Below, piece by piece: positions 1-64,000 of a DNA stretch of 64,000 nucleotides. Source of the stretch: Acutalibacter sp. 1XD8-36 (GTDB lineage Bacteria > Bacillota > Clostridia > Oscillospirales > Acutalibacteraceae); contig NZ_QZDU01000009.1 of NCBI RefSeq assembly GCF_009917525.1, positions 1 to 64,000 on the forward strand. Reading direction: 5' to 3'. The translations under genes and the position numbers were made by a program. The notes under the pieces are model-generated. The model saw only the letters and a program-made list of their open reading frames with translations. It had not been told where the DNA came from and did not search any database. The stretch's first letter is position 1, and every line of letters starts with the position of its first letter.

Positions 1-83
1 TCTTAAATTTTAGATTCTCGTACGGCTCTCTTTTGCCGCCGAGTGGAAGTTATTTATATACTGTAATACCGAGAACGCGGGCA

Positions 84-118
84 TAAAAAGACCGCTCCAG
101 GCGATTACCTGAAGCGGC
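84..118 (-). terminator. Rho-independent terminator of the uvr operon
   Basis: Arms 92-101 and 108-117 pair over 10 bp with one G-U pair and a 6-nt loop. On the minus strand the stem is followed by a run of U (plus-strand A at 85-89). It lies 24 nt after the stop of the last minus-strand gene, so it probably ends the long radC-uvrB-uvrA transcript. Bases 1-83 beyond it show no gene I can support. Confidence 0.8.
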
Positions 119-140
119 AGCAAAGAAGCTTATATAAAAT

Positions 141-923
141 TTAAGCCGGTCTTACAGCAAAATGCAAAGGGAGCCCCACCCTTCCGTCCGTTCCGCTGAC
201 ACAGGGCTCACATCCCGCCAGCCATGAATACTCCGGCAGGCGCGACATCAAGTTCCGAAGCATACACACCAGCATAGGGTGCAGCGCTCGGTCCTGCTCG
301 CTGTGCATCACGTAGCTGCGCCGGAGCTTCTTCTCGAGCGCAACGCGGTGCTGAGCTATCTCCGGCAGGGCCAGCTCCATTGGCATTTCCGATAGGCAGA
401 GCCAGAAATACCAGAGGGGAAACCAGGGTCTCCTTTTCTCGTTTGTATGACGATTATAGTTCTCGATTCGGCTCCTTATCCATTCTGTGTCCTCAGGGGA
501 GGCGGTGCATAAAAATCTCAGCACTATAAGCGAGGTGTCGAAACATTCGCCTACACCGTCGTCATCCCAGCCGAAGCAGGTGGTTTTCAGGCGGCGCAGA
601 GTCGCGTCGCGCATGAGCATAACCTGAGGGTTGCTGGGGGCCAGCAGGCAGAGCAGGCGCAGTATCTCCAGCTCGTACATGTTGCCGGAAAAAATTTTTG
701 TCTTGGGGGTCTGTCCCATCAGGCTGCGGAGCTTCACCTCCTGGGGCGGTATGTAAAATAGCGGGTACAGTGCTCTCCTGCCGGCTGGGGTTACAGCTTT
801 AGTAGGAGCCGCAGACAGTAGCTCTGCAGCGATAGCCGCTTTCTCCCCACTTGAAATCGATTCTCCCTTTATCAGCCTGTAGTCGGTTTCCACTGTGAGC
901 CTGTAAATGCTTTTCTTTTCCAT
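141..923 (-). CDS. Uncharacterised 260-aa protein, last gene of the uvr operon
   Basis: I do not recognise the family. The protein looks cytosolic and mainly helical, with no signal peptide or membrane segment. It is rich in Leu, Arg and Trp and has several Cys in the middle (around the stretch with Trp-Asp-Asp-Asp) and near the C terminus. The start is supported by a GGAGGT site on the minus strand 7-8 nt upstream. It follows the GyrI-like gene after 56 nt, the largest gap in the cluster. A TATAAT sequence sits in that gap (950-955 on the minus strand) without a convincing -35, so a weak promoter of its own is possible. The terminator at 84-118 follows it. The coding call is firm; the function is unknown. 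Confidence 0.75.
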   Translation of the reverse strand: MEKKSIYRLTVETDYRLIKGESISSGEKAAIAAELLSAAPTKAVTPAGRRALYPLFYIPPQEVKLRSLMGQTPKTKIFSGNMYELEILRLLCLLAPSNPQVMLMRDATLRRLKTTCFGWDDDGVGECFDTSLIVLRFLCTASPEDTEWIRSRIENYNRHTNEKRRPWFPLWYFWLCLSEMPMELALPEIAQHRVALEKKLRRSYVMHSEQDRALHPMLVCMLRNLMSRLPEYSWLAGCEPCVSGTDGRVGLPLHFAVRPA

Positions 924-979
924 AAGTTACACCTCCATAAACAAACTAAATTATATTCGACAAGTTAGTCCAACTCTTT

Positions 980-1618
980 TTAACATTCACGCCTCTTTAT
1001 GGGGTGCCGTATAACCGTCTTCCACCTCTCCGGCGAAGCTTTACGGGGGTCGCTCAAATATATCTCATGGTGCCGCCTGGTATCGTTTAGGTCATTCTCA
1101 TAGCCGTTTTTAACGATATATGCGTCCATAAGCGCCACAGTCTCAGGCTCGCTGTCATATGGCCCAACATGGAGCATTTGCACACACAGTCCCTCGTCCA
1201 GCGCAAGGAGATATGCCTGGGAGCAGTCGAGCTTTTTCTTTTTCTCTGCGGCAGAAACAGCCCAGGCGAAATCGTTCTCCCCCACAAAGTCCGGCAGGCG
1301 TATCACCGAAGTCCAGGAGAAGGAGGACTTATTTGAATAATCTACACCCTTAATGCCTGGCTGATACCAAAATCCCTCCAGCGGGGGGACAACGTATTCA
1401 TAAAATCCAGGTATTTTGTAGTCTGATTTATAGCTCATTTTAACGGTATACGCAACAGCATACAGCACATTCAGTGCGCGCTGATATTCGCCGCCCTCTG
1501 TATTGGGGTCGCCACAACCGTCTATGGCTATAAAATTCATTTGAGGGACGGTCACGATTTGGGGAGAGGCTTTGGGTGCATAAAGTTCCTTCTGTTCCTT
1601 TTTGAAGTCAAAAGCCAT
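980..1618 (-). CDS. GyrI-like small-molecule-binding domain protein
   Basis: A 212-aa stand-alone protein of the GyrI/SOUL-like effector-binding superfamily, in the subfamily opening with a Tyr-Ala-Pro-Lys stretch and a Phe-Ile-Ala-Ile-Asp-Gly-Cys-Gly-Asp-Pro-Asn motif near residues 29-39. Relatives bind drugs or other hydrophobic ligands, and GyrI itself inhibits gyrase. No DNA-binding domain is attached. The start has a strong AAGGAGG site. It follows the ICMT-like gene by 19 nt and is probably co-transcribed from the LexA-controlled promoter at 10.8 kb. The family call is fairly sure; the ligand is unknown. The AraC protein at 37.2-38.2 kb carries a C-terminal domain of the same superfamily. 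Confidence 0.8.
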   Translation of the reverse strand: MAFDFKKEQKELYAPKASPQIVTVPQMNFIAIDGCGDPNTEGGEYQRALNVLYAVAYTVKMSYKSDYKIPGFYEYVVPPLEGFWYQPGIKGVDYSNKSSFSWTSVIRLPDFVGENDFAWAVSAAEKKKKLDCSQAYLLALDEGLCVQMLHVGPYDSEPETVALMDAYIVKNGYENDLNDTRRHHEIYLSDPRKASPERWKTVIRHPIKRREC

Positions 1619-1637
1619 GGTTTTCCTCCTTAAATTT

Positions 1638-2150
1638 CTAAAAATACCTTCGGACCTGCTTCATATAGTCCAGATAATCCTGACCGAAACGCTGTATGCA
1701 GCTGCGCTCCTCAGCCCGGATTATCCAGTGTGCTGATATCTGAAAGCACAGGAGCAGCGCCAGCAGGAGCAGGGAAGCAGTCATAGCCGCACAGCCCAGG
1801 AACACCAGGAAGTAGGACATGTACATAGGGTTGCGGGAATAGCGGTACGCTCCCCGGAGGTTAATGCCGTTTTCGTCCGGGGTGCAGAAGCCGGCCACTG
1901 AGGCCGCAAGCAGTACGCTTCCGGCGCCATACAGCGCGGTGCCGCCAAGGAGCAGCGGCCCGCCTGTGAATTGCAGAAAGAATAGGGCTATGATAAGCGC
2001 GGCATTGGATAGTTGGTACACCCAATAGGCCGGTATTTCTGCGCCCGTAACTGGCGCAAAAGCCGCCGCTCGGGCCAGGGCTGGCCTGCTCAGCAGGGCC
2101 ATCAGCCCGAAGCGCAGCAGAAAGAAGGGTATGAGAAGCATCGCCGCCAT
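1638..2150 (-). CDS. ICMT/PEMT-like integral membrane methyltransferase
   Basis: A 170-aa membrane protein with about four hydrophobic helices. Its C-terminal half has the isoprenylcysteine carboxyl methyltransferase / phospholipid methyltransferase signature: Gly-Ala-Tyr-Arg-Tyr-Ser-Arg-Asn-Pro-Met-Tyr, then a hydrophobic pair of helices and Glu-Glu with a Tyr-Xaa-Xaa-Tyr-Xaa-Xaa-Xaa-Val-Arg-Arg-Tyr end. Such proteins use SAM to methylate small or lipid-linked substrates; the bacterial substrate is usually unknown. The ATG is one base after the uvrA stop with only a weak Shine-Dalgarno, which suggests translational coupling to uvrA. A second in-frame ATG lies three codons downstream. Confidence 0.8.
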   Translation of the reverse strand: MAAMLLIPFFLLRFGLMALLSRPALARAAAFAPVTGAEIPAYWVYQLSNAALIIALFFLQFTGGPLLLGGTALYGAGSVLLAASVAGFCTPDENGINLRGAYRYSRNPMYMSYFLVFLGCAAMTASLLLLALLLCFQISAHWIIRAEERSCIQRFGQDYLDYMKQVRRYF

Positions 2151-2151
2151 T

Positions 2152-4980
2152 TTAAACGCCCAAAAGGGGCCTTAAATATTGCCCGGTATAGCTCCCGTCT
2201 ACCAGCGAGACCTCCTCCGGCGTACCCTCAGCCACTATGGTGCCGCCGCGGTTGCCCCCCTCCGGGCCCAGGTCGATAATATGGTCGGCGGTCTTTATCA
2301 AATCAAGGTTATGCTCAATGACGACCACAGAGTTGCCCTTGTCCACCAGCTGCTGGAGGACCTCTATGAGCTTGTGCACGTCTGCAATGTGCAGGCCGGT
2401 GGTGGGCTCATCCAGGATATAGATGGTCTTGCCGGTTGGGCGGCGGGAGAGCTCTGTCGCAAGCTTTACACGCTGTGCCTCGCCTCCTGAGAGGGTGGTT
2501 GCAGGCTGGCCTATCTTCACATAGCCCAGCCCTACGTCGTGGAGAGTCTGCAGCTTCCGGGCAAGCCGCGGCAGGTCCCTGAAGAAGTCCACTCCCTCCT
2601 CAACGGTCATCTCCAGCACGTCGTATATGCTCTTGCCCTTATATTTTACCTCTAAGGTCTCGCGGTTGTACCTGTGGCCCTTACATACCTCACAGGGCAC
2701 GTACACATCCGGCAGGAAGTGCATCTCTATGCGGATTATGCCATCGCCCTGGCAGGCCTCGCAGCGCCCACCCTTCACGTTAAAGCTGAACCGCCCAGGC
2801 CCGAAGCCCCGCAGCTTGGCCTCCTGGGTGCTGGCATACAGGTCCCTTATGTCGTTAAAGAGCCCGGTATAGGTGGCGGGGTTTGAGCGGGGGGTGCGGC
2901 CTATAGGCGATTGGTCTATCTGTATCACCTTGTCCAGGTGCTCAAGGCCATTTATCTCTTTGTGGGCCCCGGGGAACGTATGGGCGCGGTTTAGCTCTGA
3001 AGCAAGCTTTTTGAAAAGTATCTCATTTATAAGCGAGGATTTACCCGACCCGGACACTCCTGTAATGCACACCAGCTCGCCAAGGGGCAGGCTCACTGTC
3101 ACATCCCTGAGATTGTTCTGGCTGGCACCGACTATCTCAAGGAATTTTCCGTTGCCCTGGCGCCGGGTACCGGGTATCTCAACCTTTTTCTTTCCGCTGA
3201 GATACTGGCCGGTAACGGATTCCTTGCACCTCATAATCCCCTTCACCGGCCCGGAATATATTACATTGCCGCCGTGTACTCCTGCCCCCGGGCCGATGTC
3301 AACAATATAGTCGGCCTCGCGCATGGTCTCCTCGTCGTGCTCCACAACTATCACCGTGTTGCCAAGGTCCCGAAGGCGCTTTAAGGTGCCGAGGAGCTTG
3401 CTGTTGTCCCGCTGGTGCAGTCCAATGCTGGGCTCGTCCAGAATATACAGGACACCCATCAGGGAGGAGCCTATCTGCGTGGCAAGGCGTATGCGCTGGC
3501 TCTCGCCGCCGGAGAGGGTGCCGGAGGACCGGGAGAGGGTAAGGTACTCAAGGCCGACGCTCTGCAAAAATCCCAGCCGGGATTTTATCTCCTTTACAAT
3601 GGGGGCGGCTATAAGCTTCTCACGCTGGGTAAGCTCCAGAGCCTGCACAAACTCCAGGGCCTCCGTAACGGACTTGTCGCAGAAGTCGGCAATATTGACC
3701 CCGCCCACAGTTACCGCTAGGCTCTCCGGGGAAAGGCGCTTGCCGTGGCACTCGTCGCAGGGGACGGCATTCATATAGGTCTCTATCTCGGCCTTTATCC
3801 AGTTGGAGGAGGTCTCCTTATACCGGCGCTCCAGGTTGTTGATAACCCCCTCAAAGGCCGCTTTATAAGAACTCCCCTTGCCGTACTCGCCCATGCGGGT
3901 CAGCTTTATCTGCTCACCCTTTGTGCCGTACAGAAGTATATCCACTATCTCCTTTGGCAGCTCCCCAATAGGGGTGTCAAGGGAAAATTTGTAGTGCTCG
4001 GAAAGGCCCTGCATGTACATGGTGGCGATAGTGCTGCCCTCCATGGCCCAGCCGCTGGCCTTGAGCCCGCCCTTGCGTATGGAGAGCTTTTTGTCGGGGA
4101 TTATCAGCGCCGGGTCGATTCGCATGAAAACTCCAAGGCCGGTACATTTTTTACAGGCCCCGAAGGGATTATTGAAGGAAAACATCCTGGGGGTGAGCTC
4201 GTCCACGCTGACGCCGTGCTCAGGGCAGGCGTAGTTCTGGGAGAAGGTGATATCCTCGCCGTCTATTACGTTCACTATCACCATTCCCCCGGTAAGCCCT
4301 GAGGCCACTTCAATGGAGTCCGCAAGGCGGGAGCGGATATCCTCATGGACAACCAGGCGGTCCACCACTATCTCGATATTGTGCTTTTGATTCTTGTTAA
4401 GCTGCATGGGCTCGCCCAGGTCATAGAGAAGGCCGTCCACCCTTGCACGCACGAAGCCGCCCCTTCTGGCGGCGTCGAACTCCTTCACATGCTCGCCCTT
4501 TCGCCCGCGCACCACCGGGGCCAGCACCTGCAGCTTTGTCTTCTCAGGCAACGCCAGCACCTGGTCCACAATCTGGTCGATGGTCTGCTGCTTAATCTCC
4601 CTGCCGCAGATGGGGCAGTGGGGGATGCCTATTCTGGCGTACAAAAGCCGCAGGTAGTCGTATATCTCCGTCACCGTGCCCACAGTGGAGCGGGGGTTTT
4701 TGGAGGTGGTCTTCTGGTCGATGGAAATGGCCGGGGACAGGCCGTCTATCTTGTCCACATCCGGCTTCTCCATCTGCCCTAAGAACATTCTCGCGTAGGA
4801 CGAGAGGCTCTCCACGTACCGCCGCTGGCCCTCAGCGTAAATGGTGTCAAAGGCCAGGGAGGACTTTCCCGACCCGGACAGGCCTGTGAGGACCACCAGC
4901 TTGTCCCGGGGGATAGTTACGTCTATGTTTTTCAGGTTGTGCTCCCGGGCGCCGAAAACTTCTATTTTGTCAAGGCTCAT
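2152..4980 (-). CDS. uvrA: UvrABC excinuclease subunit A
   Basis: A full-length UvrA (942 aa), the damage-sensing ABC ATPase of nucleotide excision repair. It forms a dimer and loads UvrB at lesions. Two ATPase modules are seen: Walker A at about residues 33-41 (GLSGSGKSS) and again near 640, with LSGGE signatures near 487 and 828. Zinc-binding Cys pairs occur in the first module and in the conserved CEACQGDG...CEVCKGH finger near 740-765. The start has a GGAGGAAG site. It lies 25 nt after the nitroreductase gene and is downstream of uvrB in the same transcription unit, whose promoter carries a LexA box. uvrA and uvrB are here separated by four unrelated genes. Confidence 0.98.
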
Positions 4981-5005
4981 CTTTTTTCTTCCTCCAATTC
5001 ATCTA

Positions 5006-5539
5006 TTAGTCGTTCCCGAATCCATTAAACCACGCCCGTTTCTCAAAGGCCAGCTTCTTCGGCCCTGCTCCCGGTTCCCGGGCAGCCTTTCCCACAGGCA
5101 GCAGGCACACTATGCGGTACTCCTCCGGCACGTCCAGAATCTCAGCGAGCTTTAAGTCTATCCTGTCCAGGTCCGTGATATGCCCCTCATACCAGCAGCT
5201 CTCATATCCCAGGGCTTTTATTGCCAGCAGCATGTTCTCGATAGCCGCCGAGTAGTCCTGCACGCTGTAGCACCGGTCCCTATAGGCAATTATCTCCCGG
5301 GCGAGCACCAATATGGCGGCAGGGGCGGTCTCGGCTATAGGCGGATTTATGGCCGCCTTGAGCTTTCGGAGCAGCTCCGGGTCGTCCACAGCGATAAGGC
5401 TTGTGGTCTGTTTGTTGCACCCCGAGGGCGCTGCCAGCCCCGCCTCCATTATACTTCGCAAATCCTCCCGGGGGACGGGAGTGTTCTCGTAGGGGCCGCG
5501 GTAGCTTCTGCGGCTCTGTATCAGCTCAAGAATGTCCAT
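5006..5539 (-). CDS. Nitroreductase-family FMN protein
   Basis: A 177-aa flavoprotein of the nitroreductase superfamily. The N-terminal SRRSYR motif (residues 9-14) contacts the FMN phosphate in this family, and the mid-protein stretch with Tyr-Ser-Val-Gln-Asp-Tyr-Ser-Ala-Ala-Ile-Glu-Asn-Met-Leu and GYESCWYEG matches the usual helix and strand. These enzymes reduce nitro compounds, quinones or flavins with NAD(P)H, usually as homodimers in the cytosol. The substrate cannot be read from the sequence. It starts 2 nt after the GrpB-fusion stop and lies 25 nt ahead of uvrA, so it is part of the repair operon. Confidence 0.88.
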   Translation of the reverse strand: MDILELIQSRRSYRGPYENTPVPREDLRSIMEAGLAAPSGCNKQTTSLIAVDDPELLRKLKAAINPPIAETAPAAILVLAREIIAYRDRCYSVQDYSAAIENMLLAIKALGYESCWYEGHITDLDRIDLKLAEILDVPEEYRIVCLLPVGKAAREPGAGPKKLAFEKRAWFNGFGND

Positions 5540-5541
5540 TT

Positions 5542-6594
5542 TTATATCTTCCTTTCCCTTATTCTACCTCTGATGTCCGCAAATCGGAGCTCTGCCAATC
5601 TTTGCAGCAGCGCCATCTCAACCGTACCGGGAGCTATGAACCGCAGGGCAGTGCGGCACACATCATCAAACTTCCTGCAAAACACAGTTTTTTCTGTACC
5701 ACCGGGGCAGGAGCCGCAATGTCCGCAGACATCCACGTGTTTCCAGCAGAGCTCCTTTTCTCCCTGGGATAAGGGCGCATCCTCATACCATGTGGAGCCG
5801 CTGTCGTCGGTCCAGACTGTTATTGGGGCAAGCGCTGCCTCGTCCCCTGTTCCATTGATAAGCAGATAAAATACAGGCTCTCCGAAGTAGAGTGCCGCCC
5901 AGTAATACTGCCCAGCCCAATAGCCGCCAGCCCTCTCGAAAGCGGCTCCTTCCATGCGCAGGAAAGCCAGAAATTGCAGCACTCTCTCCCGGGCCTCCTC
6001 AGAAAAGGTCTCACTGACAAGCGTTTCCGGGGAAATATAGCGTCCCCGGTACTCCTTTTTCGCCGTCTGGGTATGCTCCAGTACAAACGCTGTCTTCTGC
6101 CGGGTATATTCGTCCCTGTCATGCTCATATTGCTTCCATAGCTCCAGCTTCAGCCCCTCATACTCCTTTGCTATATCCGGGTGCTCATTGAGATAGTCTC
6201 TAAAATACAGCTCGTCATGGTCCCCCATGAGCCGCAGGTGCAGGTGGAACACCCGCTGGGCAAATCCCTCGGGCGTGTAGCCCTTGTTGAAGTCAACACG
6301 ACTTCCGCCCTGAGACGTGCAGATATACCCCTCCGCTTTCAGCGCACCTGCCGCGTTGTCCAGCGCCGCCATATTCGGGGTCTCTATCAGAATGTCAATA
6401 ATGGGCTTTGCCCATATGCCCTTAATGGCAGTGCTGCCCACATGGTGCAGCAGGGTGCCGGGAGGGAGTATGCCACGCAGCACCCGCATTTTATCCTTGT
6501 ACCAGTCTGCCCAGCAGTCCTGATGCTCAGTCAAGAATATGGGGAACAGCTCCCACAGCTCCTCCAGGGGCATCTCACTAAGCGGTTTTCCCAT
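5542..6594 (-). CDS. GrpB (UPF0157) domain fused to a Cys-rich clostridial domain
   Basis: A 350-aa protein. Residues about 15-170 are a GrpB/UPF0157 domain of the nucleotidyltransferase fold: a histidine-valine-glycine-serine-threonine-alanine core, a Lys-Pro-Ile-Ile-Asp-Ile-Leu strand with the acidic residues, and Phe-His-Leu-His-Leu-Arg. Residues about 190-350 form a second domain with an FERAGGYW-like stretch, a Trp-Thr-Asp-Asp-Ser-Gly strand and a Cys cluster (HVDVCGHCGSCPGG followed by two more Cys) that could bind metal. I chose the ATG at 6594 because a GAGGGG site precedes it and it lies 2 nt after the GNAT stop; a longer reading to 6651 would overlap that gene. The biochemical role of either half is not established. 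Confidence 0.8.
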   Translation of the reverse strand: MGKPLSEMPLEELWELFPIFLTEHQDCWADWYKDKMRVLRGILPPGTLLHHVGSTAIKGIWAKPIIDILIETPNMAALDNAAGALKAEGYICTSQGGSRVDFNKGYTPEGFAQRVFHLHLRLMGDHDELYFRDYLNEHPDIAKEYEGLKLELWKQYEHDRDEYTRQKTAFVLEHTQTAKKEYRGRYISPETLVSETFSEEARERVLQFLAFLRMEGAAFERAGGYWAGQYYWAALYFGEPVFYLLINGTGDEAALAPITVWTDDSGSTWYEDAPLSQGEKELCWKHVDVCGHCGSCPGGTEKTVFCRKFDDVCRTALRFIAPGTVEMALLQRLAELRFADIRGRIRERKI

Positions 6595-6596
6595 AG

Positions 6597-7361
6597 TTAA
6601 TCCCCTCTTTTTCTGGCGGATACCGCCACCCACGCCGGGGCGAAGCCACATTGGCAGGCTATGTTCTGCGAATGTATATTGCTAAGGCTTGTCCCGTAAA
6701 AAGGCACGGCCCCACGCTTCTGGACATCATGGCAGAGCCCCCGCACCAGCAGCGTCCCCAGCCCGCGCCCCCGGTACTCCGGCAGCACGTCTATGCCGGC
6801 CTGCCACATCCCGGGCGCGTCGGCAGAAGCTCCTGCCATCCCAACAATTTTCCCGCCGTCCACGGCGGCAAGCGCCAAAACATCCAGCCTTTTGGGGTTG
6901 TAATCATCCTGCAGGGCGTTGGGCCAGTCGGAGTTGGGGTATAGCTCCACAATCCCGCCGCGCTCAAGCAGCCGGAACTCAAGGCCCTCCGGCGGGCTCA
7001 CAGGGCCGAAGCTACCGGCCGGCAGATAGCAGTGGAAGGTTTGGGTAAGCTGCCAGCCGTAAGGCCCAAGTATTTTTGACAGCGTCAAGAGCCGCGGGAA
7101 TTCCAGCAGCCAGTGTGGGTGCTCCACGTCTTTTATCCACTCATCCAGCTCCGGGCGCAGGACTTCATCAGCCATAATGACCGCCGCGTGGCCCACAGCC
7201 GCCAGCTCAAAGAAGGGCATTTCGTCCGAGTAGACCCGCCGTCCCGGGTTCAGTGCCGGAGAGGTAAAGGTAATGCCGGGCCTTATAAAGTCCTCCAGCC
7301 TTGCGTTATAGTCTGTGGCAAGCTGTTTGATACCTAAGGACAAAGCCTCTCTTTTATTCAT
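6597..7361 (-). CDS. GNAT-family N-acetyltransferase
   Basis: A 254-aa protein whose C-terminal part (about 155-245) is a GNAT fold, with the acetyl-CoA loop visible as V-L-P-E-Y-R-G-R-G-L-G (Arg/Gln-x-x-Gly-x-Gly/Ala type) followed by a YGTSLSNIHSQNIACQCGF stretch typical of motif B. The N-terminal 130 residues are family-specific and probably shape the acceptor site. The acceptor is unknown. The start has a GGGGAT-rich site. It lies 22 nt after the HD-domain gene and 2 nt before the GrpB fusion. Confidence 0.85.
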   Translation of the reverse strand: MNKREALSLGIKQLATDYNARLEDFIRPGITFTSPALNPGRRVYSDEMPFFELAAVGHAAVIMADEVLRPELDEWIKDVEHPHWLLEFPRLLTLSKILGPYGWQLTQTFHCYLPAGSFGPVSPPEGLEFRLLERGGIVELYPNSDWPNALQDDYNPKRLDVLALAAVDGGKIVGMAGASADAPGMWQAGIDVLPEYRGRGLGTLLVRGLCHDVQKRGAVPFYGTSLSNIHSQNIACQCGFAPAWVAVSARKRGD

Positions 7362-7383
7362 GTATTTTATCCCCTTTCCCGAC

Positions 7384-8020
7384 TCACAGATATTTCCTGC
7401 ACCTCTCAGCCAGCTCCCCGGACTTTAGCCACTCCCTAAGGATGACAAGCCCACGCTCATTGCGGGGACAGGGCAGCCATAGGTGCAGATAGCCGCTCTC
7501 GCTGTACTTATCCTTTACATGTTCGATTGTCCGAAGGATATGCTCCTCGTCGCTCCACTGGGGCCAATGGGCTTTGCTGTACTCTATCATGCGGCGCACA
7601 ACCCGCTCTGGGTCCAGGTCACGGTCGGCCTCGCTGACAATGCGCCCATAGATATTCCGGGGAGGCTCCTGGCGGGAAGCCCGGTGGTCCTCCACGGCCT
7701 GGCGCATGACAAGCCGCTGCTCGGGGGTAAACCAGCGCTCCAGCTCCCTATCCTCCCACAGCCATTGCCCGGAGACGGCTTCATGGTGCTCCCGGCTGAC
7801 CCGGATACCCACGTCATGATAGGCAGCCACAGTATAGACCATGTTGGAGTCAACATCCAGCCCGTCCAGCAGGGCAAGGCTGTTTTCTAAAACTATCCGC
7901 ACATGTTCGGGCCCGTGGGCCGGAGTCATGGGCCTCATAAAGGGGCAGGATGTTCTGCTCAATATACTCCTGCAGCTCCGGGATGACTTCCCATACGCTT
8001 CTTCCTTCTGCCCTTTCCAC
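7384..8020 (-). pseudogene. HD-domain phosphohydrolase gene with a single-base frameshift
   Basis: The reading frame from the ATG at 7962 encodes an HD phosphohydrolase body (192 aa): His-Gly-Pro-Glu-His-Val, then Tyr-His-Asp-Val-Gly, then Glu-Ala-Asp-Arg-Asp for the metal ligands. The missing N terminus is encoded just upstream in another frame. A GTG at 8020 starts [12 protein letters not shown]..., continuing through ...LPLYEAHD up to about 7927. Removing one base near 7924 joins the frames as ...EAHD-P-A-HGPEHV, a normal HD N terminus, and the span is 637 nt (3n+1). The GTG shares its G with the uvrB stop TAG (TAGTG), showing translational coupling. This is either a real inactivating insertion or a sequencing error; I see no slippery site for programmed frameshifting. 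Confidence 0.75.
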
Positions 8021-10014
8021 TACCCCTTCCTCCTCCTTGGCAGGGGCGCGTGCCCCGCGCTCCCGGTCTCAAGTTCCTTTATCTTGTCCCTGAGGTAGGC
8101 CGCGTGCTCGAACTCCAAGAGCTTCGCCGCCGCCTTCATCTCCTTCTGATAACGCTCTATCAGCTCCCTGCGCTCGGCGGGGGTATAGTGCTTCTTTTTC
8201 TTTTTGCCGTCGTCCTTATGGGTGGAAATCTCAAGAATCTCAGCCACGTCTTTCTTGATGGTCTTGGGCACGACGCCGTGGTCAAGGTTATATTTCTCCT
8301 GTATGGCCCGCCTGCGCTCGGTCTCAGTTATGGCGTACTCCATGGAGGGCGTGACGCTGTCGGCGTACATTATCACCTGGCCTTCGGCGTTGCGGGCGGC
8401 GCGTCCGATGGTCTGTATCAGGCTCCTGCCGCTTCTCAGGAAGCCTTCTTTGTCCGCGTCCAGTATGGCGACCAGGGTGACCTCGGGCAAATCCAGGCCC
8501 TCCCTCAAAAGGTTTATGCCCACCAGCACATCGAACTCCCCAAGGCGCAAATCCCTTATTATCTCCATGCGCTCCACGGTGTCTATATCGTGGTGCATAT
8601 ACCTCACTTTTATGCCGTAATTCTCAAGATAACTTGTAAGGTCCTCAGCCATCTTCTTTGTCAGCGTGGTGACAAGTACCCTCTCCTGCTTCTCCACCCG
8701 CAGGTTTATCTCTGAGATAAGGTCGTCTATCTGCCCTTCGGTGGGCTTTACAGTTACCTTGGGGTCCAGGAGCCCTGTGGGCCTTATGACCTGCTCCACA
8801 ACCTGGGTGGACTTGTCCAGCTCAAGGTCTCCCGGAGTGGCGCTGACAAATATGGCCTGGTTTATATGCCCATAGAACTCATCAAAGTTCAGGGGCCGGT
8901 TGTCATAGGCAGAGGGCAGGCGGAAGCCGTAGTCCACCAGCATCTGTTTCCTGGCGTGGTCGCCGCCGAACATGCCCCGCACCTGGGGCAGGGTAACATG
9001 GCTCTCGTCTACGAACATAAGGTAGTCGTCAGGGAAATAGTCCAGCAGGGTGAAGGGGGCGCTGCCCGCCTCCCTGCCAGAGAGCACCCTGGAATAGTTC
9101 TCTATACCCTTGCAGAAGCCTATCTCCGAGAGCATCTCTATGTCGTGGCGCGTGCGCTCGCTGATACGCTGGGCCTCTATGAGCTTGCCCTGCTCCTTAA
9201 ACATGGCGGCCTGCTTCTCCATCTCATCATAGATGCTGGCGATGGCGGTCTTCATCTTGTCTCCCGGCACGATATAGTGGGAGGCCGGGTAAATCCCCAC
9301 GTGCTTCAGCTCGCCGGTGACCTCTCCGGTCAGCGGCAGGAACTCCCTTATCCGCTCTATCTCATCCCCAAAGAACTCTACCCGCACGGCCTTCTCGCTG
9401 GACTCGGCGGGGAATATCTCAACTACGTCCCCGCGGACCCGGAACTTGTTGCGTATAAAGTTTACGTCGTTGCGCTCATACTGGAGCTCAACCAGCTTTC
9501 TTAAAAGGTCGTCCCGGTTTTTCTCCATGCCCGGGCGCAGGGATATGACCATAGTTCTGTAGTCGATAGGGTCGCCGAGGCTGTATATGCACGAGACAGA
9601 GGCCACGATTATAACGTCCCTGCGCTCGGAAAGGGCGCAGGTGGCGCTGTGACGGAGCTTGTCTATCTCGTCATTTATTGCACTGTCCTTCTCAATATAG
9701 GTGTCCGTCTGTACAATATACGCCTCCGGCTGATAGTAGTCGTAGTAGGAGACGAAATATTCCACTGCGTTTTCGGGAAAGAACTCACGGAACTCCGAGC
9801 AGAGCTGCGCCGCCAGGGTCTTGTTATGGGCCAGTATCAGCGTGGGGCGGTTGAGCCGCGCTATCACGTTCGCCATAGTAAATGTCTTGCCCGAGCCGGT
9901 GACGCCCAGCAGGGTCTGCTCCTTCATTCCCGAGCTGACTCCCCGCACAAGCTGGTCTATGGCCTCCGGCTGGTCTCCGGTAGGCTGGAATTTGGATGAA
10001 AGCTTGAAGTCCAT
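8020..10014 (-). CDS. uvrB: UvrABC excinuclease subunit B
   Basis: UvrB of 664 aa, the DNA-damage-verifying helicase-like subunit that receives DNA from UvrA and recruits UvrC. Seen: Walker A GVTGSGKT (38-45), the tyrosine-rich beta-hairpin [10 protein letters not shown] (from about 92), the DESHV Walker B-like box near 338, helicase motif [11 protein letters not shown], and the C-terminal UVR coiled coil that contacts UvrC (about 618-650). The start has an AAAAGGAGG site. It lies 16 nt after radC under the LexA-box promoter. Its stop overlaps the GTG of the HD gene. Confidence 0.98.
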
Positions 10015-10030
10015 TTTCAGTGCCCTCCTT

Positions 10031-10774
10031 TTAGTTTCCGGCGCCCAGGCCGGCTTTTGCCAAGTAGTCTGTCAACTCCCTGGTTCCAGCTATCCCGCTG
10101 CGCCACTGGGCCAGGGCGTCGTCAGCCATGGCATGGAGTATTCCGCTCTCGGAGAAAGAGAAATACCCGCCGTCTGTCAGTATTATATGGTCTTTAAGCC
10201 GGACCTGTATGCAGTCCAGGGCCAGCACCAGGTGCTTGGTGGTCAGGATATCCTGCTTTGAGGGCTCGGCGCTACCGCTTATGTGGTTATGAGCCAATAT
10301 GAAGCTGTCGGCGTCGTAGTCTATACATAGGCGCACCAGCCTGCGCACATAGAGGGGCACCGCGTTTACCGCCCCTTCGCAGACGATACCCCTGTAGATG
10401 ACCCTGCTGCCGGTATCCAGCAGGACAGCGCCTACGGCCTCAACCCTCTGGCCGAGGAAAAGCGGCTGGAACAGCTCCACTGCCGTGCGCCTGTCCCCAA
10501 CCCTCTTTACACTGTCTGTCTCCTCGTCAAGGCAGGCCCGGGCCAGCTCCAAAGTCAGGCGCAGGTGCCTGGCAGTATCCGGATCCATGCCAGGTGCGGA
10601 GGCTATGGCTTCTTCGGGAGCAGATAGTATATTTTTGAGGCTCCCCCAGGTGTTCCACATAAACTGTGCGGCCTTTTCAGCCTGGTCACCGGGCATCCTG
10701 CCTTCCAGGACCTCCCTGAGCAGCTGTATCCTTCGGGTTTCTCTTGGGCCGGGCCTCTTCTTCCTTGCGGCCAT
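10031..10774 (-). CDS. radC: RadC/JAB-domain protein
   Basis: A 247-aa RadC-family protein. The N-terminal 85 residues are a helix-hairpin-helix-like region ([14 protein letters not shown]). The C-terminal MPN/JAB-like domain carries the metal motif His162-x-His164...Asp175 ([15 protein letters not shown]); the usual Pro after HNH is Ile here. The biochemical role of RadC is unsettled; family members are often in repair or mobile-element contexts. It is the first gene of the operon, with an AGAGGAGG site 8 nt before the ATG, and the promoter 30 nt further upstream contains a LexA box. This makes a DNA-damage role plausible here, which is inference from context. Confidence 0.93.
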
Positions 10775-10803
10775 GGGGTAGGCCTCCTCTCTGTAGTAAC
10801 AAT

Positions 10804-10832
10804 ATCATATCAAACGTATGTTTCTTTGTCAA
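10804..10832 (-). promoter_or_regulatory. Sigma-A promoter of the radC-uvrB-uvrA operon
   Basis: On the minus strand TTGACA (10832-10827) and TATGAT (10809-10804) are separated by exactly 17 nt. The LexA box at 10811-10824 lies wholly in the spacer, so LexA binding would block RNA polymerase. Confidence 0.85.
10811..10824. promoter_or_regulatory. LexA/DinR (SOS) box ahead of radC
   Basis: CAAACGTATGTTTC fits the Bacillus-type LexA consensus CGAACRNRYGTTYC at 13 of 14 positions (second base A instead of G). The identical 14-mer is found ahead of recA at 34710-34723. No lexA gene is in the window. Confidence 0.85.
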
Positions 10833-10875
10833 GCCCTATATCTTCTGTATTATAATCAAATATAAAGGGAAAAGC

Positions 10876-10918
10876 AACGCAATATTTCCTCAAAAAATTT
10901 TGGGAGAAATATTGCGTT
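10876..10918. repeat. 13-bp perfect inverted repeat in the radC / L,D-transpeptidase divergent region
   Basis: Arms 10876-10888 (AACGCAATATTTC) and 10906-10918 are perfect reverse complements with a 17-nt A/T-rich loop. No U run follows on either strand, so it is not an ordinary terminator. It lies upstream of both divergent promoters, where an operator for an unknown regulator would be expected. Confidence 0.7.
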
Positions 10919-10947
10919 CACATCTTCCATTTTTTATCGGTATAGAG

Positions 10948-10963
10948 TATAATTGTCTATAAT
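10948..10963 (+). promoter_or_regulatory. Putative -10 elements of the SLH/L,D-transpeptidase gene
   Basis: Two TATAAT hexamers (10948-10953 and 10958-10963) lie 33-48 nt before the ATG at 10996. Neither has a good -35 at 17 nt, so the exact promoter is unclear. Confidence 0.4.
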
Positions 10964-10995
10964 CATGTACTATATGTAAAAGGAGCAATGTACCT

Positions 10996-12807
10996 ATGAA
11001 TACCTCAAGCCCCCATATGACCCTTCGGCAGCTGATATCCGTGCTTCTGTGCTGCCTGCTGGTAACAGGCTGTATGGGCCTTACTGCCGTTGCGGACGAG
11101 ACCCCTGCCCGGCCAGAAGCAGAGACAGAGACCGCCGCTGGGAATACGGAAGAAGCGGAGCCGGACATGTATACGGCTGATAACGAGCCCGCTGTGGACG
11201 ACACTGAAGAACCGCCGGAGTGCGGTCTTGTTTCGGTGACTTTTGACTTTGGGGATTTTGGCATGGAAATCCAGTCCGTGCTCCCCGGTGAGAAGCCTGA
11301 GAGCGTTCCCGGCATTCCTGAGGAACACGCCTGGCAGGGATATGTTATTACCGGCTGGCTCAATGAGGTCGGCGAGCCGGCAGAGCCTGCTGAGACGGCT
11401 GTTTCCGATGATACCGTGTATACCGCGTGTCTTGAGCGCAGTGTGGCTGCCCTGCTTAACACGGACGAGCATAAGGCCTATATAAACGGCTGCTCCCCTG
11501 AGATTTTTAATCCCCAGGGAAGTCTGACCCGGGCAGAGGCGGCTACGCTGTTCAGCAACCTTCTGCGGATAAAGGACTTTGAGCATAGCGCCAGCTTTAA
11601 GGACGTGAAGCCCACCGACTGGTTTGCGGACTCTGTGGGAAGGGTGAACGCTCTGGGTATTGCCACCGGCTCTGCAGAGAGCGGCTTCCGCCCCAACGCC
11701 AAGATAACCCGGGCGGAATTTGTGCGCATGGCGGCGTCATGCGACAGCCTGGAGGAGGGGGACTGTCCGTTTACGGATGTGTCTGAAAAGAACTGGGCCA
11801 GGCCCTATATAGTGTCCGCATACGCTAAGGGCTGGATACACGGCGGCGCCGACGGCATGTTCCACCCCAATGATAATATCTCAAGAGCTCAGGCCGTTAC
11901 CATACTCAACAGTATGCTGGGCCGCCAGCCTGACGAAAACATCGAGGAGCTGGAGGGCACCAGGGAGTTCTGCGATGTGTTCCCGGGAAACTGGGCCTAT
12001 GGCAATATTATCGAGGCCTCTACGGACCATGAGTTTACCGGCACCGAGGAGGGCGGCGAGCAGTGGACAGACTATACCCGCTATGAGTCCACAGATAAGC
12101 GCGGGTGGCTTAGCCTGAACGGAACAAAATATTATATCGGTTCAGACGGAAAGTGCCTTAGGGGAGTGCAGACTATCGGCGGGGTAAAATACCGCTTTGA
12201 CTCCACCGGGGCTGCGGCTACCGGCTTCTTCAAGGACGGCAGCTGGACGCGGTATTATAAAAACGGCCTGATAGTTGAGGACATCTCGAATCTGGGCGTC
12301 GTCAAGGGGCCATACTATATCAAGGTCTATAAGCCCGCGAATTATCTGATTATTTTCGCAAAGGACAGCGCGGGAAACTATACGATACCTGTACGCTCCA
12401 TGCTGGTCTCCTGCGGCAATCCTACGCCCACCGGCAACTTCTATACCCCGGACCGCTACCGCTGGCTGGAGATGGTGGGGGGCAGCTGGGCCCAGTGGTG
12501 CACCCAGATTATGGGCAATTACCTGTTCCACTCGGTGCCCAACGACCTGAGGAATAATTATACCATGTGGTCCGGCGAGTTCAACAACCTGGGCACCACC
12601 AGGTCCCTTGGCTGCATCCGCCTCAACTGCGAGGACGCTAAATGGATATACGACAACTGCGCGCTGGGCACCCATGTATACATCTCCCCCAGCGAGACCT
12701 CCGGCCCCTTAAAGAAGCCCGCCGGGCTGAAGATTCCCTCCTGGCACACCTGGGACCCAACTGACCCCACGGCAAAATATCTTTGCAAACGGAACGGCTG
12801 CCATTGA
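10996..12807 (+). CDS. Secreted SLH-domain L,D-transpeptidase (YkuD family)
   Basis: A 603-aa exported protein. The signal peptide ends with V-T-G-C at residues 23-26, so it may be a lipoprotein. Next come an acidic linker, a short beta repeat resembling Listeria-Bacteroides repeats (about 75-150), three SLH motifs (about 155-320) that bind secondary wall polymers, a cell-wall-binding-type stretch with Gly-Trp-Leu and Tyr-Tyr-Ile-Gly-Ser-Asp-Gly (about 365-420), and a YkuD catalytic domain (about 435-565). L,D-transpeptidases cross-link peptidoglycan through a Cys. The putative catalytic pair here is His512 and Cys540, but the usual Ser-His-Gly-Cys is Ser-Leu-Gly-Cys. Start: AAGGAG 9 nt before the ATG; a second ATG is at codon 8. 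Confidence 0.88.
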   Translation: MNTSSPHMTLRQLISVLLCCLLVTGCMGLTAVADETPARPEAETETAAGNTEEAEPDMYTADNEPAVDDTEEPPECGLVSVTFDFGDFGMEIQSVLPGEKPESVPGIPEEHAWQGYVITGWLNEVGEPAEPAETAVSDDTVYTACLERSVAALLNTDEHKAYINGCSPEIFNPQGSLTRAEAATLFSNLLRIKDFEHSASFKDVKPTDWFADSVGRVNALGIATGSAESGFRPNAKITRAEFVRMAASCDSLEEGDCPFTDVSEKNWARPYIVSAYAKGWIHGGADGMFHPNDNISRAQAVTILNSMLGRQPDENIEELEGTREFCDVFPGNWAYGNIIEASTDHEFTGTEEGGEQWTDYTRYESTDKRGWLSLNGTKYYIGSDGKCLRGVQTIGGVKYRFDSTGAAATGFFKDGSWTRYYKNGLIVEDISNLGVVKGPYYIKVYKPANYLIIFAKDSAGNYTIPVRSMLVSCGNPTPTGNFYTPDRYRWLEMVGGSWAQWCTQIMGNYLFHSVPNDLRNNYTMWSGEFNNLGTTRSLGCIRLNCEDAKWIYDNCALGTHVYISPSETSGPLKKPAGLKIPSWHTWDPTDPTAKYLCKRNGCH

Positions 12808-12906
12808 ACGCAAAGTGAAAAGACAAAGAGCGGGATAAAAGGAAAATCCGCGCAAATAATATCCCCGTGAAAGCCGTCCAAAAAGGGTCGCGGGGAATGG
12901 GAAGTG

Positions 12907-12916
12907 GCCAATTGGC
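12907..12916. repeat. 10-bp palindrome upstream of spoVT
   Basis: GCCAATTGGC is a perfect 10-bp palindrome 37 nt before the spoVT start. It could be an operator, but a palindrome of this length can arise by chance. No convincing sigma-A, sigma-F or sigma-G promoter was recognised in 12808-12953. Confidence 0.3.
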
Positions 12917-12953
12917 ACGGCCTGGAAAATTTTGCGCGAAAGGAAGTTTTTAT

Positions 12954-13493
12954 ATGAAAGCTACTGGTATAGTCCGGCGTATCGACGACCTCGGGCGGGT
13001 AGTCATCCCCAAGGAGATTCGCCGCACCCTGAAGATTCGTGAGGGTATGCCCATGGAAATCTTCACCGACGTGTCGGGAGAGGTCATACTCAAGAAGTAC
13101 TCCCCGGTGGGGGAGATGTCCCAGCTGGCCCAGTCGTATGCCGAGGCCCTTGTAAACCTGACGGGGCTTGGCGCCGCGGTCTGCGATACGGAGCAGGTGA
13201 TAGCCGTGGCAGGGCCGGTGAAGAAGGACCTGCTGCATAAGCAGGTGTCTGTGCAGATGGAGGAGCTGGTGCAGGGGCGAAGGAGCTTTGTCACCAACGG
13301 CGAGAGCACAGTGCTTGCGGCACAGGGCTTTCCGGCGGCGGCACTGACGGTGTTCCCGGTGGTGTCCTCCGGGGACCCGATGGGCGCGGTAATGCTCATT
13401 AAAGGGGAAAAGAGCTCGCCCAAAATAGGCGGCGAGGCCGTGGAGAGCGCCAAAGCGGCGGCAATGTTCCTTTCAAGGCAGCTTGAGTCGTAA
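12954..13493 (+). CDS. spoVT: Stage V sporulation regulator SpoVT (AbrB family)
   Basis: A 179-aa transcription factor. Residues 1-50 are the AbrB swapped-hairpin DNA-binding domain (MKATGIVRRIDDLGRVVIPKE...), nearly invariant among SpoVT proteins. Residues about 60-175 form the GAF-like domain. In Bacillus, SpoVT is made in the forespore and adjusts sigma-G-dependent genes. The ATG at 12954 is chosen because it opens the conserved N terminus and follows an AGGAAG site; the frame stays open 29 codons further upstream, but that part has no family similarity. Its presence suggests an endospore-forming lineage. Confidence 0.93.
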   Translation: MKATGIVRRIDDLGRVVIPKEIRRTLKIREGMPMEIFTDVSGEVILKKYSPVGEMSQLAQSYAEALVNLTGLGAAVCDTEQVIAVAGPVKKDLLHKQVSVQMEELVQGRRSFVTNGESTVLAAQGFPAAALTVFPVVSSGDPMGAVMLIKGEKSSPKIGGEAVESAKAAAMFLSRQLES

Positions 13494-13521
13494 AAACTTG
13501 TGCAAAACCTTGAAAAAACCC

Positions 13522-13550
13522 TTGATTTTCCCGGGATTGGGTGCTATAAT
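13522..13550 (+). promoter_or_regulatory. Sigma-A promoter of the rimP-nusA-infB operon
   Basis: TTGATT (13522-13527), 17 nt, TATAAT (13545-13550). It lies 28 nt after the spoVT stop and about 77 nt before the rimP ATG. Confidence 0.85.
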
Positions 13551-13573
13551 CATGGTATAGTGTAAGTAGACTG

Positions 13574-13597
13574 AGAGAGTGGGGCGACCCGCTCTTT
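13574..13597 (+). promoter_or_regulatory. Hairpin with GCGA tetraloop in the rimP leader
   Basis: Arms 13574-13583 and 13588-13597 form 10 bp (two G-U pairs) closed by GCGA, a GNRA tetraloop. A short U-rich stretch (TTTCGTTTGTT) follows, so it could act as a leader attenuator or RNA-stability element for the operon. No partner ligand is visible. Confidence 0.5.
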
Positions 13598-13626
13598 CGT
13601 TTGTTATAACGGAAAGGCGGGCGGAT

Positions 13627-14115
13627 ATGAGCGGTAAGGTCGGAGTGGCGGGGCGCGTGTATGAGCTCTGCGAGCCCATAGCCCTGGAACTGGGGCTGAA
13701 GGTCTGGGACGTGCAGTATCAGAAGGAGGGCGCGGAGTGGGTGCTGCGCATATATATTGACAAAGAGGGCGGCGTGGGCATAGACGACTGCGTGAATATG
13801 AGCCGCGCCATTGACCCGGTGCTGGACGAGACCGACCCGGTGCCCCAGGAGTATGTGCTGGAGGTGTCCTCCTCAGGCCTCAACAGGAAGCTGACAAGGC
13901 CTGAGCACTTTGAAGCCTATATGGAGGAGCCAGTGAGGGCCCGGCTCATACGCCCCCTGGAGGACGGCACAAAGGAGCTTGAGGGTCTGCTTATAGGCTA
14001 TGAGGACGGCAGGGTGGAGCTTCAGCTGGATGAGGAGACCAGCGTGACCTTGGAGAAGAAGGAGCTTGCCTGGGTCTGCGCGCTGGATGATATTGAGACG
14101 GAAGATACGGAATAA
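13627..14115 (+). CDS. rimP: Ribosome maturation factor RimP
   Basis: A 162-aa RimP, needed for maturation of the 30S subunit. The N-terminal domain contains the LKVWDVQYQKEGAEWVLRIYID strand pair; the middle holds the conserved DP..PQEYVLEVSSSGLNRKL segment; the C-terminal SH3-like domain ends in an acidic tail. I chose the ATG at 13627 because of the preceding purine-rich site; a GTG at 13579 lies inside the leader hairpin and is unlikely. First gene of the classic rimP-nusA-ylxR-ylxQ-infB operon. Confidence 0.93.
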   Translation: MSGKVGVAGRVYELCEPIALELGLKVWDVQYQKEGAEWVLRIYIDKEGGVGIDDCVNMSRAIDPVLDETDPVPQEYVLEVSSSGLNRKLTRPEHFEAYMEEPVRARLIRPLEDGTKELEGLLIGYEDGRVELQLDEETSVTLEKKELAWVCALDDIETEDTE

Positions 14116-14178
14116 TATATAATAAAATATAGTGCGACAGATAAGCACGGAAGAAACTGTAAGGAGTGGTTTGGAAAA

Positions 14179-15264
14179 ATGGTACGCAAGAAGAAGGCCG
14201 CAGAGCCCCAGGGCAATGAGGAGCTGTTTTTGGCGCTGGGCATGCTGGAGAAGGAAAAGGGCATTCCCATGGACTTTATGCTGGATAAGATAAAGAAGGC
14301 CATCGGAACTGCCTGCAAGAATACCTATAATAATGAAGATGTGGACATGAAGGTGGACCCGGGCACCGGGCGCTTTGAGGTATACCTGCTGAAAACCGTT
14401 GTAGAGGAGATAGAGGACCCAGATAAGGAGCTGCTCCTGGAGGAGGCGAGGCGGATATCCCCCATGGCCATGGTGGGCGGCACCGTGGGCATAAAGCTCG
14501 ACACCAAGCAGTTTGGCCGGGTCGCGGCCCAGACAGCCAGGAATATAATCCGGCAGGGTATCCGTGACAGCGAGCGGGGCCAGATGATGCAGGAGTTCCA
14601 GAGCAAGCACCAGGAGCTTGTCAGTGCCCTTATTGAGAGGGTAGACCCCAGGACCGGGGCCCTGACCCTGCGCATAGGCAAGGCCGAGGCGGTGCTTCCG
14701 AAGACCGAGCAGATAGGCGGGGAGAGCGTGCACGAGGGAGACTACATAAAGGTCTATGTAGTCGATGTGCTGGAGGGGCTCAAGGGTCCGAAGGCCATAA
14801 TTTCCCGCACACGCCCGGAGCTGGTGAAGCGCATGTTTGAGACCGAGGTGCCGGAGATATATGACGGCACGGTGGAGATAAAGGCCGTAGCCAGGGAGGC
14901 AGGCTCCCGCACGAAGCTAGCCGTCCTGAGCCATAACCCTGATGTTGACGCAGTGGGCGCATGTATAGGTACAAGGGGCGCCAGGGTCAACGAGATAGTT
15001 GAGGAGCTGGGCGGCGAGAAGATAGACATAGTGGAGTACAGCGAGGACCCCGGCAAGTTCATTGCGGCGGCCCTGTCCCCGGCAAATGTGCTGGCGGTGG
15101 AGCTCTCGGAGGGGGATTTGCGGGCCTGCAGGGTCACCGTGCCGGACAGCCAGCTTTCCCTTGCCATAGGCAATAAGGGGCAGAACGCCCGGCTTGCGGC
15201 AAAGCTTACCGGCTGGAAGATAGATATTAAGCCCGAGAGCGGCTTCTATGGAGAAGACGAGTAA
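14179..15264 (+). CDS. nusA: Transcription elongation/termination factor NusA
   Basis: A 361-aa NusA of the short Gram-positive type. In order: an RNA-polymerase-binding N-terminal domain (about 1-135), an S1 domain (about 145-205), and two KH domains with the GxxG-type loops GTRGARVNEIVEELGGEKID and GNKGQNARLAAKLTGWKIDI near the C terminus. It lacks the acidic C-terminal repeats of proteobacterial NusA. The first residues are an unusual basic extension (MVRKKKAAEPQ). Start: AAGGAGTGG 8-10 nt upstream. Confidence 0.96.
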   Translation: MVRKKKAAEPQGNEELFLALGMLEKEKGIPMDFMLDKIKKAIGTACKNTYNNEDVDMKVDPGTGRFEVYLLKTVVEEIEDPDKELLLEEARRISPMAMVGGTVGIKLDTKQFGRVAAQTARNIIRQGIRDSERGQMMQEFQSKHQELVSALIERVDPRTGALTLRIGKAEAVLPKTEQIGGESVHEGDYIKVYVVDVLEGLKGPKAIISRTRPELVKRMFETEVPEIYDGTVEIKAVAREAGSRTKLAVLSHNPDVDAVGACIGTRGARVNEIVEELGGEKIDIVEYSEDPGKFIAAALSPANVLAVELSEGDLRACRVTVPDSQLSLAIGNKGQNARLAAKLTGWKIDIKPESGFYGEDE

Positions 15265-15288
15265 AGCATAGATAAGGAAGTGAGCCCC

Positions 15289-15588
15289 ATGCACCAAAGG
15301 AAGACCCCCATGCGCATGTGCGCCGGGTGCGGCCAGATGAAGCCAAAGCGGGAGCTTATGCGCATTGTAAGAGCCCCGGAAAAGACGGACGAAAACGGCG
15401 AACCCCTGCCACGGCCCATAGAGCTGGACATGACCGGCAAAAAGCCCGGGCGGGGAGCGTATATCTGCCGGGACCCGGAGTGCCTTGTAAAGGCCAGGAA
15501 AGCAAGGCGGCTGGAGCGGGCCTTCTCCTGCAAGATACCGGACGAGGTCTATGAGCGGCTGGAGGGGGAGATGGCGGAGAATGGATAA
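15289..15588 (+). CDS. ylxR: YlxR (DUF448) RNA-binding protein
   Basis: A 99-aa YlxR protein with the conserved MRMCAGCGQMKPKRELMRIVR N-terminal block and GRGAYIC.DPEC block, which together hold Cys residues. YlxR is a small RNA-binding or nucleoid-associated regulator always found between nusA and infB. The ATG at 15289 fits the AAGGAAG site; a GTG at 15280 would be only 2-3 nt from it. Its stop overlaps the next start. Confidence 0.9.
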   Translation: MHQRKTPMRMCAGCGQMKPKRELMRIVRAPEKTDENGEPLPRPIELDMTGKKPGRGAYICRDPECLVKARKARRLERAFSCKIPDEVYERLEGEMAENG

Positions 15589-15913
15589 GGTGCTGTCACT
15601 GCTGGGGCTGTGCCGAAGGGCGGGAAGGCTCCAGGCGGGCTTTGACGTATGCAGGGAAACAGCCAGGGCAAAGAAGGCCGCGCTGCTCATAGCAGCCGGG
15701 GACGTGTCGGAGAAGACCTATAAGAACTTACGGTATGAGGCCGGGCGGGCGGGGATACAGGCCGTCCGAATCCAGGCCGGTATGGCAGAGCTTAGTAAAG
15801 CCTGTGGGATAAAGGCCGGAGTGGTGGCTGTGACCGACGAGGGGTTTGCAGGCGCGCTTTTGAAGGAATACGGGGAACTACCCGAGAGCCAACAGCGAGA
15901 GAAGGAGGAATAA
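15581..15913 (+). CDS. ylxQ: L7Ae-family RNA-binding protein YlxQ
   Basis: A 110-aa protein of the L7Ae/L30e/S12e/Gadd45 family, related to ribosomal proteins that bind kink-turns. It opens with [20 protein letters not shown], contains the [19 protein letters not shown] strand-helix and ends in a charged tail. The ATG at 15581 lies inside the ylxR end, with an 8-nt overlap (ATGGATAA), which points to coupled translation. A longer in-frame reading begins at 15551 but lacks family similarity. Confidence 0.9.
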
Positions 15914-15917
15914 GCCT

Positions 15918-18326
15918 ATGATGATAAAGTACAGGGTGCGGGAGGTAGCAAAGGACCTGAACCTCACCAATAAGGACGTAATAGATACGCTGGCGAAATA
16001 CTTCCCGGAGCCGAAGAAATATATGACGGCCCTGGAGGAAAAGGAGCTGGACATCGTCTTTGAGACATTCACCCAGGAGAGGAATCTGGCCAGCCTGGAT
16101 GAATATTTCGCCCAGAGGGAGCTGGGCCCTGAGCCCAAGGGGGAACAGGAGCCCGAGGCCTCCGGGAAAAAGCCGGCGGAGCCGAAGCCCGCGCCGGCTA
16201 AGGAGGGCGGAAAGAAGCAGGCTCAGCCTAAGGACAAGGAAGCCCCCAAGGGCCAGCCGGCCCCGGCGGCAGCAAAGCCCGCCGCAGAGCAGCAGGCGGG
16301 GCAGAAATCCCAGCAGAAGCCTGCCCAGCCGGTGCGCGAGCCCAAGGCGCCCACACGCCGGGTGGTGGATACCCGCTCAAGCAATGTGAATATTGACAAG
16401 TATAACGAGAAGTATGACCGCCTGGCGGACCAGAAGGTGAGCGCAAGGCAGGACAACGCCGTTACCAAGCAGAAGTTCACAAACAGGAACCAGCAGAGAA
16501 GGGGCCAGCAGCGGAGAGGCAAGCGGGAGACCGAGGCAGAGCGCCTGCGCCGCATAGCCATGGAGCGCAAGGCAAAGCATATCACCATCGAGGTGCCCGA
16601 CGAGATAAGCGTTGGGGAATTTGCCCTGCGCCTTAAAGTAGCAGCGCCCGAGGTGATAAAGAAGCTTATGGGCCTGGGGGTATTTGCCGCCATAAATGAT
16701 ACCATCGACTTCGACACCGCCGTGCTCATTGCCGACGAGTTCCACGCCAAGGTGGAAAAAGAGGTTGTTGTAACTATTGAGGAGCGTATTATAGACGACA
16801 GCGAGGACGACGAGGCCAACCTTGTGACCAGAGCCCCGGTGGTGGTAGTCATGGGCCACGTGGACCACGGCAAGACATCGATACTGGATGTGATACGCCA
16901 CTCCAACGTCACAGAGGGCGAGGCCGGAGGCATTACCCAGCATATCGGTGCTTATAGAGTCAAGGCGGGCGACAGGGACCTTACCTTCCTGGACACCCCG
17001 GGCCATGCGGCGTTTACCACCATGCGGGCCAGGGGGGCGCAGGTTACTGATATAGCCGTACTGGTCGTAGCTGCGGACGACGGCATTATGCCCCAGACCG
17101 TTGAGGCTATAAACCACGCCAAAGCGGCAGGGGTCAGCATTATAGTGGCTATAAACAAGATGGATAAGCTGGGCGCCAACCCGGACAGGGTCAAGGAACA
17201 GCTGACGGAGTACGAGCTGGTGCCTGAGGAGTGGGGCGGCGATACCCCCTGTATCCCGGTTTCCGCACACACAAAAGAGGGCATAAATGACCTGCTTGAG
17301 ATGATAACGCTTACCGCCGACATGATGGAGCTCAAGGCGAATCCCGACCGCGCCGCCAAGGGTACTGTAATAGAGGCAAGGCTTGACAAGGGCATGGGCC
17401 CCATCGCAACGGTGCTTGTGCAGAATGGTACGCTTCGCGCCGGGGATACTATAGTTGCCGGAGCCACAGTGGGCCGGGTGCGCTCTATGATGGACGATAA
17501 GGGCCGCAGGGTCACAGAGGCAGGGCCCTCGGTGCCTGTGGAGATAACCGGCCTTGGGGATGTGCCAGTAGGCGGCGACGTCTTTGACGCCGTTTCCGAC
17601 GAGCGCCTTGCCAGGGAGCTGGTGGAGCAGCGCCTGAACGACCAGAAGGAGGAGGCCTTCCGGGCCCAGACGAAGGTAACTCTCGACAACCTCTTTGAGC
17701 AGATGAGAGAGGGTGAGATGAAAGAGCTGAAGATAATCGTCAAGGCGGACGTGCAGGGCTCGGTGGAGGCCGTGCGCCAGTCGCTGGAGAAGCTCACAAA
17801 CGACGAGGTGCGTGTGCATATCATACACGGCGCTGTGGGCGCTGTGAGCGAGAGCGACGTTATGCTGGCAAACGCGTCAAATGCCATTATAGTAGGCTTC
17901 AACGTGCGCCCCGACCCCGTGGCCGAGGAGAACGCCAAGCGGGACGGCGTAGATATGCGGCTGTACAGGATAATCTACGACTGCATTGAGGAAATAGAAA
18001 GCGCCATGAAGGGTATGCTCGCGCCAAAGTTCCGGGAGGTGGCACTGGGCCGGGCCGAGTGCCGGGAGACCTACAAGATATCCAATGTGGGCATCGTCAT
18101 CGGCGGACATGTCACCGGCGGCAAGATAACCCGCAACGCCCTTGTCCGGGTGGTCCGCGACGGCATTATAGTTGCCGACGACAAAATCGCCTCCCTGCGC
18201 CGTTTCAAGGACGACGTAAAGGAGGTCGCGGACGGCTACGACTGCGGCATCACCCTGGAGAAGTTTATAGATATCAAGCAGGGAGACGTACTGGAGGCCT
18301 ACGAAATGGAGGAATACAGAGACTAA
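15918..18326 (+). CDS. infB: Translation initiation factor IF-2
   Basis: An 802-aa IF-2, the GTPase that brings initiator tRNA to the 30S subunit. Seen: an N-terminal IF2_N helical domain, a low-complexity Pro/Ala/Lys/Gln linker (about 75-160), a basic patch, a second IF2_N domain near 215-265, the G domain with G1 GHVDHGKT (about 312-319), G3 DTPGH and G4 NKMD, then domains II-IV binding fMet-tRNA. The ORF opens with two ATGs 4 nt after ylxQ. Directly after the stop lies a dispersed hairpin repeat (18327-18403). Confidence 0.97.
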
Positions 18327-18403
18327 TAGCAAAAGCTTCGTCCACCTTTTCAAAGGTGGCAGGGTGTGGGGCAGCGCCCCACGGCCTTGCCGCCAGGCCA
18401 AAA
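18327..18403 (+). repeat. Dispersed three-hairpin repeat, copy A (after infB)
   Basis: Begins at the infB stop. It contains three consecutive stems: CCACCTTT/AAAGGTGG (18342-18359), GTGGGGC/GCCCCAC (about 18366-18382) and GGCCT/AGGCC. The same series in the same order relative to the upstream gene is seen after the AraC gene (37100-37191, minus) and, shortened, after the DUF5685 gene (53776-53811). No ORF fits. It looks like a REP-type intergenic element. Confidence 0.7.
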
Positions 18404-18418
18404 AGCAAAAAAGAAAAA

Positions 18419-18447
18419 TATTGCCATTTTATACTAAAATGGCAATA
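18419..18447 (+). promoter_or_regulatory. 13-bp perfect palindrome just before the rbfA ribosome-binding site
   Basis: Arms 18419-18431 (TATTGCCATTTTA) and 18435-18447 are perfect reverse complements with a 3-nt loop. The right arm ends 4 nt before the rbfA Shine-Dalgarno AAGGAG (18451-18456). In RNA it forms a strong AU-rich hairpin; in DNA it could be an operator. No U run follows on the plus strand. Confidence 0.6.
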
Positions 18448-18464
18448 AAAAAGGAGTGAACACC

Positions 18465-18848
18465 ATGCCCACAAACAAACAGGCCCGCACCGCCGGAGAC
18501 ATCAGCCGGGAGCTCTCCGCTATCCTGCGGGAGCTGAAGGACCCCCGGGTAACCGGCTGCTTATTGAGCGTAGTGCGGGTAGAGGTCACCAACGACCTGT
18601 CATACTGCACGGCATACGTCAGCACAGTAGAGGGCCTGGAGCGCTCAAAGCAGGCGGCTGAGGGCCTGAAGTCGGCGGCAGGATTTATACGCCGGGAGCT
18701 GGGCCATAGGCTGAAGCTCAGGCATGTGCCGCAGCTTATATTCAAGCCCACAGACTCCATTGAGTATGGGGCAAGTATCTCGAAGATAATAAACGATTTG
18801 GACATCCCGGAGGCTCCCCCGGAGGAGGATGAAAATGCTGACCTGTAA
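18465..18848 (+). CDS. rbfA: Ribosome-binding factor A
   Basis: A 127-aa RbfA, a KH-like protein that helps 16S rRNA 5'-end processing and cold adaptation. Conserved blocks seen: GDISRELSAILRELKDPRV, VRVEVTNDLSYCTAYVS and GFIRRELGHRLKLRHVPQLIFKPTDSIEYG. The ATG at 18465 has AAGGAG 8 nt upstream; a GTG at 18456 overlaps that site. The gene is 138 nt after infB, the largest gap in the operon, which is filled by the repeat and the palindrome. Its end overlaps nrnA. Confidence 0.95.
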   Translation: MPTNKQARTAGDISRELSAILRELKDPRVTGCLLSVVRVEVTNDLSYCTAYVSTVEGLERSKQAAEGLKSAAGFIRRELGHRLKLRHVPQLIFKPTDSIEYGASISKIINDLDIPEAPPEEDENADL

Positions 18849-19797
18849 GGAGGCTGCCGCGCTTATAGGCGGCTGGGACGATATACTGGTAATATGCCAC
18901 GAGAACCCGGACGGGGACGCGCTGGGCTCCATGTCCGGGTTGGTGCGGGGGCTGCGCTCTCTGGGAAAGAGGGCGGGCTGGTACTGCGCCAGCCCCCTGC
19001 CCGAGAAGTTTGCGTATCTTTTCCAAGGACTTGAGGAAATTGACTTCGCGCCGGAGCATATAGTCACGGTGGACGTGGCTGACAGCAAGCTCTTAGGGGA
19101 CGCCTGGGATAAGTTCGGGGACAGGATAGAGCTGGCCATAGACCACCACGGCACCCATGTGCCCTTCGCAAAGGAGCGCTGGGTGGAGCCGGGAAGCGCC
19201 GCCGCAGCAGAGATGGTCTGGCTGCTTTTGAAGGAGCTGGGGGCAGAGCCGGATGAAGCTGCCGCCGGGTGTTTATATACCGGCATGGCCACCGACACCG
19301 GCTGCTTTCGGTACAGGAACGTGACCCCCCGCACCCTACGGGCGGCAGCTGACGCCCTGGAGGCCGGAGCTCCGGCAGGGGACATAAACCAGAGGAACTT
19401 CGAGACCCGCACCCGGGCCTCTATGGAGGCCGAGAAGCTTATAACTGACACCCTGGAGTTCCACTGCGGGGGCAGGCTGGCAATTATCCGGCTTCCCCAG
19501 TCGGTCTACGAGAGCACAGGGGCCAGCGAAAATGAGCTGGACGGCGTAGAGAGCCTGCCAAGGCAGATAGAGGGTGTGCTTATCGGCGTCACCGTGAAGG
19601 AGCGCCCGGAGGGTAAGATAAAGATATCCCTGCGCTCAAACCCTCCGGTCAATGCCGCGGACATCTGCGGGCGTTTCGGGGGCGGAGGCCATCCCGGGGC
19701 GGCGGGATGCAGCTTTGAGGGGATAACTATGGACGAGGCCAGGCAGAGGATGCTTACTGTCTGCCGGGAATACTTACAGGAGATAGGAAGTATCTAA
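18835..19797 (+). CDS. nrnA: DHH-family nanoRNase / pAp phosphatase NrnA
   Basis: A 320-aa DHH-DHHA1 protein. N-terminal metal motifs: HENPDGDALGS near residues 19-29, a VDVAD strand, DHHGTH near 100, and TDTGCFRY. The C-terminal DHHA1 domain ends with the GGGGHPGAAG substrate loop. Bacillus NrnA degrades 2-5-nt RNAs and dephosphorylates pAp. The ATG at 18835 is 6-8 nt from GGAGGAGG; another ATG at 18829 touches that site. It overlaps the rbfA end by 14 nt, so the two are translationally coupled. Confidence 0.93.
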   Translation: MLTCKEAAALIGGWDDILVICHENPDGDALGSMSGLVRGLRSLGKRAGWYCASPLPEKFAYLFQGLEEIDFAPEHIVTVDVADSKLLGDAWDKFGDRIELAIDHHGTHVPFAKERWVEPGSAAAAEMVWLLLKELGAEPDEAAAGCLYTGMATDTGCFRYRNVTPRTLRAAADALEAGAPAGDINQRNFETRTRASMEAEKLITDTLEFHCGGRLAIIRLPQSVYESTGASENELDGVESLPRQIEGVLIGVTVKERPEGKIKISLRSNPPVNAADICGRFGGGGHPGAAGCSFEGITMDEARQRMLTVCREYLQEIGSI

Positions 19798-19803
19798 ACC
19801 CCA

Positions 19804-20715
19804 ATGAACGGAGTTATTATACTGGACAAGCCTGTCGGCTTCACCTCCTTTGACGCAGTGGCAGTCATGCGAGGGCTTGCAAAGGAAAAGAAAATTGGCC
19901 ACACCGGCACCCTGGACCCTATGGCCACCGGGGTGCTTCCTTTGCTTATAGGGAGGGCGGCAAAGGCCGCCGATTTACTGCCGGACACGGATAAGGAGTA
20001 CGAGGCAGGGTTTAGCCTTGGTGAGCGCTATGACACAGGGGACGTGACCGGTAAGGTTACAGAGACCTGCGCCGCCAGAGTGCCGGGAGAGGCCATAGTG
20101 CAGGTAATCCCGGAGTTTTGCGGAGATATCATGCAGGTGCCGCCAATGTATTCCGCTGTGTCGGTAAACGGACAGAGGCTCTATAAGCTGGCAAGGCAGG
20201 GCATAGAGATAGAGCGGGAGGCAAGGCCCATACACATAGAGGCTTTGGAGCTGAGAAGCTTTGACGTGGATGGACAGAAAGGCGTATTAAGGGTATCCTG
20301 CTCAAAGGGCACATATATCAGGGCGCTTATTGAAGACATTGCAAAAGCTGCCGGCACTCTTGGGACCATGACCTCCCTGCGGCGGGTAAAAGCCTGCGGG
20401 TTTACGGAAAAAGAGGCCGTTACCCTGGACGGCCTGCGGGCTATGGCAGCGGAAGGTAAGCTGGAAACAGTCCTGCGGCCTGTGGAGACCCTGTTCAGAG
20501 ACTACCCGCCGGTGCAGGTGAGCCCGGCCCAGGCCGTAAGGTTCTGCAACGGCGGCGGGCTTGACATAGGGCGGCTGCGTATGCCCAGAATAGCCCTGAG
20601 GGAGGGCCAGCGCTTTTGTGTCTACGGCCCCGAGGGGCGCTTTTTAGGGCTGGCAAAAGCCCAGCCGGAGATAAACCAGCTGGGCTTTTTAAAGCTGTTT
20701 GCAGAGGAAAAGTGA
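19804..20715 (+). CDS. truB: tRNA pseudouridine-55 synthase TruB
   Basis: A 303-aa TruB, which makes pseudouridine 55 in the T-loop of tRNAs. It opens with MNGVIILDKPVGFTSFDAV, has the catalytic motif GHTGTLDPMATG with nucleophile Asp38, and the conserved block with Tyr-Ser-Ala-Val-x-V-x-G and K-G-T-Y-I-R. The C-terminal part is PUA-like. The start follows nrnA by 6 nt with a weak, distant A/G-rich site, so coupling is likely. Confidence 0.96.
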   Translation: MNGVIILDKPVGFTSFDAVAVMRGLAKEKKIGHTGTLDPMATGVLPLLIGRAAKAADLLPDTDKEYEAGFSLGERYDTGDVTGKVTETCAARVPGEAIVQVIPEFCGDIMQVPPMYSAVSVNGQRLYKLARQGIEIEREARPIHIEALELRSFDVDGQKGVLRVSCSKGTYIRALIEDIAKAAGTLGTMTSLRRVKACGFTEKEAVTLDGLRAMAAEGKLETVLRPVETLFRDYPPVQVSPAQAVRFCNGGGLDIGRLRMPRIALREGQRFCVYGPEGRFLGLAKAQPEINQLGFLKLFAEEK

Positions 20716-20739
20716 GAGTATAAGGGAGGGGAGGACTCC

Positions 20740-21624
20740 ATGGAGATACTGGAGACCCTGGACATAAAAGACAATCCCCCTGCGTCCCTGGCGCTGGGGA
20801 CCTTCGACGGCCTGCACCTGGGGCATAGGGCGGTGATTGAGGCGGCGCTGGGCTCGGAGTACAGCCCGCAGGTGTTCACATTCAAAAAGAGCCCCTCAGG
20901 AGACCCGGCGCTTATGACCCCAGAGGACAAGGCGGCGGCGCTTGAGTCCATGGGCATAGAGCGCGTGTACTCTATGGATTTTGCAGAGCTCCGGGACATG
21001 GAGGCTGAGAGGTTCGCAGCGGACATCCTGCTGGGCCGGCTCAATGCAAAGCGCCTCTGCTGCGGCGGGGACTTCCGCTTCGGAAGGGGGGCGGCGGGGG
21101 ATACTGAGCTGCTTCTGAGAATGTGTGAGGCGTCCGGGACACAGCTTATAGTTGTCCCGCCGGTGCTGGACGGCGGAGGGAAGGTGAGCTCAACGCGCAT
21201 AAGAAAGGCGGTTGCCGAAGGGGATATCTCCACAGCAAACCGTCTGCTTGGCAGGGCCTTCGGCTTCTCCCTTGAGGTAATACACGGAAACCATATAGGC
21301 CGCGGGCTGGGAACGCCGACTATAAACCAGGCCCTGCCCGAGGATTTGGCATTGCCCCGGTTCGGAGTATATGCCGCCTGGTGCCGGACAGACAGCGGCA
21401 GGTACTATGGCGTGTGCAATATAGGCGTGAAGCCCACCGTGGGCTCAGACAGAGTGCTGGCAGAGACCTGGATGCCGGAGTTTACCGGGGACCTGTACGG
21501 CCAGAGGGTCCGGGTAGAGCTGGTGGATTTTATACGTCCCGAAAAGAAATTCTCCTCCCTGGATGAGCTCAAGGAGGAGATAAAGCGCAACGCCAAAACA
21601 GCGAAGGCTATGACGGCAGGCTAA
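20740..21624 (+). CDS. ribF: Bifunctional riboflavin kinase / FAD synthetase
   Basis: A 294-aa RibF. The N-terminal FMN adenylyltransferase domain has GTFDGLHLGH (20-29), CCGGDFRFGRG and VSSTRIR. The C-terminal riboflavin kinase domain starts near 185 with HGNHIGRGLGTPTIN and continues YYGVCNIGVKPTVG and ETW. Together they turn riboflavin to FMN and FAD. Start: GGGAGGGGAGG. Last gene of the rimP operon; its stop overlaps the stop of the convergent kinase gene by 4 nt, so there is no room for a separate terminator. Confidence 0.96.
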   Translation: MEILETLDIKDNPPASLALGTFDGLHLGHRAVIEAALGSEYSPQVFTFKKSPSGDPALMTPEDKAAALESMGIERVYSMDFAELRDMEAERFAADILLGRLNAKRLCCGGDFRFGRGAAGDTELLLRMCEASGTQLIVVPPVLDGGGKVSSTRIRKAVAEGDISTANRLLGRAFGFSLEVIHGNHIGRGLGTPTINQALPEDLALPRFGVYAAWCRTDSGRYYGVCNIGVKPTVGSDRVLAETWMPEFTGDLYGQRVRVELVDFIRPEKKFSSLDELKEEIKRNAKTAKAMTAG

Positions 21625-22100
21625 CGCCTGAATATAATATCCATCTCGCCGGACTCCGGCGGCTGGAAGAGGTCTTTGAACTTCCCTAGGAGGCCCTCGT
21701 CCACATAATAGCTGTCGTCCTCACCGGCAAGGACAGCTTTATTCCTGCGGACGATATTCTCCTGCCAGACCTCATCTGGCACGTCAATATAGTGCCACTC
21801 ATATGCAGCGCCGCGCTCCCGGAAAAATTCACTTGCCTCAAGGCGCGCGGACCTTGTCCAGAAGCCCCAGTCCAGTATCACGTCGGCCCCGGCTGAAAGG
21901 GCCTCGGCAGCCTTATCCAGCAGATATGACTGTATTTTGGCTGAGACAATATCGTGGCTCTCGCCTAAGCTTTTGTCGAAGACCCGCTCGGTTACTTCGT
22001 CCACAGACAGCAGCAGGGCCGGAGAATTTTTCATAAGCTCCCGGCAGTACCAGCTTTTTCCGCTGCACAGCTTGCCGCATATCAGCATAACCTTTGCCAT
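21621..22100 (-). CDS. Small P-loop kinase-like ATPase (AAA_33/zeta-like)
   Basis: A 159-aa P-loop NTPase with Walker A GKLCSGKS at residues 9-16, a DEVTE stretch near 34-38, and a VILDWGFWTRSAR segment resembling the Walker B/lid area of small-molecule kinases. Relatives phosphorylate nucleosides, sugars or antibiotics; the substrate is unknown. The ATG at 22100 overlaps the TGA of the thioesterase (TGATG) and has GGAGGTGGAG upstream. A GTG one codon upstream is less likely. Confidence 0.8.
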   Translation of the reverse strand: MAKVMLICGKLCSGKSWYCRELMKNSPALLLSVDEVTERVFDKSLGESHDIVSAKIQSYLLDKAAEALSAGADVILDWGFWTRSARLEASEFFRERGAAYEWHYIDVPDEVWQENIVRRNKAVLAGEDDSYYVDEGLLGKFKDLFQPPESGEMDIIFRR

Positions 22101-22525
22101 CACTCCACCTCCTTCCCGGAAAGCAGCGCCAAAGCGGTGCGGTCATACTCAGGCATTGCCTTTTTCAGGGAGACCGGGCGGCCTGAACTGTTTATGAAGC
22201 AGTGGTGTGTTCTGCCCTCGCAGCGGCACTCACCGGTCTTCTTGTCTGTCACCTGGTAGTAAAAGGAGATGCGTGTGCGGGAATAGTCCGAAAGCTCTAC
22301 GGCTATATCCACGGTATCCCCAAAGCGGCACATGGAGTGGTAATCCGCCTCCACGCTGAGCACCGGGCTGACAATGCCCGCCGCCTCAAGGCCCTCATAG
22401 GGGAAGCCGCTCTCCTTCATGAAATGGACCCGGGCCTCCTCAAACCAGCGGATATAGTTGGAGTGGTGCACACAGTCCATGCGGTCGGTCTCATAATAGT
22501 GGACAGGTCGGGTGTATACGGTCAT
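22100..22525 (-). CDS. YbgC-like hotdog acyl-CoA thioesterase
   Basis: A 141-aa hotdog-fold protein of the 4-hydroxybenzoyl-CoA thioesterase/YbgC group. The active-site segment YYETDRMDCVHHSNYIRWFEEAR is intact, with the presumed catalytic Asp17. The rest gives the hotdog helix and sheet (YHSMCRFGDTVDIAVEL). It hydrolyses acyl-CoA or acyl-ACP; the acyl group cannot be told. Divergent from the plus-strand kinase gene, with 42 bp between the two starts. Confidence 0.88.
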   Translation of the reverse strand: MTVYTRPVHYYETDRMDCVHHSNYIRWFEEARVHFMKESGFPYEGLEAAGIVSPVLSVEADYHSMCRFGDTVDIAVELSDYSRTRISFYYQVTDKKTGECRCEGRTHHCFINSSGRPVSLKKAMPEYDRTALALLSGKEVE

Positions 22526-22567
22526 GATAACCCAGCTTTCTTTAATATAATATAGTAGGTGATATTT

Positions 22568-23113
22568 ATGGGCAATGGGGTGCTGATATTGATATCCGGT
22601 CCCTGCGGCTCGGGGAAGACTACGGTTTCCCGGCTGCTGGCCGACGGCAGCAGACTCCCCTCAGTACATATGCACACAGATGATTTCTATGAGTACATAC
22701 GCAAGGGCTATATCCCTCCATGGCGGGAGGATTCCGGGGACCAGAACGAGACGGTGATGAACGCCATATGCGCCTGTGCCAGGGAATACGTCCAGGGAGG
22801 CTATATGGTCTATGTGGACGGGGTTATAGGCCCATGGTTCCTGGCCCCCTGGCGGGCGCTGGCAAAAAGGGGGCTGGACCTGCGCTATATAGTCCTTAGG
22901 CCGGATAAGGGGGAGACTATGACCCGGGCTGCGGAGCGAGAACAGCGCGAGGAGTCCTCTCTGCAGCCGGAAAACGTCGCCTTTATGTGGGATATGTTCG
23001 CGGACCTTGGGGAGTATGAGCACCACGCTGTCAACACCGCAGGGCAGTCACCTTATGAGACCGCGGCTTTAGTCGGCAGGGCTCTGGACGCAGGCCTGTA
23101 CAGGATATTATAG
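22568..23113 (+). CDS. P-loop kinase-like AAA-family ATPase
   Basis: A 181-aa protein with Walker A GPCGSGKT at residues 11-18 and an HTDDFYEYIRKGYIPPW segment in the substrate-binding position seen in uridine-kinase- and chloramphenicol-phosphotransferase-like proteins, followed by VYVDGVIGPWF (Walker B-like) and an Arg-rich lid (RAAEREQRE). The acceptor substrate is unknown. The ATG at 22568 fits the AGGTGAT site; a GTG three codons upstream is an alternative. A TATAAT hexamer at 22546-22551 may be its -10. Confidence 0.8.
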   Translation: MGNGVLILISGPCGSGKTTVSRLLADGSRLPSVHMHTDDFYEYIRKGYIPPWREDSGDQNETVMNAICACAREYVQGGYMVYVDGVIGPWFLAPWRALAKRGLDLRYIVLRPDKGETMTRAAEREQREESSLQPENVAFMWDMFADLGEYEHHAVNTAGQSPYETAALVGRALDAGLYRIL

Positions 23114-23238
23114 CATATAGGGCAAAAAAAAGCCAGTGGGGAAATATGGCCTGGAGTTAGGGCCAGAAATCACACAAATAGTATGATTTAGCTATATTTT
23201 CACAATAAATACACCATATATTGTTAATGCCCAGCCTG

Positions 23239-23267
23239 TTGATTTTTTGGTCGAAAAATGTTATCAT
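23239..23267 (+). promoter_or_regulatory. Sigma-A promoter ahead of the activase operon
   Basis: TTGATT (23239-23244), 17 nt, TATCAT (23262-23267), about 60 nt before the activase ATG. The intergenic region 23114-23325 is AT-rich and shows no gene. Confidence 0.75.
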
Positions 23268-23325
23268 TTCTATAAACCCATAAATCAGGACAGGAGAAAC
23301 CAGGGAAAGGAAGCTGCCGCAAAGT

Positions 23326-26232
23326 ATGAGAATAGGTTTGGATGTTGGCTCCACCACGCTGAAATGTGTTGTATATGACGGAGATAAGCCGGTATTTAAG
23401 AGATATGAGCGCCACTACTCCCAGATAGCAGAGAAGGCCTCAGCCATGCTAAGGCTTATCGGGGAGCAGCTGCCCGGGCTCGATAGAGCGGGGCTGTGCG
23501 TGTCCGGCTCGGCAGGCATGGGCCTTGCGGAGGACTTAGGTATCCCCTTTGTCCAGGAGGTCTACGCCACCCGCACGGCGGTGGTGAAATACATGCCGGA
23601 CGCTGACGTTGTCATTGAGCTTGGAGGCGAGGACGCGAAGATTCTTTTCCTCTCGGGCTCCATGGAGGTGCGTATGAACGGCTCCTGCGCCGGAGGCACC
23701 GGGGCCTTTATCGACCAGATGGCCACGCTATTGGACATAACTCCAGGCGAGCTGGACGAGATAGCCGGCAAAGCCGAGCGCACATACAGCATAGCCTCCC
23801 GCTGCGGCGTCTTCGCCAAATCCGATATCCAGGCCCTGTTAAACCAGGGCGCCCAGAAGGACGACATAGCCGCAAGCATTTTAACAGCGGTTGTAAACCA
23901 GACTGTAGCAGGGCTGGCCCAGGGCCGGGAGATAGAGGGGAACATAGTGTATCTTGGAGGGCCGCTCACCTTCCTGCCCCAGCTGAGAAAGGCTTTTGAT
24001 GAGATACTGGGGGTCAGGGGCATATGCCCTGAGGACTCCCTGTATTACGTGGCGGCAGGCGCGGCGCTGTCTGATGACTCAGAGGAGTTCGACCTGGCGG
24101 AGATAACCGGGCGCATAGGGAACTACAGCTCCAGCCACAGCTACCAGAGCAGCGAGGCGCTGTTTGCAGACGAAGACGAGTATAAGGAGTTTGTGGAGCG
24201 CCATAAAATGGACAGTGTGCCCACTGACGGCAAGCTCTCCGAAGACGGCACAGCCTATGTGGGTATAGACGCCGGGTCCACCACGGTGAAGGCCGTGGCA
24301 ATAAACTCAGCCGGGGATATAGTCTGCTCAAGGTATCTCCCCAATAACGGCAACCCGGTCCCACTGGTGAGGGATTTCCTTCGGGACCTCTACAGGGATT
24401 TTCCCGATATACACATAAAGGGCGCGGCTTCCACAGGCTACGGCGAGGAGATAATTAAGAATGCCTTCGGCCTGGATTTAGGAGTTGTTGAGACCATTGC
24501 CCATTTCACCGCGGCGAAGAAGTTCCAGCCTGAGGTGGATTTCATCATAGACATTGGGGGCCAGGATATCAAGTGCTTCAGGATAAAGGACGGCGTTATC
24601 GATAATATCTTCCTCAACGAGGCCTGTTCCTCCGGCTGTGGCTCATTCTTACAGACCTTTGCAGGCGCCCTCGGCTATGAAATGAACGACTTCGCCAGGG
24701 AGGGCCTTTTCGCTGGAAGCCCGGTCGACTTGGGCTCCAGGTGCACGGTGTTCATGAATTCTTCAGTGAAGCAGGCCCAGAAGGACGGCGCTACACTTGG
24801 GAATATTTCGGCGGGCCTGTCTATGAGCGTAGTTAAGAACGCCCTGTATAAGGTGATACGTGTGACGGACGCCAGGAGCCTTGGCAGGCATATCGTGGTT
24901 CAGGGGGGCACGTTCCTAAACGACGCTGTACTCCGGGCCTTTGAAAGGGAGATAGGCCAGGGGGTGACCCGCCCATCAGTAGCGGGGCTCATGGGGGCCT
25001 TCGGCGCGGCCCTCTACGCCATGGAGCGCTCAAAGGGTGAGAGCAGCATTCTCTCCCCCAAGGAGCTGGAGAGCTTCACCCATGAGGTCAAGGCCGTCAC
25101 CTGCAGCGGCTGCCAGAACCACTGCCGCCTGACGGTAAATACCTTTGCAAACGGGGCCAGGTACATAGCCGGGAACCGCTGCGATAAGCCCCTGCAGAAG
25201 CACAGCCCTACCGCAAAATATAACCTTTATGACTACAAAAAACAACTACTGGCAGAATACGGGCCTGCAAAGGGCGGGCGCGGCACTATTGCCATACCTA
25301 TGGGCCTTAACATGTTCGAGCTCTACCCATTCTGGCACACATTCTTCACGAAGCTTAACTTTGGGGTTATTGCTTCCCCCCATTCCGACCGGCAGCTCTA
25401 TTTCAGGGGCCAGCACACTATACCCTCAGACACGGTCTGCTATCCCGCCAAGCTTATGCACGGCCATATTGAGGCCCTTATGGACATGAAGCCCGACGCA
25501 ATTTTCTATCCGTGTATGAGCTATAACGTGGACGAGCACAAGGGTGATAACCACTATAACTGCCCGGTAGTAGCCTATTACCCCGAGGTTTTGGACGCCA
25601 ACATTACAGCCCTTGAGGACCACCGGTTTATCTACGACTATGTAGGCCTTCACAGGCCCAAGGACTTTCCAAAGAAGATGACCGCCATCTTAGCCAAATA
25701 CTTCCCGCCTATCCCTGAGCGGGAGGTAAAAGAGGCTGCCGCCGCGGCCTATGGGGAGTACGGAAGGTATATGTCCCGCATACGTGAAAAGGGCCGGGAG
25801 TACCTGTCATATGCCAGGGAGAACAGCCTGCCTGTAGTGATTCTCTCCGGAAGGCCATACCATTTGGACCCGGAGATAAACCATGGGATTGATAAACTTA
25901 TCTGCGAATGCGGGGCGGTCCTGGTGACGGAGGATTCCGTCAGCGACCAGGTGGAGAAATTCCCCACCACTGTATTGAACCAGTGGACCTACCACTCGAG
26001 GCTCTATGCCGCGGCAAGGTTTGTTGCAGAGAGCAAAGACCCCCGGGTGAATTTGGTACAGCTGGTGTCCTTCGGCTGCGGGGTAGACGCCATAACCGGC
26101 GACGAGGTGCGCTCCATCCTTGAGGAGGGCGGGCGTATCTACACGCAGATAAAGATAGACGAGATAACTAACCTGGGGGCGGTGCGCATTCGCCTGCGCA
26201 GCTTATTCGCCGCCCTTGGACTGGGGGAATAA
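23326..26232 (+). CDS. Tandem BadF/HgdC-type ATPase activase with DUF2229 domain
   Basis: A 968-aa protein. Two actin/Hsp70-fold ATPase domains of the BadF/BadG/BcrA/BcrD/HgdC family are seen: residues 1-250 (GLDVGSTTLKCVVYDG, ELGGEDAKI, MNGSCAGGTGAFID) and about 310-570 (GIDAGSTTVKAVAI, DIGGQDIKCF, NEACSSGCGSFLQTFA). Each has the Cys that in HgdC ligates the bridging [4Fe-4S] cluster. After a CSGCQNHC-like segment follows a DUF2229 domain (about 650-800). HgdC-type activases use ATP to push an electron into a partner FeS protein; the partner is probably the next gene. The actual reaction of this widespread fused family is not established. Confidence 0.9.
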   Translation: MRIGLDVGSTTLKCVVYDGDKPVFKRYERHYSQIAEKASAMLRLIGEQLPGLDRAGLCVSGSAGMGLAEDLGIPFVQEVYATRTAVVKYMPDADVVIELGGEDAKILFLSGSMEVRMNGSCAGGTGAFIDQMATLLDITPGELDEIAGKAERTYSIASRCGVFAKSDIQALLNQGAQKDDIAASILTAVVNQTVAGLAQGREIEGNIVYLGGPLTFLPQLRKAFDEILGVRGICPEDSLYYVAAGAALSDDSEEFDLAEITGRIGNYSSSHSYQSSEALFADEDEYKEFVERHKMDSVPTDGKLSEDGTAYVGIDAGSTTVKAVAINSAGDIVCSRYLPNNGNPVPLVRDFLRDLYRDFPDIHIKGAASTGYGEEIIKNAFGLDLGVVETIAHFTAAKKFQPEVDFIIDIGGQDIKCFRIKDGVIDNIFLNEACSSGCGSFLQTFAGALGYEMNDFAREGLFAGSPVDLGSRCTVFMNSSVKQAQKDGATLGNISAGLSMSVVKNALYKVIRVTDARSLGRHIVVQGGTFLNDAVLRAFEREIGQGVTRPSVAGLMGAFGAALYAMERSKGESSILSPKELESFTHEVKAVTCSGCQNHCRLTVNTFANGARYIAGNRCDKPLQKHSPTAKYNLYDYKKQLLAEYGPAKGGRGTIAIPMGLNMFELYPFWHTFFTKLNFGVIASPHSDRQLYFRGQHTIPSDTVCYPAKLMHGHIEALMDMKPDAIFYPCMSYNVDEHKGDNHYNCPVVAYYPEVLDANITALEDHRFIYDYVGLHRPKDFPKKMTAILAKYFPPIPEREVKEAAAAAYGEYGRYMSRIREKGREYLSYARENSLPVVILSGRPYHLDPEINHGIDKLICECGAVLVTEDSVSDQVEKFPTTVLNQWTYHSRLYAAARFVAESKDPRVNLVQLVSFGCGVDAITGDEVRSILEEGGRIYTQIKIDEITNLGAVRIRLRSLFAALGLGE

Positions 26233-26233
26233 T

Positions 26234-27478
26234 ATGACCGAAAACACCGGCCGGGTTGAATTTACCCGGGAAATGAAGAAAGACTATACTATCATCACGC
26301 CCAATATGGCCCCGATACATTTCGAGCTAATAAAGGACGTGCTTATAAGCTTCGGCTATAAGATAGACCTGCTCACCACCACAGGGCGGGAGATAGTGGA
26401 CGAGGGCTTAAAGTACGTCCATAACGACACCTGCTACCCGGCCCTTCTCTCTATAGGGCAGATGATGCACGCCCTCCACAGCGGCAAATACGACCTTCAT
26501 AAGGTGGCCCTTGTAATGACCCAGACCGGCGGCGGGTGCCGGGCCTCAAACTATATCCACCTGCTCCGCAAGGCTCTGAAAAAGGACGGGCTCGACTATA
26601 TCCCGGTCATATCCCTGAACCTCTCCGGCCTCGAGTCCAACAGCGGCTTCAAGATAACCCTGCCTCTCCTGCGCAGGGCCATAGCCGCCCTTACCTACGG
26701 GGACCTGCTTATGCTTCTGAAAAACCAGGTGAAGCCCTATGAGCTCAACTACGGCGAGAGCGACAGGCTTGTTTCAGAATGGATAAAAAAGCTCACGGAG
26801 CTGTTTGAGGAGAACAAGGCCTTCACCCAGAGGGAGGTCCGCGCGTACTTCGACAGGATTACAGAGTCCTTTGCCAATATAAAGGTTGAGCGCACGGAGA
26901 AGACCCGGGTGGGCGTGGTGGGCGAGATTTACGTGAAGTACTCGGCCCTTGCCAATAACGGCCTCGAGGACTTCCTTTTTAACCAGGGCTGTGAGGTCAT
27001 GGTGCCCGGCATAGTGGGATTCATGATTTTCAAGGTGGACAACAGGCTTGAGGATATCGAGCTCTATGGGGGAAGCGCTGCAAAGAAACAGCTCTGCACC
27101 ATGCTCAAGTGGTATTTTACCAAGTTTGAGCGGGACTTAATAGAGTCTGTAAAAAAGTACCCGCAGTTTATTGCCCCCTCGCCGTACAGCCACTTAAAGG
27201 AGCTTGCGGGCCAGGTTATCGGCTATGGCTGCAAAATGGGCGAGGGGTGGCTGCTCACAGCCGAGATGATGGAGCTTATTGAGAGCGGCTTCGAGAATGT
27301 TGTCTGTACCCAGCCATTTGGCTGCCTGCCCAATCATATTGTGGGCAAGGGGATGATACGCAAGGTGAAGAAGGTGTATCCCAAGGCCAATATAGTCCCC
27401 ATAGACTACGACCCCAGCGCGACCAGGGTCAACCAAGAGAACCGCATTAAACTTATGCTGGCAGTTGCCAACACTTAA
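26234..27478 (+). CDS. 2-hydroxyacyl-CoA dehydratase subunit-like FeS protein (HgdB family)
   Basis: A 414-aa HgdB/FldC-like protein. Conserved Cys probably for a cluster lie in NDTCYPALLSIG, TGGGCRASNY and VVCTQPFGCLPNHIVGKG. It starts one base after the activase stop, and the two are often a single polypeptide in other Clostridia (family knowledge). The pair resembles the activator/dehydratase or double-cubane-cluster systems, but no acyl-CoA transferase or second dehydratase subunit is nearby. A role in amino-acid fermentation is therefore not supported. The ATG at 26234 has a GGGGGAAT site. Confidence 0.88.
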   Translation: MTENTGRVEFTREMKKDYTIITPNMAPIHFELIKDVLISFGYKIDLLTTTGREIVDEGLKYVHNDTCYPALLSIGQMMHALHSGKYDLHKVALVMTQTGGGCRASNYIHLLRKALKKDGLDYIPVISLNLSGLESNSGFKITLPLLRRAIAALTYGDLLMLLKNQVKPYELNYGESDRLVSEWIKKLTELFEENKAFTQREVRAYFDRITESFANIKVERTEKTRVGVVGEIYVKYSALANNGLEDFLFNQGCEVMVPGIVGFMIFKVDNRLEDIELYGGSAAKKQLCTMLKWYFTKFERDLIESVKKYPQFIAPSPYSHLKELAGQVIGYGCKMGEGWLLTAEMMELIESGFENVVCTQPFGCLPNHIVGKGMIRKVKKVYPKANIVPIDYDPSATRVNQENRIKLMLAVANT

Positions 27479-27495
27479 AGCTTTAGGTGTGATTT

Positions 27496-28854
27496 ATGAA
27501 ACGAATCGCTGTGCTTTTCGCACTGTTTTTCCTCCTTACTGAGCTCCCCTCCTGCTCATTCACCGGCATTTCCGCCCCGAACCTGATATCACCCCCAAAG
27601 GCCAACGCCGACCAGCAGAGCATTTACAGCCTGCTTCTGGGCTCCCAAAGCGAGCTCACGTTTATATACCCCAAAAACGGAGAATACCGCTCCGCCATAA
27701 TCATGTGTGACTTCACCGGCGACGGCGTTGAGGACGCCATCGGGTTCCACGCCACCGAGGACGGCGGCTCCCAGGTCCAGTTCCTCACAAAGGCCGGGGG
27801 CCAGTGGGACGTTGCGGCCTTCTTCAAAAACTCCGCCAGCCAGGTGGACAGGGTCTGCTTCGGGAATTTGCCGGAGGGCGGCAGAGCTGTGTTCATCGGC
27901 TGGGGCAGCACCGCGGGCACCACCGGGCGCCTGGCTGCGGCATACGCGTATATTTACCAGCCAAGCGGCGGGATGGTAGAGCACCTTCTTGGCAACTATG
28001 GTGAGATGGCTGTTACGGACTTCGACGGCGACGGAGTTGATGAGCTGTTTAAAATTGACAAGTCCGTGCCCACCGAGAAGGAGGGGGAGGAGACTGCCGC
28101 GGCAAGGGCCAGCCTTGTGGCCTTTGACAGGGACAAGCCCTATGAGGCGGCGTCAGCCGAGGCGGACAACAGCATATCCAGCTACTCGGGCATGATCTTC
28201 AGCAAACTCGGCACCGGAGACCTGGGCGTTGTAGTGGACGGCACAACCGCCGACGGAAGCATGAGCACCCAGGTGTTCTTTATGGAGGAGGGCAGGCTCA
28301 CAAACTATCCTGTGGGGGTGAACACCGAGGACTATGTAAATGAGTTTACCCGGCCCGCTGCCGCGGCTGTCACCTCCAGGGACATAAACGGGGACGGCTG
28401 CATAGAGATACCGGCGGCCGCGCCCTTACCGGCAGCACCGGAGGACGCCGTGCCGGATTCTACTGGATATATGGTGGAATGGCGCTCCCAGGCGCCGGGA
28501 GGCCCCAGCAGGGTGGTTATGAGGACGCTGATGAATGTGCGGGAGAACTACTGGTTCAGGCTGCCGTATTATCTCCAGGGCAAGGTCTACGCCGGCAACG
28601 ATGTGGAGCGCCGGACGGTCACCTATACAGAGGTGAAGTCCACGGAGGACGGGGAGCTGCTGCTTGGAGGGAACCTGTTCTCTGTGAGAGTATTTACCCG
28701 CTCGGCCTGGGAGAGCCGGGGGGAGTCCAGCGGCTACACAATGGTCGCGGAGCAGAACGACTCGGTGTACGGCATACAGGTTTACAGCCGGGACGAGCAG
28801 GTCAAAAGGTCCACAGACGATATTATAAAGAGCTTTTCGCTTATTGAAGAGTAG
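27496..28854 (+). CDS. Exported lipoprotein with EF-hand/FG-GAP-like repeats
   Basis: A 452-aa protein with a signal peptide ending Leu-Pro-Ser-Cys near residue 20, a likely lipobox with an atypical Pro at -2. Three Asp-rich loops (DFTGDGVEDAIGFH about 74, DFDGDGVDELFKID about 176, DINGDGCIEI about 296) resemble calcium loops of FG-GAP/VCBS repeats, suggesting a beta-propeller. The C-terminal 110 residues look like a separate domain. Function unknown; it may be a sensor-associated surface protein, since the two-component system follows after 46 nt. Confidence 0.75.
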   Translation: MKRIAVLFALFFLLTELPSCSFTGISAPNLISPPKANADQQSIYSLLLGSQSELTFIYPKNGEYRSAIIMCDFTGDGVEDAIGFHATEDGGSQVQFLTKAGGQWDVAAFFKNSASQVDRVCFGNLPEGGRAVFIGWGSTAGTTGRLAAAYAYIYQPSGGMVEHLLGNYGEMAVTDFDGDGVDELFKIDKSVPTEKEGEETAAARASLVAFDRDKPYEAASAEADNSISSYSGMIFSKLGTGDLGVVVDGTTADGSMSTQVFFMEEGRLTNYPVGVNTEDYVNEFTRPAAAAVTSRDINGDGCIEIPAAAPLPAAPEDAVPDSTGYMVEWRSQAPGGPSRVVMRTLMNVRENYWFRLPYYLQGKVYAGNDVERRTVTYTEVKSTEDGELLLGGNLFSVRVFTRSAWESRGESSGYTMVAEQNDSVYGIQVYSRDEQVKRSTDDIIKSFSLIEE

Positions 28855-28900
28855 AAATTATAATATAAAATAAGTGTACACACTCAAAGGAGGTGCACCC

Positions 28901-29605
28901 ATGAAGAAGGTGCTGGTTGCGGAGGACGAGCAGAATATACGCGAGTTCGTAGTCATCAACCTGGAGCGGGCCGGTTACGAGATAACCGAGGCCGAGAGCG
29001 GGGACCAGGCCCTGGAGCTCTACAGGCGCGGAGGCGGGGACTTCCACGTGGTGATACTGGACATCATGATGCCCGGGGCCCGCGACGGCCTTGCTGTCTG
29101 CCGGGAGCTTCGGAGCCAGAACCCCACCCTGGGGATAATCCTGCTTACAGCCAAGACCCAGGAGATGGACAAGGTGAGCGGCCTGATGATGGGTGCGGAC
29201 GACTATGTAACAAAGCCCTTCTCCCCCTCGGAGCTGGTGGCGAGAGTGGACGCCGTATACAGGAGGGTGGCTCTGGCTGCCGAGAGGTATGAGTCCGTGC
29301 GGCAGGACCAGCTGGCGGCAGGGGAGTTCACCCTTAACCTTCGGGACCGCTCCTTTACAAAGGGCGGCGCGCCCGTTGAGCTGACCCAGGTGGAGTTCCA
29401 GATAATGGAGTACTTCCTTGAAAACCCCGGCATAGCCTTGGCCAGAGGGGATATCCTCCGGCATGTATGGGGCCCGAGCTATGTGGGGGAGGAAAAAATA
29501 GTGGATGTGAACATCAGAAGGCTTCGCATGAAGGTGGAGGACGAGCCCTCTAACCCCCAGCATATCACCACAGTATGGGGGCTTGGGTACCGCTGGAAGA
29601 ACTGA
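28901..29605 (+). CDS. OmpR-family response regulator
   Basis: A 234-aa two-component regulator. The receiver has the acidic pair Glu9-Asp10 followed by Glu, phospho-acceptor Asp54 (VILDIMMPGA), Thr84 and Lys105 (TKPF). The C-terminal winged helix (about 135-232) ends with VWGLGYRW, typical of OmpR/PhoB proteins. The receiver and DNA-binding domains are joined by a short linker. Start: AAAGGAGGTG. It forms an operon with the following kinase gene (17-nt gap). The regulon is unknown. Confidence 0.95.
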   Translation: MKKVLVAEDEQNIREFVVINLERAGYEITEAESGDQALELYRRGGGDFHVVILDIMMPGARDGLAVCRELRSQNPTLGIILLTAKTQEMDKVSGLMMGADDYVTKPFSPSELVARVDAVYRRVALAAERYESVRQDQLAAGEFTLNLRDRSFTKGGAPVELTQVEFQIMEYFLENPGIALARGDILRHVWGPSYVGEEKIVDVNIRRLRMKVEDEPSNPQHITTVWGLGYRWKN

Positions 29606-29621
29606 GTGGAGGGGGAGCCGA

Positions 29622-31028
29622 ATGTTTGCCAGAAGCATTTCAAGGCGATGGTTCATAAACACTGTGGGCGCAGTGCTGGTGATACTGGTGGTATTTGTGT
29701 CGGCACTGTCCTTTATGGTGCAGAGCTCCACCTATAACGGCATAGAGAGCACTTTGAGGGGGCGCATGGACGAGCTGCTGAACTGGCTCTCCAGCCGCTC
29801 GCTGGACTACCAGACCTCGGAGTTCACCGCCGTTACCAGAGACTATATCGAGACCTTCCAGGACAAGGCCAAGATGGAAATAATGGCCCTGAACCGCGAC
29901 GGCAGGGTATTTATCACCTCCACCGGCTTTGAGCCCGACTACGAGCAGCCCATGCCCGACTACCATATGGCGCTGGCAAGCCCCGACGGCTCCGGGAAGT
30001 GGGTAGGGGAGCTGAACACCGGGGAGAAGGTAATGGCTATTACCAGGGTAGTCAGAAACGAGAACGGCAGCCTTGTGGGGTCGGTGCGCTATATGGTATC
30101 AATGGAGCGGGCGGACCAGCAGACGCTGACTATAGTGGTGTTTTTAGCCATAGCCGCGCTATTTATCATGCTGCTGCTCACTCTCTCGGGGGTGTATTTC
30201 ATACGGTCCATCCTGGTGCCGGTGCGCCAGGTGAGCCAGAGCGCCAGGAAGATAGCCCAGGGAGACTTTGAGGTGCGCATAGAGAAGGCCAGGGATGACG
30301 AAATAGGCCAGCTATGCGACACCATAAACGACATGGCCGGGGAGCTGGGGGCTGCGGAACGGATGAAAAATGAGTTCATTTCCTCGGTGTCCCACGAGCT
30401 GAGAACGCCCTTAACGGCCATAAAAGGCTGGGCAGAGACCCTTAGGGGCGGCGCGGACCCGGCTACGGAGGAGAAGGGCATGGACGTGATAATCCGGGAG
30501 TCCGAGAGGTTGTCGGGCTTAGTGGAGGAGCTTCTGGACTTTTCAAGGCTTCAGAACGGGCGTATGCAGCTTTTGAGGGAGAGGATGGACATTCTGGCTG
30601 AGCTGGACGAGGCAGTCTATCTTTTTACCGAGCGGGCCCGCACCGAAGAGAAGGAATTGAAATACGAGGAGAATATAATCCTCGCGCCGGTGTATGGGGA
30701 CAGGAACAGGTTAAAGCAGGTGTTTGTAAACATCATAGACAATGCCCTGAAGTATACCGGTGAGGGCGGGTCAGTTACGGTGTCCTCGGAGCTTACCGGC
30801 GAGCAGGTGAAGGTGATAATAGTGGACACCGGCTGCGGGATACCCGAGGAGCACCTGGCAAATGTGAAGAAAAAGTTCTATAAGGCAAATCAGCTGGTCC
30901 GGGGCTCGGGGATAGGGCTGGCTGTAGCGGACGAGATAGTAGCCATGCACGAGGGGACGCTGGAGCTTGAGAGCACTGAGGGGAAGGGCACGACCGTGAC
31001 CATAAGCATACCGTTATGTAAAACTTGA
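29622..31028 (+). CDS. Membrane sensor histidine kinase
   Basis: A 468-aa kinase: TM1 about 13-33, an extracytoplasmic sensor region 34-168 (PAS/Cache-like), TM2 about 169-193, HAMP about 194-247, HisKA with phospho-His258 in SVSHELRTPL, and HATPase with the N box (NIIDNALKYT), G1 (DTGCGIP) and G2 (GSGIGLAV). The layout resembles PhoR/WalK-type kinases; the signal is unknown. The ATG at 29622 follows a GGAGGGGGAG site; an upstream extension of 13 codons overlaps the regulator end and is unlikely. Confidence 0.95.
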   Translation: MFARSISRRWFINTVGAVLVILVVFVSALSFMVQSSTYNGIESTLRGRMDELLNWLSSRSLDYQTSEFTAVTRDYIETFQDKAKMEIMALNRDGRVFITSTGFEPDYEQPMPDYHMALASPDGSGKWVGELNTGEKVMAITRVVRNENGSLVGSVRYMVSMERADQQTLTIVVFLAIAALFIMLLLTLSGVYFIRSILVPVRQVSQSARKIAQGDFEVRIEKARDDEIGQLCDTINDMAGELGAAERMKNEFISSVSHELRTPLTAIKGWAETLRGGADPATEEKGMDVIIRESERLSGLVEELLDFSRLQNGRMQLLRERMDILAELDEAVYLFTERARTEEKELKYEENIILAPVYGDRNRLKQVFVNIIDNALKYTGEGGSVTVSSELTGEQVKVIIVDTGCGIPEEHLANVKKKFYKANQLVRGSGIGLAVADEIVAMHEGTLELESTEGKGTTVTISIPLCKT

Positions 31029-31048
31029 CCGGGAAAGGACATTGACTT

Positions 31049-31984
31049 ATGCCAAAGAAAATCACCACTATAGGGGGGCAGGCGCTGATGGAGGGCATCA
31101 TGATGGTGGGCCCGAAGCGCACCACTGCCGCCTTCTGCGACAGTGAGGGAAACATTACCACCGAGGACCTGCATGTTGACCGGCTCACCAAGAAATACCC
31201 AATCCTTGGCAAGCCATTTATAAGGGGGATATTTGCCCTTGTGGACACATTCAGGCTGGGCTATAAGGCCCTCTCCCTTTCGGCGGACAAGCTTACGGAC
31301 ATGGGGGAGGAGGAGCTGACCGGCTTTGACAAGTGGCTTGAGGACCATTTTGGGGACAAGATTACCGGCATAGTTATGGGGCTAGGCTCTGTGCTGGGGG
31401 TGGCGCTGGCGGTGCTTCTGTTTTTTATGCTGCCCACATTCCTGTTTAACCTTTTAGAAGGGGCTGTGGGTGAGGGGATAGCCGGGTGGCGCTCCGTATT
31501 CGAGGGGGCGCTGAGAATAGCCATCTTCCTGGGGTATGTGCTGTGCGTCTCACTGGTGCCGGACATAAAGAGAGTGTTCCAGTACCACGGAGCCGAGCAT
31601 AAGACCATCTTCTGCTACGAGGAGGACCTGCCGCTGACAGTTGAGAACGTCCAGCCCCAAAAGCGCTTCCACCCGCGCTGCGGCACCAGCTTCATGATAC
31701 TTATGCTCCTTTTAGGGATTATTGCCGGCTTCTTTATCCCGTTCGCCAACCCCATAATCCGCACCATAGTGAAGCTTCTGTGCATACCTATTATTGTGAA
31801 TATCGGCTACGAGGTACAGAAGGCCTGCGCGCGGCACAACAATCTGCTCTGCAGGATAGTTACTGCCCCGGGGCTCTGGATGCAGCGAATCACTGTAAAG
31901 GAGCCGGATGATAAGATGATAGAGGCGGCAATAGCTGCCATGCAGGCGGTAATACCGGAAAACGGCGAGGATTTGGTGAAGTGA
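31049..31984 (+). CDS. yqhQ: YqhQ-like membrane protein (DUF1385)
   Basis: A 311-aa protein of the DUF1385/YqhQ family, opening with the conserved GGQALMEGIMM block. About four membrane helices lie near 100-125, 145-170, 215-235 and 240-260, and a conserved HGAEHKTIFCYE / HPRCGTSF segment carries His and Cys residues suggesting metal binding. The function is not established. In many Firmicutes it precedes prmC and prfA, as here (prmC). It overlaps prmC by 4 nt (GTGA). Confidence 0.9.
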   Translation: MPKKITTIGGQALMEGIMMVGPKRTTAAFCDSEGNITTEDLHVDRLTKKYPILGKPFIRGIFALVDTFRLGYKALSLSADKLTDMGEEELTGFDKWLEDHFGDKITGIVMGLGSVLGVALAVLLFFMLPTFLFNLLEGAVGEGIAGWRSVFEGALRIAIFLGYVLCVSLVPDIKRVFQYHGAEHKTIFCYEEDLPLTVENVQPQKRFHPRCGTSFMILMLLLGIIAGFFIPFANPIIRTIVKLLCIPIIVNIGYEVQKACARHNNLLCRIVTAPGLWMQRITVKEPDDKMIEAAIAAMQAVIPENGEDLVK

Positions 31985-32826
31985 CCGCCCGGGAACTGTA
32001 CTTATACGCCAGGGCCCGGCTCTCGGAGGCGGGAATAGACTCACCGGGATTTGACGCCTTGCTGCTTACAGAGCATTTCCTGGGCCTGGACAGGCCTGGT
32101 CTGGCGTTGCACGGAGATACCGTACCGCCAGAGGAGAAACGGCAGGCGTTTATAGAGGCCGTGGGCCAGCGGGCCGGCCGCAGGCCGCTGCAGTATATCC
32201 TGGGGGAGTGGCCCTTTATGTCCCTGACCCTTAAAGTAGGCGAGGGGGTGCTGGTCCCCAGGGAGGACACCGCCGTACTGGTGGAGGCCCTTGCCGCGCG
32301 GCTGGACAGGGGAGCCCGGGGGTTGGATTTGTGCGCCGGCACAGGAGCCGTTGGGCTGGGGATATGCTCATTGGCGCCGGGGGCCAGGGTGACATGTGTG
32401 GAGCTGGACGGTACGGCTATGGGGTATCTTTGGAAGAATATAGAGAGATATCCGGGCTATAGCTGTACCGCCGTCACCGCGGATGTATTAAGTGCCCCTA
32501 AGGGCTTTCAAAATGGGCTTGACTTCATTGCCTCAAACCCGCCGTATATAGCTTCGGATGAGCTCTCTGCCCTGCAGCCTGAGGTACAGAAAGAGCCGTC
32601 CCTTGCCCTGGATGGGGGCCGGGACGGCTTGATATTCTACCGCGCTATTCTGAAAAACTGGGCCGGACTGCTGTGTGAGGGGGGACTGCTGGGAGTGGAG
32701 ATAGGCGAGACTCAGGCAGGGGATGTTTCAGCGCTGTTTGCCCAGCATGGCTTTGAGGACGTCGCCGTGCACAGGGACCTTGCCGGGCTCAACAGGGCCG
32801 TCACAGGGGTTAAAGCCTCAGTCTGA
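31981..32826 (+). CDS. prmC: Release factor glutamine methyltransferase PrmC
   Basis: A 281-aa PrmC, which methylates the Gln of the GGQ motif in RF1/RF2. The N-terminal helical domain contains PLQYILGEWPF; the SAM domain has a DLCAGTGAVGLG loop and the substrate motif NPPY near 186-189. It uses a GTG start overlapping the yqhQ stop. No prfA gene follows; instead it converges with recX, overlapping it by 9 nt. Confidence 0.94.
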   Translation: MTARELYLYARARLSEAGIDSPGFDALLLTEHFLGLDRPGLALHGDTVPPEEKRQAFIEAVGQRAGRRPLQYILGEWPFMSLTLKVGEGVLVPREDTAVLVEALAARLDRGARGLDLCAGTGAVGLGICSLAPGARVTCVELDGTAMGYLWKNIERYPGYSCTAVTADVLSAPKGFQNGLDFIASNPPYIASDELSALQPEVQKEPSLALDGGRDGLIFYRAILKNWAGLLCEGGLLGVEIGETQAGDVSALFAQHGFEDVAVHRDLAGLNRAVTGVKASV

Positions 32827-33429
32827 CAGATTGCGCATTCCCTCGCGGATGTGTTCATAGCTATAGCCCATGCGCTGGAGCGCCGCGTACGCCCGGCGCT
32901 TTATTTTTTCGTCCTCCTGCCAGCCGGAGTATTTTTTTTCCAATATCTCCCCTATACGCATGGAAAAAGCCTCAGGGTCCTCATATTCGCTGAGAAGCTC
33001 GTCAATAAGCTCCGGGCGTATCCCCTTCTGCCGCAGCTCCTGGCGGGCCCTCATGGGCCCGAAGCGTTTGTGCTCGAAAAGCTCCCTTGCGTACCGCCGC
33101 CCATAGTCGTCGTCGTTTACAAGGCCGAGCTCCTCCATCTTCTCTACGGCGGCCTCAGCAGCCTCCCGGGAAGCGGCTGTCCGGGCTATCTTTTCCCGCA
33201 GCTCCTTGCTGGTATGGTCCCGGTATTCCAGAAGGTACAGGGCCTTTTCAGTGGCCCGCCTGTTGTCGGAGTCAAGTATGAGCCTATGCAGCTCTTCATC
33301 GCTTATCTCGTCACCGGGGGAAAGCCGGGACTTAATGAACACCTCCCGGTCTATCTTAACGGCGGGCTCGCCGTCTATGTATAGCTGTACAAGGCCCCTG
33401 CGCCTGGGTTCAACAGCGGTCAGCTCCAT
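32818..33429 (-). CDS. recX: RecA regulator RecX
   Basis: A 203-aa RecX, which binds RecA filaments and modulates their growth. The three-helix repeats are visible (e.g. ALYLLEYRDHTSKELREKI and YGRRYARELFEHKRFGPMRARQELRQKGI). Its ATG overlaps the recA stop (TGATG), so the pair is co-translated from the recA promoter with its SOS box. The 3' end overlaps prmC on the other strand. Confidence 0.94.
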   Translation of the reverse strand: MELTAVEPRRRGLVQLYIDGEPAVKIDREVFIKSRLSPGDEISDEELHRLILDSDNRRATEKALYLLEYRDHTSKELREKIARTAASREAAEAAVEKMEELGLVNDDDYGRRYARELFEHKRFGPMRARQELRQKGIRPELIDELLSEYEDPEAFSMRIGEILEKKYSGWQEDEKIKRRAYAALQRMGYSYEHIREGMRNLSD

Positions 33430-34625
33430 CAGTCGTCCACCGTAATGTCAAGGCTGGTATCAGACACAGCGGGCTTCTTGGCCGGAGCCTTCTTATCCTC
33501 TGGGGCGGGCTCGGCAGGAGCCTTGTCCACGACTTCGGCGGGAGCGGTCTCATCCTTATCGTCTTTATTGTCCTTGTCCGCCCCCTTGCCCGCCTTCTGG
33601 GAATAGAGCTTGCCTACATTCTCCCGCACAGCGGCCTCAATGCTCTCGGCTACCTCCGGGTGTGCGGAAAGGAAGTCCTTCACCTTCTCCCGGCCCTGTC
33701 CTATGCGCTCGCCGTTGTAGGAGAACCATGAGCCGCTTTTCTGTATGATTTCCAGCTGTACGCCTATATCCACCAGCTCGCCCATTCTGGAGATACCCTT
33801 GCCGTAGAGCACGTCAAATTCAGCCGTCCTAAAGGGAGGGGCGACCTTATTCTTTACAACCTTCGCCTTTGTGTGTGACCCAATAAGCTCCGTGCCGTTC
33901 TTTATAACCTCACCCTTACGCACGTCTATGCGCACAGAGGAATAGAACTTCATGGCCCGCCCGCCAGGGGTGACCTCCGGGCTGCCGTACATAACGCCCA
34001 CCTTCTCGCGCAGCTGGTTTATGAATATGGCAACGCAGTTGGACTTTGAGATGGCTCCCGCCAGCTTCCTTAAGGCCTGGCTCATAAGCCTTGCTTGGAG
34101 CCCCACGTGGGAGTCGCCCATCTCTCCCTCTATCTCCTGCTTGGGCACAAGGGCCGCCACTGAGTCCACCACTATCACGTCGATGGCGTTGGAGCGTATC
34201 AGGGCCTCGGCAATCTCCAGGGCCTGCTCGCCTGTGTCCGGCTGGGAGACCAGAAGGTCGTCGACCTTGACGCCCAGGGCCGCGGCGTATACCGGGTCCA
34301 GGGCGTGCTCCACGTCTATAAAGGCCGCGTTGCCGCCTATCTTCTGCCCCTCGGCTACACAGTGCAGGGCAAGGGTAGTCTTGCCCGAGGACTCCGGGCC
34401 GTATATCTCGACTATCCTTCCCCTGGGCAGCCCGCCCACGCCCAGGGCTAGGTCTAAAGATAGGGAGCCTGTGGAGATGGACTCGATGTTTAGGGCGGAG
34501 TTCTGCCCCAGCTTCATCACCGCGCCCTCGCCAAAGGATTTCTTTATCTGGGCCAGAGCTGTATCCAGGGCCTTCTGCCGTTCGTCACCTTTATTGGCGC
34601 TTGCCGCCTGTTTCTTTTCCGCCAT
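33429..34625 (-). CDS. recA: Recombinase RecA
   Basis: A 398-aa RecA: Walker [10 protein letters not shown], Walker [12 protein letters not shown]1/L2 DNA loops (including the [21 protein letters not shown] region), and a long Lys/Asp/Pro/Ala-rich C-terminal tail ending acidic. It drives strand exchange and LexA self-cleavage. I chose the ATG at 34625 because CAGGAGGAA lies 9 nt upstream; the frame is open for ten more codons to another ATG at 34655. It is transcribed from the promoter at 34662-34690. Confidence 0.97.
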
Positions 34626-34661
34626 ATTTTCATTTCCTCCTGTATCCTGAGACATGTACCT

Positions 34662-34690
34662 ATTATATATGAAAACCCCCTCAAAAGCAA
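34662..34690 (-). promoter_or_regulatory. Sigma-A promoter of recA-recX
   Basis: On the minus strand TTGCTT (34690-34685), 17 nt, TATAAT (34667-34662). The LexA box lies 19 nt upstream of the -35. Confidence 0.75.
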
Positions 34691-34709
34691 GCTTTTTCCG
34701 AAGTGTTTA

Positions 34710-34723
34710 CAAACGTATGTTTC
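34710..34723. promoter_or_regulatory. LexA/DinR (SOS) box between recA and the isomerase gene
   Basis: CAAACGTATGTTTC, identical over all 14 nt to the box in the radC promoter. It sits between two divergent promoters, 2 nt from the -35 of the isomerase promoter and 19 nt from the -35 of the recA promoter. Confidence 0.85.
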
Positions 34724-34725
34724 AG

Positions 34726-34754
34726 TTGCTTTTTCCAATAATTTGCGCTATGAT
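34726..34754 (+). promoter_or_regulatory. Sigma-A promoter of the isomerase gene
   Basis: TTGCTT (34726-34731), 17 nt, TATGAT (34749-34754), 47 nt before the ATG. Being next to the SOS box, it may also respond to LexA. Confidence 0.7.
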
Positions 34755-34801
34755 AGTAAAAGATAAAGCTCTGCAACTATGAATATACGGAGGAATTTCC
34801 T

Positions 34802-36286
34802 ATGAACAACATCCCCGAGGTCAAGATTGGCGTAGTGGCTGTTTCTCGCGACTGCTTCCCCGAGTCACTGTCTGTTGACCGCCGCAAGGCCCTGATGGAC
34901 GCTTTTGGGTCAAAATACGGCGCTGAAGCAAAGAGCGTCTACGAGTGCCCCATCTGCATTGTCGAGTCTGAGATACATATGACAGAGGCCCTTGAGGACA
35001 TCAAAAAGAATGGCTGCAACGCCCTTGTGGTGTACCTTGGCAACTTCGGCCCCGAGATTTCCGAGACCCTTCTTGCCAAGCATTTCGACGGCCCCTGCAT
35101 GTTCATTGCCGCCGCCGAGGAGTCCGGCGACAACCTTATCGGCGGCCGCGGCGACGCGTACTGCGGTATGCTGAACGCCAGCTATAACCTAAAGCTCAGG
35201 GAGATAAAGGCCTATATCCCGGAGGAGCCGGTTGGCGACGCCGGGGACTGTGCCGACCGCATACATGAGTTTATCCCCATTGCAAGGGCCCTGGTGGGCC
35301 TGAAGTCCCTAAAAATCATCAGCTTTGGCCCGCGCCCCCTCAACTTCCTGGCCTGCAACGCCCCCATTAAGCGACTCTACGACTTGGGTGTTGAGATTGA
35401 GGAGAACTCCGAGTTGGACCTTTTCGAGGCTTTCCATAAGCACGCCGGGGACCCCCGTATAGCCGAGGTCAAGGCCGACATGGAGAAGGAGCTGGGCGAG
35501 GGCAATAAGAAGCCCGAAATACTTGAGAAGCTGGCCCAGTATGAGATAACCCTTCTGGACTGGATTGAGGAGCACCGGGGCTACCGCCAGTATGTCACCC
35601 TCACCAGCAAGTGCTGGCCCGCCTTCCAGACTCAGTTTGGGTTTGTGCCCTGCTATGTGAACTCCAGGCTTACAGGACGCGGCATACCGGTGTCCTGCGA
35701 GGTGGATATATACGGAACCCTCTCTGAATTTATCGGCACCTGTGTCTCCGGGGATATTGTCACCCTGCTGGACATCAACAATACGGTGCCCAAGGATATG
35801 TATAAATCCGAGATTGAGGGCAAGTTCCCCTATCAGTTCAGCGATACCTTTATGGGCTTCCACTGCGGCAACACCTGCTCCTCCAAGCTCTGCAGCCCCA
35901 CCATGAAGTACCAGATGATTATGGCCCGCAGCCTTCCCGAGGAGGTGACCCAGGGCACACTGGAGGGGGATATTGTCCCCGGAGATATCACTTTCTTCCG
36001 GCTCCAGTCTACAGCCGACTGTGAGCTCCGCGCCTATGTGGCACAGGGCGAGGTGCTTCCCGTCGCTACACGCTCCTTTGGCGGCATAGGCGTGTTTGCG
36101 ATAAACGAGATGGGCCGTTTCTACCGCCATGTGCTTATTGGGAAAAACTATCCCCACCACGGCGCGGTGGCCTTCGGGCACCACGGCAAGGCGCTCTTTG
36201 AGGTGTTCAAGTATCTGGGTGTGACGGATATAGGGTTCAATCAGCCTAAGGGCATGATGTACCCTGGCGAGAATCCCTTTGCATAA
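34802..36286 (+). CDS. L-fucose/L-arabinose isomerase-family protein
   Basis: A 494-aa protein of the fucose/arabinose isomerase fold, in the group annotated as L-fucose isomerase and related proteins. Seen: the N-terminal Rossmann-like domains (VVYLGNFGPE; a conserved acidic/Cys stretch FHCGNTCSSKLC near 355-367) and the C-terminal GEN/HH segment (YPHHGAVAFGHHGKALFEV). It probably interconverts an aldose and ketose with a divalent metal. No sugar kinase, transporter or aldolase lies nearby, so the substrate is open. Start: GGAGGAAT. Confidence 0.8.
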   Translation: MNNIPEVKIGVVAVSRDCFPESLSVDRRKALMDAFGSKYGAEAKSVYECPICIVESEIHMTEALEDIKKNGCNALVVYLGNFGPEISETLLAKHFDGPCMFIAAAEESGDNLIGGRGDAYCGMLNASYNLKLREIKAYIPEEPVGDAGDCADRIHEFIPIARALVGLKSLKIISFGPRPLNFLACNAPIKRLYDLGVEIEENSELDLFEAFHKHAGDPRIAEVKADMEKELGEGNKKPEILEKLAQYEITLLDWIEEHRGYRQYVTLTSKCWPAFQTQFGFVPCYVNSRLTGRGIPVSCEVDIYGTLSEFIGTCVSGDIVTLLDINNTVPKDMYKSEIEGKFPYQFSDTFMGFHCGNTCSSKLCSPTMKYQMIMARSLPEEVTQGTLEGDIVPGDITFFRLQSTADCELRAYVAQGEVLPVATRSFGGIGVFAINEMGRFYRHVLIGKNYPHHGAVAFGHHGKALFEVFKYLGVTDIGFNQPKGMMYPGENPFA

Positions 36287-37055
36287 GAGCACGGCAGACA
36301 GGCGGGAGCTTACCATCATAGCCGCCCTGACCCTGCTGATTGCGGTCATGGAAATCACAGGCGTACCGAGTGTGTTCTTTGTCAATATACAGATTGCAGA
36401 CATAGAGCCTTTCTACTTCGCGCTGATGGCGAATTTCCTGATTATAGGTGTTGTAGCCTTTCTCATTCTGAGATTTTTCTGTCCCCAGTGGAGGCTGGGC
36501 TTTACAAAGAGCGGCCTCGCGGCAGGACTCAAAGGCTACGGCATCCTCGGCGGGGCAGTGGCGCTCATAGGCCTGATAGCCTTCTGCATAGGCCTGTACC
36601 CCTTCGACCGCCAGCCCTCTGCCGCAAAGGTGCTGGTTGAGGGAGTCATATACTATGCCGGCGTGGCTCTGGTCGAGGAGCTTTATGTGCGCGGCCTGCT
36701 CCTGAACCTGATTGAAAGACTGCTCGCAAAAAGAAGGGACAGCGCCCTGCTTGCGGTAATAATCTCATCCGTGATATTCGGGGCGGGGCATATCTTCGGC
36801 ACGCTGGGCCAGCATCCCCTTGTTATAGTAAGCAAGGTCCTCTGGACTGTAGGCATGGGCATGTTCTTCGGGATGGTGTATAAGAAAACCGGCAATCTTT
36901 GGATACCAGTCATCATTCATTTCCTTGTGGATGTCTGTGCTCTGCCGTACTGCTTTTCAAGCATGAGAGGATATGCGAATTTGACGCTGTACATCTTGGT
37001 GCCTGTCTATATAGCGCTGGGAGTGTATAGCTTTGTACAGATGAAGAAAGCATAA
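36279..37055 (+). CDS. CPBP-family (CAAX/Abi) intramembrane protease homologue
   Basis: A 258-aa membrane protein with about seven hydrophobic segments. It has the Abi/CAAX-protease motifs: Glu133-Glu134-x-x-x-Arg138 (VEELYVRG), FGAGH near 167-171 and H-F-L-V-D near 225. Eukaryotic relatives cleave prenylated proteins; bacterial ones have varied or unknown roles. It starts with TTG overlapping the isomerase stop (TTGCATAA), with no separate Shine-Dalgarno, so translation is probably coupled. A strong terminator follows. Confidence 0.82.
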   Translation: MHKSTADRRELTIIAALTLLIAVMEITGVPSVFFVNIQIADIEPFYFALMANFLIIGVVAFLILRFFCPQWRLGFTKSGLAAGLKGYGILGGAVALIGLIAFCIGLYPFDRQPSAAKVLVEGVIYYAGVALVEELYVRGLLLNLIERLLAKRRDSALLAVIISSVIFGAGHIFGTLGQHPLVIVSKVLWTVGMGMFFGMVYKKTGNLWIPVIIHFLVDVCALPYCFSSMRGYANLTLYILVPVYIALGVYSFVQMKKA

Positions 37056-37060
37056 ATTAA

Positions 37061-37091
37061 GGCAGACCTTAACGGTCTGCCAATTTTTTTT
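37061..37091 (+). terminator. Rho-independent terminator after the CPBP gene
   Basis: GGCAGACC (37061-37068) and GGTCTGCC (37074-37081) form a perfect 8-bp stem with a 5-nt loop, followed by AA and eight T. Confidence 0.93.
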
Positions 37092-37099
37092 GCGCTGCC

Positions 37100-37191
37100 G
37101 CGCACCCAAGACCTTGGGGCTCTGCCCCAAACCCAGAGTTATGCTTTGCATAACTCTCCCACCTCTTGAAAAGGTTGACGAAACTTTTACC
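37100..37191 (-). repeat. Dispersed three-hairpin repeat, copy B (after the AraC gene)
   Basis: Read on the minus strand it starts 5-6 nt after the AraC stop with GTAAAAGTTTCGTCAACC and continues TTTTCAAGAGGTGG, then an extra stem AGTTATGC/GCATAACT not present in copy A, then TTGGGGC/GCCCCAA and AAGGTCTTGGG. It aligns along its length with copy A (18327-18403), apart from the insertion. Confidence 0.7.
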
Positions 37192-37196
37192 CTATG

Positions 37197-38162
37197 TCAC
37201 CGCAGCTTCACCGGCCTCAGCACCTCATACCCGATACCCTCCGGGTAATGCCGCTGATAACACTGGCAAACATTCTCGTTCCACTCAAATCGTCCCGCGC
37301 CGGCCGCCGTACTGAGCCCGCTGGGGTCTACTTGTTCCTTGCAAAGGTCATAGCTCCAGGCAAGCGCCTCCACCCGGCCCATAACCTCGCCGTTATCCTC
37401 CATATAGTCGAAGGGCGGGTGGTAGAACACAAGATAGTAGCTCCCCGGGAACTCCCTCAGCTCAAAGCCCTCAGGCACAGGCCCGTCATAATCCGCGGGC
37501 ACTCCCATGCCGTAGAAGTAGTGCCGTTCGCCGTTCACATAGTGCCAGCCCGCCGTATGAGGGGTCACCACAGGGTGGGACAGGTGCCTCATGCTCTCCA
37601 CTGTGCCGCATACCTGGTCACAGCTGTGGCGCTCCCAGAAGGTGCCGTAGCAGACGGCCTCGTTGTCCCATATGCCCAGGTACTTGTGGGCGGGGATATA
37701 CTCAACTCTCATCCGTGCGTCTCTCAGGTCTTTTGTACTCATTTCATTGCCTCCTTCGCCATGCTTTGTCTCGTTCCTTTGTTCCGCGTACTGCCAGGGG
37801 TGGAATACGTCCTTGCAGAGAAACAGCGGCAGAGGCCGGGGATTTAACCGGTATTCCCGGGGAGTGCACCCAAAAGCCTCCTTGAAGGCCCGGGACATGG
37901 CCTCCTGAGAGGAAAACCCGGAGTCGAGGGCTATGTCCAGTATGCGGGAATTTTCGTCTCTAAGGGCCAGCGCCGCCATGGTCAGCCGTCTTTTTGCCAC
38001 GTAGCTTCGCAGGGTTATGCCGCAAATCTGATGGAACAGCGCCGAGCAGTACCAGGGAGAATACCCTACGTACTTCGACAGAGGGAGAAGACCCGGTTCC
38101 CCCGAAAGGTTCTGTTCAAGCCACTCTATCATCCTCTGCACTGTCTCGTTGCTCCGGTACAT
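37197..38162 (-). CDS. AraC-family regulator with GyrI-like effector domain
   Basis: A 321-aa regulator. Residues about 8-105 hold the two AraC helix-turn-helix motifs (LSKYVGYSPWYCSALFHQICG and ILDIALDSGFSSQEAMSRAFKEAFGCTPREYR). Residues about 145-320 form a GyrI-like ligand-binding domain like those of Rob and SoxS-linked proteins. Such regulators commonly sense drugs or lipophilic compounds; a MATE pump lies in the neighbouring minus-strand operon, a plausible but unproven target. A TATACT -10 is present at 38186-38191 (minus) with a weak -35. Confidence 0.9.
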   Translation of the reverse strand: MYRSNETVQRMIEWLEQNLSGEPGLLPLSKYVGYSPWYCSALFHQICGITLRSYVAKRRLTMAALALRDENSRILDIALDSGFSSQEAMSRAFKEAFGCTPREYRLNPRPLPLFLCKDVFHPWQYAEQRNETKHGEGGNEMSTKDLRDARMRVEYIPAHKYLGIWDNEAVCYGTFWERHSCDQVCGTVESMRHLSHPVVTPHTAGWHYVNGERHYFYGMGVPADYDGPVPEGFELREFPGSYYLVFYHPPFDYMEDNGEVMGRVEALAWSYDLCKEQVDPSGLSTAAGAGRFEWNENVCQCYQRHYPEGIGYEVLRPVKLR

Positions 38163-38219
38163 GTTATCACCTCTTAGCTGAGATTAGTATAGCAAAAGGC
38201 GTGGGCAGATTGCTTGATA

Positions 38220-38708
38220 TCAGTTGCGGTCTTCAAAGGAGTACAGCGCCCCATCATAATCCTTCACATAGTACCTGATATTCCTCCTGCCCCTTTGCAC
38301 CACTACATGCCCCTCTGTCTCAAGCCTCTCCCTCTGGGCCTTTATTCCCCCAGGGTACTTTGGGTTTAGCTCTCCCCCAGCCTTCAGCGTGCGCCAGTAG
38401 GGGGTCTCGTCTTCGCCCCGCTGAAAGCTGGCCCAGGCGGCGATGGACACGAATATCCCCGCTGTGATAGGCTCGGTGAAGTCCGCGCCGTTTTCCCTTG
38501 CAAAATAGGAGCGGATGTCCGTTACGGTGGTGAGCTTACCCTTTGGCACCAGCCTCATGGCCCTGTCGTAGTCAATGGGCGGGGCAAAGTACATCCTGTC
38601 CCCGCCGTACTTTTTGATGGTGCCCGGGTCCGCAACTATCTGTATTTTGGGCATATCCTTACTGTCGTTTAGCATAGCGTTGAAATCCTTCTTGTCCTCA
38701 TTAGCCAT
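38220..38708 (-). CDS. Alkyltransferase-like (ATL/MGMT-family) protein without the acceptor Cys
   Basis: A 162-aa protein whose residues 47-120 match the DNA-binding domain of O6-methylguanine-DNA methyltransferase (AMRLVPKGKLTTVTDIRSYFA, TAGIFVSIAAWA). In true MGMTs the acceptor loop is Pro-Cys-His-Arg; here it is Pro103-Tyr104-Trp105-Arg106, so alkyl transfer is not possible by the known mechanism. ATL proteins lacking the Cys bind alkylated bases and pass them to nucleotide excision repair. The remaining 45 N-terminal residues are charged. The ATG at 38708 follows CAGGAGG; 16 further upstream codons are open but unsupported. Confidence 0.75.
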   Translation of the reverse strand: MANEDKKDFNAMLNDSKDMPKIQIVADPGTIKKYGGDRMYFAPPIDYDRAMRLVPKGKLTTVTDIRSYFARENGADFTEPITAGIFVSIAAWASFQRGEDETPYWRTLKAGGELNPKYPGGIKAQRERLETEGHVVVQRGRRNIRYYVKDYDGALYSFEDRN

Positions 38709-38765
38709 GGTATCGCCTCCTGACAAGAGCATAGCACAGTTTATTTTCCCGTGCAATGAGACGGT

Positions 38766-40121
38766 TTAAACTTTTCTGTCCCCCGAAGGGTATTTTCTCA
38801 TGCGCACAAAATATGCCAGCGTGAGCAGCAGGGCGGCGCCGGTCCAGGCACCTACCTCGGCGTAGTATATGCCGTCCGCAAGCACAAGGGGCAGCAGCAT
38901 GGCTATCCCTACTCTCATGACCATCTCAACAAAGCCGGATATCATGGGCACAACAGTGTCCCCAAGGCCCATCAGCGCCGAGCGGTAGATATGCAGCATA
39001 TACAGCACCGGCAGGCAGAGGCTCATTATGGCGAGGTATTTATAGGCAATGTCCATTGAAGCCGAGACCTCCTCGGGCGTGCCGGAGATAAACAGCCCCA
39101 GGAAGAGCTTGCCCAAAAGCAGCATGGACACGGTTATCACAGCGGAGGTGATAAGGGCGATTACTGCCGCCGAGCGCATGCCCTTTCTGATACGGCTGAA
39201 CAGCCCGCCCCCAAGGTTCTGGCCCACGAAGGAGGTGACGGCGTAGCCATATGAGGTGGCGGCTATCTCCAAAAGGCCGTAGAGCTTGTTTGTGGCGGTA
39301 AACCCGGCGATAAAGAGCATGCCGTACCGGTTCACAACGGACTGGACCGCCATGCCCCCGGCGGAGATTATGGCGTTCTGCAGGGCCACTGGAGAGCCCA
39401 GCTTCAGGAGCGCCCCAGAGAGGGCGCGGGTGAGCTTAAAGTCGCCGGGATGAAGCTGGATTATGCTCACACGGCGCACGTTTATATAGCAGTACACTGT
39501 TGACACGGCCTGGGCAATGATGGTTGCGCCCGCCGCCCCGGCTATCCCCCAGTGGAACACCAGCACGAACAGTAGGTCCAGGCATATATTTACTATAGTG
39601 GCTACCACCACCGCATAGAGGGGCGTCTTGCTGTCCCCCAGGGCCCGAAGAATAGACGCCAAAAGGTTATAGGCGGTAATTATAGGTATGCCCGCAAAGA
39701 CTATGCGCAGGTATAAGAGGGAGCTGCCGATAATGTCGTCGGGGGTGTTCAGCAGCCTTAGCACCGGCTGGGCAAACACCTGGCTGAGGACAAGCATTCC
39801 CACGGCGGCGATACCGCAGAGGGTGGCGGAGGCACCAATGGTCCTTGAGAGCTCCCTATAGTCCTTTGCCCCGAAGTGCTGGGCCATAAGTATGGAAAAG
39901 CCCTGGGCAAAGCCCTGCACTACGCTGAGCACCAGCCAGTTGAGCCAGTCCGCCGCGCCTATGGCGGCAAGGGCCGTAACCCCCACCCCCTGGCCCACCA
40001 CGGCGGTGTCCACCACGGTGTAGAGCTGCTGGAAGACGTTGCCCAGCATAAGGGGCAGGGCAAAGGTTATGAGCAGCCTGGTGGGGCTGCCCTCGGTCAT
40101 GCTTCTGATACGGTTTGACAT
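38766..40121 (-). CDS. MATE-family multidrug/Na+ efflux transporter
   Basis: A 451-aa protein with about 12 membrane helices and the MATE pattern of two related six-helix halves. The first half opens with PLMLGNVFQQLYTVVDTAVVGQGVG. It probably exports drugs or metabolites by Na+ or H+ antiport. The ATG at 40121 follows AAGGAGA; seven further codons upstream are open. It lies 27 nt after the phosphoesterase gene on the minus strand. Confidence 0.93.
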   Translation of the reverse strand: MSNRIRSMTEGSPTRLLITFALPLMLGNVFQQLYTVVDTAVVGQGVGVTALAAIGAADWLNWLVLSVVQGFAQGFSILMAQHFGAKDYRELSRTIGASATLCGIAAVGMLVLSQVFAQPVLRLLNTPDDIIGSSLLYLRIVFAGIPIITAYNLLASILRALGDSKTPLYAVVVATIVNICLDLLFVLVFHWGIAGAAGATIIAQAVSTVYCYINVRRVSIIQLHPGDFKLTRALSGALLKLGSPVALQNAIISAGGMAVQSVVNRYGMLFIAGFTATNKLYGLLEIAATSYGYAVTSFVGQNLGGGLFSRIRKGMRSAAVIALITSAVITVSMLLLGKLFLGLFISGTPEEVSASMDIAYKYLAIMSLCLPVLYMLHIYRSALMGLGDTVVPMISGFVEMVMRVGIAMLLPLVLADGIYYAEVGAWTGAALLLTLAYFVRMRKYPSGDRKV

Positions 40122-40148
40122 ATGTTCTCCTTCCCAAAACAAGCTAAA

Positions 40149-41069
40149 CTAAAACAGTTCTATATTGTACTCCATGGCGGCGTCCCGCCAGTATTTTTCC
40201 GGCACATCCGCCCAGCTGGCCTCTATGCCGGAGTCATTCTTATAGAGCTCCACCGCCCGGGCGGGCACCCTGCCGAAGGGGTCGGTGCCGGTGAGCACAT
40301 TGTGCCTGAGCATTGCGGACCATACCGGCGCGCGCTCAGCGAGCCCGGAGGTCTCCAGGTTTTTGACTGCCTGCTCCCAGTCGTAGGGCACGGACACATA
40401 CTCAGGGACCCAGCGGCCTTTCCTATAGTGCATGAGGAGCATTTGCGAGACCTCGGCAAGCTCTGTTACCTCTATGGCTCCGGGCCGGGTGCGGCAGTAG
40501 ATGGGGTTGCCCACGGAGCCCGCGCATATCACCCGCAGCCCCCTGTGCCAGAAGCTGAAGTTTCGGTGGTTATGGCCCTTTAAGAGTATGCGTTCGGGGA
40601 CGCTCTCAAGGGACTCGAGGGTGCCGGGACTGAAAATCTGGGCCTTGGTGCGCTCCGGCGAGCCGTGGCAGCAGGCTATGGGCGGGGCGTCCCCTATCTG
40701 CCAGGAGCAGGAGACGGGCAGGCTCTCAAACCAGTCGATGTCCCTGTCCGTCAGGTTCTCGTAGCAGTAGAGGAGCGCCCCCTGGCAGGAGCTGTCCCTC
40801 CATACTGAGCCGTCGGCGTTTCTGCCGCCGTTTGCCCTGTAGCTTATCATGTACTCCTCGCGGTTGCCCCGGATAAACCGGCAGTCGTACCGGCCCGCCG
40901 CCCCATACAGCAGCTCCATCACCCGCTGGGGGTAGGCGTGGTCGGTTATATAGTCGCCAAGGAAGATGTACTTCTCTATTTTCTTTTTCCGGGCCCAGTC
41001 AAGGCAGGCCTTCAGGGCCGGGTAATTGCCGTGCACATCCGCCAGCACAGCCACTGTAAGCTCTCTCAT
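40149..41069 (-). CDS. Calcineurin-like metallophosphoesterase
   Basis: A 306-aa protein with all phosphoesterase motifs: LADVHGN (9-15), FLGDYITD (near 36), RGNREEY (near 67; GNH-type with Arg), CCHGSPER and GHNHRNF. The N-terminal 215 residues form the two-metal catalytic domain, and a C-terminal helical segment follows. Substrates in this family range from nucleotides to phosphoproteins. It overlaps the SpoU methylase end by 4 nt (ATGA). Confidence 0.88.
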   Translation of the reverse strand: MRELTVAVLADVHGNYPALKACLDWARKKKIEKYIFLGDYITDHAYPQRVMELLYGAAGRYDCRFIRGNREEYMISYRANGGRNADGSVWRDSSCQGALLYCYENLTDRDIDWFESLPVSCSWQIGDAPPIACCHGSPERTKAQIFSPGTLESLESVPERILLKGHNHRNFSFWHRGLRVICAGSVGNPIYCRTRPGAIEVTELAEVSQMLLMHYRKGRWVPEYVSVPYDWEQAVKNLETSGLAERAPVWSAMLRHNVLTGTDPFGRVPARAVELYKNDSGIEASWADVPEKYWRDAAMEYNIELF

Positions 41070-41797
41070 TGTGCACCTCCGTTTTGATTGGCAAATAGGT
41101 ATGTGCCTATGCTCACGGCTACTGCCAGGTTTAGGGAGTCCACCTCGGCTGTCTGGGCAATGAACAGGCTCTGCCCATAGTGCTGAAACTCCGGCGGGAG
41201 CCCGGTGGACTCGTTGCCGAATACCAGGGTATAGAGGGGGCTTTTTGGGCAGGTATCAGGCGTCAGCACCCTGCCCCCGTCCAGCATAAAGGGGAAGACG
41301 TCCCTATTATCCCCAAACTCCCTAAGGTACTCGTCAAAGCTCTCAAATTCCTGCACCCTCAGCCGGAACAGGGCCCCCATAGAGGCCCGCACGGCCTTGG
41401 GGTGCCAGCGGTCGGCCCCGCCTCCGATTAGGGCAAGGTCCCTTATGCCGAAGCCTAAAACAGTGCGCTCAATGGTCCCCAGGTTGCCCATGTCCCCGGG
41501 GTGCACCAGGGCGACATGGGGCAGGCCAGGGCAGAGCTTTTCGCCGTACTTTGCAAACTCCCCGGCAGCGTAGCAGGCCTCCTTTTGGGATATGCGCTCA
41601 AGAGCCTTTTGGGAGCAGTAGCAGGGTACGCCCAGTTTTTTGCATAGAGCTGTGAGCTTGTCCTGCTGGGTGAAGTCCTCCCGGTAGTATACGGCCCTTG
41701 CACTCTCGGGGCGGCAGTTCAGCAGCTCGAAGGCGGGGAACGGCCCGAGGGCGTAGGAGTACGGGAACTCGTGCTTGTATCTCTTTGGCAGTTCCAT
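41066..41797 (-). CDS. TrmH/SpoU-family RNA 2'-O-methyltransferase
   Basis: A 243-aa SPOUT protein. The C-terminal catalytic knot has motif 1 (VHPGDMGNLGTIERT), motif 2 (LVFGNESTGLP) and motif 3 (VDSLNLAVAVSIGTYLF). The N-terminal 85 residues are a substrate-binding extension. It methylates a 2'-OH in tRNA or rRNA; the position cannot be told. Start: GAAAGGAG. Confidence 0.9.
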   Translation of the reverse strand: MELPKRYKHEFPYSYALGPFPAFELLNCRPESARAVYYREDFTQQDKLTALCKKLGVPCYCSQKALERISQKEACYAAGEFAKYGEKLCPGLPHVALVHPGDMGNLGTIERTVLGFGIRDLALIGGGADRWHPKAVRASMGALFRLRVQEFESFDEYLREFGDNRDVFPFMLDGGRVLTPDTCPKSPLYTLVFGNESTGLPPEFQHYGQSLFIAQTAEVDSLNLAVAVSIGTYLFANQNGGAQ

Positions 41798-41811
41798 AAA
41801 GCGCTCCTTTC

Positions 41812-42345
41812 TCAGTGGCGGGGGGTATAGGCGCTTTGTCTCTCAGGCCTGGGGGCTTTTGGCGCGCGGAGTAAAAATCCAGGCAGGACTATGAGTATAA
41901 GCCCTGCGATGAATATAACTATAGCGCCGGTAATGCTGGAGAGAAACCTGAACGGCTCCCCGAAGCCCGGAATATACCCGGAGAAGACGCCCTCTATTTC
42001 CTCCATAGAGGCGAGCCTGCTCTCATCTGCGCCGTCGGGCTTTAGTATAAGCTGTCCCTCGCTGGTGCCGATTATCCGGGTAAGCTCCGGCATACTGGTG
42101 CTGGCGCTGGAGGCACAGAGCACCGCGTCACCGGCCTTCGGGGCCTCGCCCATATGTATCACCGCCAGGTCCCCGGGGGAGAGCTCCGGGGACATATTAT
42201 TGTCCGCGACTATATAACCGCGCCAGTCGCCTATCCCAGTCAGGCCATTGCTGTGGGTGCTTCGGAACAGCAGCAGGCATAGGGTCAAAAGGCCGAGCCA
42301 TACTATTGTCAGCAGTACCTGTATAATTCTTATAAGCGCTTTCAT
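41812..42345 (-). CDS. SipW-like signal-peptidase homologue lacking the catalytic Ser
   Basis: A 177-aa membrane protein: TM1 about 8-27, an outside domain, TM2 about 137-158 and a basic C-terminal tail. The outside domain follows the S26B (SipW/endoplasmic-type) signal peptidase layout: box with M-S-P-E-L-S-P-G-D (51-59), a beta region, ELTRIIG, a D-G-A-D segment and the GVFSGYIPGFG end. In active enzymes the box reads Ser-Met-x-Pro; here Asn50 replaces the nucleophilic Ser. It is therefore probably not a peptidase, unless another Ser serves. The start overlaps the HAD gene stop (ATGA). Confidence 0.72.
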   Translation of the reverse strand: MKALIRIIQVLLTIVWLGLLTLCLLLFRSTHSNGLTGIGDWRGYIVADNNMSPELSPGDLAVIHMGEAPKAGDAVLCASSASTSMPELTRIIGTSEGQLILKPDGADESRLASMEEIEGVFSGYIPGFGEPFRFLSSITGAIVIFIAGLILIVLPGFLLRAPKAPRPERQSAYTPRH

Positions 42346-43181
42346 ATTGCACCCTCCCTGTGAAATTTCTCCAGCAGAAACCGGGCCACGCCGCCGTCTT
42401 CATTGCTTCCGATTATGCCTGTGGCAGCGGCTATAACCTCCGGCATGGCATTCTCCACGGCGTAGCTCTCGTCGGCAACGTGAAAAAGCGGCAGGTCGTT
42501 CATGGCGTCCCCGAAGGCTATGAGTTTATCACAGCCCAGCCGCTCCTTGAGCCGCAGGGCGGCTTTGGCCTTGGTAGCCTCCCGGGAGGTTATCTCCAGC
42601 CAGTATTCCTCCCTGTAGAGCTCCTGCTGGAAGGTGAGGTTCACATAGGGCAGGCCCCTCACCCGCTCCCAGAGGGGCGCAAGGGATTCCCTGTCATGTA
42701 TAAAGGTGAAGTAGTATGTCCCGCCCTGCAGGAGCTCCTCCCTGGAGTTTACGGGTGTGAGGCGGGGGTCCCCTCTGCGGTTGTTTATATAGCGCTCCAT
42801 TCCATGGTGGCGGGGAAGGCCGGCCCGGTAGAACACCTTCTCCTCACCGTTCAACATGCCGTAGCACAGGGGCCAGAGGCCGAGCTCCTCACAGTGGGAC
42901 AGTATCTCCCGGCGCTCGGCATCGGTGAAGGATACCTGGTCCGTGCACGAGCCGGTCCTGCCGTCGCAGAGCATGGAGCCGTTATGGACTATCCAGGGGA
43001 GCTCCGGCGAGAGCCCCTCGGTGACGACATGGGCCGAGTGCCAGGAGCGGGCAGTGGCGAAGGTGAAGAGCATACCCTTCTGGAGAAAGGCGTTGAGGGT
43101 CCTTACGGTGTAGCCGGGCAGGCGGTCGCGCCGGTCTAAAAGCGTGCCGTCCAGGTCGCTGACATAGAGGGTCTTGGGCAT
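42342..43181 (-). CDS. Cof-type HAD-superfamily phosphatase
   Basis: A 279-aa HAD hydrolase of the Cof/YwpJ subtype: motif I SDLDGTLLD (about 7-15), motif II with T/S in TFATARS, a C2 cap (about 85-190), motif III Lys in SREATKAKA and motif IV FGDAMNDLPLF. It dephosphorylates sugar phosphates, PLP or similar metabolites. I chose the ATG at 43181 because of the GGGAGGT site and the family's usual start; the frame stays open for 23 more codons, which lie over the promoter. Confidence 0.9.
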   Translation of the reverse strand: MPKTLYVSDLDGTLLDRRDRLPGYTVRTLNAFLQKGMLFTFATARSWHSAHVVTEGLSPELPWIVHNGSMLCDGRTGSCTDQVSFTDAERREILSHCEELGLWPLCYGMLNGEEKVFYRAGLPRHHGMERYINNRRGDPRLTPVNSREELLQGGTYYFTFIHDRESLAPLWERVRGLPYVNLTFQQELYREEYWLEITSREATKAKAALRLKERLGCDKLIAFGDAMNDLPLFHVADESYAVENAMPEVIAAATGIIGSNEDGGVARFLLEKFHREGAI

Positions 43182-43196
43182 TTTACGATACCTCCC

Positions 43197-43226
43197 AGTA
43201 TAGCTGCTATAGTTAGCACAGTTCAA
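43197..43226 (-). promoter_or_regulatory. Sigma-A promoter of the HAD-to-ATL operon
   Basis: On the minus strand TTGAAC (43226-43221), 18 nt, TATACT (43202-43197), 16 nt before the HAD ATG. It probably drives HAD, SipW-like, SpoU, phosphoesterase, MATE and ATL genes, whose gaps are 27 nt or less or overlaps, apart from a 57-nt gap before the ATL gene. Confidence 0.65.
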
Positions 43227-43362
43227 AATAGGTAGGATACCGATTTTCAAGTGTGCTTACTATAATGCCTATTCTATCACGCCTTGGGGCATATTTCCAG
43301 ATTTATTTGAATAATTTCCCCCGGGCAGGCTTATAAATAGAAAAAGGGAAGGGGAGGGGCGA

Positions 43363-44247
43363 ATGAAATCAGGACAAAAGGGGCGGCTCTATGCCCTTGT
43401 CAGGCTGGACCTAAGGCTGCTGCTCATGGGGCTGCTCACCGTACTGCTGGGGACGGCGGCGGTGATAACGGCAAGGGCCATGGCAGGGGCCGGGAGCGTG
43501 GACATACCTATAGTGATGTACCACTCTGTCCTCAAGGACAGGGCCTACCACGGAAAGTATGTGATATCCCCTGCGGAGTTTGAGAACGACATTCTGTACC
43601 TTAAAGAGCACGGCTATACCACCATTCTAATGGAAGACCTTATAAATTATACCAATGGCGGGGAGCTACCGGAGAAGCCCATACTGCTGACCTTCGACGA
43701 CGGCTATTATAATAACTATCTCTACGCCTTTGAGCTTGCCAAGAGATATAAGGTCAAGTTTGTGATATCCCCCATTGGGCGCTATGCCGACCAGTACAGT
43801 GAGAGCGGCGAGACCAACGCCTACTACACCCACGCCACCTGGGAACAGCTGCGGGAAATGACCGGCTCGGGCCTTGTGGAGGTGCAGAACCATAGCTATG
43901 ATATGCACCGGCAGCAGGAGGGAGCTCAGGGGGCGAAGCAGCGGCCCGGGGAGCCAGATAAGGACTATAGGGAGCGGCTGACGTCGGATATTAGCAAGGC
44001 ACAGGAGGCGTTCAGGGAAAACCTGGGCAAGGCGCCCAGTACATTCACCTACCCCTTTGGGGCCATGAGCAAGTCTACGCCGGGGATAATAAAGGAGCTC
44101 GGCTTCTCGGCAAGCCTTATCTGCCGAGAGAAGATAAGCGCGGTCACAAGGGACCCGGAGTCACTTTACGGCCTGGGCAGGTTTTTAAGGGAGTCGGGGA
44201 TGAGCTCAAAGGAGTTTTTTGAAAAGCGGATGAAGCTTTCACCGTAA
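43363..44247 (+). CDS. Membrane-anchored polysaccharide deacetylase (NodB domain)
   Basis: A 294-aa protein with one N-terminal signal anchor (about 18-40) and an extracytoplasmic NodB domain. Motifs: TFDDG (110-114) with the catalytic Asp and metal Asp, NHSYDMH (H-x3-H type) near 186-192, and TYPFG near 227. These enzymes deacetylate N-acetylglucosamine or muramic residues of peptidoglycan or related polymers. A candidate promoter TTGAAT...TATAAA (19-nt spacing) precedes it. Start: AGGGGAGGGG. Confidence 0.88.
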   Translation: MKSGQKGRLYALVRLDLRLLLMGLLTVLLGTAAVITARAMAGAGSVDIPIVMYHSVLKDRAYHGKYVISPAEFENDILYLKEHGYTTILMEDLINYTNGGELPEKPILLTFDDGYYNNYLYAFELAKRYKVKFVISPIGRYADQYSESGETNAYYTHATWEQLREMTGSGLVEVQNHSYDMHRQQEGAQGAKQRPGEPDKDYRERLTSDISKAQEAFRENLGKAPSTFTYPFGAMSKSTPGIIKELGFSASLICREKISAVTRDPESLYGLGRFLRESGMSSKEFFEKRMKLSP

Positions 44248-44268
44248 ATCTATATAGGAGGCAGGAGT

Positions 44269-44766
44269 ATGAGGGAGAGCGTCTGTATCATTTCCTCACA
44301 GAGGCCGGATAAATACCCCAACGGCGGGGACGAGGCCTACTGGACGGCCCGGATAGCCCATATGCTCAGGGCGGATTTGGGGGCCAGGGGCATTAAGTGC
44401 CGGGAGGAGGGGGACGAGGCAGGCTGGGGGCTGCTGCTGTATATTTGCAGCCACGCGGCCCCCCGGGAGGTCGAGGCCAGGATAAAGGGCGCGCAGGTGT
44501 CCTACTATGAGTACAGCCCGGCGGGCAGGAGGGCGGCGGAGATATTCACAAAATACATCAGGGAGGTCTATCCCCAGCCGGACCTGGTGGAGGCGGTGCC
44601 CGCCGTGGCAAGGGCTGAGCTGAGCGAATCCAAGGTCCCGGCCCTGCTGATACACCTTGGCTATCACGATAACCCCCAGGATGAGGCCTGGCTTGTGAAC
44701 AGCGCGGAGCAGATATCGGCGGGGCTGGCGGCAGCGGCGGCGGATTTCCTGGAGGCAGAGCCATGA
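44269..44766 (+). CDS. Degenerate N-acetylmuramoyl-L-alanine amidase-like protein
   Basis: A 165-aa protein resembling the Amidase_3 fold: an E-x-x-x-x-x-x-I-A-x-x-L helix (DEAYWTARIAHML), a strand ending ICSHAA in place of the usual Ser-x-His-x-Asn-Ala, and a C-terminal LLIHLGYHDNPQDEAWLVNS segment that matches the GYHDNP-type end of phage and clostridial amidases. The first zinc motif (Gly-His-Gly) is missing and the late catalytic Glu position is His, so activity is doubtful. No signal peptide is present, which is odd for a wall enzyme. It overlaps the carrier gene by 4 nt. Confidence 0.6.
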   Translation: MRESVCIISSQRPDKYPNGGDEAYWTARIAHMLRADLGARGIKCREEGDEAGWGLLLYICSHAAPREVEARIKGAQVSYYEYSPAGRRAAEIFTKYIREVYPQPDLVEAVPAVARAELSESKVPALLIHLGYHDNPQDEAWLVNSAEQISAGLAAAAADFLEAEP

Positions 44767-46058
44767 CGGGTGTGCTTGAGGCCCTGCGGGATATATTATG
44801 GGGCTGGCCTGTACTGCTGCTCATTTTGGCCGCCGGGATGTATTTTTCATATGAGAGCTGTTTCTTCCAGCTTTTCCACCCAATCCGCTGGCTGAGAGCC
44901 GCCCTTGGCTCCGGGAAGGAGCGGGGGAGCGGTAGGCTGAGGGCCATCACCACGGCTCTGGCCGGGTCCATCGGCACAGGGAACATAGTGGGGGTGGCGG
45001 CGGCAATAACAGTGGGCGGGCCGGGGGCCGTATTCTGGATGTGCGCCTCGGCGGTGCTGGGCATGATGACTGTCTTTGCCGAGAATTACTTTGCGGCAAA
45101 GCTTAGGGAGGGTGGCAGCAGAGCCTCCGGTCCCCTTTCGTACATAGAGCGGGCGGGCAAAATAGGCGGCGCCCTGGGGGGAGTATACGCCCTGGGCTGC
45201 GCGCTCTCCTCCCTTGCCATGGGCAATATGGTTCAGGTAAACGCCCTGGCCTCGGCCTGCGGGGATTTGGGCCTGCCGGTAAAGTGGGTGGCGGCAGCCG
45301 TGGGCGTTCTGGTGTTCTTTGTGGCAAGGGGCGGGCTGAAAGCGGCGGGGAGGCTTACGGAAAAGCTCGTGCCCATAATGACCCTGCTGTTTTTCGCGGC
45401 GTCAATAGCTGTGCTCTGGGTGCACAGGGAGAACCTGCCCGGTGCGGTATCCAGTATTTTTGACGGCGCGTTTACCCTTCGGGCCGGGGCCGGCGGGACT
45501 GCCGGTATGCTTATAGCTATGAAGGCCGGGGTCTCAAGAGGGGTATTTACAAACGAGGCCGGCCTTGGCAGCTCGGCCTTTGCATACACGGATGTGAAGG
45601 GCCATACCCCTGAGGAGATAGGGTGCATGGGGATATTCCAGGTGTTCGCGGACACCATTATTATGTGCACGGTCACAGGCCTCTGTATTTTATGCAGCTG
45701 CCCGCCGGAGTCCCTTGACGGGGCGGAGCTCACCTTCTATGCCTACCGCTCGGCCTTAGGAGAGCTGGGCGGTACTGCGGTGTCCTTGTGTACGGCGCTC
45801 TTTGCCCTGGCGACGGTTATCGCCTGGTGCTGCTACGGCAGGGAGGGGCTTTTGTATCTGACCCGGGGCAGGGGAGGGGCCGTGTACCCTGTGGCGGCGG
45901 GTATTGCGGCGTTTTTCGGGTGCCTAATGCCCCTGTCCCAGGTATTTATTATCGGGGACGCCATGAACGGCCTGATGGCCCTGCCGAATGTGCTGGCGCT
46001 GTTTTGGCTTATGAGGGCGGGTAATATGGAAAAAGTCGGGCTTTACAAACCGGGCTGA
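44763..46058 (+). CDS. AGCS-family sodium:alanine/glycine symporter
   Basis: A 431-aa integral membrane protein with about 11 helices and AGCS signatures: SIGTGNIVGVAAAITVGGPGAVFWM near 70-95 and TNEAGLGSSAFAY near 265-277. It takes up alanine or glycine with Na+. The ATG overlaps the amidase-like stop (ATGA). The C terminus is shorter than in some members. The rpsO promoter begins inside its last codons. Confidence 0.93.
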   Translation: MTGVLEALRDILWGWPVLLLILAAGMYFSYESCFFQLFHPIRWLRAALGSGKERGSGRLRAITTALAGSIGTGNIVGVAAAITVGGPGAVFWMCASAVLGMMTVFAENYFAAKLREGGSRASGPLSYIERAGKIGGALGGVYALGCALSSLAMGNMVQVNALASACGDLGLPVKWVAAAVGVLVFFVARGGLKAAGRLTEKLVPIMTLLFFAASIAVLWVHRENLPGAVSSIFDGAFTLRAGAGGTAGMLIAMKAGVSRGVFTNEAGLGSSAFAYTDVKGHTPEEIGCMGIFQVFADTIIMCTVTGLCILCSCPPESLDGAELTFYAYRSALGELGGTAVSLCTALFALATVIAWCCYGREGLLYLTRGRGGAVYPVAAGIAAFFGCLMPLSQVFIIGDAMNGLMALPNVLALFWLMRAGNMEKVGLYKPG

Positions 46059-46070
46059 GTATGTTAAAAT
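46042..46070 (+). promoter_or_regulatory. Sigma-A promoter of rpsO
   Basis: TTTACA (46042-46047), 17 nt, TAAAAT (46065-46070). The -35 lies inside the end of the alanine carrier gene. Confidence 0.8.
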
Positions 46071-46080
46071 AGCTAAAGTA

Positions 46081-46127
46081 CCCATCCCCCGGATACCGGC
46101 TCCACCGGCCATAGGCTGCGGGACGGG
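46081..46127 (+). promoter_or_regulatory. Structured leader of rpsO, possible S15 autoregulatory site
   Basis: CCCATCCC (46081-46088) can pair with GGGACGGG (46120-46127) over 8 positions with one mismatch, enclosing a CCGG/CCGG stem (46096-46108). It lies in the short 5' leader just before the rpsO ribosome-binding site. S15 represses its own mRNA in several bacteria through different folds; a role here is inferred only. Confidence 0.4.
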
Positions 46128-46153
46128 CGAATATAATAGAAAAGGTGATAGAA

Positions 46154-46417
46154 ATGACAAAAGTTGAGAAGACCGAAATTATCCAGAAGTATGCCCGCCA
46201 TGAGGGCGACACCGGCTCCCCCGAGGTGCAGATTGCCGTTCTCACAAAGCGCATTAACGACCTTACCGAGCACCTGCGCACAAACAAGAAGGACCACCAC
46301 TCCCGCAGGGGCCTGCTGAAGATGGTCGGCCAGCGCAGGAGCCTTCTGAACTATCTCATTAAGATAGACATCGAGCGCTACCGCAGCATTATCGCTGAGC
46401 TGGGCATCCGTAAATAA
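46154..46417 (+). CDS. rpsO: 30S ribosomal protein S15
   Basis: An 87-aa S15 that binds the central domain of 16S rRNA early in 30S assembly. The conserved blocks [24 protein letters not shown] and [19 protein letters not shown] are complete. The ATG at 46154 follows AAAGGTGAT. Followed by pnp after a structured 213-nt gap, as in many bacteria. Confidence 0.97.
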
Positions 46418-46453
46418 GAACCTAACATCTGTCCTATAGTAACTTGAGCGGGG

Positions 46454-46483
46454 GCGGCGGCAGGCTCTCGGGCTTGCCGCCGC
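46454..46483 (+). terminator. Strong hairpin after rpsO
   Basis: Arms 46454-46465 and 46472-46483 form 12 bp (one G-U) with a 6-nt loop. The following TGTTCGTTCATATTT is only loosely U-rich, so it may be a partial terminator or an mRNA 3'-end processing/stability hairpin between rpsO and pnp. Confidence 0.6.
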
Positions 46484-46524
46484 TGTTCGTTCATATTTCA
46501 GGATGGAAAAGTGCCGCCAAGCAC

Positions 46525-46616
46525 CTGTTTTACAAACAGACTCCCCGGACTGCCGGAGGGCCTGTTTGTCAAACAGGGCGGCGGCGTGAAAAAATGCCCT
46601 CCCGCTTTCGGGAGGG
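46525..46616 (+). promoter_or_regulatory. Structured pnp leader with alternative stems
   Basis: Two related hairpins, CTGTTT-TAC-AAACAG (46525-46539) and CCTGTTT-GTC-AAACAGG (46561-46577), have interchangeable arms, so a long-range alternative pairing is possible. A third perfect stem CCCTCCCG/CGGGAGGG (46597-46616) ends 2 nt before the A/G-rich ribosome-binding site. In other bacteria pnp leaders control PNPase autoregulation. Confidence 0.5.
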
Positions 46617-46630
46617 GGAAAGGGTAAATT

Positions 46631-48817
46631 ATGTTTGAGAATTTTAAACGCTATGAGACCGACTTTGCCGGGCGCCCCTTAGTGATAGAGACCGGCAAGA
46701 TGGCTCAGCTGGCAAACGGCGAGTGCCTGGTGCGCTACGGAGACACCGTTGTGCACGTGGCTGCCACAGCCTCGGCGAAGCCCCGGGACGGCATAGACTT
46801 CTTCCCGCTCTCCGTGGACTTTGAGGAGAAGCTGTATTCCGTGGGCAAAATCCCCGGCTCCTTTTTAAAGAGGGAGGGCCGGCCCAGCGAGAAGGCCACC
46901 CTGGTCTGCCGCATGATAGACAGGCCCATCCGCCCGCTGTTCCCCAAGGACATGAGGAACGATGTGGCTATTGTGTGCACGGTTATGTCCGTGGACCAGG
47001 ACTGCTCCCCCGAGATTGCCGCAATGGTGGGCACCTCCATTGCCCTGACTATTTCCGATATCCCCTGGAGCGGGCCTATTTCCGGCGTGTCCGTGGGGCT
47101 TATAGACGGTGAGTTTGTTATAAACCCCAATGCCGAGCAGCGCAAGGTGAGCGAGATGGCGGTGACGGTTGCCTCCACATCCCAGCGTATAGCCATGATA
47201 GAGGCAGGGGCAAACGAGGTCTCCGACGAGGATATGTATAACGGCATTATGGCCGGGCATGAGGCAAACCAGCATATTATCGAGTTTATCAAGGGCATAC
47301 AGGCCGAGATTGGCAAGGAAAAGTTCGAGTACCCCAGCAACGAGCCGGAGCCGGAGATGTTCGAGGCTATAAAGGCATTTGCCGAGGACGACGTGCGGGA
47401 GGCCATGGACACTGACGATAAGACCGTAAGGGACGCCAGGCTGCGCCCGGTCTATGAAAAGGTCCACGAGCGCTTCGACCCGGAGTACCCGGAGCAGGAA
47501 GCGAAGATAGACGAGTGTATGTATAAGACCCAGAAGTATGTGGTGCGCCGTTGGCTTCTGGACGAGCAGAAGCGTGTGGACGGGCGCGGCATGGATGAAA
47601 TGCGCCCCCTGGCCGCCGAGGTGGGGCTGCTTCCAAGGACCCATGGCTCCGGCATGTTCACCCGCGGGCAGACCCAGGTGCTCACTGTGGCGACCCTTGG
47701 CTCTATAAGGGACAACCAGCTGCTGGACGGCATTGACGAGGAGGAGAGCAAGAGGTATATCCACCACTACAATTTCCCCTCATATTCTGTGGGAGAGACC
47801 CGGCCCAGCCGCGGCCCGGGCAGGCGTGAGATAGGCCACGGGGCTCTGGCGGAGCGGGCACTGGTGCCGGTGGTGCCGGGAATGGAGGAGTTCCCCTACA
47901 CCATACGCCTGGTATCCGAGGTGCTGAGCTCCAACGGCTCGACCTCACAGGCCTCTATCTGCGGCTCAACCCTGGCGCTGATGGACGCCGGCGTGCCCAT
48001 CAAGGCCCCTGTGGCGGGAATCTCCTGCGGGCTTATTACCGAGGGAGAGCGCTGGATGACCATGGTGGATATCCAGGGCGTTGAGGACTTCTTCGGGGAT
48101 ATGGACTTTAAGGTGGGCGGCACCAAGAAGGGTATCACCGCCATACAGATGGACCTGAAGATATCCGGCCTGCTGCCCGAGATGGTGAAGGAGGCCCTGG
48201 AGAAGACCCATAAGGCCCGCAACTATATTATAGACGAAATCATGCTCAAGGCCATACCCGAGGTGCGGCCCGAGCTGTCGCCCTATGCGCCGAAGATGCT
48301 CTCTATGCAGATACCTGTGGACAAGATACGCGAGGTTATCGGCACGGGCGGCAAGGTCATACAGAAAATCTGCGCCGAGTGCGAGATTACCATGGACGTG
48401 GAGGAGGACGGCCACGTGTTCATTACCGGCATTGACATTGAGAAGTGCCGCAGGGCTATGGACATTGTGGATACCATCGTCAACGACCCGGAGCCGGGCA
48501 GCTATTATAACGGCAGGGTGACAAGGCTGATGGACTTCGGCGCCTTTGTGGAGATTGCCCCGGGCAAGGAAGGCCTGGTGCATATATCAAGGCTGGATAT
48601 CCGGCGCACGGAGAAGGTCACGGACGTGGTGAACGTGGGTGACGTAGTAAAGGTGAAGGTGCTGGAAATTGACGATAAGGGCCGCCTGAACCTCTCAAGG
48701 AGGGACGCGCTTATTGACCTGGACGGCGCTGTGCCGGAGAATGATATCAGCGCGGACCGGCCCCCCAGAAGGGACCATGACCGCAGGCCCCCGCGCAGGG
48801 ACCACGACAGGCGGTAA
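46631..48817 (+). CDS. pnp: Polyribonucleotide nucleotidyltransferase (PNPase)
   Basis: A 728-aa PNPase, the phosphorolytic 3'-5' exoribonuclease. In order: a first RNase PH domain, a helical linker, a catalytic second RNase PH domain (RTHGSGMFTRGQTQVL...; FTRG RNA loop), KH (about 560-615, GTGGKVI loop) and S1 (about 622-690, GAFVEI.PGKEGLVHIS). The last 20 or so residues are a basic repeat of PPRRDHDRR, seen twice. The start is preceded by GAAAGGG. Confidence 0.97.
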   Translation: MFENFKRYETDFAGRPLVIETGKMAQLANGECLVRYGDTVVHVAATASAKPRDGIDFFPLSVDFEEKLYSVGKIPGSFLKREGRPSEKATLVCRMIDRPIRPLFPKDMRNDVAIVCTVMSVDQDCSPEIAAMVGTSIALTISDIPWSGPISGVSVGLIDGEFVINPNAEQRKVSEMAVTVASTSQRIAMIEAGANEVSDEDMYNGIMAGHEANQHIIEFIKGIQAEIGKEKFEYPSNEPEPEMFEAIKAFAEDDVREAMDTDDKTVRDARLRPVYEKVHERFDPEYPEQEAKIDECMYKTQKYVVRRWLLDEQKRVDGRGMDEMRPLAAEVGLLPRTHGSGMFTRGQTQVLTVATLGSIRDNQLLDGIDEEESKRYIHHYNFPSYSVGETRPSRGPGRREIGHGALAERALVPVVPGMEEFPYTIRLVSEVLSSNGSTSQASICGSTLALMDAGVPIKAPVAGISCGLITEGERWMTMVDIQGVEDFFGDMDFKVGGTKKGITAIQMDLKISGLLPEMVKEALEKTHKARNYIIDEIMLKAIPEVRPELSPYAPKMLSMQIPVDKIREVIGTGGKVIQKICAECEITMDVEEDGHVFITGIDIEKCRRAMDIVDTIVNDPEPGSYYNGRVTRLMDFGAFVEIAPGKEGLVHISRLDIRRTEKVTDVVNVGDVVKVKVLEIDDKGRLNLSRRDALIDLDGAVPENDISADRPPRRDHDRRPPRRDHDRR

Positions 48818-48862
48818 GGGGAAAGACTGGCCCAATAGCCGTAAGGCCGTAATATAACAAAA

Positions 48863-48897
48863 AATAACCTCCAATGCAACCTGGAGGTTATTTCTTT
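48863..48897. terminator. Bidirectional terminator between pnp and the OGG gene
   Basis: AATAACCTCCA (48863-48873) and TGGAGGTTATT (48882-48892) form a perfect 11-bp stem with an 8-nt loop. TCTTTT follows on the plus strand and a U-rich run (from AACAAAAA) on the minus strand, so it can end both convergent transcripts. Confidence 0.92.
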
Positions 48898-49727
48898 TAC
48901 TCAAAAAGCTCCGGGTGCATCCGGCTGTAGTGAAAGATATACTGCTGGGCAAGGCCCGCGTTAGGGCCAAAGTCCTCAGGGGTCATGCCGGGGAGCAGCC
49001 GGGCCATAGCCCGCTTCATCCAGACGTCGAGGGGGAAGCACTCGGTTTTGTGAAAGCCGTAGAGCAGGGCGCACTCGGCTACCTTGGGGCCGACCCCTTT
49101 GATTTTACGCAGCTCCTCCCGCCCGAAGCCCGGGGGCTCGTCCATGACGCGGCGAAGGTCAATTTCACCGCTAGCGACCTTCCTGGCGGCGTCCAGTATG
49201 TAGGGTGCGCGGTAGCCGGAGCGCAGGGGGGCCAGGTCCTCTTCTGAAAGGGAGGCGACCGCCTGGGGCGTTGGGAAGGAGTATATGCCGGTGCCGGCGA
49301 TGGGCTCCCCAAACATACGGCAGAAGTTGCCGACCAGCCCCTTAATGCGGCTGATATTATTGTTCTGGGACATAATAAAGGAGCAGAGGGCCTCCCAGGG
49401 CTCCTGGCGGAGAATACGTATTCCGGGGGCAAAGGCGGCGGCCTCCTTGAGCACCGGGCTCAGGCCGGAGAGCTCCTGCCTGATACGGGCGTAATCTTCA
49501 TCCAAATCAAAGTAGTCCTGCCAGACGGACGCCAAGTCCTCGGGAGAGCAGCTTAGCTCAAGGCTGTCTTCAGCGGCCCGAAGGTATAATACCCTGCCGT
49601 AGGCCGCGCCGTACCATATGCCCGGGTCCTCCTCCGACTGCTTCCACCGGAAGGCCTGGCCGCAGTCGAGGGTCTGGGAAAGGTCAAAGAGGGGCGGCAG
49701 CTTTGCCGCAAACACCGGCCCGCTCAA
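48897..49727 (-). CDS. 8-oxoguanine DNA glycosylase (OGG1-like)
   Basis: A 276-aa DNA repair glycosylase. The N-terminal OGG_N domain (about 8-110) contains DCGQAFRW; the HhH-GPD domain includes SQNNNISRIKG, the hairpin GVGPKVAECALL with the catalytic Lys215, and PLDVWMKR with Asp234. OGG enzymes remove 8-oxoguanine and nick the abasic site. It starts with TTG, supported by GGGGAG 8 nt upstream, overlapping the DUF6062 stop by 3 nt. A GTG four codons later is an alternative. Confidence 0.9.
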   Translation of the reverse strand: MSGPVFAAKLPPLFDLSQTLDCGQAFRWKQSEEDPGIWYGAAYGRVLYLRAAEDSLELSCSPEDLASVWQDYFDLDEDYARIRQELSGLSPVLKEAAAFAPGIRILRQEPWEALCSFIMSQNNNISRIKGLVGNFCRMFGEPIAGTGIYSFPTPQAVASLSEEDLAPLRSGYRAPYILDAARKVASGEIDLRRVMDEPPGFGREELRKIKGVGPKVAECALLYGFHKTECFPLDVWMKRAMARLLPGMTPEDFGPNAGLAQQYIFHYSRMHPELFE

Positions 49728-50431
49728 CGGTTTTTCTCCCCGGAGTCCTGCCGGGCCGTGGGCGCGCGGGAGGTGAGCCAGGTCATGGCGCGCTCGATGG
49801 AGTCCTTGGAGCTGCCCCAGTCCCCACCGGCGTTGCGGTAGTCGAACATGCGGCAGAAGTGGGTCACATCGCCGCTGAGCGCCTCAAGATAGGCCTTTGC
49901 AAGGCGGGTGGTCTCTGCTTCAAAGAGCGCGAAATTTTTCTTAGGCATTTTAGCCGCGGCCTCCACAGCCATCCCGTAGTGGGGCAGGCAGATGAACTGC
50001 TGGGCGGAGTACAAATCCCTGAACTCCTGCTCGTTCTGCCAGAGAGCTATAGTGCTCTCCAAAAGGTGCCTCATGCTGTCTTTAATATTCGTGCAGATAA
50101 AGCAGTTGTCCTCCCGGCTGTGTACGGCCGCGGCTATCTTCTTGGGCGCGGCTTTGCCCTCAGGGAAGACCTGGTCCTTCACCTCGGCTAAAAGGCTCTC
50201 CAGAATAAGGGCCACCGAGAGCCTGCTGCCCCGGGCGAGTATCTGGTTGAAATGCTCAGAGCAGAAGCCAAGGCGGTTCGTCTCTATGCGCACGTCGGGC
50301 TCCATCATGGCGGCGCCTGTGATATAGGTCGCCATGCGGTCCTCCAGCATATCGCGCATACGGCAGAAGGGGCAGCCGTCTTTGGGTTCAAATACTTCGT
50401 TTACGGGTATTGAGCAGATGTCCTCTCTCAT
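49724..50431 (-). CDS. DUF6062-type Cys-rich protein
   Basis: A 235-aa protein matching a Firmicutes family I recall as DUF6062: MREDICSIPVNEVFEPKDGCPFCRMRDMLEDR, YITGAAMMEPDVRI.TN, FCSEHF and a second Cys pair in NCFICTN. The paired Cys and His residues suggest metal binding. Function unknown. The ATG at 50431 follows CAGGAGG; a longer reading to 50548 has no support. It is upstream of and coupled to the OGG gene. Confidence 0.8.
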   Translation of the reverse strand: MREDICSIPVNEVFEPKDGCPFCRMRDMLEDRMATYITGAAMMEPDVRIETNRLGFCSEHFNQILARGSRLSVALILESLLAEVKDQVFPEGKAAPKKIAAAVHSREDNCFICTNIKDSMRHLLESTIALWQNEQEFRDLYSAQQFICLPHYGMAVEAAAKMPKKNFALFEAETTRLAKAYLEALSGDVTHFCRMFDYRNAGGDWGSSKDSIERAMTWLTSRAPTARQDSGEKNR

Positions 50432-50466
50432 GGGGCCAGCCTCCTGACAATTCACATAATAAATAT

Positions 50467-50495
50467 ATTTTAGCATAGCTGGACGAAAAAATAAA
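50467..50495 (-). promoter_or_regulatory. Candidate promoter of the DUF6062-OGG pair
   Basis: On the minus strand TTTATT (50495-50490), 17 nt, TAAAAT (50472-50467), about 36 nt before the DUF6062 ATG. Confidence 0.5.
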
Positions 50496-50787
50496 GAGAA
50501 ACTTTCAAAGGGCCTGAAAGGGTCGAAGATTGAAGGCGAAGCGTTCATATCACGGAAATATATTCATCATATTTACATAATATTCTGGACACAAAACACT
50601 TTTCAACTTGAGAAAGGCCAGTAAAATAAGGGGTTATCAACACTTTCCACCGAGTTTTCAACATTCCGCTACCGACATAAAACATTATGGGGCAGCTTGG
50701 GGCCGGCTTCCGGACTTAATTTCTCCCTTTTCAGATTGGTGTTGCCGAACGCGGATTTGCTAAACCATTCGTCAAGATATTCAAAGT

Positions 50788-50817
50788 GGGTAGTCATCCA
50801 CTAATGGATGACTACCC
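50788..50817. repeat. Perfect 12-bp inverted repeat downstream of the cupin gene
   Basis: GGGTAGTCATCC (50788-50799) and its exact reverse complement (50806-50817) with a 6-nt ACTAAT loop. It is 55 nt past the cupin stop on the minus strand, but no U run follows, so terminator function is uncertain. Confidence 0.6.
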
Positions 50818-50872
50818 GATAAACTGGAAGTTATAGTAAACTGCAATTTTAAGTTGCCGCTACTATATCTGC

Positions 50873-51220
50873 CTACTCTGTGTATGTTCCACCCGTATTT
50901 TCTTGATTGAGAGTTCCCTCAACTTCAATCAACAGGCATTTGACCAATTCGTTACATATTGGACGATGTTTTGTTCCTTTAGGAATTATTATAAAATCTC
51001 CCTCACATAAATGTGTTAATCCGTCCTCAAACTCAATATCAAATTCTCCCTCAATACAGTAGAAAAGTTCATCAGAATTTTTGTGTATATGAAAATCTAA
51101 AGTTCTATGTTCCGCTTGCAACACATTTAACATATGGTTATTCAATGTACCTACTCTTTTATAGAGGAACAGACCATCAATCGCATTTACATTCTCTTTC
51201 AAATTTACTTTTTGTATCAT
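50873..51220 (-). CDS. Small cupin-domain protein
   Basis: A 115-aa single-domain cupin: motif 1 F-H-I-H-x5-E-L-F-Y-C-I-E-G-E (about 42-57) and motif 2 G-D-F-I-I-I-P-x-G-T-x-H (about 73-85) give the metal ligands. Members range from isomerases to sugar or ligand sensors; the role is unknown. The ATG at 51220 follows AGGAGAAG; 20 more upstream codons are open but unlikely. Its codon use is far more AT-rich than that of its neighbours, suggesting recent transfer. Confidence 0.82.
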   Translation of the reverse strand: MIQKVNLKENVNAIDGLFLYKRVGTLNNHMLNVLQAEHRTLDFHIHKNSDELFYCIEGEFDIEFEDGLTHLCEGDFIIIPKGTKHRPICNELVKCLLIEVEGTLNQENTGGTYTE

Positions 51221-51358
51221 ATACTTCTCCTGTTCAAATCCCGATTTATCGAACTGATTATAGCACAAGGCATCTGTCATATCAATGTCCCTCTGTAGAA
51301 ATCGCCGAAGTTATATTCCAACAACACTTATTTCAAAAGGGGCCTTAATTTCCAGCGC

Positions 51359-51387
51359 TTTACAATCTCCGGCCTTTCTGCTATAAT
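51359..51387 (+). promoter_or_regulatory. Sigma-A promoter of the NUDIX gene
   Basis: TTTACA (51359-51364), 17 nt, TATAAT (51382-51387), 33 nt before the NUDIX ATG. Confidence 0.82.
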
Positions 51388-51419
51388 TAACATAATAATA
51401 CAAGAAGGGGCGATGCGGA

Positions 51420-51857
51420 ATGCCGAGAGGCTCGATTTGCGCAAAAATAGTTGACTGGGACGAGTCTATATCAAATAAGTACGTGGTGATTTTTTCCCGC
51501 TATCAGGGCAAACTGCTTTTGAGCAGGCATAAGGGCCGGGACACCTGGGAGACCCAGGGCGGGCATATAGAGCAGGGGGAATCCCCGGAGGACGCGGCAA
51601 AGCGGGAGCTCTGGGAGGAGAGCGGCGCCCTTAAATTCACATTGGAGCCTATGTGCATGTACTGGGCCGAGGACAGGGTAGGAGGCAAGACTGAGAGCGG
51701 CGCGTGGGGAGCTATATTCTTTGCGGACATAGAGGAGCTGGGGCCCATGCCCGAGAGCGAGATGGCTGAGACAAGGCAGTTCGACACGCTTCCTGAGGAG
51801 GTCACCTATCCGTATATCACGCCCCATCTGTACGAACGGGTTAGGGACAGGTTTTGA
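51420..51857 (+). CDS. NUDIX hydrolase
   Basis: A 145-aa NUDIX enzyme with a complete box: G-H-I-E-Q-G-E-S-P-E-D-A-A-K-R-E-L-W-E-E-S-G (about 48-69), fitting Gx5Ex7REUxEExGU. It hydrolyses nucleoside diphosphates linked to another group; the substrate is unknown. The flanking residues do not clearly mark MutT. Followed 24 nt later by the lipid kinase gene, probably on one transcript. Confidence 0.9.
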   Translation: MPRGSICAKIVDWDESISNKYVVIFSRYQGKLLLSRHKGRDTWETQGGHIEQGESPEDAAKRELWEESGALKFTLEPMCMYWAEDRVGGKTESGAWGAIFFADIEELGPMPESEMAETRQFDTLPEEVTYPYITPHLYERVRDRF

Positions 51858-51881
51858 TATAACTGGGGAAAGGGGACGTAT

Positions 51882-52772
51882 ATGAAATTCAGGATACTGG
51901 TAAACCCCAACGCCGGAAGGCAGGTGGTGCTCAGGGAGCTGCACAGCATTTACCGGGCCTTCGCCGGGGAGGAGAACAAAAACGAGGTGGTGATGGAGCT
52001 GACAGTCAACTCCGCCCATGCGGCTGAAGCCCTGGACAGGGCTATAGGGTCAAGGCCCGACACCCTTGTATGCTGCGGCGGCGACGGCACTTTAAGTGCC
52101 ACGGTGGACAGGCTGCTGAAGAGCGGCGAGGAGATTAAGCTCGGATATATCCCCGCCGGAAGCACAAACGACTTTGCAAATTTCCTGGGGCTGCCCAAGG
52201 AGCCCGCCGAGGCCGCGGACCTTATTGTGGACGGTGAGGCCAGGCCCATAGACGCAGGGCGCTTTGGGGAGAGGCACTTTATATATGTGGCCTCCTTCGG
52301 GGCCTTCACCCAGACCTCCTATGCCACCACTCAGAACCTGAAGAATTCATTGGGGCATTTGGCCTATATTATTGAGGGCATAAAGGAGCTGCCCCAGCTG
52401 AAATCCTACGCGGTGCGGGCTGAGACCGCTGAGGGCGGCGTGTATGAGGGCGAGTACCTTTTCGGGGCCCTGAGCAACTCCACCTCCCTTGGGGGGATAA
52501 TCAAGATGTCCGCAGAAAAGGTGGACCCTGCCGACGGCCTCTTTGAGCTGGCGCTGGTAAAGAAGCCGAAGAGCCTGTACGAGCTCAACCGCATACTGCT
52601 GGCACTGATGGGCGGGCAGGTGGACGAGGAGCTTATCACCTTCGTGCACACCGCCGGGGCCGCCTTCGCCTGTGCGGAGCCCATGCCCTGGTCCCTGGAC
52701 GGAGAGTATGTAAGCGGCGGCACGGACGTCAGGGCCGAGGTCTTACCGGGGGCATTGAAGCTATTCAGATAA
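51882..52772 (+). CDS. Diacylglycerol/lipid kinase family protein (YegS/DgkB-like)
   Basis: A 296-aa lipid kinase with the catalytic domain N-terminal: VNPNAG (7-12), the nucleotide loop VCCGGDGTLSA (about 68-78) and GYIPAGSTNDFANFLGLP. The C-terminal beta domain has the FELALVKKPKS segment. It phosphorylates diacylglycerol or a related lipid at the membrane. Start: GGGGAAAGGGG. Confidence 0.92.
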   Translation: MKFRILVNPNAGRQVVLRELHSIYRAFAGEENKNEVVMELTVNSAHAAEALDRAIGSRPDTLVCCGGDGTLSATVDRLLKSGEEIKLGYIPAGSTNDFANFLGLPKEPAEAADLIVDGEARPIDAGRFGERHFIYVASFGAFTQTSYATTQNLKNSLGHLAYIIEGIKELPQLKSYAVRAETAEGGVYEGEYLFGALSNSTSLGGIIKMSAEKVDPADGLFELALVKKPKSLYELNRILLALMGGQVDEELITFVHTAGAAFACAEPMPWSLDGEYVSGGTDVRAEVLPGALKLFR

Positions 52773-52875
52773 TAGGCGGGAATATGTAAAGATTTTGAAT
52801 GGCTTTGTTTACAATATGTTCAACACCTTAGAGGGAAAATCGGGTAAAATAAGCGGTAGATAAGGGGAGTGTGCC

Positions 52876-53778
52876 ATGTTCGGATATGTGCGCCCATATA
52901 AGCCCGAGCTGCTGGTAAAGGAGTACGGGCAGTATAAGGCAATATACTGCCAGCTCTGCCGGGTGCTTGGGGACGAATACGGCGTGCTGGCCCGCTTTGC
53001 CCTGAGCTATGACTGCGCGTTCTACGCCATGCTGGCCCTGTCGGTGACAGGCAGCCGGGTGGAGGAGCAGAAGCGGCGCTGTGTGTGCAATCCCTTAAAG
53101 GCCTGCACATATCTCCCAAGCCCCGGGGAGGCATATAAAAAGGCGGCAGCCCTCTGTGTGCTGCTGACGTATCATAAGCTCCGGGACGACTGTGAGGACG
53201 AGGGCTTTTTCGCCTCCCTTGGAAGCAGGCTGCTGCTGCCGGTAGTCTCACCAAAGGCCGGGAGGGCGGCAAGGCAGTATCCCGGCATGGCAGGCATAGT
53301 GGAGAAGGCCATGGAGAGCCAGCGGCAGGCCGAGGAGGAGGGCGCGGGGGTAGACCGCTGTGCGGAGCCCACGGCGAATCTTCTTGGGGAGCTTTTCGGG
53401 GAGCTGGCAGGCTGCGATAGCAAGCAGCGCCCGGCGCTGGAGAGCTTTGGGTACTTCCTTGGCAGGTGGGTGTACCTGATGGATGCGGCGGACGACCTGG
53501 CGGAGGATATGCGCTCGGGGAGCTTTAACCCGTTCATAAAGCGCCTGGGCCTTGAGGGAAAGAAGGAGCTCACCCAGGAGGAGCGCAGGGCCGCGGACGA
53601 GGCCTGCAACGAAGCACTGAACGCAACGGCGGCAAGGCTGGTGCTGGCGGCAAACCTAATCGAGCTGGGGCAGTTCGGCCCCATTATCGAGAATGTGGCC
53701 CAAAAGGGCCTGGCGGAGGTCCAGCGGGAAATCCTGTTCCTGCACATAAGGGAGAAGCCCAAACGCGAGCTAAAGTAA
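52876..53778 (+). CDS. DUF5685-type protein
   Basis: A 300-aa protein opening with MFGYVRPYKPEL..KEY..YKAIYCQLCR, a block I associate with DUF5685, a Clostridia family of unknown function. It is mostly helical with conserved Cys residues (YCQLC; CVCNPLKAC) and Asp-rich helices (YHKLRDDCED; YLMDAADDLAEDM) whose spacing resembles prenyl-synthase-like folds, though I cannot confirm that. It precedes the J-domain gene, with a repeat copy between. Confidence 0.8.
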   Translation: MFGYVRPYKPELLVKEYGQYKAIYCQLCRVLGDEYGVLARFALSYDCAFYAMLALSVTGSRVEEQKRRCVCNPLKACTYLPSPGEAYKKAAALCVLLTYHKLRDDCEDEGFFASLGSRLLLPVVSPKAGRAARQYPGMAGIVEKAMESQRQAEEEGAGVDRCAEPTANLLGELFGELAGCDSKQRPALESFGYFLGRWVYLMDAADDLAEDMRSGSFNPFIKRLGLEGKKELTQEERRAADEACNEALNATAARLVLAANLIELGQFGPIIENVAQKGLAEVQREILFLHIREKPKRELK

Positions 53779-53811
53779 AAGCTTTATCCGCCTTTAGAAA
53801 GGGCGGCAGGG
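53776..53811 (+). repeat. Dispersed hairpin repeat, short copy C (after the DUF5685 gene)
   Basis: Starts at the DUF5685 stop: GTAAAAGCTTTATCCGCC, then TTTAGAAAGGGCGGCAGGG. It corresponds to the first hairpin of copies A and B (arms CCGCCTTT and AAAGGGCGG) and then ends; the later two hairpins are absent. Confidence 0.6.
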
Positions 53812-53860
53812 ACAAAAGGCCATAAACATACTCAAAACAATAAAGGGAAGGGTTTAATCA

Positions 53861-54493
53861 ATGAGTGATCCGTACAAGGCGCTGGGGGTATCCCGCACCG
53901 CCACAGACGAGGAGATTAAGGACGCATACCGCAAGCTTGCCAAGAAATACCATCCTGACCAGTACGCCGAGAGCCCCTTGAAGGAGCTTGCCGACGAGAA
54001 GATGAAGGAGATAAACGAGGCCTATGACACTATAACGGCCCAGCGGCGCAGCGGCAGTAAGGGCGGATACAGCGCGGGCTACGGCTCAGGCTATAACACC
54101 GGCGCGGGAGCCTACGGACCCTCGGGCTTTGGCGACGTGCGCAGCCTTATTATGTCCGGGCGCTTCGCGGACGCCGAGCAGATACTAAACGGCGTCCCGG
54201 CTGACAGGCGGAACGCCGAGTGGTATTTCCTCAAGGGCTCCGTGCTGTACCGCCGGGGCTGGCTGGAGGAGGCGAAGGACCACTTCTCCAGGGCCTGCCA
54301 GATGGACCCGGGGAACCCGGAGTACAGCGCGGCTTTAAACCAGGCCATGAACCAAAGGGGCGGCATGTACGGCGGCTATAACCCGGGCAGGAGCACCGGC
54401 GGCGAGTGCAACACCTGCGACATGTGCTCGGGGCTCCTGATGGCGGACTGCTGCTGTGAGTGCATGGGCGGCGACCTGATACCCTGCTGCTAA
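53861..54493 (+). CDS. J-domain protein with TPR and Cys-rich tail
   Basis: A 210-aa protein. Residues 1-65 are a DnaJ J-domain with the HPD triad (31-33), which stimulates DnaK ATPase. A Gly/Tyr/Ser-rich linker (about 68-90) follows, then a TPR-like helical pair (about 93-160), and a C-terminal stretch with eleven Cys in the last 35 residues. The tail could bind metal or carry disulfides. No membrane segment. It probably recruits DnaK to a specific target. It is 16 nt ahead of a membrane-protein gene. Confidence 0.85.
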
Positions 54494-54508
54494 GAGGGGC
54501 CGGGAGAT

Positions 54509-55051
54509 ATGAGAGGCAATACAGCTAAAATCGCCGTATGCGGGGTGGTATCGGCCCTCTCGGTGGTGCTGATGATGTTTGAGGGGCTGGTGCAGGTGGC
54601 CTCCATCGCCATACCGGCCATAGCCGGGTGCCTGCTGATACCCATTGTAGCCGAGGCCGGCGCAGGCTGGGCCCTGGGCTCCTATGGGGCCACGGCCACA
54701 TTATGTATGTTCATAGCCCCCGACAGGGAGGCGGTGCTGATATACCTGCTGTTCTTCGGGTATTACCCGGTGCTGTTCGCGTGGCTGAGCAAGATAAAGA
54801 GCCCTGTGCTCTGCTGGCTGGCAAAGCTGGGGGTGTTTAATACAGCCGCAGCCCTTGAGGCGGCCCTCACGGTCTATGTGCTGGGGATACCCTGGGAGGA
54901 CATACCGTTTTTGCCAATGCCCTGGGGCCTTATAGCGCTGGCTGTATTGGCAAACCTGGTGTTCGTGCTCTATGATAAAACCCTGCAGGGGCTGATAAGG
55001 GAGTACTTCAGGAGGCTCCACGGGAAGCTGGCGGGATATTTTAAAAACTGA
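54509..55051 (+). CDS. Integral membrane protein, possible ECF-type substrate component
   Basis: A 180-aa hydrophobic protein with about five or six helices. It starts with a short RGNTAKIAVCGVVSALSVVLMM helix resembling S components of energy-coupling transporters or DUF2232-like proteins. No transporter ATPase is nearby. The similarity is suggestive only. Start: GGGGCCGGGAGAT. In tandem with the J-domain gene (15-nt gap), so it is likely co-expressed. Confidence 0.65.
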   Translation: MRGNTAKIAVCGVVSALSVVLMMFEGLVQVASIAIPAIAGCLLIPIVAEAGAGWALGSYGATATLCMFIAPDREAVLIYLLFFGYYPVLFAWLSKIKSPVLCWLAKLGVFNTAAALEAALTVYVLGIPWEDIPFLPMPWGLIALAVLANLVFVLYDKTLQGLIREYFRRLHGKLAGYFKN

Positions 55052-55078
55052 CGGTTATATGCCGTGGAGGGTTGGATA

Positions 55079-55192
55079 ATGAAGCCGGACCGGCAGCCGT
55101 CAGCGGGCAGGATAGAATTGGAGGCCGGAAACCGGTACTTTTTACGCTGGGAGTTTAAGGGCGCAAGGGGAAAATGCGAGCTGCGCTGGTGA
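55079..55192 (+). CDS. Putative 37-aa small protein
   Basis: An ATG-to-TGA frame of 37 codons with GGAGGG 7 nt upstream, directly after the membrane-protein gene and before the terminator at 55213. The product is basic, with Gly, Arg and aromatic residues alternating as in a beta hairpin (ELEAGNRYFLRWEFKG). No known family. The rest of 55052-55352 holds the terminator and the rpiR promoter. Confidence 0.4.
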   Translation: MKPDRQPSAGRIELEAGNRYFLRWEFKGARGKCELRW

Positions 55193-55212
55193 AAAATGCA
55201 GCTTTCAGTTTA

Positions 55213-55250
55213 TCGGGCAGTTATCCCAAAAAGGGGACTGCCCGGTTTTT
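55213..55250 (+). terminator. Rho-independent terminator
   Basis: CGGGCAGT (55214-55221) pairs with ACTGCCCG (55237-55244), extended by an inner CCC/GGG, and is followed by five T. It ends the NUDIX-to-membrane-protein run. Confidence 0.88.
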
Positions 55251-55285
55251 GTGCTTTAGCCGGAGAGAATTTATTTGAATAGGAC

Positions 55286-55314
55286 TTGATTTTTGCCTGA
55301 AAAGGACGTAAAAT
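55286..55314 (+). promoter_or_regulatory. Sigma-A promoter of the rpiR-to-ispH operon
   Basis: TTGATT (55286-55291), 17 nt, TAAAAT (55309-55314), 38 nt before the rpiR ATG. Confidence 0.75.
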
Positions 55315-55352
55315 CATGTTAAATACGTTTTTTTGGAGGAATAAAGCGACCT

Positions 55353-56225
55353 ATGAACGATCAGCTTTCCGAAAAGATACAGGAGAACCGCCGGGGCTTC
55401 TCAAAGAGCCAGCGGGCCATCGCCAGATATTTGCAGGAGCACCCCGAAGAAGTTGCCTTTATGACAGCCTCCCGCCTGGGCTCCACGGTGGGGGTCAGCG
55501 AGTCCACGGTGGTGCGCTTCGCCACGGAGATAGGCTACTCCGGGTATCCGGCGATGCAGCAGGCCGTGCAGGAGATGATACGCAACAAAATGACCAGCTT
55601 CCAGCGCCTGGAGATGACCTCCAGGAACATACCGCCGGATAAGCTCCTGGACGCCGTGCTGGGGCAGGATATAGACATACTGCGCCGCACAAGGGAGGGC
55701 GTGGACAGGGAGGAGTTCTATAGGGCGGTGGACGCCCTGGTGAACGCCAGGAGGGTCTTTGTCTTGGGGGCGGGGAGCTCCCTGGCCCTGGCGACCTTCC
55801 TGGCCCACTATATGCAGCTGGTTTTCGACAGCGTGCAGCTCATAGAGGCTACAAGCGAGGCGCAGATACTTCAGCAGATGGTCCATGTGGACAGGGAGGA
55901 CGCGATAATCGCCATCAGCTTCCCCCGGTACTCCAAGAAGGCTGCAAGGGCTTTGCAGTATGCCTCAAGGCAGGGCATGACGGCTATAGCCATAACCGAC
56001 AGCACCGCCTCCCCCCTGGCACAGAGCGCCTCACATGTGCTGCTGGCAAGGAGCGATATGGTGTCCTTTGTGGACTCCCTGGTGGGGCCGCTCAGCGTGA
56101 TAAACGCCCTGATTGTCACGGCGGCTATCCGGAGGAAGAAGGAGGTCATAAATGTGCTGGAGAGGATAGAGGGCATTTGGGACGAGTACGGAGTATATGA
56201 GAAGGTGGAGGAGAGGAACAGCTGA
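55353..56225 (+). CDS. MurR/RpiR-family transcriptional regulator
   Basis: A 290-aa regulator: an N-terminal HTH_6 domain (about 5-80, with SKSQRAIARYLQEHPEEVAFMTASRLGSTVGVSESTVVRFATEIGYSGY) and a C-terminal SIS domain (about 125-260, VFVLGAGSSLALA, ISFPRYSKKAARAL) that binds phosphosugars. Such proteins usually control amino-sugar catabolism, but no sugar genes follow. Instead it heads an operon with a flavoprotein, cmk, plsC and ispH-rpsA. Confidence 0.92.
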   Translation: MNDQLSEKIQENRRGFSKSQRAIARYLQEHPEEVAFMTASRLGSTVGVSESTVVRFATEIGYSGYPAMQQAVQEMIRNKMTSFQRLEMTSRNIPPDKLLDAVLGQDIDILRRTREGVDREEFYRAVDALVNARRVFVLGAGSSLALATFLAHYMQLVFDSVQLIEATSEAQILQQMVHVDREDAIIAISFPRYSKKAARALQYASRQGMTAIAITDSTASPLAQSASHVLLARSDMVSFVDSLVGPLSVINALIVTAAIRRKKEVINVLERIEGIWDEYGVYEKVEERNS

Positions 56226-57460
56226 GAGACGTTATTATAGTCGGGGCCGGGGCTGCGGGGCTTATGGCTGCGGGCCACTGCGCCGGGCGGGGGCTTGACA
56301 CCCTGGTGCTTGACAAAAATGAGCTGCCCGGGCGCAAGCTGAGGATTACAGGCAAGGGGCGCTGCAATGTGACGAACAACTGCCCGCCGGAGGAGGTCAT
56401 CTCCGCCGCCAGGGGAGGCAGGTTCCTCTACAGCGCGCTTTCGGGCTTCACCCCCGGGGATACTATGGCCTTTTTCGAGGGCCTTGGCGTTCCGCTGAAA
56501 ACTGAGCGGGGACGCAGGGTCTTTCCCCAATCGGACAGGGCGGCTGATATAGCCGGGGCCCTTGCGCGCTTTGCAGGGGGCGCGGAGCTTCGCCGGGAGA
56601 CGGTAACCGAGGTGCTTGCGGAGAATGGGCATATTACCGGGGTAAGGACGAATAAAGGATATTATAAGGGGAGAAATGTGCTGCTGGCCTGCGGCGGGGC
56701 CTCATATCCGGCAACCGGCTCGGACGGGTCGGGCTACAGGCTCTGTGAGAGGCTTGGGCATACCATAGCCCCCATAGGGCCGTCCCTGGTGCCGCTTGTT
56801 GAGGCGGGAGAGCTTTGCCAAAGGCTTATGGGCCTGTCCCTGCGAAACGTAGGGGTCAGGGTCAATGCTGCTGGGAAAAGGAAGCCGGTATATGAGGACT
56901 TCGGGGAGCTGCTCTTTACGCACTTCGGGCTTTCAGGGCCCACTATTTTGAGCGCCTCCGCGTTTATGCGCCCTATGGAGCCCGGGGCCTATACGGTGCA
57001 TATAGACTTAAAGCCCGCCCTGGACGAGGGGCAGCTGGACGCAAGGCTCCTGAGGGACCTGGAGGAGAACAGGAACCGGCAGCTGATAAATTCCCTTGAC
57101 AGGCTCCTGCCCCAGAAGCTGATACCTGTGGCGGTTGAGCGCTCGGGCGTGCCCGGGGAGACAAGGTGCAACTCTATAACCAGGGAGCAGCGAAGGAGCC
57201 TGCTTGGGATACTAAAGGACTTCACGGTAGAGATAGAGGGCTTCAGGCCCATTGCGGAAGCGATAGTTACCGCCGGGGGCGTGAGCCTTAAGGAGGTTGA
57301 CCCCAGGACCATGGGCTCGAAGCTTATAGAGGGGCTGTACTTTGCCGGGGAAATGCTGGACGTGGACGCGCCTACAGGGGGGTACAATTTACAGATAGCC
57401 TTTGCCACCGGAAGGCTTGCAGGGGTGAGCATGGGAAAACCGGAGGGAGCAAATGGATAA
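56222..57460 (+). CDS. FAD-dependent oxidoreductase (HI0933/YhiN/BaiN-like), probable CTG start
   Basis: A flavoprotein of about 412 aa. The first ATG (56264) would cut off the FAD-binding strand. Read upstream in the same frame, the codons give RDVIIVGAGAAGLMAA, the intact Gly-x-Gly-x-x-Gly dinucleotide motif. The frame holds no ATG, GTG or TTG before the upstream stop at 56198; a CTG at 56222 overlaps the rpiR TGA (CTGA) and has GGAGGAGAGG 7-8 nt upstream. Other motifs: GRKLRITGKGRCNVTN, YPATGSDGSGY, and a C-terminal GLYFAGEMLDVDAPTGGYNLQIAFATGRLAG. Substrate unknown; relatives include BaiN of bile-acid metabolism. Confidence 0.85.
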   Translation: MRDVIIVGAGAAGLMAAGHCAGRGLDTLVLDKNELPGRKLRITGKGRCNVTNNCPPEEVISAARGGRFLYSALSGFTPGDTMAFFEGLGVPLKTERGRRVFPQSDRAADIAGALARFAGGAELRRETVTEVLAENGHITGVRTNKGYYKGRNVLLACGGASYPATGSDGSGYRLCERLGHTIAPIGPSLVPLVEAGELCQRLMGLSLRNVGVRVNAAGKRKPVYEDFGELLFTHFGLSGPTILSASAFMRPMEPGAYTVHIDLKPALDEGQLDARLLRDLEENRNRQLINSLDRLLPQKLIPVAVERSGVPGETRCNSITREQRRSLLGILKDFTVEIEGFRPIAEAIVTAGGVSLKEVDPRTMGSKLIEGLYFAGEMLDVDAPTGGYNLQIAFATGRLAGVSMGKPEGANG

Positions 57461-57863
57461 GGGGCTTTTGGGCCGGGAGGATGTGCTGAGCATTGCCCGG
57501 GGGATAGAGTTTATGGGGCCGGAATGCTGGCTGACCTCAGGGGCGGCACTGGTGCTGTTCGGAGTAAGGGAGAACACCCGCGACGTGGACCTTGTTTGCA
57601 CAAAGGAGCTTGCAGACCGGCTTGAGGCAGAGGGGTACCCCTTCCGCCGGGACGGGCTGGACAATACCAGGATTTTCTCTATAAACGAGTATGTGGAGGT
57701 CTTGGAGGACTGGGAGACCGAGGAGGTCGTTGAGATAGAGGGGCTGCGGTCGGCAAGCCTTCTGAGCATAAGGAAGCAGAAGGAGGCTTTGGGCCGGGAG
57801 AAAGACCTGAGGGATATCGCCTTGATAGACGGCTTCATAAGGGAGAAGGAGGGGAAGCTATGA
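57453..57863 (+). CDS. Nucleotidyltransferase-fold protein
   Basis: A 136-aa protein resembling minimal nucleotidyltransferases (DUF6036/AbiEii-like): the core TSGAALVLFGVRENTRDVDLVCT (about 28-51) gives Gly-Ala-x-Ala and Arg-x-x-x-Asp-x-Asp. A second acidic site and a Lys-rich end (KQKEALGREKDLRDIALI) follow. The ATG lies inside the flavoprotein end (8-nt overlap). No antitoxin-like partner is next to it, so a toxin-antitoxin reading is not supported. Confidence 0.7.
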   Translation: MDKGLLGREDVLSIARGIEFMGPECWLTSGAALVLFGVRENTRDVDLVCTKELADRLEAEGYPFRRDGLDNTRIFSINEYVEVLEDWETEEVVEIEGLRSASLLSIRKQKEALGREKDLRDIALIDGFIREKEGKL

Positions 57864-58420
57864 TTAGGCTTGAAACGCCCAGGCTGGTTATCCGTGACTA
57901 TATGCCCTGTGACGAGGAAGAATATTATCAGCTCAAGTCCGACGAGGGGGCGATGCTCAAGTACCAGTGGGATATCATGGTACACAGCCGGGAGGAATCC
58001 GACAGGGAGTTCGCGGGCATTCTTGAGGACGCTTTGAAGCCTGACAGGAAGTTCTATTTTTTCCGGGTGGAGCTGAAGGAAAGCGGCAGGCAGCTGGGCT
58101 CTGTGGGCTATACCGTTGGGGAACGCACACCGGTGGGCAAGCTTGTCCACGCCGGGTACTTCTACTTCCCGGAGTTCTGGGGGCAGGGGTACGGCACCGA
58201 GGCCTTTGGGGAGGTCCTGCGCTTCGCCTTTGAGGAGGACGGCGTGTACAGGGTCACTACCGGGTGCCTTCAGGAGAACAGGGGCTCGGAGCGGATAATG
58301 CAGAAATGCGGGCTTATAAAAGAGGCCGAGCACGTGGACTGGCAATGGCACCAGGACAGGATGAAGACAAGGCTTGAGTACAGGCTGCTGAAGCAGGAAT
58401 ACCGGCAGCTGAAGGGATAA
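57860..58420 (+). CDS. RimJ/RimL-type GNAT acetyltransferase
   Basis: A 186-aa GNAT with the RimJ/RimL pattern: RLETPRLVIRDYMPCDEEEYYQL at the start, a core strand VHAGYFYFPEFWGQGYGTEAFGEVLRFAFEE containing the acetyl-CoA loop (G-Q-G-Y-G-T-E), and GCLQENRGSERIMQKCGL. It acetylates an amine of a protein terminus or small molecule. It overlaps the nucleotidyltransferase by 4 nt (ATGA). Confidence 0.9.
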   Translation: MIRLETPRLVIRDYMPCDEEEYYQLKSDEGAMLKYQWDIMVHSREESDREFAGILEDALKPDRKFYFFRVELKESGRQLGSVGYTVGERTPVGKLVHAGYFYFPEFWGQGYGTEAFGEVLRFAFEEDGVYRVTTGCLQENRGSERIMQKCGLIKEAEHVDWQWHQDRMKTRLEYRLLKQEYRQLKG

Positions 58421-58443
58421 ATGAAGCAAGGGAGAGAGGAACT

Positions 58444-59124
58444 ATGTTTGCTATAGCGATAGACGGCCCGGCAGGGGCGGGGAAATCCAGTGTGGCAAAG
58501 GCCGCGGCAAAGGAGCTGGGCTTTACCTATGTGGACACCGGGGCCATATACAGGACCATAGCCCTGTACATGCTGGAAAACGGCGTGGATATTGAGGACC
58601 CGGCGGCGGTGACTAAGGCCCTGCCGGGGGTGGAGGTCTCCCTGGAATACGGGGAGTCCGGGCAGCGTACCCTTTTGGGAGGGCGCGACGTGTCCGGGGA
58701 GATACGCACCCAGAAGGTATCTATGGCGACCTCCAAATGGGTGGCCCATATCCCGGAGGTCAGGGCTTTTCTTGTGGAGGTCCAGCGGGAGCTGGCCAAA
58801 AAGCACAACGTGGTAATGGACGGCAGGGATATCGGCACGGTCATATTGCCCGGGGCCCAGCTAAAGGTGTTCCTCACGGCCTCGGCTGAGGAGCGGGCCA
58901 GAAGGCGCACGCTGCAGCTTGAGGAGGCAGGGGAGCAGGCGGACTTCCGGGAGGTGCTCAGGGAGGTAGTCCAGAGGGATAGGCAGGACTCGGCCCAGCT
59001 GGATTTGCGCCCTGAGGACGGCGTGATACTTGACACCACTGGCCTTAGCTTCCGGCAGGTGGTGCAGGAGCTCACCTCCATGGCCCGGGGGCGCATGGAG
59101 AATAAGGCGGGGGGTAGCGAGTAA
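58444..59124 (+). CDS. cmk: Cytidylate kinase
   Basis: A 226-aa CMP/dCMP kinase: P-loop GPAGAGKSS (8-16), the NMP-binding segment with D-T-G-A-I-Y-R-T, the VMDGRDIGTVILPGA block, and a lid with SAEERARRRTLQL. It is followed with no gap by plsC. The cmk-plsC-ispH order is typical of Clostridia. Confidence 0.96.
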   Translation: MFAIAIDGPAGAGKSSVAKAAAKELGFTYVDTGAIYRTIALYMLENGVDIEDPAAVTKALPGVEVSLEYGESGQRTLLGGRDVSGEIRTQKVSMATSKWVAHIPEVRAFLVEVQRELAKKHNVVMDGRDIGTVILPGAQLKVFLTASAEERARRRTLQLEEAGEQADFREVLREVVQRDRQDSAQLDLRPEDGVILDTTGLSFRQVVQELTSMARGRMENKAGGSE

Positions 59125-59808
59125 ATGGCAGAAAAGCGCGGGGCAAGACGGAAGGATTTACTGTACCTTATAGGCCAGTCGCTGCTGGCACTGTTCTACT
59201 ATCCGGTATTCAGGATAAGCGTCCGGGGCAGGGAGAATATACCGAAGGCCGGGCCGGTGCTCCTGTGCAGCAACCATATGGCAAAGCGGGACCCGGTTAT
59301 GCTGGGGGTGGCCCAGTGGCGTCAGGTGCTGTATATGGCCAAGGAGGAGCTCTTCCGGGGGAAGTTCCTGGGGGGGCTTCTGAGGCTGCTGGGGGCGTTC
59401 CCGGTGATAAGGGGCAGCGGCGGCACGGACGCTCTTGAGAACGCCTATAAGCTTCTTGACGAAAACGGCATGGTGGGCATATTTATCGAGGGCACACGGT
59501 CAAAGGACGGCCTGCTGCAAAGGCCAAAGACCGGCGCCGCGCTGCTGGCCTACCGCACCAAGGCCCCGGTAGTGCCGGTGTGTATCACCACCGGGGACGG
59601 CGGGCTGCCGAAGATGTTCAAGCGGCATATTATAAATATTGGCAAGCCCATACCTGCAAAGGACCTTAATATAAAAGACGACTCCAGCCTTGAGCTGAGG
59701 CGGGCCAGCAGGACTATTATGAAGGAGATAGCGGGACTGAGGGAGGAGACCCTAAAGGAGCTGGGGCTGCCCTCCCAGGCAGGTGAAGACAGGGAGGCGG
59801 CCCGGTGA
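59125..59808 (+). CDS. plsC: 1-acyl-sn-glycerol-3-phosphate acyltransferase (PlsC-like)
   Basis: A 227-aa membrane-associated acyltransferase: a hydrophobic N terminus, the catalytic motif N-H-M-A-K-R-D (His51, Asp56), FRGKFLGGLLRLLGAFPVIRG, and EGTRSKDG near 121-128, then a long C-terminal Lys/Glu helix. It acylates lysophosphatidate in phospholipid synthesis. It directly abuts cmk (TAA then ATG) and overlaps ispH (GTGA). Confidence 0.94.
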   Translation: MAEKRGARRKDLLYLIGQSLLALFYYPVFRISVRGRENIPKAGPVLLCSNHMAKRDPVMLGVAQWRQVLYMAKEELFRGKFLGGLLRLLGAFPVIRGSGGTDALENAYKLLDENGMVGIFIEGTRSKDGLLQRPKTGAALLAYRTKAPVVPVCITTGDGGLPKMFKRHIINIGKPIPAKDLNIKDDSSLELRRASRTIMKEIAGLREETLKELGLPSQAGEDREAAR

Positions 59809-61808
59809 AAATAAAAGTTGCCAAGACCGCCGGCTTTTGCTTCGGGGCAAAGCGGGCGGTGGATATGGTGTACGGCCTCCTGAAAGAGGGGAGGAAGGCG
59901 GCGACTTTGGGGGCGCTGCTCCATAACCCACAGCTTGTGGAGGAGCTGGAGTCCAGGGGGGTAAGGGTAGTGGACTCCCCGAAGGACACGCCGGAGGGCC
60001 ACGTGCTGGTGCTGCGCTCCCACGGAGTGACCGCTGAGACCGAGGAGGAAATAGGCCGGTTGGGGCTGGAATTTTTGGACGCTACCTGCCCGTTTGTTAA
60101 AAAAATCCACCACTTGGCCGGGTGTTCCTCTAAGGAAAACAGGACGTTTATCCTCTTCGGGGACCCGGGCCATCCCGAGGTAAAGGGGACTCTAAGCCAC
60201 TGCAAGGGCCCATATTTTGTGTGCAGGGACCATAAAGAACTGCAAAATCTGCTAAAGAGCCATACAGAGCTCACAAATACCCCCATTGCGGCGGCGGCCC
60301 AGACCACCTTCCATATGGGTGAATGGGAAAAATGTTTGGAAACTCTCAAAAAGGTATGTACAAATGCCTCGGTTTTTGATACAATATGTAATGCAACAGC
60401 GAAACGGCAGAAAGAGGCGCTGGACCTTGCCAAAAGCTGCGACTGCATGGTGGTCGTGGGAGGCAGGGACAGCTCGAATACGGCCAAGCTCCGCGATATA
60501 TGCGCGGGGCAGTGTAGAACGTATCTCATCGAGAAGGCGAGCGAACTGCCCACCTTTTCCGCCGGCCTGAGCGTTGGCATAACCGCCGGGGCCTCGACCC
60601 CGGCAAGCATAATAAAGGAGGTACTAGTTACCATGGCTGAAGTCAACAGTACGGAACAGAATTTTGAGGAGATGCTTGAGGAATCCCTCAAAAGCATGAA
60701 TACAGATGAGAAGGTACATGGCGTAGTTGTGGGCATCTCCCCCACAGAGGTCTATGTGGACGTAGGGCGCAAGCAGGCGGGCTTTATCCCCGTGGCAGAG
60801 CTCTCCAATGACCCGGCGGCAAAGCCTGAGGACATCGTGAAGATGGGCGACGAGCTGGAGCTGCTCATTATGAAGACCAACGACCAGGAGGGCACCATCA
60901 TGCTCTCCAAGCGCCGCGTAGACGCCATGAAGGGCTGGGATATTATCCAGACAGCCCTCGACAACAGCGAGATTCTGGACGGCAAGGTCATCGAGGTGGT
61001 AAAGGGCGGCGTTATCGTCCTCTGGGAGAGCATGAGGGTGTTTGTGCCTGCCTCCCAGGCTACCGTAAACCGGGGCGACGACCTTAATGAAATGCAGGGC
61101 CAGGAAGTAAGGTTCAGGGTCATCGAGGTGGACCGCAAGCGCCGCAGGGCCGTGGGCTCCATCCGCAGCGTTCTCCGTGAGGAGCGCAGGGCTGCCCAGC
61201 AGAAGTTCTGGGAGCAGGTGGAGGAGGGCCAGGAGTTCACCGGCAAGGTGAAGTCCCTCACAAGCTTTGGGGCCTTTGTGGACCTGGGTGGCGTAGACGG
61301 CATGGTCCATATCTCCGAGCTCAGCTGGAACAGGGTCAAGCACCCCAGCGAGGTCGTGAATGTAGGCGACACCGTAACAGTGTACGTAAAGGGCCTCGAC
61401 CGCGAGAACGGCAAGATTTCCCTTGGCTATAAGCGCGCCGAGGACAACCCATGGGTGAAGCTGGAGCGGGAGTTCCCCACGGGCACCGTCTGCGAGGCGA
61501 AGGTTGTCGGCATGACCGAATTCGGCGCTTTTGCCAGCGTGATACCCGGTATCGACGGCCTTATCCATATTTCACAGATAGCCGACCACCGCATTGACAA
61601 GCCCCAGGACGTCTTAAAGGTGGGCGATACGGTGAAGGTGAAAATCACCGACGTGGATTTGGAGCGCCATAGGGTGTCCCTCTCCATCCGCGCGGTGCTG
61701 GAGGACGAGCAGGCGGAGGCTGACGCCGCAGCTGAGAACGCTCCCGCCGAGGCGGTAGTTTTCAGCACAGAGGACGCTGCCGTGGCTGAGGAGCCCACTG
61801 AGGAGTAA
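59805..61808 (+). CDS. ispH: IspH-ribosomal S1 fusion protein
   Basis: A 667-aa fusion known from Clostridia. Residues 1-276 are HMBPP reductase (isoprenoid synthesis by the MEP route), with the cluster ligands Cys12 (GFCFGAK), Cys in DATCPF and Cys in CNAT, plus the His residues in LLHNPQ and RSHG. Residues about 285-640 hold four S1 RNA-binding domains, the third and fourth with GAFVDL.GVDGMVHIS and GAFASVIPGIDGLIHIS. It starts with GTG, overlapping plsC. Inside the fusion, an in-frame ATG (60633) at the S1 boundary has a perfect AAAGGAGGT site, so a free S1 protein of 391 aa may also be made. Confidence 0.95.
   Translation: MKIKVAKTAGFCFGAKRAVDMVYGLLKEGRKAATLGALLHNPQLVEELESRGVRVVDSPKDTPEGHVLVLRSHGVTAETEEEIGRLGLEFLDATCPFVKKIHHLAGCSSKENRTFILFGDPGHPEVKGTLSHCKGPYFVCRDHKELQNLLKSHTELTNTPIAAAAQTTFHMGEWEKCLETLKKVCTNASVFDTICNATAKRQKEALDLAKSCDCMVVVGGRDSSNTAKLRDICAGQCRTYLIEKASELPTFSAGLSVGITAGASTPASIIKEVLVTMAEVNSTEQNFEEMLEESLKSMNTDEKVHGVVVGISPTEVYVDVGRKQAGFIPVAELSNDPAAKPEDIVKMGDELELLIMKTNDQEGTIMLSKRRVDAMKGWDIIQTALDNSEILDGKVIEVVKGGVIVLWESMRVFVPASQATVNRGDDLNEMQGQEVRFRVIEVDRKRRRAVGSIRSVLREERRAAQQKFWEQVEEGQEFTGKVKSLTSFGAFVDLGGVDGMVHISELSWNRVKHPSEVVNVGDTVTVYVKGLDRENGKISLGYKRAEDNPWVKLEREFPTGTVCEAKVVGMTEFGAFASVIPGIDGLIHISQIADHRIDKPQDVLKVGDTVKVKITDVDLERHRVSLSIRAVLEDEQAEADAAAENAPAEAVVFSTEDAAVAEEPTEE
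60357..60385 (+). promoter_or_regulatory. Possible internal promoter within ispH
   Basis: TGTACA (60357-60362), 17 nt, TACAAT (60380-60385). The sequence around it is more AT-rich than the rest of the gene. A transcript from here would carry the S1 part alone with its own ribosome-binding site. Confidence 0.35.
60614..60635 (+). promoter_or_regulatory. rpsA: Internal Shine-Dalgarno and ATG for the S1 domain block
   Basis: AAAGGAGGT (60614-60622), 10 nt, then ATG at 60633 in the frame of the fusion. It lies exactly at the end of the IspH part, where a stand-alone S1 protein would begin (MAEVNSTEQ...). Confidence 0.6.
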
Positions 61809-61826
61809 TCTAGCGCATGAGCAAAT

Positions 61827-61854
61827 AACAGGGTAGTTAAAGCTGCCCTGTTTT
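61827..61854 (+). terminator. Terminator after ispH-rpsA
   Basis: AACAGGGTAG (61827-61836) pairs with CTGCCCTGTT (61843-61852) over 10 bp with one G-U and a 6-nt loop. The U tract is short (TTTT, then G), so it may be leaky. Confidence 0.7.
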
Positions 61855-61954
61855 GTGCGTAATATAGGGCTTCGGCCCAGTTACTATAAAGTTTACGGCC
61901 CGGCCCTGAAATTTAGGTAATATAGCAGGGGCGGGCTACTGGAGGAAAACAAAC

Positions 61955-64000
61955 ATGAGGCGAGTAAAAAAACCGGTATTCTTTGTGGTCCTGGTCCTGA
62001 TAGCTGCCCTGGTGTACACATCCCTTTTCGGTGTGTACGGCCAGAACGGCGACTTCAAGGTCACCTACCTGAAAGGGGCGGGGGATATACGCTGGGGCAT
62101 TGACATACGCGGCGGCGTGGAGGCCACCTTCAGCCCTGCGGGGGGGATAACCGCCACCAGCAGCGAGCTGGAGAGTGCCAAGCAGATAATCGAGACCAGA
62201 ATGGTATCACAGAATATTACGGACTATGAGCTGTATACCGACGAGGCTAATAACCGCATAATCGTGCGTTTCCCCTGGAAGTCGGACGAGGCGGATTTTG
62301 ACCCGGAGAAGGCAATAAACGAGCTGTCCGCAACCGCCATGCTCACGTTCAGAGAGGGCATGGAGTACGAGACCATGGAGTATGGCGAGGGCGGCAGGGA
62401 GATTTACAAGACCCCCAAGGGCACTACAGCCGATACCATCATACTTGAGGGCGCGGACGTTGTCACCGCCCAGCCCGGCGTGCAGCAGGACCAGGAGACC
62501 GGCGCGGCCCAGTACGTGGTCCAGCTGGAGCTGAGCGAGGAGGGCAAGGAGAAGTTCTCCGAGGCCACCGGAAGGCTGATAGGGTCGGTCATATCCATCT
62601 GGATGGACGATGTGATGATTTCCTATCCCAATGTCCAGTCCCAGATAACCGACGGCAACGCAGTTATCTCCGGCACCTTCACCAGCGAGGAGGCCACCAC
62701 CCTGGCCGCCCAGATACAGGCGGGCGCGCTGCCCTTTGCGCTGGAGACCTCAAACTTCAACTCCCTGGCCCCAACCCTTGGCAGCCAGGCGCTTTCAGCC
62801 ATGCTCATGGCGGGGGTTATAGCCTTTATTGTGATAGCCGTGCTGATGATAGTGTGCTTCAGGCTCCCAGGCGTTGTGGCCGTTATCAGCCTGGCGGGGC
62901 AGATGGGCATATGCTTTGCGGCAGTGTCCGGCTTCTTCCCCAATATGAATTCCTTTACAATGACCCTGCCCGGTATTGCCGGCCTTATCCTCTCCATCGG
63001 TATCGGCGTTGACGCGAATGTTATCACCGCCAGCCGCGTGCGCGAGGAGCTGAACAACGGCAAGACCCTGGACGGTGCCCTAAAGAACGGCTTCCAGAGC
63101 AGCTTCTGGGCCATCTTCGACGGCAATATCACCACTGCCATAGTTGCTATTATGCTGATGATGGTCTTCGGCCCCAGCAATATCCTCTCAATGATATTCG
63201 GGCAGTCCACCACAGGCTCCATCTTCTCCTTCGGCTTCACGCTGCTGGTGGGCATTATTGCCAACTTCATCATGGGCGTGTTTGCAACCAGGCTCATGAC
63301 CCTGTCCCTTGCCGCCTTCAAGCCCTTTAGGAACCACTGGCTATTCGGCGCTTCCAGGGAAGGCCGGGAGGCCAGGACAAGGAGCTTTAAGTTCTTCAGC
63401 AGCCGCAAGACCTATTACACCATCTCCGCAGTTGTCATTGTGGTAGGGCTTATCGCAAGTCTTGTAATGGGCCCGAAGCTGGATATCCAGTTTGCCGGCG
63501 GCGCTATGATACGCTATACCGTTGAGGGCACGGGATATGACAGCGAGTCCATTGCCAGCACTATCTCCGGCGAGATGGGCCTTGACAGCTCCGTGTCTAT
63601 CAATAAGGATATAACCTCAGGCCAGGACAGTGTGACCGTCTCCTTCGCCGGGAACAAGAGCCTGACCCCCGACCAGCAGTCCCAGGTTGCCGAGGTCCTC
63701 AGCAGCGCCTTCGACGAGGCTACCTTCACCCTGCTGGAGTCCAACTCTGTTGACGCCACAATGGGCGCCAAGTTCTTCCAGAAGTGTATGGTATGCTTTG
63801 TGCTGACCGCAATACTGCTGCTGGTGTATATCGCCCTGCGCTTTAAGAAGATTGGCGGCCTGTCCGCAGGCCTTACCGCTATAGTGGCGCTGCTCCACGA
63901 CGTAATCATCGCATTCTGTGTGTTCGTGATATTCGGTATGCCCATCAACGATATCTTTATCGCGGTGGTGCTGACGCTGCTGGGCTATTCGCTGAACAGC
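61955..64000 (+). CDS. secDF: Protein translocase subunit SecDF (fused), partial at the window end
   Basis: Runs off the end after 682 codons. It starts at an ATG with GGAGGAAAAC upstream. TM1 about 7-27 is followed by the SecD outside domain with WGIDIRGGVEATF, the P1 region, then TMs 2-6 with the LSIGIGVDANVITASRVREEL block (D-x-N motif in TM4). The SecF half begins about residue 485, with DIQFAGGAMIRYTV and its TM part starting at about 608. Fusion of SecD and SecF is common in Firmicutes. It drives late steps of protein export with the proton or sodium gradient. No strong promoter was recognised in 61855-61954. Confidence 0.92.
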   Translation, partial: MRRVKKPVFFVVLVLIAALVYTSLFGVYGQNGDFKVTYLKGAGDIRWGIDIRGGVEATFSPAGGITATSSELESAKQIIETRMVSQNITDYELYTDEANNRIIVRFPWKSDEADFDPEKAINELSATAMLTFREGMEYETMEYGEGGREIYKTPKGTTADTIILEGADVVTAQPGVQQDQETGAAQYVVQLELSEEGKEKFSEATGRLIGSVISIWMDDVMISYPNVQSQITDGNAVISGTFTSEEATTLAAQIQAGALPFALETSNFNSLAPTLGSQALSAMLMAGVIAFIVIAVLMIVCFRLPGVVAVISLAGQMGICFAAVSGFFPNMNSFTMTLPGIAGLILSIGIGVDANVITASRVREELNNGKTLDGALKNGFQSSFWAIFDGNITTAIVAIMLMMVFGPSNILSMIFGQSTTGSIFSFGFTLLVGIIANFIMGVFATRLMTLSLAAFKPFRNHWLFGASREGREARTRSFKFFSSRKTYYTISAVVIVVGLIASLVMGPKLDIQFAGGAMIRYTVEGTGYDSESIASTISGEMGLDSSVSINKDITSGQDSVTVSFAGNKSLTPDQQSQVAEVLSSAFDEATFTLLESNSVDATMGAKFFQKCMVCFVLTAILLLVYIALRFKKIGGLSAGLTAIVALLHDVIIAFCVFVIFGMPINDIFIAVVLTLLGYSLNS

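Follow-up and report, generated by a model that had tools for sequence, protein, structure and literature searches.

A radC-uvrB-uvrA operon of Acutalibacter sp. 1XD8-36, a member of the Clostridia, probably serves, under LexA repression, as a cargo bay whose accessory genes are swapped between species, would be induced by DNA damage and may act in detoxification. The anatomy of the operon, the LexA-type box in its promoter, the recurrence of this box before SOS genes, the variable junction between uvrB and uvrA and one recombinant relative are all read directly from the DNA. LexA control of uvrBA is already known. Among the open-licence papers searched, no title or abstract was found to describe a changing gene content between uvrB and uvrA under LexA control, or the use of a uvrBA operon as a cargo bay.

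Organization of the operon

The stretch of DNA analysed (hereafter the window) comprises positions 1-64,000 of contig NZ_QZDU01000009.1. A sequence-only reading had described ten consecutive minus-strand genes behind one promoter and ahead of one end hairpin, and the scans for ORFs, promoters and terminators bear this out, including the TTGACA-17-TATGAT promoter with a box in its spacer. The features are as follows.

10804-10832, minus strand: sigma-A type promoter TTGACA-17-TATGAT (11/12 matches, TG before the -10)
10811-10824, minus strand: LexA-type box GAAACATACGTTTG inside the promoter spacer, the operator overlapping the promoter
10031-10774, minus strand: radC (RadC-like JAB domain; PF04002, 1.4e-29; under the NCBIfam RadC cut-offs)
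8020-10014, minus strand: uvrB (NF003673, above cut-off)
7384-7962, minus strand: HD-domain protein, cargo (PF01966, exactly at cut-off; N-terminal end frame-shifted relative to L173)
6597-7361, minus strand: GNAT acetyltransferase (GNAT_A), cargo (PF00583, 4e-11)
5542-6651, minus strand: GrpB domain (PF04229, 1e-41, residues 37-195) fused to a part of ~165 aa with no Pfam match, cargo
5006-5539, minus strand: nitroreductase-family protein, cargo (PF00881, 9.3e-27)
2152-4980, minus strand: uvrA (NF001503, above cut-off)
1638-2150, minus strand: PEMT/ICMT-like methyltransferase, cargo (PF04191, 1.3e-10; ICMT under its cut-off)
980-1618, minus strand: GyrI-like protein, cargo, candidate cyclopropanoid hydrolase (CCH) (3B49/lin2189, 8.2e-66)
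141-923, minus strand: 260-aa mostly helical protein, cargo, adjoining the GyrI-like gene (model pLDDT 64)
91-118, minus strand: terminator-like hairpin (12 pairs and a T-run)
34710-34723, minus strand: identical 14-mer GAAACATACGTTTG upstream of recA (33621-34583, minus strand)

UvrB and UvrA are complete, co-oriented and both above their equivalog cut-offs, and uvrA does not stand directly 3' of uvrB, 3.0 kb of cargo lying in between. The gene identities proposed earlier are upheld by Pfam for RadC, UvrB, UvrA, GNAT, GrpB, nitroreductase and the GyrI-like protein; the HD assignment stands only at its cut-off, and the methylase is a PEMT match with ICMT sub-threshold. At the start of the HD gene, a stretch of ~25 codons is in a different frame from its counterpart in L173, the closest relative. 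The 260-aa protein matched nothing in Pfam, NCBIfam or PADLOC, and the PADLOC anti-phage models gave 0 matches for the eight of the ten operon proteins submitted (all but UvrA and UvrB).

In rising coordinates, the genes are separated by 56, 19, 1, 25 and 2 nt, an overlap of 55 nt, and 22, 57 and 16 nt, the overlap (between the GrpB fusion and GNAT) becoming a 2-nt gap if the GrpB fusion starts at Met20. Because the spacing is short and strong internal signals are absent, a single transcript for the whole operon is likely. Apart from the operon promoter, region 1-12000 holds four minus-strand promoter-like sites, each with 9 or 10 of 12 matches; three of these weak sites (8585, 3140 and 482) are within the operon, all in coding sequence. 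Strong internal promoters that would uncouple the cargo, which the sequence-only reading had taken as an observation that would speak against it, are thus not among the predicted sites. The corresponding alternative, in which LexA governs radC-uvrB only and internal promoters or terminators express the cargo separately, is considered improbable. Those three weak sites could be read in its favour, as could promoter-like sites somewhat in excess of shuffles (13 on both strands of region 1-12000 vs. 6.8, sd 2.7) and, in part of the genus, a best box-like site before uvrB rather than radC. However, the weakness of the internal sites, their location inside coding sequence and the short gaps argue for co-transcription, as do the remaining minus-strand terminator-like sites, which form 5 or 6 pairs vs. 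12 at the operon end. Terminator-like sites on both strands of the same region number 15 vs. 10.7 (sd 3.2) in shuffles.

The LexA-type box in the genome and the genus

The LexA interpretation of the box is borne out by the same 14-mer before recA and by a near copy, AAACATTCGTTTT, before lexA of the same genome, which encodes a LexA scoring 199.7 bits with TIGR00498 (cut-off 110.95). No site in the genome matches the textbook LexA box CGAACN4GTTYG exactly, so the form proper to the lineage was derived from the sites at recA, lexA and the operon, and the box is regarded as a lineage variant. When these three sites are combined into one pattern, RAACATWCGTTYK, it matches exactly at those three alone in the 3.2 Mb genome, a specificity that is descriptive since the pattern was built from the same sites; the genus scan is the more independent test. 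One-mismatch matching in this genome gave 17 sites vs. 43 for the reversed control pattern, and a rarA relative stands beside none of its 14 one-mismatch box sites.

Across the genus, RAACAWAYGTTYG matches exactly at 46 sites, which are spread over 23 of 29 genomes, compared with 31 for its reversed control. This pattern had itself been derived from radC boxes noticed earlier in some members of the genus, and raw counts of this kind are weak alone, so the weight rests on where the sites lie rather than on their number. Among the 30 of 46 sites inspected, 10 precede radC-uvrB, 7 lexA, 6 recA and 4 a rarA-like AAA ATPase gene, i.e., 27 of 30, the other three being without assignment; the remaining 16 had no locus, and just those near uvrB were placed. 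In all, 14 of the 46 sites lie within 1.5 kb upstream of uvrB, at distances of 790-1151 nt. The AAA ATPase is, in our own reading, RarA, one of the four proteins having been searched and matching AAA, AAA_assoc_2 and RuvB_N.

The box occurs before radC, in the promoter spacer, in 14 of 25 genus relatives, and its position between TTGAC(A/G) and the -10 is identical in the window and these 14, one of which (L186) deviates at the last base. The commonest form before radC is GAACAAATGTTTG, found in 7 of the 14. Ten of the 25 relatives have no box before radC or uvrB and carry instead imperfect sites 58-78 nt before uvrB, eight with 11/13 and two with 10/13 matches; in the one other relative, L179, the locus is truncated by the contig end. 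The SOS control suggested by the sequence-only reading is therefore strongly supported by the box at recA, at lexA and at radC of these 14 relatives, in a form that is not canonical, and the operon is very probably under LexA/SOS control, as judged from such site positions.

The uvrB-uvrA junction in relatives

A UvrB match was obtained in 26 of the 29 genus genomes (that of the window included); the three with no match were dropped, and the loci of 25 relatives were read. The distance between uvrB and uvrA is 369-4656 nt in 24 of these 25 and 55 nt in L184. In other genera of the family, by contrast, 30 of 31 loci have no more than 98 nt there, the exception, L138, having 436 nt with no recognised gene, and a 32nd locus (L109), from a close genus, carries a GNAT between the two genes. 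This other-genus sample consisted of 39 loci, mostly the most similar ones, out of 137 family genomes with a uvrB match; 7 of the 39 loci were dropped for having no uvrA in the stretch read. Within the genus, adjacent junctions vary less (radC-uvrB at most 471 nt), except for the junction behind uvrA, although these samples are small. The exact ten-gene order was present in 0 of the 25 relatives, an outcome that the sequence-only reading had named as one that would speak against it. The idea survives this, since relatives have the succession of box, uvrB, cargo and uvrA in common and differ in the cargo they carry. uvrB and uvrA thus flank a real, variable cargo bay.

The junction cargo falls into homology groups: four kinds of GNAT, GrpB either alone or carrying the extra part, nitroreductase, HD and peptidase S51, together with nucleoside deoxyribosyltransferase-like, SnoaL-like, Cys-rich CPCC, DUF3795-like (under cut-off) and FMN reductase proteins. 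The junction of L191 holds one ORF with no family, and in L178 a single ORF joins deoxyribosyltransferase-like, GNAT and S51 domains. When 16 cargo families are mapped on a UvrB+UvrA tree with 32 tips, their distribution calls for at least 44 presence changes. A better fit to this tree than in shuffles is seen for GrpB, nitroreductase, GyrI and the 260-aa gene, but not for GNAT_A, SnoaL, S51 and HD.

Such turnover could also arise by passive hitch-hiking, in which the junction is a permissive landing place close to conserved arms for recombination and ordinary small-molecule enzymes gain nothing from SOS control. This explanation is somewhat unlikely. The diversity of the cargo would suit it, as would the decaying copies (the HD start in the window, an HD fragment in L175, a split GNAT in L173 and, for HD, a dN/dS of 0.35 in 1 of 2 pairs) and the junctions of other families of the order, where 8 of 37 loci with both genes also hold ORFs of at least 100 aa. 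The order sample comprised 40 loci from 53 other-family genomes with a match; three of the 40 loci were dropped for having no uvrA downstream. No relatives of the genus cargo were found among those 8 loci, four of whose proteins, when searched, matched flavodoxin/ferredoxin, aldo-keto reductase, aminoacyl-tRNA editing and L-PSP (RidA) families. However, the junction is occupied in 24 of 25 loci of the genus vs. 1 of 32 in other genera of the family, the spacing is tight, and antisense cargo amounts to 0 of 69 segments in 27 loci, a count that could hide inverted genes lacking relatives, since the families were defined from plus-strand ORFs. Most of the cargo compared is moreover under purifying selection, weaker than that on uvrB and uvrA, with dN/dS values of 0.08-0.15 for nitroreductase (5 pairs) and 0.07-0.12 for GyrI (3 of 4 pairs, one being saturated). 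These observations favor the preferred reading of a cargo bay under damage control.

A two-crossover exchange in the closest relative

L173 is 95.5% identical to the window over 4031 nt left of the exchange. In the 5' part of uvrA, its third-position difference from the window is 0.05-0.20 and then jumps to 0.31-0.48. Compared with L175, which belongs to another species, the same gene of L173 differs by 0.18-0.41 at third positions in the 5' part and by 0.00-0.07 in the 3' part. Beyond uvrA, L173 stays L175-like across the GyrI-like gene and into the gene for the 260-aa protein, with 96-100% identity where aligned; over the final 400 nt that the window covers, its identity with the window is again 0.86-0.98. 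This is the pattern that an exchange of ~3 kb by two crossovers leaves, one arm being uvrA. The exchanged stretch carried the cargo downstream of uvrA, and no exchange of junction cargo was caught among these comparisons.

The GyrI-like protein and cargo function

The GyrI-like protein shares 50.7% identity with lin2189 (102 of 201 aligned residues). lin2189 hydrolyses yatakemycin and CC-1065, and its residues E157, E185, W85 and Y187 are reported as essential or critical (PMC5684135). All four, i.e., the catalytic glutamates E157 and E185 and the critical aromatics W85 and Y187, are kept in the GyrI-like protein, making its gene a good candidate for a genotoxin hydrolase. Of the 29 genus genomes, 19 hold a GyrI relative and 11 the 260-aa gene; among the 26 uvr loci read, with that of the window counted, a GyrI relative is present in 5. 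In all five the two genes adjoin, but in L176 their order is swapped, and the GyrI relative there lies on the opposite strand, 4.4 kb past uvrA.

A more specific explanation is a response to cyclopropane-type DNA alkylators, in which the GyrI-like protein would destroy the drug and UvrAB would remove the adducts, both being damage-induced. The kinship with a proven yatakemycin/CC-1065 hydrolase gives it some weight. However, the restriction of GyrI to 5 of 26 uvr loci, the lack of any known tie of the other cargo to such compounds and the inability of sequence to give a substrate range make it a rather doubtful account of the operon as a whole. The shared purpose suggested by the earlier reading is partly supported, by the GyrI-like protein as a hydrolase candidate; HD, GNAT, GrpB, nitroreductase and PEMT/ICMT can be named by enzyme class alone. 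An inducible unit of repair plus detoxification is a plausible prediction.

Proposed mechanism and its meaning

LexA binding, co-transcription, induction and detoxification are the predicted elements of the cargo-bay model. LexA bound at 10811-10824 would sit between the -35 and the -10 and block RNA polymerase; upon DNA damage, RecA would become active and LexA would cleave itself, releasing a single transcript of ~10.7 kb for RadC, UvrB, the junction enzymes, UvrA and the enzymes behind uvrA. Cargo placed in the operon would thus come under damage control with no promoter of its own. It would be gained, lost and swapped between species, partly through homologous recombination within conserved uvrA sequence, and would most likely modify or destroy DNA-reactive or toxic small molecules, the GyrI-like protein, as a candidate hydrolase of cyclopropane-bearing DNA alkylators, being the clearest case. 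A bolder and tentative extension, which we think has perhaps a one-in-three-or-less claim to being right, regards the locus as an integrase-free counterpart of an integron, in which uvrB and uvrA act as homology arms and SOS-raised, RecA-dependent recombination swaps detoxification genes that fall instantly under damage control.

If the cargo-bay model is true, nucleotide excision repair in Clostridia is tied to exchangeable chemical-neutralising enzymes under one damage switch, and whatever occupies the uvrB-uvrA junction can be read off as a candidate enzyme for genotoxin detoxification. The operon would, in addition, clearly exemplify a core repair operon in which horizontal exchange is driven by homology and not by mobile elements.

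Comparison with known systems

The sbmC/gyrI gene of E. coli is located apart from the uvr genes. It resembles the GyrI-like gene as an SOS-controlled GyrI-domain gene that protects against DNA-damaging agents; unlike the GyrI-like protein, SbmC is described as being without the acidic pair and the cage and as not hydrolysing yatakemycin (PMC5684135). The cyclopropanoid cyclopropyl hydrolases (lin2189, YtkR7) share the GyrI-only architecture, and beyond the four residues named above, Y46, Y54 and Y58 of lin2189 are also kept. The differences from lin2189 are W99 to F and F154 to Y, the location in a LexA-boxed uvr operon, and an activity that is here predicted.

Integron cassette arrays are variable, co-oriented small genes behind one promoter, and the rulAB operon is of the SOS type. 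In contrast to cassette arrays, the gaps of 1-57 nt in the present operon leave little space for recombination sites, and no repeats marking cargo borders were found among those listed (the best 20 of 41 direct and 25 of 37 inverted). SOS control of integron cassette recombination is mentioned in a paper on C. difficile LexA (PMC4234289). The rulAB operon of Pseudomonas has been suggested as an insertion hotspot in a repair operon; there, integron-like elements integrate site-specifically into rulB (PMC4542609), whereas in the present operon the uvrB-uvrA junction is filled by single genes. The uvrBA operon of C. difficile is similar in having uvrB and then uvrA behind a LexA operator; according to the published binding work, LexA bound the uvrBA promoter region, and the recA operator used contains GAACAAATGTTTG, the commonest box before radC in the present genus (PMC4234289). 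What sets the present operon apart is radC in the leading position, a uvrB-uvrA junction occupied by four cargo genes, with three more behind uvrA, and a cargo that varies between species.

Features within and beside the operon in the window

7890–8020, minus strand: region with the first ~25 codons of the HD gene
10031–10774, minus strand: radC, first gene of the operon
10996–12807, divergent from the operon: neighbouring gene, which we take to encode a putative S-layer-homology and L,D-transpeptidase protein

The first ~25 codons of the HD gene lie in a frame that differs from that in L173, the uvr locus of the closest relative, a shift that may stem from decay, from a new start or from an error in the sequence. 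In the more distant genus members (loci L176–L196), RadC shares just 36–45% identity with the window protein, even though radC heads the same operon in many of them, whereas their UvrB proteins are 82–94% identical to that of the window.

Unusual gene layouts in relatives

Several layouts among these loci (coordinates along each locus) were observed. A single ORF of L178 (8806–10221) fuses deoxyribosyltransferase-like, GNAT and peptidase S51 domains, which are separate cargo genes in other loci. In L192, uvrA is found as two pieces in different frames (6545–9303), which would reflect either disruption of the gene or an error in the sequence. In L176, the GyrI-like and 260-aa genes adjoin each other 4.4 kb past uvrA (16708–18120), but their order is reversed and both lie on the strand opposite to the operon.

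LexA-family proteins and LexA-type boxes elsewhere

Two further LexA-family matches in the window's own genome (L002 and L003, both on contig G000:C62) score below the TIGR00498 cut-off of 110.95 and are possibly phage-type repressors. Exact LexA-type boxes outside radC-uvrB were observed near genes without an SOS regulon assignment in three genus loci (L206, L214 and L223). In four others (L200, L220, L222 and L224), a LexA-type box precedes a rarA-like gene by 72–96 nt, suggesting that rarA is a member of the SOS regulon in part of the genus.
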